The notes under the pieces: model-generated
Seen by the model: only the letters and a program-made list of their open reading frames with translations
Database searches by the model: none
Told to the model about the DNA's origin: nothing
Shown here: piece after piece, positions 1 to 24,383 of the stretch
Position numbering within the stretch: position 1 is the first letter of the stretch
Layout: each line of letters opens with the position of its first letter
Translations under genes and position numbers: made by a program
Origin: a virus
Length of the DNA stretch: 24,383 bases
IMG/VR virus record: IMGVR_UViG_3300020536_000037
Location: 1 to 24,383 of that record
Strand: one strand, 5' to 3'

Positions 1-373
1 CAATAATGTTTGCGATTGCTGGGTCTACATCAGCAAGGCTGAATAGTTCCAACGCACGTGTTACCAACACTGAGTTACCATACTCGTTAAGAGTAATAGA
101 AACTGTTGTTGGTGTTGACAGTGCTACTGCGTCTGGGTCAGTTGTTTCTGCCAGAGTAGATGTCTTTTGTGCCAAGTCAACGTACTTCTGTAGAACTACG
201 GTTGAGCCTGGAATTGATTGACGGGCAGGTGTTTTATCTGCGACTGAACGAATTAGTGGTTCAGAACGGAGAGCAAACTCCAATAAGCGGTCATATGCTT
301 GTTGGACAAGACCTGCACCACCAGCGGTTCCTCCAAGTGTGGACGAACCTACTCCTGTGTATGCATTAGGCAT
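1..373 (-). CDS. Major capsid protein, N-terminal 124 residues (partial)
   Basis: This gene runs off the left edge of the window, so only the N-terminus is present. The ATG at 373-371 sits behind a near-perfect Shine-Dalgarno (GGAGGTGA). The protein begins MPNAYTGVGSS and contains the stretch TTDPDAVALSTPTTVSITLN followed by EYGNSVLVTRALELF. A Thr/Ser-rich strand, then 'L.EYG..V.VT..L', then 'DVDPAIA' resembles the N-terminal arm and spine-helix region of N4-gp56-type HK97-fold capsid proteins; this is a family resemblance recalled from memory. Its place directly after the scaffold-like gene at the end of the head operon supports the call. The E-loop, P-domain and A-domain cannot be judged because the rest is missing. 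Confidence 0.75.
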   Translation of the reverse strand, partial: MPNAYTGVGSSTLGGTAGGAGLVQQAYDRLLEFALRSEPLIRSVADKTPARQSIPGSTVVLQKYVDLAQKTSTLAETTDPDAVALSTPTTVSITLNEYGNSVLVTRALELFSLADVDPAIANII

Positions 374-411
374 TTGTCACCTCCAAGGTGATTAGAATTA
401 CTATGGATTAA

Positions 412-888
412 TTATTGATTTGCACGGAGGATGGCAAGAATTTCATCTGCAGATTGTGCATTAGATATCTTTGTTTCCAAGTCCTCTGTACGTTCAGGGG
501 TTAATGAATTCTGAGTAAGAACATCTTGCTGCCTTAAGGCTGCTCGATTAAGTTCTTGTTCAGGATTCGCAGACTCTGCGCTTTTTAATCCAAACAAATC
601 AGCATTTTCGTCAAGCCAAGAATTAACTGACTCTTCACTAATGTCTTCTAAGTCTTTCATAATTAAGCGTTGCGCCTTTAGATTAACGCCCTTCTTTTCT
701 AGGACTTCCTTGACGACTCTCTCACGCTGCACCTTGGACAATCCCTCAAGTTGCTCAGTCAGTTCCTTGATACGTTTCTCATCTGCACGTTTGGCTTTTC
801 TTAGTCTTTTAACTAAGTCATCGCCTTGCAGATTTGCATCGTTATCTTGGTTTTCGTCTTCTTCTTCATCCCAGTAGTTGTTGCTCAT
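412..888 (-). CDS. Capsid scaffold-like protein (158 aa)
   Basis: The gene lies immediately upstream of the capsid gene in transcription order, the usual place for a scaffold. The protein is highly charged: an acidic start (MSNNYWDEEEDENQDND), then a long Lys/Glu/Arg-rich segment at about residues 25-70 that looks like a coiled coil, then a helical C-terminus ending ADEILAILRANQ. There is no enzymatic motif. The frame is open to 981, but I chose the ATG at 888 because the upstream codons look non-coding and an AGGGTGGG-like ribosome binding site precedes 888. Scaffolds of tailed phages are often short, acidic and coiled-coil. Function is inferred from position and composition, not from a recognised family. 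Confidence 0.6.
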   Translation of the reverse strand: MSNNYWDEEEDENQDNDANLQGDDLVKRLRKAKRADEKRIKELTEQLEGLSKVQRERVVKEVLEKKGVNLKAQRLIMKDLEDISEESVNSWLDENADLFGLKSAESANPEQELNRAALRQQDVLTQNSLTPERTEDLETKISNAQSADEILAILRANQ

Positions 889-1011
889 AGCAACCCACCC
901 TTCTATTCGTTGATTAGTCGCAAGCCACAAGTCAATTCGGGGAAATTGGTTGGCTCTTGCTACCAGACTTATACACCCCACGGGGCTGGTCTATCCGTGT
1001 GGGGAATCTAT

Positions 1012-2250
1012 TTAGAACTGACCTGCTGAGGAACCTCTACGCAAGTATGTAGTTGACAATCCAGCATCTCCTACGCCAGATGAACCCTTAAAAGATGCTA
1101 TTTCTTTTTCTGCTAATTGCGTACGCTTGCGCTGGGCAGAGGCAAGTCCTTTAAACACTTCTTCCTCTGCAACCTGTTGGTTATAATTAATCTTATCTTC
1201 ATTATAAATTTGTGATAACTTCGTAGCAGTAGGAAGTACATCTGAGATAGTAGAGTATCCCTTACGTGCTGTTGCTAGGTCTACGCCAAACTTAGCCAAG
1301 GATTCCGCACTAGTCATACTAGTTGTAAGCCCACCTTGTGCAATTGCTGCGCTACCAATCTCTGCTGCAGTTACCTTTTCTTGTAATCTAGGTAGATTTT
1401 CTTTTGGATTTAAAAAGTAACTTACTAATTCCGTATCTGTAATCTTATAAAAGTCACGTAGAGTACTCTTAACTAATGGGTCTGCATTCTCGACACGGGT
1501 AACTACTGTAGATACTCTATCTTTAAATTCAACAGCAGATATATCTCCACCAATAATGTTAGCCATTGCGGCTTGTCGTGTTTTTTTATCTGTACCTAAT
1601 AATGTTTGTTGCCCATATGCACGAAGTGTTTCTGAATAACTATCCTCAAGGGCTAAATATTCTCCCTCACTTAATGCATTAAGACCAGCAGCAGTTCTTG
1701 TTGTGTTTCCAGCAAAACGTGTTTGATATGTTTTGTTTTTACGCAATTCAATAATTGCTTCATTTGAGGTTAAACCTTGTTTCATAAATTCAGCAATAAC
1801 TGGGGCCAACTCATCTAATCCATATAAAGCAAAAGTTGAAGTAAGTAATGCAAAAGCATCTCTAGTATCTTTATCTACTACAGCATCTTTATTAATGCCA
1901 GCATCTTTATTTAAATTAGCATTAACCACATCAGTATTTACTTTAGGAGTTGCTTGTCCAGTATTTGGATTATATACATAACCAAGGTCCTCATATTGTT
2001 TTGCAACTTTTTGTGTTTGAACATCTATACCAGCATAGGCTTTTTCAAATGCTGCTCGTGTTTTTGGGTCAGATATCTGTGAAACTAAACTTCTTGATTC
2101 TTCATAAGTAGGTTTAGCAGTAGCAGTTGCTACAGGAACAACGCCAGTTTTTATTATTTCTTGTGCCTTTGCTAATCCAGTATCAGCCTGGACCGCTGCA
2201 AGTGCTTTACGAACCGCTGCTTCTTCTGCAGACATTTTAGGTTTAGCCAT
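1012..2250 (-). CDS. Putative virion protein, 412 aa, unknown family
   Basis: I do not recognise the family. The protein is soluble and mostly helical. An Ala/Lys-rich N-terminus (MAKPKMSAEEAAVRKALAAV) is followed by repeated amphipathic segments. The C-terminus is a glycine/serine-rich tail (GSSGVGDAG, then YLRRGSSAGQF), like the flexible tails of some structural proteins. The ATG at 2250 overlaps the TAA of the gene before it (TAATG), so the two are translationally coupled. It sits between the giant-protein block and the scaffold. A minor head, internal virion or connector-associated role is likely from context only. Confidence 0.5.
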   Translation of the reverse strand: MAKPKMSAEEAAVRKALAAVQADTGLAKAQEIIKTGVVPVATATAKPTYEESRSLVSQISDPKTRAAFEKAYAGIDVQTQKVAKQYEDLGYVYNPNTGQATPKVNTDVVNANLNKDAGINKDAVVDKDTRDAFALLTSTFALYGLDELAPVIAEFMKQGLTSNEAIIELRKNKTYQTRFAGNTTRTAAGLNALSEGEYLALEDSYSETLRAYGQQTLLGTDKKTRQAAMANIIGGDISAVEFKDRVSTVVTRVENADPLVKSTLRDFYKITDTELVSYFLNPKENLPRLQEKVTAAEIGSAAIAQGGLTTSMTSAESLAKFGVDLATARKGYSTISDVLPTATKLSQIYNEDKINYNQQVAEEEVFKGLASAQRKRTQLAEKEIASFKGSSGVGDAGLSTTYLRRGSSAGQF

Positions 2251-3497
2251 TATCCTACCAATCCAAACATTCTAAGAATATCGTTAGCGTATCCTGCTGC
2301 TTCATTTCTAGCATTCTTAGTCTTGCCCCATTCTGGTTTATTACGAAGTAATTTTTCAAACTCTGTAGTAGACATAACTCCAGGCTTACCATTGTTTCTT
2401 AATGCTATTTGAATATCTTTATCAAACGCATCTAAAGATTCTGATGGTACTTCTAAAACTTGAGACTTTGTATTAGCAAACTGAGTTGCTAGATTTTTAA
2501 TACTGATTCCATTGTCAATAGAATCACCTAGATTTGTATAGAAACTCTTAGCAAGATTACGAATCTTTTGTTGTTGTTGCTCTAGTTTACCAGTAGATAA
2601 ACTACCACCTGGTTTAAGCCCACCAAGTACATCATCAAGGGCTTCCTGTGTGCTTAACTTAATACCATAACTAGCAGCATAACTTTTTAAAGATGAAATG
2701 CTTTGGGCTATAGAACCTGTACCAGAAGCAATGGCTTCTAAAGAAGTACCACGAACTGATGGCTTAATAGTTTCGGCTAATATACGTGAGTAGTCTTCAT
2801 CGTTTAATAAAGAACCAGACTCAACTAATTTGCCACCAACTGTTTTTTGTTTAACAACAGCCTTCTTCATTTCCAAAGTTACTGTATCAAAGAATGATTT
2901 TTTTTCAGCAGGTGTAGCCTCACGGCCAAGCATATCTATTGTAAACGCATCAATCATTTGATTAGCGTCTAGTTTAGTTATCTCTTGTGCACGGTCTCTA
3001 GGTCCACCACCACTAGCGTAATTAGGCATAGAGTTAAGCCAATTATTAAAGTTATTTAAATCACCAGAAGCATTAGGGTCGAATAAAAGTTTTTCTACAA
3101 TTTGCTTGCTTTGGTCATTGGCAGCATCTAGGATAGCATCGCTAAGACCAGTATCTGATTTTGTTGAATATTCTTTTTCTGTTAAATAACCTTTGGCATA
3201 CAAACTACTACGTAGTTGTTCTATATTACCGCCAGCATCTTTTTTAACATTACGAATGATTTGATTATAATCAGCAATGGCAAAGTTCTTACCATCAGGA
3301 GTTACATAAAGGAAACGTTGATAAGCAGCACTGTCTTGTCCAGCAACAGTAATGATACGTCTTGTACCACTTCTGTCATAACCAATCTCTAATCTTCCCT
3401 CAGTATCTTCAGCAAAGTAGTTCTTAATTAACTGGGCATTAGATGACCCAGGAGCACCATAAACATTTAATGTTTCAGCCAATTTATCTACCCTCAA
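2250..3497 (-). CDS. Putative virion protein, 415 aa, unknown family
   Basis: No family is recognised. Around residues 80-105 there is a segment (IIRNVKK..., then EQLRSSLYAKGYLTEKEY) that resembles the 'LR..LY..GYL' pattern of peptidoglycan-binding-like repeats, though only weakly. A Gly-rich linker (SGGGP) follows near residue 165, and the C-terminus reads KPEWGKTKNARNEAAGYAND then ILRMFG. The start at 3497 overlaps the end of the 1754-aa gene by 14 nt, and the stop overlaps the next start. With its neighbours it forms a tightly coupled trio that probably makes internal or DNA-ejection components of the particle; that role is inference from genome position. Confidence 0.5.
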   Translation of the reverse strand: MRVDKLAETLNVYGAPGSSNAQLIKNYFAEDTEGRLEIGYDRSGTRRIITVAGQDSAAYQRFLYVTPDGKNFAIADYNQIIRNVKKDAGGNIEQLRSSLYAKGYLTEKEYSTKSDTGLSDAILDAANDQSKQIVEKLLFDPNASGDLNNFNNWLNSMPNYASGGGPRDRAQEITKLDANQMIDAFTIDMLGREATPAEKKSFFDTVTLEMKKAVVKQKTVGGKLVESGSLLNDEDYSRILAETIKPSVRGTSLEAIASGTGSIAQSISSLKSYAASYGIKLSTQEALDDVLGGLKPGGSLSTGKLEQQQQKIRNLAKSFYTNLGDSIDNGISIKNLATQFANTKSQVLEVPSESLDAFDKDIQIALRNNGKPGVMSTTEFEKLLRNKPEWGKTKNARNEAAGYANDILRMFGLVG

Positions 3498-6400
3498 TTC
3501 CCGCTATAATTGATTCTCTTGAATAGTAGTTAAGTAGTCCAGTAAATATAATTCTATTTGCTTCTTTTACTTCTGGATTTACCTTACTAAGTTCTGTTAA
3601 TATTTTAACTACTTGTTGTTTTCTATTTGACTTCATTTCACTAAAGTCAAAACGCTTAGATAGTTCTGGGTCTTCGGCTAGATTCAAGAAGTCTGCTACG
3701 TTGCGAATAGCAAGGTTCATTGATGACCTTGTTTGTTTATCAATTGGAGATTTAGGGTCTGCAATTGCATCTGACAAAGTCTTAAACATAACCTTTAGAT
3801 TTCCTCTATTGGTTCCTTTACCGCTAATCTCAGCGTCAAGATAAGGATTAGATATCAAAAGAGCGGTACGTTCTTGTGCTGCTTTATCAATTAACTGACG
3901 TCTATCTCCATACACTGATTTCTTTTTCAATGCTTCATTAAGGTTATCTTCAATAGCAAAGTACTTTTGTTTATCCTCTGCTACCTGAACATTCTGTAGA
4001 TAGTCTTCAAATTCTGGAATATCTACTAGTCCCTCAGATTGCATCCAAGCATATATATCTGGATTGTATTCTCCAGCCTTAGGTGCAAATAGATATCCTA
4101 TTTCCTTATAAGTATCAATAAACTTCTTATTTTTAATTGACCAATTTTTAACTTCATCAGTAGTATTAATAAGAACTTTAAATTCTTTGGTATTGCGTGG
4201 CACTAGATATATTACCTTGCCTGGGTTTTGTCCAACCCATGTAGCAATGGCTAAATCAAATACATCTGTATCTTCATTTTCAGCATTACGTAGTAGGCCA
4301 TTGTATACATCGTAGAAAGATGACTTCCAGGTAGTGATACCAGTTTTCTTCATGAACCCTGGTAAGTCTTTAGAGTCCTTTAATGTTGGCTGTCCTGGAG
4401 ATATCTGTCCAAGCATGTTACGTGCAACTATAACGCTGTTTGTTGAAATTTTTAACTTAGAAATATAATCTGCTTTTTCTTGAGTTGTTGCATTTGTTGG
4501 TAGTCCATTACCAAATGCTTGGGCATAAGCAATAGCCTGCAACATTGCAGTTCCTTTTTGCCTGTCCCATTCAGTAGGGGTAAGAGTGCTGAATATACTG
4601 TCAGCAAACATTGGCACTAAAGCGCTTCTCAATGTCATTCTGTCACCAAATTGACCAAGTGCTATTGAGTCAAACTTTTCTGCAAATTGAGTAGTTGAAG
4701 GTTGTATCTTTTCCTTAATTGGAGCAGGAACAAATGGCAACTCTCTTAAAATCGCTCTAGAAATTACAACTCCAACAGAACCAATTGGTCCAGCCAAGGC
4801 TGGTTGTCCTGCATCAGGTGAGAAAGATGGGTTAAGTAATCTTAACTTAAGAGTAAACTCGTTAAATGATGGAATATTAATTGTTGAATTACCAGTTAAG
4901 GTTCTGAGTACTGGCTCAACCGCACCATTGATAATTGAATCAGTTGGGAAGACAATGAACTTATCACCCTTTTCATCTTCGTAAACATCTCCAGATGCTT
5001 CAAGACCTGTATGTAGTAGGCGAAGACGATATAAACTTTGCAAAGGTTTCTTGGTGTATAAACGCCATACACGTCTGTAGAAATCCTCAGTTGCTCTATA
5101 GAATCTACCTACTGAACGAATAGAGATAGCAAAATTAGTTCTAACCGATGGGTTATCTACATACTCTAACAGTTCTTCAGTGGCACGTGTAAGTGCTAGG
5201 TTAGTAACTTGTCTTTCGGCATGTTCCTTTCCACGGGCCTCAGCAATACCCTTGCTAAGTAGTGGATTTTCTTCAATCGCATTTTTAACATAGCGGTCTT
5301 TAAATACTTTTTCGTATGGCTTTAAGTCTTTAAGCGCTCTCTCTGTAAATAGCAGCAACATAGGCTGACGATAGATACCAGTTACAGTTGCATCCATAAC
5401 ATCCATTGTCCAGTTTTGCCATTTAGAATAAAGGTGGTTAATTCCAGCCTCTTCTTCAAATATCTTCATATCTTTTTCTGGACCAAGATTATATAAACGT
5501 GTTTGTAGATTTGTTCCTGGTTGATATCCTTGAGTTAAGTCCTCAAATTTAGCAAAATCTATTTCGGCAGAGGCTTTGCTCCATGGGTCTTTAACTACCT
5601 TTGAAATACCTTCTGCATTTGTTTCGATTCTTGATTTAGCCGCTTTAACTGCTTCAAATAATTTTTCATTGTAGTTAGTTGGACCACCATGGAAAGTATT
5701 TCGCATATCCATTAGCATATTTTCTACGTGGATACGGGCAATCTGCACATCTGGAATACCACGTTGGCGGTATAACACAGTTGTGCTGAACAAGGATAAG
5801 AATCCGTTTAACTTTGTTCCACTTGCAACGATGTAATCATCGTTAAAACCTTTTGGAACTCTCTCAACACCCACATCTTTAAGAATACTGTGGCGTGCAT
5901 TGATAAAATCATCATTAGTTTTTAATGCCTTGTATCTATAGAAAGCATTTACTGGATTTACTACTGCACCATTGGCAATTTTTTCGCTGTTATAAGAAAA
6001 ACGGATATTCCAGTTATCAAAATGTGCAAGAGCAATTTGCTTTGTTGTCATTTTGTTAATATCTATAGCACGATATTTTTTACCTAGAGCAAGTCCTGCT
6101 TCTTGAATTGCTTTAGTTAAATTACTGCTAACAAAAACTGAATCTACATACTCAATGTCAATCTTTCCAGTCATCATGCTGCGAGCAGCAACTGAATTAC
6201 CCATTGAGTCTAAAACATTTGGGCTATATTTCATTAAACGAGTTATAGTATCCATAGTTGCTGGTCCCATTTTGCCAGCATATAGGTCTTGAACTCGTAA
6301 TAAAGTTTCTTCTCTGATTGCTTGATGGGCTACATCAGCAAGAGCAACCTCATACCCATATTGTTTTGATAACTTAACACGGGTATCTTCTAAAATATTT

Positions 6401-8748
6401 AAACGTTCTTGATTATCTAACTTCTGAGTTGGGTCTTTTGATGGAAATATCTTGTAAAATCCACGCTTGTACATACCCTGAGTTGTTTTAGACCCAGTAG
6501 CAGCCTCAAGTGTTGAACGACCTGCACGACCACCAAATACAAATGAACGCAATGCAGCGGTACTTTGTGTAAGGAAACCAAAAAATGCTTCGTCAATACT
6601 GCTTCGTATTCCAAGACGTGGGAAAAGAGTATTGTTTGTCCAGAAATCTGTATAGAATTTTGTAAATTTATTTCTTGTAGCACCACCAACAAGGTTAATA
6701 AAGTTTATTTTTTCAGATAATCTTGAACTTGCTGCTGTTTGGTAAATTAAATCATATGGTAGCGGGGCAATACTTCTAGCAACCTGTGATGGTTGAACAA
6801 TTCCCTTAGATGCTTGAAAGAAATCTTCGCCTTCACGTCTAACCAATGCTGGGTGTAATGTTCCAACTAAGTCAAGTGGTATCTGGGACTTTACTGTCGA
6901 GAACATACCAGTTTCATTAAAGGTTGCAGCAAGGATTTCATCTGCAATTGTCTGTCCCTTAGGTGAACCAAGCATTCCGCTTCTCATCATAACCGCTGCG
7001 TATAGGTTACGAATCATCGTAAGTTGTATCTCTGGACTCTCAGTTAAGAACTGCTCTGTAAATGCATAGGCAGTATCTTTTTTACCCAAAGCAAGCATTG
7101 CTAAATTTCTAACATCTGACTCTGTTTTAATTGCATCTTCACCATACAGAATACGGCCAGGGCTGCGAGTAAGTCCAACTGACATTTTCTTCATCATCTT
7201 ACGTGTTTTAGAAATGTCTGTTTGTAATTCAATAATATCTTTAATCGCTGGGTTAACTAAATTCTCACCATCATCAGCAACCTTTTTTAACACATCTAAA
7301 ACTGTTGATAAATCTTTCTCACCCTTTTCTAGGTAAGACTGTACATTTAAATTCTTAGGGTTAGGATTAAAGATAGCGTCAATAACTTTATGGGATGCAG
7401 AGGTAAGACTTCTAAAATTCTTTGCTACAGGAATTCCATTCCTGCGGAAATTAAAATTATCTACACGGCCAGATAATAACAATCCCATATCTTCATGGTC
7501 TGTAAAAAATCTTTTTGCAGAGGCTGCATCAAAGACTTCTTCTTTTGCTAATTTTTTAACAACTTCAAGGTTAGCCCAGTCTGGAAAGTCAATACGTATT
7601 TGCTTATACACAAGTCCCTTGGCAACGGGACCTTCTGCATCTGCATAGTTCTTAACTACTTTACCTAGTTGCTCATCCCATAACTTAATAACATCGGCTT
7701 GTTTAAAAACAAAATCTACGCCACCCTCGATGTTGCCACGCTCAGATAAGAAAACAAATTGGTCGGCAAGTTTTTCACCACGACTTTTAATTCCACCAAA
7801 ACGAAGAACTGCCTCTGGAATACCAGCAACACCTCTACCAATGGCACGAGCACCTTTAATTATTGGACCAACACCAGTGTATGTAAGTGGGTCAATACCT
7901 AATTGATATGTAGCATCTACAGGACCAGATACTAAACTAGCAACTCCAGTACGTGTTTTTTTATCAGTTAAATCAATACCAACTTTTTTAAGTAATTTAG
8001 TTGCCCAATAACTTTGATTAACTTCTGGGTCGGCTTTTAACATACTGCCAACTTTATCTCTACCTGGAGAAACCTGGGCAAAAGTTTTGATTTCTTTTAA
8101 CAACTCATTAAACTGTTCAGGCTCATCACCCATGAACTGAATTGCCTTAACCATACTTTCATCTGCTGTTCCATAAAGGTCAATTGACTCTCCAGGAGTT
8201 CTACCTTCAGTTACGCCACGAATTAAAGTTACTAATGCTTTACCATGCTTGGCTTCATACTCAGAGATTTTATCCCATCTCCAAGAATTTTTTCCATCAA
8301 ATGCTTCAGTGATAAGTTTTTTACTAAATCTTGAACCCATACGTTGTTCGGCTTGTTGTTCAACTTGGTATGGAGTATTTAAAGTTTTATAGTATTTGTC
8401 CGCTGCTGTAAATCCAGCAATAATTGGGCTAAATAAAACTTTAGCAGTAACACTACCAGCGCCAACAACAGCCTGTATTCCTCTACCAAGTGGGCTTAAC
8501 TCAGGAGCAAATCGTTTTTCTTTAGAATAAAGATATCTAATATTATCTTGAACCATTGGGTCAAACTCAAGAAACTCTTTACGTCCGCTTTCCTCACTAA
8601 GTTGTAATAATCTTTTTGCTTCTTTTCTGGCATAGGCCAACTGATTAAGTTGTGTTTGTTGAGAAGCAGGTAGGCCAGCATCTTGGGCTGCCTTAAAAAT
8701 ATTAGGACTTAGTTCACCTAAAATAGGGTCTAATTTTATTTCAGCCAT
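3484..8748 (-). CDS. Giant virion-associated protein, 1754 aa (possible internal/ejection protein)
   Basis: This is the largest gene in the window, a single unbroken frame of 1754 codons starting at an ATG that overlaps the preceding stop (TAATG). I recognise no catalytic domain. It is rich in Lys and Leu and looks helical. Hydrophobic or amphipathic patches occur near residues 88-115 (GRGIQAVVGAGSVTAKVLFS, then PIIAGF), about 270-300 (SGPVDATYQLGIDPLTYTGV, then GPII), and around residue 1290 (PIGSVGVVISRAI). Very long helical proteins with such patches occur among ejection proteins of podoviruses and among phage polyvalent proteins. Its place between portal and scaffold suggests packaging inside the head. 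It could instead be an unusual minor head protein. No tail-fibre-like repeats or tape-measure periodicity were seen. Confidence 0.55.
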   Translation of the reverse strand: MAEIKLDPILGELSPNIFKAAQDAGLPASQQTQLNQLAYARKEAKRLLQLSEESGRKEFLEFDPMVQDNIRYLYSKEKRFAPELSPLGRGIQAVVGAGSVTAKVLFSPIIAGFTAADKYYKTLNTPYQVEQQAEQRMGSRFSKKLITEAFDGKNSWRWDKISEYEAKHGKALVTLIRGVTEGRTPGESIDLYGTADESMVKAIQFMGDEPEQFNELLKEIKTFAQVSPGRDKVGSMLKADPEVNQSYWATKLLKKVGIDLTDKKTRTGVASLVSGPVDATYQLGIDPLTYTGVGPIIKGARAIGRGVAGIPEAVLRFGGIKSRGEKLADQFVFLSERGNIEGGVDFVFKQADVIKLWDEQLGKVVKNYADAEGPVAKGLVYKQIRIDFPDWANLEVVKKLAKEEVFDAASAKRFFTDHEDMGLLLSGRVDNFNFRRNGIPVAKNFRSLTSASHKVIDAIFNPNPKNLNVQSYLEKGEKDLSTVLDVLKKVADDGENLVNPAIKDIIELQTDISKTRKMMKKMSVGLTRSPGRILYGEDAIKTESDVRNLAMLALGKKDTAYAFTEQFLTESPEIQLTMIRNLYAAVMMRSGMLGSPKGQTIADEILAATFNETGMFSTVKSQIPLDLVGTLHPALVRREGEDFFQASKGIVQPSQVARSIAPLPYDLIYQTAASSRLSEKINFINLVGGATRNKFTKFYTDFWTNNTLFPRLGIRSSIDEAFFGFLTQSTAALRSFVFGGRAGRSTLEAATGSKTTQGMYKRGFYKIFPSKDPTQKLDNQERLNILEDTRVKLSKQYGYEVALADVAHQAIREETLLRVQDLYAGKMGPATMDTITRLMKYSPNVLDSMGNSVAARSMMTGKIDIEYVDSVFVSSNLTKAIQEAGLALGKKYRAIDINKMTTKQIALAHFDNWNIRFSYNSEKIANGAVVNPVNAFYRYKALKTNDDFINARHSILKDVGVERVPKGFNDDYIVASGTKLNGFLSLFSTTVLYRQRGIPDVQIARIHVENMLMDMRNTFHGGPTNYNEKLFEAVKAAKSRIETNAEGISKVVKDPWSKASAEIDFAKFEDLTQGYQPGTNLQTRLYNLGPEKDMKIFEEEAGINHLYSKWQNWTMDVMDATVTGIYRQPMLLLFTERALKDLKPYEKVFKDRYVKNAIEENPLLSKGIAEARGKEHAERQVTNLALTRATEELLEYVDNPSVRTNFAISIRSVGRFYRATEDFYRRVWRLYTKKPLQSLYRLRLLHTGLEASGDVYEDEKGDKFIVFPTDSIINGAVEPVLRTLTGNSTINIPSFNEFTLKLRLLNPSFSPDAGQPALAGPIGSVGVVISRAILRELPFVPAPIKEKIQPSTTQFAEKFDSIALGQFGDRMTLRSALVPMFADSIFSTLTPTEWDRQKGTAMLQAIAYAQAFGNGLPTNATTQEKADYISKLKISTNSVIVARNMLGQISPGQPTLKDSKDLPGFMKKTGITTWKSSFYDVYNGLLRNAENEDTDVFDLAIATWVGQNPGKVIYLVPRNTKEFKVLINTTDEVKNWSIKNKKFIDTYKEIGYLFAPKAGEYNPDIYAWMQSEGLVDIPEFEDYLQNVQVAEDKQKYFAIEDNLNEALKKKSVYGDRRQLIDKAAQERTALLISNPYLDAEISGKGTNRGNLKVMFKTLSDAIADPKSPIDKQTRSSMNLAIRNVADFLNLAEDPELSKRFDFSEMKSNRKQQVVKILTELSKVNPEVKEANRIIFTGLLNYYSRESIIAGIEGR

Positions 8749-9167
8749 TAATACCCAGCATCATCTAACATGCGAAACAACATTTCGGAATCGCCTGAAA
8801 CATCATACTGTGTAAGATTTCTAGCAATATCTTTAATAGTTGGTTCTTGATTTGGAATTCTTCCTAATACAATTGAACCAGGTCCATCACCAATATCTAC
8901 ACCACTAGTGATTACTTCATCTTTGCGATTAGTTGGAGCAAGCAATGGTGTTAAGTCTTCAAAAGAATTTTGTGGTATTGGATTACCAGCCATAGGTGCT
9001 GCTACTTGATTGTCGTAATTCTGTTGTCCCTGTCCGTATGGTAGTCCTGACATGTAGGTTGCGGGCTGTGTTGGACCCCCGTCAGTACGTTGACTAAGAG
9101 CGCCAGGGCCTGATACTGGGGCTGGGTTATTCGGTTTTCTATATCCACCTTGCTCCATCATTGACAT
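8748..9167 (-). CDS. Small Pro/Gly/Gln-rich head-operon protein (139 aa)
   Basis: The first ~75 residues are low complexity and probably disordered, rich in Pro, Gly, Gln and Asn (for example KPNNPAPVSGPGALSQRTDG). The last ~60 residues look folded (ITSGVDIGDGPGSIVLGR; then TIKDIARNLTQYDVSGDSEM). No known family. Its GGAG ribosome binding site overlaps the TAG stop of the Ntn hydrolase gene (TAGGAGATATTATG), and its own stop overlaps the start of the 1754-aa gene, so all three are co-translated. It may be a linker, a small head component or a protease-associated protein; none of these is shown by the sequence. Confidence 0.5.
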   Translation of the reverse strand: MSMMEQGGYRKPNNPAPVSGPGALSQRTDGGPTQPATYMSGLPYGQGQQNYDNQVAAPMAGNPIPQNSFEDLTPLLAPTNRKDEVITSGVDIGDGPGSIVLGRIPNQEPTIKDIARNLTQYDVSGDSEMLFRMLDDAGY

Positions 9168-9175
9168 AATATCTC

Positions 9176-9745
9176 CTACTTAGTAAATTGTGTTTTAACA
9201 TTTGCAGTACCACCGCACCACACATTGTATTCAATTGCTATATTGATTGCTTTTTTTACTGCACCAGATGCTTTAGCATGAGTTTTAGTTTCAGACTCTA
9301 GTGCTGCTAACGCACCAAGGGCTAAGGTTCCACCAGAACCTATCGCATATAAACCTTTGTCATCTCGCATATATCCATAGTCATCACTAACTTGATATAA
9401 CCTACCATTAAAACAAACTAATGCATCCCAACCTGAGTCATCATCATTCTTTGTTTTAGGTGTTGGGTCGTATCCGCCATCTATTATAGTTTGCTTCATA
9501 GATGGTAATACTCTAATCATCATAAATCTATCTGGGTCTTGTGTCTTAATTACCTTTGGTGGTTGCCATAGGTTATTAAGAATATCTCCTACAATTGCAT
9601 CACCTGCAACTGCAATTAGATACTCACCAATCTTAACTATCTTGTCGCATCCCTTGGCTACATATGGTCTATCTTGATATGAGGTTACAGTATCTGCACC
9701 TAATACAGCCCAGCCTTTACCTTGTATTCCAACTATTGCTGTCAT
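9176..9745 (-). CDS. Proteasome beta/HslV-like Ntn hydrolase; candidate head maturation protease (189 aa)
   Basis: The protein starts MTAIVGIQGKGWAVLGADTV, the classic N-terminus of HslV and proteasome beta subunits. Removing Met would expose Thr2 as the catalytic nucleophile, with no propeptide. Asp18 (GAD) matches the conserved Asp17 of the mature enzyme. Lys35 in CDKIVKI matches Lys33, with one extra residue in the preceding loop. LYAIGSGGTLALGALAAL at 132-149 matches the 'IGSGG' motif around the family's active-site Ser. Length fits HslV (about 175 aa). No HslU-like ATPase gene is nearby. It lies between portal and scaffold/capsid, where tailed phages usually encode a ClpP-, S49- or herpes-type prohead protease, and none of those is visible here. 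I infer that it processes head proteins, though cellular protein turnover is possible. Confidence 0.85.
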   Translation of the reverse strand: MTAIVGIQGKGWAVLGADTVTSYQDRPYVAKGCDKIVKIGEYLIAVAGDAIVGDILNNLWQPPKVIKTQDPDRFMMIRVLPSMKQTIIDGGYDPTPKTKNDDDSGWDALVCFNGRLYQVSDDYGYMRDDKGLYAIGSGGTLALGALAALESETKTHAKASGAVKKAINIAIEYNVWCGGTANVKTQFTK

Positions 9746-9760
9746 TGTCCCCCACCTTAG

Positions 9761-11509
9761 TTATCTTCTTACTACTGTCCTTGCACTAGCACTTGCCCTA
9801 CCACCTGCGCTTAGACTAGATAAAAGACTTTGTAATCCACCACTTTGTGGTGCTTGTGAAGGTAAGCCTCCTACTGGACCTGCGGGAGCAGGGGACGTTT
9901 GCTCAACCATTTGTTCGGTACCAGCAGGAGGTAATTCTGGGGTAAAGATATCTTCAATCGCATCTTCAATTGATACTCCCTTTTGACGGGCTTTAATTAC
10001 TTGTGCGATTTTTTTCACGATATCAGATGCATCCCCACCTGATGCTGCTAGTTGCGGAATTGCTTGAGTGTACGCCTGTAGCGAACCTACCAATGCATTA
10101 CGCATTTCTTCCACTTCAATCTTTTCTTGTTCTTGGGTTACGTTAATACCAAATGGTAACTCACGCATAGCCATATCTTTAGATATTAATTTACCGCCAA
10201 GTGCTTGAAGCATGAAGATAAGTCCCTGCGCTGGATTAAGACCAGCAAGCATGCCATAACGAACATCGGCTGAGTAGTCATTCTTAATATCTTTTGAAGG
10301 TGTGTACTCAAGTGAGTAAGGAGAACCAGCATCAACACCACGAATTGTTTTTGTAAAGTTAAATAATTTTTCGTCCATCTCAAAACAGACAGAGATAACA
10401 TCTTTAAGAGCAGAAGCAAAGATTGCTTGGGCTGATTTAACCTGTGTATCAAAGCCACCCATAAGCGCTTGAACGCCTTGTCCCGTGACTATTGATGCAT
10501 CTATGTTTCCAGTTCTTGACTCTGGATAACGTGTTCCAGTACGCAACTCATTAAGTAATACTTGTTGCTCAGTGAACGCTCCTGGTGGAATATTTAAATC
10601 TACACGGCGCACACCTGCTGGTGAGTTGGTGCGGATGATTGCATCTCCACCCAACTGTAGTTCTTGAACATCGCCTGGTACAACAATTGGTGCTTGTACT
10701 GATTTCTCTGCTGCTTCCATCGCAAGTAATGCGAACCTATTACGAAGCAGTTGGATACCTAGTACGTCATCAAATTGACCACGCATCTCACCGTCTAGTG
10801 ATGGACGCTTTGCCACCACAACTTGCATTTTACCAAGTGGATTTTTGACTTGAGATAAAACTAAATTATTCCGTGATGGAATAAAGATGGTTGATTGGTC
10901 TTTATCGTAATAACGAATAAGGTCAATACGTGCATCTAGGTTCTGCTCATAACGGTCAGCGCCTAATAGTTGAATCTCAAACTCAGGATACTGTGCAACC
11001 AGTTCCGCAAGTGTAAGTGAGTATTTCTTTGCAAAGGCAATACAACGTCCGTAGCGGTCAAACTCTGGGTAAGCCCCAATCGGACTTTCTATTCGGATAC
11101 GTGGTAGCCCTGCTTCTTCGTCTAATTCAACAATGAATGGGACGAAACCAAATGTGATGTATTGGTCTGCACCTTGATACATCTGTACTTGTAAATCTGA
11201 ATTACTAAAATAATTTGTTGCAATACGTGTTCGCTTATCAGCAAAGACTCTTGCTCTATCTGATACCTGATTGGCTGCAGAACAGTTTACTGCTGGCAGT
11301 GGAGCCATTACCTCTGATAAGTCACGGGCAACAATGTCAATAAAGTTTGCTACTACGTTAGCATCTACACCCTCTGGAAAGAACTCAGGGTATACCTGTG
11401 ATATCTGTCCTTTACGCACAGCAAGTACATCTAGTTGTCTACGGTCTCGCTCTGATGAACGACTACGTAAAGACTCTACTCTTGCAGAGATTTGGCTTAC
11501 TGATAACAT
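9761..11509 (-). CDS. Portal protein (582 aa)
   Basis: The portal forms the dodecameric ring at the head vertex through which DNA is packaged and ejected. The sequence fits: a helical N-terminus (MLSVSQISARVESLRSRSSE), a mixed region with VVANFIDIVARDLSEVMAPL and YFSNSDLQVQMYQGADQYIT, an 'IESPIGAYPEFDRYG' wing-like segment, and a long helical stem/crown region in the second half. The C-terminus is a disordered Pro/Gly/Ser-rich tail ending TVVRR. Length is within the usual portal range. Position, two genes after the terminase on the same strand, agrees. It is followed after only 15 nt by the Ntn hydrolase gene. I rely on overall architecture and gene order, since portals have no short signature motif. 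Confidence 0.8.
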   Translation of the reverse strand: MLSVSQISARVESLRSRSSERDRRQLDVLAVRKGQISQVYPEFFPEGVDANVVANFIDIVARDLSEVMAPLPAVNCSAANQVSDRARVFADKRTRIATNYFSNSDLQVQMYQGADQYITFGFVPFIVELDEEAGLPRIRIESPIGAYPEFDRYGRCIAFAKKYSLTLAELVAQYPEFEIQLLGADRYEQNLDARIDLIRYYDKDQSTIFIPSRNNLVLSQVKNPLGKMQVVVAKRPSLDGEMRGQFDDVLGIQLLRNRFALLAMEAAEKSVQAPIVVPGDVQELQLGGDAIIRTNSPAGVRRVDLNIPPGAFTEQQVLLNELRTGTRYPESRTGNIDASIVTGQGVQALMGGFDTQVKSAQAIFASALKDVISVCFEMDEKLFNFTKTIRGVDAGSPYSLEYTPSKDIKNDYSADVRYGMLAGLNPAQGLIFMLQALGGKLISKDMAMRELPFGINVTQEQEKIEVEEMRNALVGSLQAYTQAIPQLAASGGDASDIVKKIAQVIKARQKGVSIEDAIEDIFTPELPPAGTEQMVEQTSPAPAGPVGGLPSQAPQSGGLQSLLSSLSAGGRASASARTVVRR

Positions 11510-11531
11510 TATATCCTAACGATAGAAAAAA

Positions 11532-11594
11532 TTATTTATCTTGAATTGTTGCATTGTCATAAAACCACTTTAGAAAGTTATCTGCTTTTACTTA
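11532..11594 (-). other. Protein-like short open stretch after tandem stops of the 77-aa gene
   Basis: The 77-aa gene ends TAA TAA. In the same frame, 19 sense codons follow before the next TAA, reading VKADNFLKWFYDNATIQDK, which looks more like real protein than random sequence. There is no ATG, GTG or TTG at its head and no ribosome binding site, so I do not call it a gene. It could be a decayed C-terminal extension of the 77-aa protein, a tiny gene whose start was lost, or chance. Confidence 0.25.
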
Positions 11595-11828
11595 TTATCT
11601 ATTTTTACCAAGTGACCTTTCATAGGCTCTTTGTCGCCACAGGTCCGCATCTCGTTTGGTTTCTATCTTTCTTTGTTTTGATGCTTCTGATTCTTTAGGC
11701 TTAATAGTTTTAGGCTTTATGTTACCACTACCAGTATACATTGCACCTTGAGGCTTATAAACTTGACCAACATTTTCTCCACCAGGGTTATATATACCGC
11801 CACTTGTTCTTGGTCTTCCTATTGCCAT
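11595..11828 (-). CDS. Small basic protein between terminase and portal (77 aa)
   Basis: No family is recognised. The protein is very basic. An N-terminal Gly/Pro/Tyr-rich half (MAIGRPRTSGGIYNPGGENV) looks flexible. The second half is Lys/Arg/Glu-rich and probably helical (KESEASKQRKIETKRDADLW, then RQRAYERSLGKNR). It starts 9 nt after the terminase stop, so it belongs to the packaging operon. A basic peptide beside terminase and portal could bind DNA or nucleate head assembly, but nothing in the sequence proves this. It ends with two consecutive TAA codons. Confidence 0.55.
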   Translation of the reverse strand: MAIGRPRTSGGIYNPGGENVGQVYKPQGAMYTGSGNIKPKTIKPKESEASKQRKIETKRDADLWRQRAYERSLGKNR

Positions 11829-11837
11829 GTTATATCC

Positions 11838-13730
11838 TTATCCGTATGTTTCGGCCCATTGTTCTGAAAAGGCTTCATCTAGGTTGATTGTGTATCTTTG
11901 TGCTGATTGTGCTCTGGTTGTCCATCTATTAGATGAAAACTTTTGTAAATGATTTGTTTGCTGCATGAACTCCCGTGCCCTAAGCACGGCAAACCATAGT
12001 GCCATAACGCAGTCAGTCTTACCTCTGCTATTAGGTTTCCAAGTTATCAACTGCTGAACAAGGGACTTGAGTCCTTCAGAGTCAGTAGTAGATGGAAGTT
12101 CAATCATGTTATTCTTTTGGAACTTCTCTTCTCGTACGGTTCCAAATAGGGTAGACATAGATGCTACACCGAATGCTGCGTCCCACTTATTTTTATTAGT
12201 AATATGAGATTCAAGTCTTACGCCATACATACCAAGCCATTGCCTTAACTCATCGTCTAATGAGTATGCTTTCTGGTGGGCGTTGATTTCTACTCTAAAT
12301 TCTTGAGGCTTGTATTTCAATACAAGTTCTTCTATCGTACTTCGAATTTTTTGGGGAGTAGGTTCTGCCATGTTCACGCAGTCTAAAACATATATTCTAG
12401 AATCTATTCTGTTGTAAGTAATTACAACAAATGCTGCGTGGGCTTTATCTCCCATGGCAGGGTCAAATCCAATAATTGTGTAACCTTCTACCGCAGTCGG
12501 ATGTCCCACGCCGCCTTGGCGCAATGGACCTTTTCTGCGCTGCCCGTTGGTACTACCTTGCACCAAAGCGGGTGGGAAGATGGAATCTTCTTCGACATCC
12601 TCCTGCTGATATACCAAGGCCCATGTTGATGGTGTTACCTCGCTACGTCTTCTCTTTAATGCTAAGCCATCCCATTTCGGGAAGAGTCCTTCTTTGTCAG
12701 GTTCTTCAGAATCCCCATCCCAAGGAACATCCGATTTAGGCCAGAGCGTCTTCCAGTCTTTAGGGTCTTCCGAATATTCCAAAACAGCAGGCATGCCCAT
12801 ATAAGTAAAAGGGCTTTTACCACCAGACCAGTGCTTGGTCTCACGGAGTTCTTTGTAGAAGTCTTGCGATGCAATTCGTGTCCCTACGATTAGTAACTTA
12901 CCATTTTTACCCAGACGGGTAATAACTTCTTTTTGTAGCCAGTTGATTTGTTTTTCCCATTCATGGGCGTTGGCTGTTGTAATACAGTCATCAAGAATGA
13001 TGAGGTCAGCACGTGCTCCATAAATCTGCCCACCCATACCAAGTGCTTGGATGGTGGGGTCCTTCTCGCTAGAATTTCTAGCATCGCTCCCAAGGTAAAC
13101 GGTGTCAACTCGCCAAGTGTCTGAATCTTCTTTCCAACCACCTTCGGGGCCAAAAGTTGTTTGCAACTTTAACCAGCGTGGATGGGAGAGTCTCTGCTTG
13201 ATAGCGTACACGAATTCACGTGCCTTGACCAGCGTTTTAGAAACCACGATAATGCGGATATTTGGATTGAGAGCGATACGGTATGTGGAGTAGTTTACGG
13301 TGACTACCGTACTCTTGGCGTGCTCAGGTGGCACGTTAACCAATAGACGGGCTGGGTCACCCTTTTCGTAAACCATACTAGGGTGTAGCCATGAAGGCTC
13401 TCTATCCTCTAGTAAGTCAATCCAATCTTTGTGGTGTGGAAATAATCTTTGATTTAAGAATATCTCAGAAAACTGGGGGAAATCTATTTCCTCTTTTGGG
13501 ATACCTAGGGCTGCTAAAGAAGCATCCTTTGCGGTGGCTTTAGCCTCTGTCAGGTCGGCTGCAAATTTTTTGTCCCTGAGCATCCAGATTCTGACGGTGT
13601 CTGGTTTCTTGCCACAGATTTCCATAGCCTTATGAACAGAGTGGCCTTCGGCCACCAAGGCTAATACTTTAGCCTTTGCTCCTGCCATAGCAAGGGATTT
13701 GGGGTTAGTACCCCCTTTATCAAAACTCAT
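11838..13730 (-). CDS. Terminase large subunit with N-terminal HTH-like region (630 aa)
   Basis: This is the DNA-packaging motor: an ATPase that drives DNA through the portal and a nuclease that cuts the concatemer. A Walker-A-like loop PPEHAKST lies at residues 134-141 and Walker B LIILDD at 243-248. The RNase-H-like nuclease has GFDPAMG (Asp423), YVLD (Asp450) and a final acidic residue near KTDCVMALWF (Asp573). Residues 13-65 resemble a helix-turn-helix (LAMAGAKAKVLALVAEGHSV, HKAMEICGKKPDTVRIWM), like small-terminase or Hin-type DNA-binding domains. No separate small terminase gene is visible, so recognition may be built into this protein. It is the first gene of the leftward operon, starting just beside the switch region. 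Its ribosome binding site (AGGAC) is weak. Confidence 0.95.
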   Translation of the reverse strand: MSFDKGGTNPKSLAMAGAKAKVLALVAEGHSVHKAMEICGKKPDTVRIWMLRDKKFAADLTEAKATAKDASLAALGIPKEEIDFPQFSEIFLNQRLFPHHKDWIDLLEDREPSWLHPSMVYEKGDPARLLVNVPPEHAKSTVVTVNYSTYRIALNPNIRIIVVSKTLVKAREFVYAIKQRLSHPRWLKLQTTFGPEGGWKEDSDTWRVDTVYLGSDARNSSEKDPTIQALGMGGQIYGARADLIILDDCITTANAHEWEKQINWLQKEVITRLGKNGKLLIVGTRIASQDFYKELRETKHWSGGKSPFTYMGMPAVLEYSEDPKDWKTLWPKSDVPWDGDSEEPDKEGLFPKWDGLALKRRRSEVTPSTWALVYQQEDVEEDSIFPPALVQGSTNGQRRKGPLRQGGVGHPTAVEGYTIIGFDPAMGDKAHAAFVVITYNRIDSRIYVLDCVNMAEPTPQKIRSTIEELVLKYKPQEFRVEINAHQKAYSLDDELRQWLGMYGVRLESHITNKNKWDAAFGVASMSTLFGTVREEKFQKNNMIELPSTTDSEGLKSLVQQLITWKPNSRGKTDCVMALWFAVLRAREFMQQTNHLQKFSSNRWTTRAQSAQRYTINLDEAFSEQWAETYG

Positions 13731-13756
13731 AGTCCTGTCCCGTTTTCATTAGTTGT

Positions 13757-13838
13757 AACAGTTGTTAGATACAGTCTGTAACGCAAGTCCCCCAAGGACT
13801 TGCTACTGTTAAAAAAAGAAACAGTCTCTATACTGTTT
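13757..13838. promoter_or_regulatory. AACAGT/ACTGTT inverted repeats with two hairpins upstream of the late operon
   Basis: Four copies of AACAGT or its complement lie here (13757-13762, 13805-13810, 13820-13825, 13832-13837). Two make a perfect 7-bp hairpin (AAACAGT/ACTGTTT, 13819-13825 with 13832-13838). The outer pair encloses a perfect 8-bp hairpin GCAAGTCC/GGACTTGC (13783-13790 with 13796-13803). Neither has a U-tract in the leftward direction. The site lies just upstream of the terminase gene, so it would be in the leader or control region of the leftward mRNA. It may be a repressor/activator binding cluster or an mRNA leader structure. Confidence 0.45.
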
Positions 13839-13903
13839 AATCCGTTCAACAGCCCAAAACGAACACTTTTAAACAAAGTATTTTTTTATTAGACAAAAAA
13901 CCA

Positions 13904-13951
13904 GTACAAAATAGGACAAAAGGATACTAGTATGGGGAATATACTTTGTAC
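13904..13951. promoter_or_regulatory. Nested dyad: GTACAAA / ATACTAGTAT / TTTGTAC
   Basis: An inverted repeat GTACAAA (13904-13910) and TTTGTAC (13945-13951) surrounds a perfect 10-bp palindrome ATACTAGTAT (13924-13933). The centres of the two symmetries differ by only 1 bp. The flank to the left is very AT-rich (14 G/C in the 60 bases 13861-13920). The right arm overlaps the candidate -35 box of the rightward promoter. This is the form expected of a dimeric or tetrameric regulator operator, or of an origin element. Confidence 0.4.
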
Positions 13952-13975
13952 GGGAAAATCTTTTATGTAGATACT
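13946..13975 (+). promoter_or_regulatory. Candidate rightward promoter of the switch region
   Basis: TTGTAC (13946-13951), an 18-bp spacer and GATACT (13970-13975) make a sigma-70-like promoter with five of six -10 bases matching TATACT. The predicted start would be near 13982, about 15 nt before the first perfect hairpin of the structured RNA. The -35 overlaps one arm of the dyad, which would allow repression. It was identified by eye; alternatives such as TATACT at 13940-13945 exist. Confidence 0.35.
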
Positions 13976-13996
13976 ACACTGTATAACAGACGATAT

Positions 13997-14495
13997 TAAT
14001 CAGTCTGGGGTCATAAATGACCCACTAACTGATTAAGATACTGCTACGTCGTCCTGAACAGATGGACTCCTGGCAGATTGCTGTCTTCGGCGCCTTTAAA
14101 TACATTCGGGCGCCTCAGTTAAAACTAAAAACCTCAAGCACTATCCAACTGAGTTGTGCTTGCTCCAAGCCTCAGCGCAAGGCGCTTCGTCTAGGAGTAT
14201 TGGTGTTCGCTCCATGCGTTGCGGTGCACAGCCCCTCCACGCAATACGCTCACCTACCACCACACACAGTCGGACGCAGGCCACGGCCTCACTGGCTATC
14301 GCCAGACATTGTTCGGCCTACGCTCCCAGCCTACCTCGCTCTGGCTCGGCTTAACGGCTGCTCGCAAGCCTGCTAAACCTTACACCGCATTGTCAAATCG
14401 CCTTACGGCGATTGTCGCCCATGCTTGTCTGGCTTTTCGCCAGACTGGGCAAGAGTGACAATGGGATGTGGCGGTTGCCCGCCAGCGTGTGCTGG
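13997..14495 (+). ncRNA. Large GC-rich structured non-coding RNA candidate (~500 nt)
   Basis: No credible gene lies here, yet the sequence changes abruptly from AT-rich to about 60% GC (34/60 and 38/60 G/C counted at 14161-14220 and 14281-14340) and is dense in nested stems. First, TAATCAGT/ACTGATTA (13997-14035) encloses GGGTCA/TGACCC. CTGC/GCAG (14041-14076) encloses GTCC/GGAC. TCAGTT (14115-14120) pairs with AACTGA (14147-14152). AGCGC/GCGCT spans 14174-14186. AGGCC/GGCCT (14278-14319) encloses CTGGC/GCCAG. GGCTT/AAGCC spans 14348-14370. Finally, ATTGTCA/TGACAAT (14389-14462) forms a three-way junction with AATCGCC/GGCGATT and a GCCCA+GTCTGGC / GCCAGAC+TGGGC arm, followed by TGGCGG/CCGCCA at 14469-14484. 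Size and phage setting recall giant phage RNAs such as GOLLD and ROOL, but I cannot confirm either class. Ends are approximate. Confidence 0.6.
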
Positions 14496-14522
14496 AGAAA
14501 TATATAAGCAAAGGAGATACAG

Positions 14523-14939
14523 ATGAATAATGAAATCATAGTTCAAAACCAACTTACCCTAATGAACGAATGTTTCAATTGTTTACAACTGAATGAACTA
14601 TGCGCCGACTGCCTCGAAGCCAAGGAGGCTCGAGACGCAGTCATCGCCAACCAGATGGTTGATGAGGATATATACAGATACAAGCCAATGTATAGCAGCA
14701 TGACCAAAATCGAGGATGAGCCTTCGGCTCATGAATGGATTGGAAGTGAGGTTGTCACTCACGTCAATCCAAAAACTGGTGAGAAAACCATCAGGACTGA
14801 GTTCTTCGAACAGTCCTCATGGTTAATTGATAGAATCTTCAATCTTGATGATTCTATGGAATTAACCAAGCACGAGTGTATCTGCTCAGTGTGCCACTAT
14901 ACAATAAACAAACACGCAGTTTGTCCTAACTGCGCTTAA
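14523..14939 (+). CDS. Putative zinc-binding protein, first gene of the rightward arm (138 aa)
   Basis: No family is recognised. Two cysteine clusters suggest metal binding: CFNCLQLNELCADC near the N-terminus (two CxxC pairs) and CICSVCHYTINKHAVCPNC at the C-terminus, which ends NCA. The two clusters could form a rubredoxin- or zinc-ribbon-like unit each. The middle part is acidic and unremarkable. The ATG has an excellent ribosome binding site (AAAGGAGATACAG). It directly follows the structured RNA and is likely on the same transcript. As the first gene of the early arm it may act in host takeover or regulation, but this is inference from position. Confidence 0.6.
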   Translation: MNNEIIVQNQLTLMNECFNCLQLNELCADCLEAKEARDAVIANQMVDEDIYRYKPMYSSMTKIEDEPSAHEWIGSEVVTHVNPKTGEKTIRTEFFEQSSWLIDRIFNLDDSMELTKHECICSVCHYTINKHAVCPNCA

Positions 14940-14947
14940 CTAACCAA

Positions 14948-14984
14948 GGCGACTCCCCTACACTACGTGATAGGGGAAGCCGCC
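14948..14984 (+). other. Intergenic hairpin GGCG-CCCCTA...TAGGGG-CGCC
   Basis: CCCCTA (14955-14960) pairs with TAGGGG (14971-14976). The outer GGCG (14948-14951) pairs with CGCC (14981-14984), and CAC/GTG extends the inner stem. There is no U-tract, so it is probably a processing, stability or attenuation element between the 138-aa and 100-aa genes rather than a full terminator. Confidence 0.5.
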
Positions 14985-15007
14985 CCAATCAGAACAGGAG
15001 ATACAAA

Positions 15008-15310
15008 ATGAATACATTCACATACACAGAGTCAATCCTGAAAGGTGTACGAGATTACCAGACGGTAATCAAAGGCACGGTGGTTGACCGCAGAGACGAA
15101 GTACTACCAGATGGTACTACTAAGTCCAAGTTCGTAGCATCTCGTCAGGTTACTATTACTGACCCAATTTTGGTAGCATTTGCTCGCCAAAATTTTAACA
15201 ACAACGACGAGTACAAAGTCACTATCACTGGCTATGAGACCAGCACATATTCTGAGAAAAATCAGAAGTGGTACGATAACAAAATCGTTACTGATATAGC
15301 ACTAGTATAA
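15008..15310 (+). CDS. Small beta-rich protein of unknown function (100 aa)
   Basis: The family is not recognised. The pattern of alternating hydrophobic residues (QTVIKGTVVDRRDEV, FVASRQVTITDPILVAF, EYKVTITGYETSTY, KIVTDIALV) suggests a small beta-barrel, perhaps OB-like. A basic-plus-aromatic surface could fit nucleic acid binding, but no signature proves it. The start has a strong ribosome binding site (AACAGGAGATACAAAATG). A hairpin precedes it and a strong terminator follows, so it and the 138-aa gene form a separate two-gene early unit, typical of highly expressed early proteins. Confidence 0.55.
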   Translation: MNTFTYTESILKGVRDYQTVIKGTVVDRRDEVLPDGTTKSKFVASRQVTITDPILVAFARQNFNNNDEYKVTITGYETSTYSEKNQKWYDNKIVTDIALV

Positions 15311-15316
15311 CCAAAC

Positions 15317-15360
15317 AGGCGGGGTGGGGGCTTAGGCTCTCACTCCGCCTTGTTTTTTTT
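15317..15360 (+). terminator. Rho-independent terminator after the 100-aa gene
   Basis: AGGCGGGGTG (15317-15326) pairs with CACTCCGCCT (15341-15350), a 10-bp stem with one G-T pair, and is followed at once by TGTTTTTTTT. It should end the first rightward unit (structured RNA plus two small genes), so the genes from 15412 need read-through or their own promoter. Confidence 0.88.
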
Positions 15361-15411
15361 GTGAACCGCAGGTAACATATACGGTAAGTAATGACTCGAA
15401 CAGGAGATAGT

Positions 15412-15567
15412 ATGTATTTAGATACAGGTACGATGATTGGAATTATCATAGCCCTAGTTGTATGTATGTTGACTATTGGCTATAGCATCTATATAATCAA
15501 GACACAGAACGAAATCATTCAGCGCATGAGTGATGCCAGAGCAACCCGACGCAAGATGGAAAGGTAG
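15412..15567 (+). CDS. Small single-pass membrane protein, holin candidate (51 aa)
   Basis: The frame starts at an ATG behind CAGGAGATAGT. A short N-terminus (MYLDTGT) is followed by one strongly hydrophobic segment at residues 8-29 (MIGIIIALVVCMLTIGYSIY), then a charged, basic C-terminus (ARATRRKMER). The positive-inside rule predicts N-out, C-in. Its size, single transmembrane helix and basic tail fit small holins, and a secreted transglycosylase lies ~440 nt downstream on the same strand with another tiny membrane protein. The function is inferred from topology and context; it could also be a host-interaction membrane peptide. Confidence 0.6.
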   Translation: MYLDTGTMIGIIIALVVCMLTIGYSIYIIKTQNEIIQRMSDARATRRKMER

Positions 15568-15573
15568 ATAGCA

Positions 15574-15738
15574 ATGAGAACAGAACAAGAACTACTTAAA
15601 ATCAAAGAAGCATTTGCCCTATCAACAATGGACATGCTTGATGTATTTGACGAGTTGCTTGCAACAGGCAGGCTATATGTAAACGATGAGCCAACCGTTA
15701 ATGACCTCGCCAAAAATCAGGACGAGTCCAATGCTTGA
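15574..15738 (+). CDS. Small acidic helical protein (54 aa)
   Basis: The frame begins MRTEQELLKIKEAFALSTMD and ends NQDESNA. It is predominantly helical and acidic, with no cysteine cluster or membrane segment. The ATG lies 7 nt after the stop of the membrane protein behind an AAAGG site, and the end overlaps the next start by 8 nt (ATGCTTGA), so it is part of a coupled string of tiny genes between the holin candidate and the lysin. The family is not recognised. Confidence 0.5.
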   Translation: MRTEQELLKIKEAFALSTMDMLDVFDELLATGRLYVNDEPTVNDLAKNQDESNA

Positions 15739-15916
15739 CGAGGATACTCCCCAATGGGAGCATACCGTGTGGATTCTAGCCAAAGTTAGATGCCGAACCA
15801 CACATATAAATATAGATACAGCAGGTGATGAAGCCCTTGATGACCCATCAGAGTGGCATGTGTTAGAGTTTGATAAGGGTGTAAAGCATAGCCAAGAGAT
15901 TGTAAGGGTGAAATGA
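15731..15916 (+). CDS. Small protein of unknown function (61 aa)
   Basis: I chose the ATG at 15731, which overlaps the previous stop and has an AGGACGAG site; the frame is open further upstream to 15686, but that would overlap the 54-aa gene by 53 nt. The protein has a beta-like pattern (EHTVWILAKVRCRTTHINID) followed by DDPSEWHVLEF and a basic end. The family is unknown. The stop overlaps the ATG of the next tiny membrane protein (ATGA). The context suggests the lysis-associated cluster, with no more specific role visible. Confidence 0.5.
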   Translation: MLDEDTPQWEHTVWILAKVRCRTTHINIDTAGDEALDDPSEWHVLEFDKGVKHSQEIVRVK

Positions 15917-16011
15917 TTGAACAAATTTTTGCAAGTTCATACCTCACAACGACACAATCCTGGACATTCTTATTACTCTTTGGATATATCACATGGAGGT
16001 TTATTAGATGA
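15913..16011 (+). CDS. Tiny membrane peptide directly before the lysin (32 aa)
   Basis: The frame overlaps its neighbours by ATGA on both sides (15913-15916 and 16008-16011), strong evidence of a real, coupled gene. A hydrophobic helix covers about residues 17-28 (SWTFLLLFGYITW), with an Arg-containing end (RFIR). The start has an AAGGGTGAA site. A single short transmembrane helix beside a secreted cell-wall enzyme suggests a second holin, antiholin or pinholin-like function. It is too short for family assignment. Confidence 0.55.
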   Translation: MIEQIFASSYLTTTQSWTFLLLFGYITWRFIR

Positions 16012-16427
16012 AGAGATTATTAGCAGGGTATTTAAGTTGGCTACTAGCCTTCTTGTCAATACCATTCTTTCCCAGTCCAGCATACGCAGTAGCAGTAGCA
16101 ACACAATTGCAGGACAACTGCATAGACACATCTACGTGGACACCACGAGTAGCCAAGGCATACGCCAAAGCCTTGATGAAATGGGAATACCCACATTGGA
16201 ACAGGTCTGAATGGTCAGCCCTTGCAAAACTTTGGGGTAAAGAATCTGCATGGAAACATGATGCAGCCAACCCTAAGTCCACTGCATATGGCATAGCCCA
16301 GATGTTAAAGACTAAACCTAACACCCCAGCCCCGCTTCAGATTGAGCGTGGGCTGGTGTATATCGAGCACCGCTACAAGAAACCATCAGTTGCATGGGCA
16401 CATTGGCGTGCCAACGGATGGTATTAA
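16008..16427 (+). CDS. Secreted APF-like lytic transglycosylase, endolysin candidate (139 aa)
   Basis: This is probably the cell-wall enzyme of the phage. A signal peptide is clear: MKRLLAGYLSWLLAFLSIPF followed by FPSPAYA, with likely cleavage near residue 27. The mature part matches the transglycosylase-like domain of actinobacterial aggregation-promoting-factor (APF) proteins: LWGKESAWKHDAANPKSTAY with catalytic Glu79, then GIAQM, then a 'GLVYIEHRY' segment and the typical C-terminal 'AWAHWRANGWY'. It cuts the MurNAc-GlcNAc bond. The start has a GGAGGT site and overlaps the 32-aa gene. The signal peptide implies export by the host Sec system, so the holin may only trigger activation. Virion-associated use is less likely, given its place away from the structural genes. 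Confidence 0.85.
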   Translation: MKRLLAGYLSWLLAFLSIPFFPSPAYAVAVATQLQDNCIDTSTWTPRVAKAYAKALMKWEYPHWNRSEWSALAKLWGKESAWKHDAANPKSTAYGIAQMLKTKPNTPAPLQIERGLVYIEHRYKKPSVAWAHWRANGWY

Positions 16428-16489
16428 GTTTGGCATAGTGAACCAGCGTAAGGAGAACCTCTCCGAAAAGCAGCGTAGTTTATGCCAAC
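16428..16489 (+). other. Intergenic stem with inner hairpin after the lysin
   Basis: GTTTGGCATA (16428-16437) pairs with TATGCCAAC (16481-16489), leaving one bulged T. Inside is GGAGA/TCTCC (16452-16456 with 16460-16464). CAGCGTA occurs on both flanks of the inner hairpin. There is no U-tract. It may stabilise or process the mRNA between the lysin gene and the 142-aa gene. Confidence 0.45.
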
Positions 16490-16535
16490 TTCCTGAGCAT
16501 GAAGTCAAACTGCTCACTACTAACAAAGGAGATAT

Positions 16536-16964
16536 ATGGCACAAGGAAATGGCAGGACAATCAATGTAAAATTACCCACAGCAAAGGTAATTACTGCATT
16601 GCAACAAGCACTAGCCAAGTTAGAACTTGACTACAAATCACAGGATGAAGCCGAAGTAAAGTACCAAAAGGCTACAGAAAAATGGCGTAAAGATGTTATC
16701 AAATTTGCAGTTGATAACATATCAAAAGCAGAAAACATACGCACTAACTATCGTCAATGGACTGGCAATCTCAATGTTGATTTTGATTTAACAATTAAAG
16801 AGAATGTACTTCCAAAAGAACCAGAGCGTGAGTTTGAAATAATGCATGCTAGTACTTACAATGAGATGAAGGAAGAAATGTCAAATGCCATTCGCATTCT
16901 TCAACTCACTGATGAACAAACGGTATCAACATCTACCTACAATTCAATAGCCAGATATTTGTAG
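16536..16964 (+). CDS. Conserved-looking phage protein of unknown function (142 aa)
   Basis: The start is fixed by a strong site (AACAAAGGAGATAT). The N-terminus reads MAQGNGRTINVKLPTAKVIT, followed by a long charged helix (ALQQALAKLELDYKSQDEAE, then KATEKWRKDVIKFAVDNISK). A beta-like segment (LNVDFDLTIKENVLP) and a helical C-terminus (ASTYNEMKEEMSNAIRILQL) complete it. No catalytic motif is visible. The arrangement suggests a coiled-coil protein that may dimerise. It starts a new transcript segment bounded by hairpins on both sides. Confidence 0.55.
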   Translation: MAQGNGRTINVKLPTAKVITALQQALAKLELDYKSQDEAEVKYQKATEKWRKDVIKFAVDNISKAENIRTNYRQWTGNLNVDFDLTIKENVLPKEPEREFEIMHASTYNEMKEEMSNAIRILQLTDEQTVSTSTYNSIARYL

Positions 16965-16970
16965 CAAGTC

Positions 16971-16999
16971 GGGCGTCTGCCAATAGGGGCAGGACGCCC
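16971..16999 (+). other. Intergenic hairpin GGGCGTC...GACGCCC
   Basis: GGGCGTC (16971-16977) pairs with GACGCCC (16993-16999), and TGCC/GGCA continues the stem with one bulged G. It lies right after the stop at 16964 and before the GTG-start gene. It lacks a U-tract, so termination is doubtful. Confidence 0.5.
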
Positions 17000-17017
17000 T
17001 CTAACAAAGGAGATACA

Positions 17018-17566
17018 GTGATAGATACAGACTATGACTTACTTCGCAATGAAGTAAAGCAACAGTTAGATATACAAGAAGGAACATACAATCCAGATGA
17101 CCGTGATACTAATGTTCGTATTGTTGAGGACATTCGTAAAGCGATTGACGGCATAGCAGATGGTGTTATACCATCAGCCACACACATAGCAGAGGTAGCA
17201 ATTGCAACCAATGCTAACCTACAAATCCGTGACTTTATCATGGGTGTACAACAAGAAAAAGATATCAACTATGTAGGTGAATACATATCATTACTTGGTA
17301 ATGTTATTGTCAAAGACAAAGCAATCCCATTAGCCACAGTATTTTGTGGATACCTATATCAAACTGAAGAAGTAGAACAAGCCAAGGCTATGTTGCTTGA
17401 TGTATTAACTCTCAATCCAGATTATGCATTAGCAAAACTATTAAGCAGAGTCTTTGCTGCCGAATGGCCAGCAGATGAGTTTAGTAAAATGTCACAACAA
17501 CTACACTCTAAAATTGTTGACACTATCTACGCAATAGATACTGAGGAAGTAACCAATGACAACTGA
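17018..17566 (+). CDS. DUF4192-like protein (182 aa, GTG start)
   Basis: The start is GTG at 17018 behind a full ribosome binding site (AACAAAGGAGATACA); no ATG competes. The protein is helical and acidic. Its second half (AIPLATVFCGYLYQTEEVEQ, AKAMLLDVLTLNPDYALAKL, LSRVFAAEWPADEF) closely resembles the TPR-like C-terminal part of actinobacterial DUF4192 proteins, where a 'LD.VL.L.PDY.LA.LL' pattern is followed by a Pro-containing segment. The biochemical role of that family is not known to me. Its presence supports an actinobacterial host. The end overlaps the DUF932 gene by 11 nt, suggesting coupling and a shared job. Confidence 0.65.
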   Translation: MIDTDYDLLRNEVKQQLDIQEGTYNPDDRDTNVRIVEDIRKAIDGIADGVIPSATHIAEVAIATNANLQIRDFIMGVQQEKDINYVGEYISLLGNVIVKDKAIPLATVFCGYLYQTEEVEQAKAMLLDVLTLNPDYALAKLLSRVFAAEWPADEFSKMSQQLHSKIVDTIYAIDTEEVTNDN

Positions 17567-18542
17567 TACTCTCATACACGGAGCCGTACGCAAGAGCGCA
17601 TGGCATAAGGCAGGCGTAGCAGTAGAGGCTACATCAGCCAGTGAGGTAGCCAGTCAAGCAGGATTAGACTGGTCAGTATCATTGCATGATATCGAGGCTA
17701 ACTATCAAGTGCCAGGTAACGAATCAGTTAATCGTATCCCAGTTGATAGTAAGAAAGCAGTTATCAAAACCATGCCAACAGGTGAGACATCAGCCATTGG
17801 CGTAGTAGGTAACCGCTATAAAGTATTTCAGAATGCAGAAATCTTTGGTGCATTAGATAACTTAATTGATTCTAGTGGACTTAGATACGCAGCCGCAGGT
17901 GAGTATGATGGTGGTGCAAAAGTCTGGATGTTAATGGAAACTCCAATGGAAATGACCATTGCAGATGACCCGCACTCAGCCTTCTTACTAGCCAGGACTA
18001 GCCACGATGGCAGCAGTTCAGTCATAATTAAACCAGTGATTGAGCGTTTGTTTTGTATGAATCAAATCAATAAGATATACAAAAACAATAACAAGTATAC
18101 TTACAGTTTAAATCATACAAGCAATGCAATGCTATCAGTGTCAGAGATTGCCAACATCATACGATTAACTTATGATATGGCTAATGATTACACCGCATTG
18201 GCAGATACATTACTTGATAGAAAAGCAAGTCATGAACATGCTAAAAATTATTTCAAGCGTGTGTTCCCACTACCTAGTAAGATAGAGGAAGCGCCGTATC
18301 ATTTGTTATCAACAGGTGAGAAGAAACAATTTACCAATGCAATCAATGCTAGAACTAAATCATTTGATATCTATGCTACCTCTCCTACACAGGAGAACAT
18401 ACGGGACACAGAGTTTGGTATGTGGCATGCAGTTATAGAGTGGGCTGACTATAATGCTAAGGGTAAAAACTTAGCAGTTAGCACAATGGCTGGTCGTAAT
18501 GATGGTGTTAAGACTAGAGCATTAGAGTTGTTAGAAGTCTAA
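17556..18542 (+). CDS. DUF932 phage/plasmid-like protein (328 aa)
   Basis: The sequence has the usual order of this family: an N-terminal 'W.K.GV.V' segment (SAWHKAGVAVE), then VGNRYKVFQNAEIFGALDNL followed by IDSSGLRYAAAGEYDGGAKV with WMLMETP, a central ARTSHDGSSSV / KPVIERLFCMNQI region, a helical part, and a C-terminal GMWHAVIEWADYNAKG / LAVSTMAGRNDGVKTRALEL. Length of about 330 aa is typical. DUF932 proteins are common in phages and plasmids, and a DNA-related role has often been suggested without proof. It overlaps the gene before and is coupled to the next through TAATG. Confidence 0.88.
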   Translation: MTTDTLIHGAVRKSAWHKAGVAVEATSASEVASQAGLDWSVSLHDIEANYQVPGNESVNRIPVDSKKAVIKTMPTGETSAIGVVGNRYKVFQNAEIFGALDNLIDSSGLRYAAAGEYDGGAKVWMLMETPMEMTIADDPHSAFLLARTSHDGSSSVIIKPVIERLFCMNQINKIYKNNNKYTYSLNHTSNAMLSVSEIANIIRLTYDMANDYTALADTLLDRKASHEHAKNYFKRVFPLPSKIEEAPYHLLSTGEKKQFTNAINARTKSFDIYATSPTQENIRDTEFGMWHAVIEWADYNAKGKNLAVSTMAGRNDGVKTRALELLEV

Positions 18543-18835
18543 TGGAACATTTATATTTAAATCAACTTAAATGTTCTTGCTTGCCATGTAGGCAAGACAG
18601 AGTAAGACAATGGGTAGGTAAGTTACTTGATGCTGGTATCCCCGCTGATAATATTATGATGGAGATTAACCAGTATGGTGGCAAAGTAATTATCTATTCA
18701 GGTAATGAAGATAAGAATTGCCATTGGTCGCACAAACAAAGATGGTGTTATCAGTTTAATGATAAAGCATTTGACTGGGCAATGACATGGTGGTATGCTC
18801 ACGGAGCAAGACAACTACAAAAGGAGATGGCATGA
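18542..18835 (+). CDS. Small Cys/Trp-rich protein (97 aa)
   Basis: The ATG overlaps the stop of the DUF932 gene. The protein starts MEHLYLNQLKCSCLPCRQDR: a CxCxxC cluster that may bind zinc, with further Cys at CHW and RWCYQ. The middle (AGIPADNIMMEINQYGGKVI then IYSGNE) is alternating alpha/beta; the C-terminus is Trp-rich (FDWAMTWWYAHGARQL). No family recognised. It belongs to the coupled 17018-19284 run upstream of the replication genes. Confidence 0.5.
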   Translation: MEHLYLNQLKCSCLPCRQDRVRQWVGKLLDAGIPADNIMMEINQYGGKVIIYSGNEDKNCHWSHKQRWCYQFNDKAFDWAMTWWYAHGARQLQKEMA

Positions 18836-19284
18836 CAATGTACTATACGGAAGTAGATGGTACTGAACCAACAGTATCTACACAGGTAGGTGGTATCAAG
18901 TATACCTTTACCAATGAATCACTTACTAAATTAATAGAAGAAAAAGAACAACTTAAAATAGAACTAGCACAACTTGAACGCAAGTTTAGAAGTGCTCGCT
19001 TTGATGTAAGAGAATTCTTTCAATCTAGATATGAAACAGATAGTGATGAGATTGTATGTGAAGTAGACGATGTTAATAATCTACTTATAAACCTAGAAAC
19101 TGAAGCGTTAACTAGGTCTTGGTCAGCAACAGTCACTATCACAGCCACAGTTACAGGTATAGAAGCACCTAATGCAGAAGCAGCCCAAGAAATTCTTGAT
19201 GATGCTTTTGAGGTTAACCTAACAATTGATGGTGATGTATGGGTAGATGATGTATCGGTTGAATCAGTACACGCTGAATCATAA
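18832..19284 (+). CDS. Coiled-coil, acidic protein of unknown function (150 aa)
   Basis: I start it at the ATG at 18832 because an AAAGGAG site precedes it by the right distance and it overlaps the previous stop (ATGA); the frame is open upstream to 18787 but inside the 97-aa gene. An N-terminal beta segment (MYYTEVDG, IKYTFTNE) is followed by a coiled coil (LIEEKEQLKIELAQLERKFR) and then a strand-rich acidic part (SATVTITATVTGIEA; DGDVWVDDVSVESVHAES). No motif of known function. A promoter for the next gene appears to lie in its last codons. Confidence 0.55.
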   Translation: MTMYYTEVDGTEPTVSTQVGGIKYTFTNESLTKLIEEKEQLKIELAQLERKFRSARFDVREFFQSRYETDSDEIVCEVDDVNNLLINLETEALTRSWSATVTITATVTGIEAPNAEAAQEILDDAFEVNLTIDGDVWVDDVSVESVHAES

Positions 19285-19287
19285 TGT
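19259..19287 (+). promoter_or_regulatory. Candidate promoter upstream of the RecB/Cas4-like nuclease gene
   Basis: TTGAAT (19259-19264), exactly 17 bp, then TAATGT (19282-19287) is a good sigma-70-like promoter. Transcription would start near 19294, immediately before the leader hairpin at 19301. It overlaps the 3' end of the 150-aa gene. Confidence 0.45.
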
Positions 19288-19300
19288 GATACACTAATCT

Positions 19301-19354
19301 TGAGCAGCCCTAGTTTCGGCTATCTCCTTTCTTAGGGCTGACTCATAAAGGAGA
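19301..19354 (+). promoter_or_regulatory. 5' leader hairpin whose loop can pair with the ribosome binding site
   Basis: TGAGCAGCCCTA (19301-19312) pairs with TAGGGCTGACTCA (19333-19345) with a single bulged base, a long stem. The loop contains TCTCCTTT (19323-19330), the exact 8-nt complement of the ribosome binding site AAAGGAGA (19347-19354) just past the stem. Pairing would form an H-type pseudoknot that hides the site. This looks like a translational switch for the nuclease gene, controlled by a protein, a ligand or ribosome loading. Confidence 0.55.
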
Positions 19355-19359
19355 CCATC

Positions 19360-20118
19360 ATAGAAATAGATAGAGATAGATACGGTAGACCATTGATAGT
19401 GCCACCCAAAGGTGGCAAACCAGTGGCCTATACACGAGCAACTACAATAGCCAATTCATTAGATGATGCATCAGCATTAGTAGCATGGAAAATGCGGATG
19501 GCTGCGATAGGTTTAACAACCAGACCAGATATATTATTATCTATTACTGCAGCACAAGAAGATAAGATGGCAGTTAACTCTTTGATTGAAGACGCTATGC
19601 AAGTAGCAGGTGCAAACAAAGCAGCCAACATAGGTACAGCAATCCATTCATTTGCTGAACAGTTAGATTTAGGACACGACTTAGGCGTGGTACCACCAGA
19701 GTGGATGCCAGATGTAAAAGCCTACGAACATGCAACTAAAATTCTCAACAACAAGTTCATTGAACAGTTCAGTGTGTTAGACAAATACAAAATTGCTGGC
19801 ACACCAGACAGAGTTGTTGAGTATAAAGGCGAGTTATTTATTGCAGATATTAAGACTGGTCGCATAGACCATCCAAGTAATATTGCAATACAGTTAGCAA
19901 TCTATGCTAACGGCTTGCCGTATGATAGTGCTACGGCAACCCGTAGTACATGGGGCGAAGTAAACAAAGATAAGGCAATCATTATCCATCTACCCGCAGG
20001 AACAGGCACGTGCAAGTTAGTGTGGATAGATATTAAAGAAGGCTGGAAAGGTTTACAATTAGCCATGAAAGCAAGAAAGTGGAGAGACCAGAAAGGTTTA
20101 ACCACTACATTTGAATAG
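19360..20118 (+). CDS. RecB/Cas4-like PD-(D/E)XK nuclease (252 aa, apparent AUA start)
   Basis: This is an exonuclease-type protein of the RecB/Cas4 superfamily, likely acting in phage DNA recombination or replication. With the start used here, motifs are: GTAIHSFAEQ (His96), AGTPDRVVEY (Asp150), FIADIKTG (Asp163, Lys165), and IAIQLAIYANG (Gln178, the RecB-family motif). The start is unusual. The ribosome binding site AAAGGAGA ends at 19354, and the frame is open from there with no ATG, GTG or TTG at the correct distance. ATA at 19360 has optimal spacing; ATC at 19357 is possible. The first standard start is TTG at 19393, 39 nt away, and using it would discard DRDRYGRPL, which looks like genuine N-terminal sequence. 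It lies behind its own promoter and regulatory leader. Confidence 0.85.
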   Translation: MEIDRDRYGRPLIVPPKGGKPVAYTRATTIANSLDDASALVAWKMRMAAIGLTTRPDILLSITAAQEDKMAVNSLIEDAMQVAGANKAANIGTAIHSFAEQLDLGHDLGVVPPEWMPDVKAYEHATKILNNKFIEQFSVLDKYKIAGTPDRVVEYKGELFIADIKTGRIDHPSNIAIQLAIYANGLPYDSATATRSTWGEVNKDKAIIIHLPAGTGTCKLVWIDIKEGWKGLQLAMKARKWRDQKGLTTTFE

Positions 20119-20125
20119 GAGAAAA

Positions 20126-20578
20126 ATGAGTAGCACTGAAGCACCAATCAGTATCAATCTCAAAACAGCAGGAGGCACACAGATAACTCTGCGTGCAGAA
20201 ACAGCAGACCAGTTTGCTGACATGATTGCACAAGGTATACATGTTATAACCGATGCAGTTACTGAAGTAGAACTAGCAGTCAAAGGGACATCAGCAAACA
20301 AGCCGATGTCAGTAGCAGACATTGCCTCTAGTTTCAATGCAAACATAGCATCCACAGAATCAGGTGGAGAAGAAACAGTAGAAGATAAATGGGGTAACAC
20401 TTGGGTATATAACAAGCCAGGTGCACCATCATGTGAACGTGGTGTCATGGTTCTTAAGTATGGTAAAGCACAGGCAACTGGCAAACCATACAAAGCATTC
20501 TATGACCCAGCAGCAGGTCCTCGTTGGACTGGGCCAAAAGTTCCAACAGAACTACGTACTAAGCCAATCTTTGCTTAG
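20126..20578 (+). CDS. Phage replication-region protein of unknown family (150 aa)
   Basis: The ATG at 20126 is chosen for its AGGAGA site at the proper distance; a start at 20111 would place the site inside the gene. The N-terminal part is strand-rich (ISINLKTAGGTQITLRAETA, then a helix DQFADMIAQGIHVI). A Ser/Glu-rich linker follows near residue 75. The C-terminal part (NTWVYNKPGAPSCERGVMVL, KYGKAQATGKPYKAFYDPAA) looks like a compact nucleic-acid-binding module with Gly/Lys/aromatic residues. Position between the RecB-like nuclease and the helicase suggests a single-strand DNA-binding or recombination accessory protein. That role is inferred from neighbours, not from a motif. Confidence 0.5.
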   Translation: MSSTEAPISINLKTAGGTQITLRAETADQFADMIAQGIHVITDAVTEVELAVKGTSANKPMSVADIASSFNANIASTESGGEETVEDKWGNTWVYNKPGAPSCERGVMVLKYGKAQATGKPYKAFYDPAAGPRWTGPKVPTELRTKPIFA

Positions 20579-20591
20579 TATTTTATAGTAA

Positions 20592-20622
20592 ATGGGGGCT
20601 GAGTCGTGGTGCCAGCCCCCAT
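20592..20622 (+). other. Intergenic 10-bp hairpin before the ATPase gene
   Basis: ATGGGGGCTG (20592-20601) pairs perfectly with CAGCCCCCAT (20613-20622) around an 11-nt loop. There is no U-tract; the AAAGGAG site of the next gene follows 8 nt later. It could be a processing or attenuation element. Confidence 0.55.
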
Positions 20623-20640
20623 CTACAGTAAAGGAGAACA

Positions 20641-21459
20641 ATGAAAACATTAATTAGAAGTGTTAACAATACAAATGTAGGTGGCGAACCTTTACCTGCC
20701 GTCTTTAAAGTATTTGAAAATGCAGGAATGATATTACGTAGAGCAGAGGTAACAGTAATAGCAGGCACCCCAGGTGCAGGCAAGTCATCAATTGCATTAG
20801 CAATTGCAGCCAAAACTAAACTACCAACTCTTTATTTTAGTGCAGATACCAATGCACATACCATGGCAATGAGATTGATTGCTATGACTGGTAACATCAG
20901 CCAGCAACAAGCAGAACAACTAATCAAACGTCAGCCAGAAAAAGCAAAAGAAGTATTAGCCAATGGTAATCATTTGTTTTGGTGCTTTGAATCCAGCCCA
21001 ACACTAAAAGATTTAGATGAAGAAGTATCAGCATTTGAAACCATTTGGGGCAAGAGCCCAGCACTTATAGTTGTAGATAATCTTATGGACATAGCAATGG
21101 ATGGACACGATGAGTTCGGTGGTATGCGTGCAGCCATGAAAGAACTTAAGTATCTGGCCAGAGATACAAACGCAGCACTACTTGTATTGCACCATACCAA
21201 AGAAGGATATGAAGGCAGTCCATGTCAGCCAAGGTCATCAATCCAAGGGCTAGTCAATCAGATACCAGCAATGGTATTAACTATTGGTCAGATGAAACAA
21301 GCAGATATGAATTACCTATGCGTTGCAGCAGTTAAGAATCGCTATGGTAAGGCTGACCAGACAGGTAACAACTATGTTACCCTTGCATTCAACCCAGAAT
21401 CTATGTATCTAGATGATGTTATGATTCGTTATATGCCACAGCAACAGGAGTTTGAATGA
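20641..21459 (+). CDS. RecA/DnaB-like ATPase, replicative helicase candidate (272 aa)
   Basis: The protein is a single RecA-fold ATPase domain. Walker A is GTPGAGKS (42-49). Walker B is ALIVVDN (141-147). A motif LLVLHHTKEG (180-189) matches the 'HH..K' segment after strand 4 in DnaB/RadA-type and RepA-like helicases, and a glutamine/serine-rich loop follows (QPRSSIQGLVNQ). Length is shorter than full DnaB (about 450 aa) because the N-terminal primase-binding domain is absent. Primase genes follow directly, so it is probably the phage helicase, or a RecA-like recombination motor. The start has an AAAGGAGAAC site, and the stop overlaps the next gene (ATGA). Confidence 0.82.
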   Translation: MKTLIRSVNNTNVGGEPLPAVFKVFENAGMILRRAEVTVIAGTPGAGKSSIALAIAAKTKLPTLYFSADTNAHTMAMRLIAMTGNISQQQAEQLIKRQPEKAKEVLANGNHLFWCFESSPTLKDLDEEVSAFETIWGKSPALIVVDNLMDIAMDGHDEFGGMRAAMKELKYLARDTNAALLVLHHTKEGYEGSPCQPRSSIQGLVNQIPAMVLTIGQMKQADMNYLCVAAVKNRYGKADQTGNNYVTLAFNPESMYLDDVMIRYMPQQQEFE

Positions 21460-21797
21460 GCAATCCACGCAAAGCAAAGGGTTCCAGCGCAGAAAGAGAT
21501 GTAGTTAATTGGTTAAAGAAATGGTACCCATATGTAGAGCGTAGGATTGCAGGTGCACACTTAGATAAAGGAGACATAGCAGGAGTTAATGGTGTAGTTA
21601 TAGAGGTAAAGAACCACAGAAAGTTAGACCTATCCGCATGGGTAAAAGAACTAGAAGTAGAAATTCAAAATGATAAAGCATGGACAGGTGTAGTCATACA
21701 CAAACGAACAGGTAAAGGAGATGTAGGAGAATGGTATGCAACAATGCCAGCAAAAATATGGATAGAATTAATTAGGAAGATTAATGGACAAACATGA
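21456..21797 (+). CDS. Holliday-junction-resolvase-like PD-(D/E)XK nuclease (113 aa)
   Basis: The fold signature is clear: Glu13 in GSSAERDVVNWL, Asp40 in LDKGDIAGV, and Glu50/Lys52 in VIEVKNHRK. This spacing is typical of archaeal-Hjc-like and phage resolvases of the PD-(D/E)XK class. It likely cuts branched replication or recombination intermediates before packaging. Its length is normal for this compact family. It is coupled to the helicase gene upstream by ATGA and overlaps the primase zinc-finger gene by 14 nt. Confidence 0.8.
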   Translation: MSNPRKAKGSSAERDVVNWLKKWYPYVERRIAGAHLDKGDIAGVNGVVIEVKNHRKLDLSAWVKELEVEIQNDKAWTGVVIHKRTGKGDVGEWYATMPAKIWIELIRKINGQT

Positions 21798-22125
21798 TGT
21801 ATCTGCCTACTTAGTACACGTAGGCGCCACCCTGCCAGCAGTGGGGCATGGTTGGCGCAAGATGAAGTGCCCATTCCACGGAGATAAACACGCATCATCA
21901 GCCGTTAACTACGAAGAAAATAGATTCAAATGTTTTGGTTGTGAAGCACAAGGTGATGTATATGATTTAATAATGTATAAAGAAGGAGGTAATTATATTG
22001 AGGCTATCAAATTCGCAGAGAGCATATCTCTTGCAGGCAACAGACCAGTACGCAAAGGACCTGCATCTAGCAACAGAATATCTTTCAACTCGGCATCTAT
22101 CGGTAGAAGAGGGCAGAAGTTTTAG
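21784..22125 (+). CDS. Primase CHC2-type zinc-finger protein (113 aa)
   Basis: The zinc-binding site of DnaG-type primases is seen as CPFHGDKHASSAV with Cys29 and His32, then RFKCFGCEAQGDVYDLI with Cys50 and Cys53. The segment after it (YKEGGNYIEAIKFAESI) also matches the helix that follows the zinc finger in DnaG. The ORF then continues through an Arg/Ser-rich tail (residues 85-113) with no clear fold while another frame encodes the TOPRIM protein. It binds template DNA and positions the primase; catalysis would come from the partner encoded by the next gene. The overlap of 128 nt is unusual. Confidence 0.85.
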   Translation: MDKHDVSAYLVHVGATLPAVGHGWRKMKCPFHGDKHASSAVNYEENRFKCFGCEAQGDVYDLIMYKEGGNYIEAIKFAESISLAGNRPVRKGPASSNRISFNSASIGRRGQKF

Positions 22126-22630
22126 CCTAGGTGTAGTAGCAAACCCATTGCCAGGACACGAGGTATATAAAAATAGATTAGCAATCCCTTATATAACACC
22201 ATCAGGTGTAGTTGATATTAGGTTTAGAAGCATGAACAATCACGAAGACCCTAAGTATATGGGTGTACCTGGGGCTAAGACTACAATGTTTAATGCACAA
22301 ATAGTATTAACAGCAGGTAGTTATGTATGTGTAACTGAAGGTGAGTTAGATACAGTAGTGCTATCAGTTAAGACAGGTCATCCATCAGTTGGTATACCTG
22401 GAGTTAATAACTGGAGGCCATACTATGCAAAGATACTAGATGATTTTGAAACAGTAATTGTATTAGCAGATGGTGATAACGCTGGCTTAGAGTTTGGCAA
22501 AAGACTAAGTAGAGAACTACATAATGTTAATCTCTTACAAATGCCAGAAGGACACGATGTTAACAGTATCATTGTGCAAGAAGGAAAGGAGTGGATAGAT
22601 GAGCGAATTCGAAAATGCTTGGGCAACTGA
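21998..22630 (+). CDS. Primase TOPRIM-domain protein with internal TTG start (210 aa)
   Basis: This is the catalytic half of a split DnaG-like primase. The N-terminus (AKDLHLATEYLSTRHLSVEE, then RSFSLGVV) matches the 'YL..RGl..e....f.lG' region before the TOPRIM domain. The catalytic residues are Glu114 in CVTEGELDT and Asp158/Asp160 in LADGDNAGLEFGK. Translation appears to start at TTG 21998, since a very strong site AAGGAGGT (21983-21990) lies within the zinc-finger gene just ahead. The first 43 codons overlap the zinc-finger gene in another frame, and the N-terminal primase-like residues begin within that overlap, so both readings look used. A ribosomal +1 frameshift making a fused protein cannot be excluded. 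Confidence 0.85.
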   Translation: MRLSNSQRAYLLQATDQYAKDLHLATEYLSTRHLSVEEGRSFSLGVVANPLPGHEVYKNRLAIPYITPSGVVDIRFRSMNNHEDPKYMGVPGAKTTMFNAQIVLTAGSYVCVTEGELDTVVLSVKTGHPSVGIPGVNNWRPYYAKILDDFETVIVLADGDNAGLEFGKRLSRELHNVNLLQMPEGHDVNSIIVQEGKEWIDERIRKCLGN

Positions 22631-22910
22631 CGAAGATTTTTGGGAGTTTGTTGGAGACAATAGAAAGTTAGTTGGCATAGCAATATCAAATGGTCAAGGA
22701 CTAGACATTCTTAATGCACTTAAAGATATCTATACTACGATAGAGAAAGAACCAGAGAGTGCTATGCGTATGCTTACACTACTAGGCACAGTTATATATG
22801 CCAGCAGCATAGGTGAAGGTAAACAATTTACAGATGAGATACAGGTAGTATCAGCAATGGAACAATTTGATAGCAGTATGAAGGAGATGTTAGATGAAGA
22901 ATCCAAGTGA
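22599..22910 (+). CDS. Small helical protein of unknown function (103 aa)
   Basis: The ATG has an AAAGGAGTGGATAG site and overlaps the end of the TOPRIM gene by 32 nt. The protein is acidic and helical (MSEFENAWATDEDFWEFVGD, ILNALKDIYTTIEKE, MRMLTLLGTVIYASSIGEGK). No family is recognised. It is coupled to the primase gene upstream and to the DUF1599-like gene downstream (17-nt overlap), so it likely serves replication or nucleotide metabolism. Confidence 0.55.
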   Translation: MSEFENAWATDEDFWEFVGDNRKLVGIAISNGQGLDILNALKDIYTTIEKEPESAMRMLTLLGTVIYASSIGEGKQFTDEIQVVSAMEQFDSSMKEMLDEESK

Positions 22911-23187
22911 TGTTGATGTAATCCTCAACGAACTGCGTAGTATTATGATGAAGAAGCAAGAAGATTACGGACCTTTGAACATCGCCCTTGCCCCTGGCGG
23001 TGCGATGAATGGGCTGAGGGTTAGGATGTATGACAAACTGGCTAGGCTAAATAACATGGCTGGTAAGGACGCCACGCCCAATTTTGAATCAATAGAAGAT
23101 ACCCTTATAGACCTGGCTAACTATGCAATAATAGGACTATTGGTACAAAGAGGACAATGGGAAGGTATCCACAATGTGGAAAATTAG
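22894..23187 (+). CDS. DUF1599 / nucleotide-modification-associated (Nmad1-like) protein (97 aa)
   Basis: The pattern KKQEDYGPLNIA followed by MYDKLARLNN and then SIEDTLIDLANYAIIG matches small phage proteins of the DUF1599/Nmad1 type, which are distantly MazG-like and linked to nucleotide metabolism or modified bases. Key acidic residues (E in QEDYG, D in DKLARL, ED..IDL) that would bind metal are present. The start has an AAGGAGATGTTAG site. It may adjust dNTP pools; no base-modifying enzyme is seen elsewhere in the window, so the substrate is unknown. Confidence 0.7.
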   Translation: MKNPSDVDVILNELRSIMMKKQEDYGPLNIALAPGGAMNGLRVRMYDKLARLNNMAGKDATPNFESIEDTLIDLANYAIIGLLVQRGQWEGIHNVEN

Positions 23188-23314
23188 AAATCCATTTTAC
23201 TGGGTAGATACACCCAGAGAAACTATACTTGTAGTTTGTTATCGTTGTTCCAAAAATTTTGCAATACATATAAAAAATGTACGAGTATATAATTATTGTG
23301 GTAATTGTAAATAA
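23174..23314 (+). CDS. Tiny zinc-ribbon protein (46 aa)
   Basis: The frame starts with an ATG overlapping the previous gene by 14 nt and ends TAA directly against the ATG of the sigma-like gene. It contains CYRC (Cys22, Cys25) and CGNC (Cys42, Cys45), a complete four-cysteine zinc ribbon with 16 residues between the knuckles. The N-terminus (MWKIRNPFYWVDTPRETILV) is otherwise uncharacterised. Tight fit between two genes and intact cysteine pairs support a real gene; its role is unknown, possibly DNA or RNA polymerase interaction. Confidence 0.6.
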   Translation: MWKIRNPFYWVDTPRETILVVCYRCSKNFAIHIKNVRVYNYCGNCK

Positions 23315-23980
23315 ATGAATCAAGAGTGGGTACAAGAGTATGATTTGCTTGTGTCTACGCTTGGCATGGAGTATTCCAGAAAATATTCTATAGTTGAACC
23401 TTCAGATATAAAACAGATTTTATGGATGTGGTTTGTTACCCATCCAAATAAATATACAGAGTGGTCTAAGTTACCACCCAAAGATAAAGAAAAACTAATT
23501 GCAAAGTCATTGCGTAATGCTGCTCTTAAATATTGTGAGCAAGAAAAAGCCCGTAAGTTTGGCTACGATATGGTTGACCTTTACTATTACGACCCATCAG
23601 TTATCGAAGCATTTCTCCCATCTATTTTGGCAGATAGTTATGAGATACCTAGCAAGATACAAGACCTTAACTTTAAATTTGGTAAATCAGGAGAAGTAAC
23701 AGACGGAAACAATTGGCTAGTTCTTAGGTCAGATATTGAAAAAGCATTCAACAAGTTAGCAGAGGCTAAACAAAATATTTTAAGACTAAGATTTACAACG
23801 GACAATTATGAGTGGAACGACTTAGCCAAAGAATTAAACACATCCGCTGATGGTGCACGTATGAGAGTTAGCCGTGCAATTAACTCTTTGATTAGAGTAT
23901 TGGGTGGATGGCGTACTTACAGCGATACAGATAACTTAGAGGCTAAAGATGAAGAAGAAGAAGATGACACAAGAGCCTAA
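23315..23980 (+). CDS. Sigma-70-like transcription factor (221 aa)
   Basis: The C-terminal part (about residues 140-200) reads AFNKLAEAKQNILRLRFTTD, NYEWNDLAKELNTSADGARM, RVSRAINSLIRVLGG, a good sigma region 4: a helix, the '-W..LA..L..S.....' helix-turn-helix and a recognition helix with Arg residues. The N-terminal part (SIVEPSDIKQILWMWFVTHP, KLIAKSLRNAALKYCEQEKA) could be region 2-like, though a convincing -10 recognition motif is less clear. A Glu/Asp-rich tail ends the protein. It may redirect host RNA polymerase to late phage promoters or act as a sigma-like regulator. The start abuts the stop of the zinc-ribbon gene. Confidence 0.72.
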   Translation: MNQEWVQEYDLLVSTLGMEYSRKYSIVEPSDIKQILWMWFVTHPNKYTEWSKLPPKDKEKLIAKSLRNAALKYCEQEKARKFGYDMVDLYYYDPSVIEAFLPSILADSYEIPSKIQDLNFKFGKSGEVTDGNNWLVLRSDIEKAFNKLAEAKQNILRLRFTTDNYEWNDLAKELNTSADGARMRVSRAINSLIRVLGGWRTYSDTDNLEAKDEEEEDDTRA

Positions 23981-24203
23981 AGAAATAAAAGATTTATTTA
24001 AAAAAGATTACAGCAATGCTATGGACCTACGTGGTAATCCCATTGGAGATATATGTGTATGTGGTTCACAATTATTTACAGCAATAGTAGCCTTTGAGTC
24101 TGGTGAGATAGCGTTTTACTTTTTAGATGGTGAGTGTGTAGACTGTGGTTCATTGGTAACCTTACCCACACCAATAGATGATATAGGAATGGATTGTATG
24201 TAA
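23949..24203 (+). CDS. Small zinc-ribbon-like protein (84 aa)
   Basis: Two cysteine motifs, CVCGS and CVDCGS, can form a zinc ribbon; the stretch between them (LFTAIVAFESGEIAFYFLDG) is a beta hairpin pattern. I use the ATG at 23949, which has a GAGG site 7 nt upstream and overlaps the sigma-like gene; ATG 23964 is the alternative. The stop overlaps the next ATG (TAATG). It belongs to a group of small cysteine-rich genes at this end of the window. No specific function is visible. Confidence 0.6.
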   Translation: MKKKKMTQEPKEIKDLFKKDYSNAMDLRGNPIGDICVCGSQLFTAIVAFESGEIAFYFLDGECVDCGSLVTLPTPIDDIGMDCM

Positions 24204-24364
24204 TGCCCTACTATGATTTTGAGTGCAAGATATGTACTAAAGTAGAAGAAACAAATGATTCTGCTGCACCATTCTGTGGCTCTTGCGGAAATCTTATGAC
24301 TCGTATATGGTCCTCTACACCAGTACATTTTAAAGGAAGTGGCTTCTACTCAACAGGAGGATAA
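24203..24364 (+). CDS. FmdB-family zinc-ribbon protein (53 aa)
   Basis: MPYYDFECKICTKVEE followed by FCGSCGNLMTRIW and ending STPVHFKGSGFYSTGG is the standard FmdB-type regulatory zinc-ribbon layout: a first CxxC (Cys8, Cys11), a second CxxC (Cys25, Cys28) and a typical 'F.GSGFY.T' ending. Such proteins are common in phages and bacteria and may bind nucleic acid or protein partners. It is complete, overlapping the upstream stop by one base. The remaining 19 bases of the window hold nothing recognisable. Confidence 0.82.
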   Translation: MPYYDFECKICTKVEETNDSAAPFCGSCGNLMTRIWSSTPVHFKGSGFYSTGG

Positions 24365-24383
24365 GATTAAAAGACTACGTCAT

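Follow-up and report, generated by a model that had tools for sequence, protein, structure and literature searches.

The window (the whole stretch analysed, abbreviated W in pairwise comparisons) is the complete IMG/VR record IMGVR_UViG_3300020536_000037 of 24,383 bases, and is a piece of the ~39-kb genome of an actinophage whose relatives include E7 and F5, phages isolated on 'Ca. Planktophila'. Several related records span 38.5–41 kb, and two of the three relatives tested carry direct terminal repeats, of 123 nt in L200/L201 (39,954 bases) and 127 nt in L202/L203 (39,749 bases); L-numbers are labels of related viral sequences throughout. A gap of ~790 nt separates the late genes, which run leftward, from the early genes, which run rightward. 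The left flank of this gap is the first late gene, terL, encoding the terminase large subunit (11838–13730, minus strand; phrog_38, E 9.7e-72), and the leftward block also contains the portal gene (9761–11509, minus strand). Eighty terL relatives were fetched for comparison. Actinophages are among the relatives of the terminase, and its closest annotated records, at 60% amino acid identity, are OX376640/OX376641, which correspond to E7 and F5 themselves (PMC10202952). A pattern search of host genomes gave no terL relative.

The first early gene, gpA (14523–14939, plus strand), encodes a protein of 138 aa with zinc-ribbon-like N- and C-terminal CxxC pairs; it is the usual first early gene among the relatives and has no family match in Pfam or PHROGs. 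The gpA ribosome-binding site (14512–14516) lies immediately 3′ of the structured element, as the initial annotation had proposed. The product of gpB (15008–15310, plus strand), unannotated by Pfam or PHROGs, appears to be an SSB-like protein with an OB-fold, as judged from an AlphaFold2 model (pLDDT 92.1) that Foldseek matched to SSB proteins with E about 1e-4. Other early rightward genes encode an exonuclease, a DnaB-like helicase, a RusA-like nuclease, a CHC2 primase domain and a sigma factor. Between the structured element and gpA, the relatives L007, L096, L098 and L118 carry additional small ORFs, some of which have CxxC motifs. A longer alternative region is found in L023, and also in L024, L040 and L050; in L023 it has long AT-rich hairpins in place of the GC-rich cassette, and a further SSB-like ORF in rightward orientation.

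The region contains two units, a leader (13941–14130) and a ~380-nt GC-rich non-coding cassette (14132–14510). The sequence from the terminase start to about position 14130 can be aligned across 63 distinct relatives. Between the late genes and the cassette is an AT-rich block of about 30% GC (13830–13990), delimited by composition and repeats, which may be an unwinding element or promoter region; no iterons were found in it. Conservation over the 63 relatives revealed a nearly invariant 29-nt element, TTGTACGGGAAAATCTTTTATGTAGATAC (13946–13974), whose pattern occurs in at least 118 viral stretches and is present as a single copy per genome in the tested records that have it. This element is a putative regulatory site, possibly a phage-sigma promoter or the site of a regulator. 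The leader hairpin at 13996–14036 consists of a 9-bp outer stem (TTAATCAGT/ACTGATTAA, 13996–14004/14028–14036) and a 6-bp inner stem (GGGTCA/TGACCC), the double stem first recognized in the initial annotation, and a compensatory T-A/A-T change occurs in it among close relatives. This stem is missing in several relatives, for example L007, L012, L022 and L030, where CTGGGGTCA is kept instead. A second leader hairpin, GGCGCC...GGCGCC (14089–14114; GGCCC/GGGCC in L061), is the last shared element ahead of the cassette, and the border between the two units is an A-rich tract (14121–14133) that is U-rich on the minus strand. Upstream of terL, a conserved hairpin, GCAAGTCC/GGACTTGC (13783–13803), and ACAGT/ACTGT motifs repeated within 13753–13840 are possibly late-gene regulatory sites.

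The folded shape of the cassette is conserved by evolution. On either strand, the stretch originally noted, 13997–14495, folds more stably than expected from 100 dinucleotide shuffles (z −4.3 for plus and −5.2 for minus). For T1, the cassette type carried by the window, the minus-strand model applied to 11 distinct sequences gives pairing in 98.4% of cells, compared with 28–38% after sliding of the partners; two-sided changes affect nine pairs and occupy 31 cells, the latter against 11.5 ± 2.4 in shuffles (0/500). A second type, T2 (14 sequences), displays 98.2% pairing and 16 two-sided pairs against 7.3 ± 1.6 (0/500), and the consensus energies of T0–T7 give z values of about −6 to −18 against column shuffles; in these comparisons the structures derive from the same alignments, and shuffling does not remove relatedness. 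Peripheral hairpins are exchanged or lost as whole units among homologues; the hairpin at 14163–14197 (minus strand), for example, is replaced by longer ones in L003, L017 and L019. The three-way junction at 14389–14462 (minus strand), closed by ATTGTCA/TGACAAT at 14389–14395/14456–14462 as first described, recurs in the otherwise unrelated cassettes of L011, L012, L033, L046 and L079.

Past position 14130 homology breaks for most relatives while the flanking genes persist. Clustering of 105 inserts into cassette types gave a short type (n=36, ~165 nt of insert), T1 (n=13), T2 (n=10), T3 (n=9), T4–T7 (n=3–4 apiece) and, beyond these, small types and singletons. Related viruses carry at this site at least ten structured types that cannot be aligned with one another. 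Some modules, notably the three-way junction, recur across types, and in more distant phages (L183–L187) other modules surround the T1 core. The history of the cassette is uncoupled from that of the terminase and backbone, and the cassette is exchanged between lineages. Thus, W and L016 have terL genes that are 93.2% identical at the DNA level and cassettes without detectable similarity, while W and L061 share 80.7% identity in the terminase and 93.1% in the cassette. The pairs L007/L065 (79.4% terminase versus 92.1% cassette identity) and L026/L076 (79.5% versus 92.8%) repeat the latter pattern. The isolates E7 and F5 show the same exchange pattern as the metagenomic relatives: a nearly identical left flank is followed by a block without convincing alignment, then by a nearly identical ~170-nt structured block and by divergence up to the first gene. 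Contig ends also cluster at the cassette boundary: among 43 short right-hand ends, a few of which may reflect extraction limits instead of true contig ends, 12 lie within 123–189 nt of a GTACGG anchor; given how assemblers behave, this suggests that several cassettes coexist in one sample. A conserved fold, together with at least ten unrelated folded versions at one spot, indicates that the cassette is probably a swappable RNA part.

Which strand would carry the RNA was assessed in several ways. In Watson-Crick-only folds common to both strands, T1–T7 contain 62 pairs that are A.C on plus, and hence G.U on minus, against 25 G.T pairs, while the same count for the short type gives 2 and 10, respectively. 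Consensus energies are lower on the minus strand in T1–T4, T6 and T7 and on the plus strand in the short type, with no difference in T5. G is more frequent on the minus strand in 20 of 24 types, with short types making up most of the exceptions, and five distinct CUUG tetraloops were found on minus against one on plus. For the large cassettes, wobbles, energies, G-richness and tetraloops thus all point to the minus strand, and for the short type the first three point to plus. This assignment is favoured rather than settled, as the wobble asymmetry, with p 9e-5 alone, has p = 0.05 when unpaired transitions serve as the background. The leader, like the short type, pairs better as plus-strand RNA. 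The initial annotation described one rightward RNA of ~500 nt beginning with a rise in GC content at 13997. The element instead comprises a leader and a swappable cassette, for which, in the large types, the opposite strand is favoured, and the GC content does reach 55–60% but rises near 14100. The proposal of a large unassigned structured RNA holds as regards conserved nucleic-acid structure and compensatory changes, the covariation among homologues being strong in T1 and T2; the boundaries, and probably the strand, were misplaced.

The cassette is a covariation-supported element without Rfam assignment. Neither the window nor 26 related loci matched any Rfam 15 covariance model at gathering score, including those for introns, riboswitches and tmRNA, and no GOLLD or ROOL appeared among the weak matches of a permissive scan to E 5, so that membership of these families, suggested by the form of the element, is not supported. 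No tRNA was detected in the window, in agreement with the earlier description, or in three near-complete relatives, and a tRNA or tmRNA identity was rejected. At the nucleotide level T1, T2 and T4 have no match in annotated phages; plasmids gave no match to T1, nor GTDB contigs to the T1-core pattern. The candidate promoter placed ahead of the first stem was not recovered, no sigma-70-type promoter being called by a scan that covers neither phage nor actinobacterial promoters. The recurring ATTTGAC motif was discounted as a −35 box: no suitable −10 was seen by eye at 16–18 nt, and the motif lies mostly within a helix. At the U-rich boundary, the tract at 14121–14133 and the adjacent hairpin (14135–14141/14156–14162) are terminator-like in some members (L003, L025) but not all, and a terminator scan found no consensus there; a consistent intrinsic terminator was therefore rejected.

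The reading that we favour, with a probability of roughly 0.4, is that the cassette is a transcribed, exchangeable replication-origin RNA. The cassette would be the template of a structured untranslated RNA, leftward transcription being favoured, and this RNA would form part of the phage replication origin, situated by the AT-rich block and upstream of the SSB-like gene and the replication module. Initiation would be RNA-primed or proceed via an R-loop, and switching of cassette type would relieve competition between co-infecting genomes. This reading is preferred because the layout matches that of Ceduovirus and the neighbours (the AT-rich flank, the SSB-like gpB and the helicase and primase) fit replication. 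The gpB family adjoins the cassette in nearly all relatives, and gpB and the helicase, primase and exonuclease genes share the rightward block downstream of it. Counting against an origin are the lack of sigma-70 promoter and iterons and the large-cassette wobble signal, which is in the late direction. GC skew is uninformative as origin evidence, since the genes also switch orientation at this point.

In the c2-like lactococcal phages (Ceduovirus), the replication origin lies in non-coding DNA that separates divergent early and late blocks and is flanked by the early promoters PE1 and PE2. There are three origin types without intergroup similarity, each of which supports plasmid replication; replication may be started by the non-coding PE1 transcript, which comes from the first early promoter and whose structure is suggested to be important (PMC7150918). 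The actinophage element is likewise non-coding, lies between divergent early and late blocks and occurs as discrete types without intergroup similarity inside conserved flanks. It differs in phage group and host phylum, in having at least ten types rather than three, in the covariation and mosaicism shown for the actinophage cassettes, and in direction: the Ceduovirus transcript is early, whereas the wobble signal of the large actinophage types is late. With the likeness drawn from layout, the closest functional precedent would be the Ceduovirus origin rather than GOLLD or ROOL.

The main rival, somewhat less probable, is a free-standing large structured non-coding RNA, a functional analogue of GOLLD or ROOL, running leftward from near gpA to the U-rich boundary. 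It would diversify by exchange of modules or cassettes and act on the host or on competing phages as a scaffold, decoy or superinfection factor. Genes for tRNAs are often, but not always, found near GOLLD and ROOL, whose abundant discrete transcript forms homo-oligomers. Both are large, ornate, modular structured phage RNAs of unknown function (PMC12286853). The actinophage cassettes are also large, ornate and modular; their size, module swapping and covariation, the minus-strand signals and the terminator-like 3′ ends of some members are all consistent with a free-standing RNA. Unlike GOLLD and ROOL, they are smaller (about 200–700 nt), match no covariance model, lack a tRNA neighbourhood and take many unrelated forms at one fixed site. 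Furthermore, neither promoter nor terminator is consistent, and a free-standing RNA would not need a fixed place between divergent blocks.

It is rather unlikely that the element heads the early operon as a structured 5′ leader, with rightward transcription and control of early expression by attenuation, antitermination or mRNA stability. Its position directly ahead of the gpA ribosome-binding site, and the better plus-strand pairing of the shared leader and the short cassette type, would suit such a role, but the large cassettes favour the minus strand, and unrelated structures of up to about 700 nt are unexpected for a conserved cis-regulator. Less likely still is a structure at the DNA level, in which one-strand hairpins form a single-strand initiation or packaging site and no RNA is made. 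Such a site would be consistent with the adjoining terminase gene and SSB, and with the strand bias, because DNA, like RNA, tolerates G.T wobbles; extensive covariation between distant positions, spanning about 380 nt, and the U-rich ends are, however, more typical of RNA, and packaging sites are not expected to vary so much among close relatives. That the element is a short protein gene, or is GC-rich by chance and functionless, is highly improbable, since, despite all three plus frames being rather open in the window (81–88 codons), no frame stays open across 13 homologues, frameshifting single-base indels occur and pairing is kept through two-sided changes, consistent with the original view that 13997–14495 holds no credible gene.

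Protein cassettes are often exchanged among phages; to our knowledge, no comparable series of large swappable phage RNAs has been described. Structured phage RNAs near packaging or early-promoter regions, such as HK022 put and the phi29 packaging RNA, are much smaller, conserved in sequence and not exchanged as unrelated cassettes. What is new here is how many unrelated structured versions exist, together with their mosaicism and covariation; it is unusual for an element with covariation support and no place in Rfam to occur at a single site in many unrelated, swappable forms. Tentatively, these data may represent a new class, a hypervariable phage RNA locus at which at least ten unrelated structured RNAs of 200–700 nt, mostly from the minus strand, are exchanged at one site for RNA-level competition between phages. 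In such a locus the versions would be built from reusable modules (the three-way junction, CUUG hairpins and the recurring ATTTGAC motif) and competition would operate through type-specific origin or superinfection RNAs. The cultured phages E7 and F5, which share one cultured host, differ at the cassette site, and the proposal is thus testable now. The phage group is widespread in fresh water, and the hosts of the isolates to which it is related rank among the most abundant bacteria there. If the cassette is an origin, it would provide a natural series of transcribed origins with which to probe the role of RNA structure in initiation and to ask why origin type diversifies.
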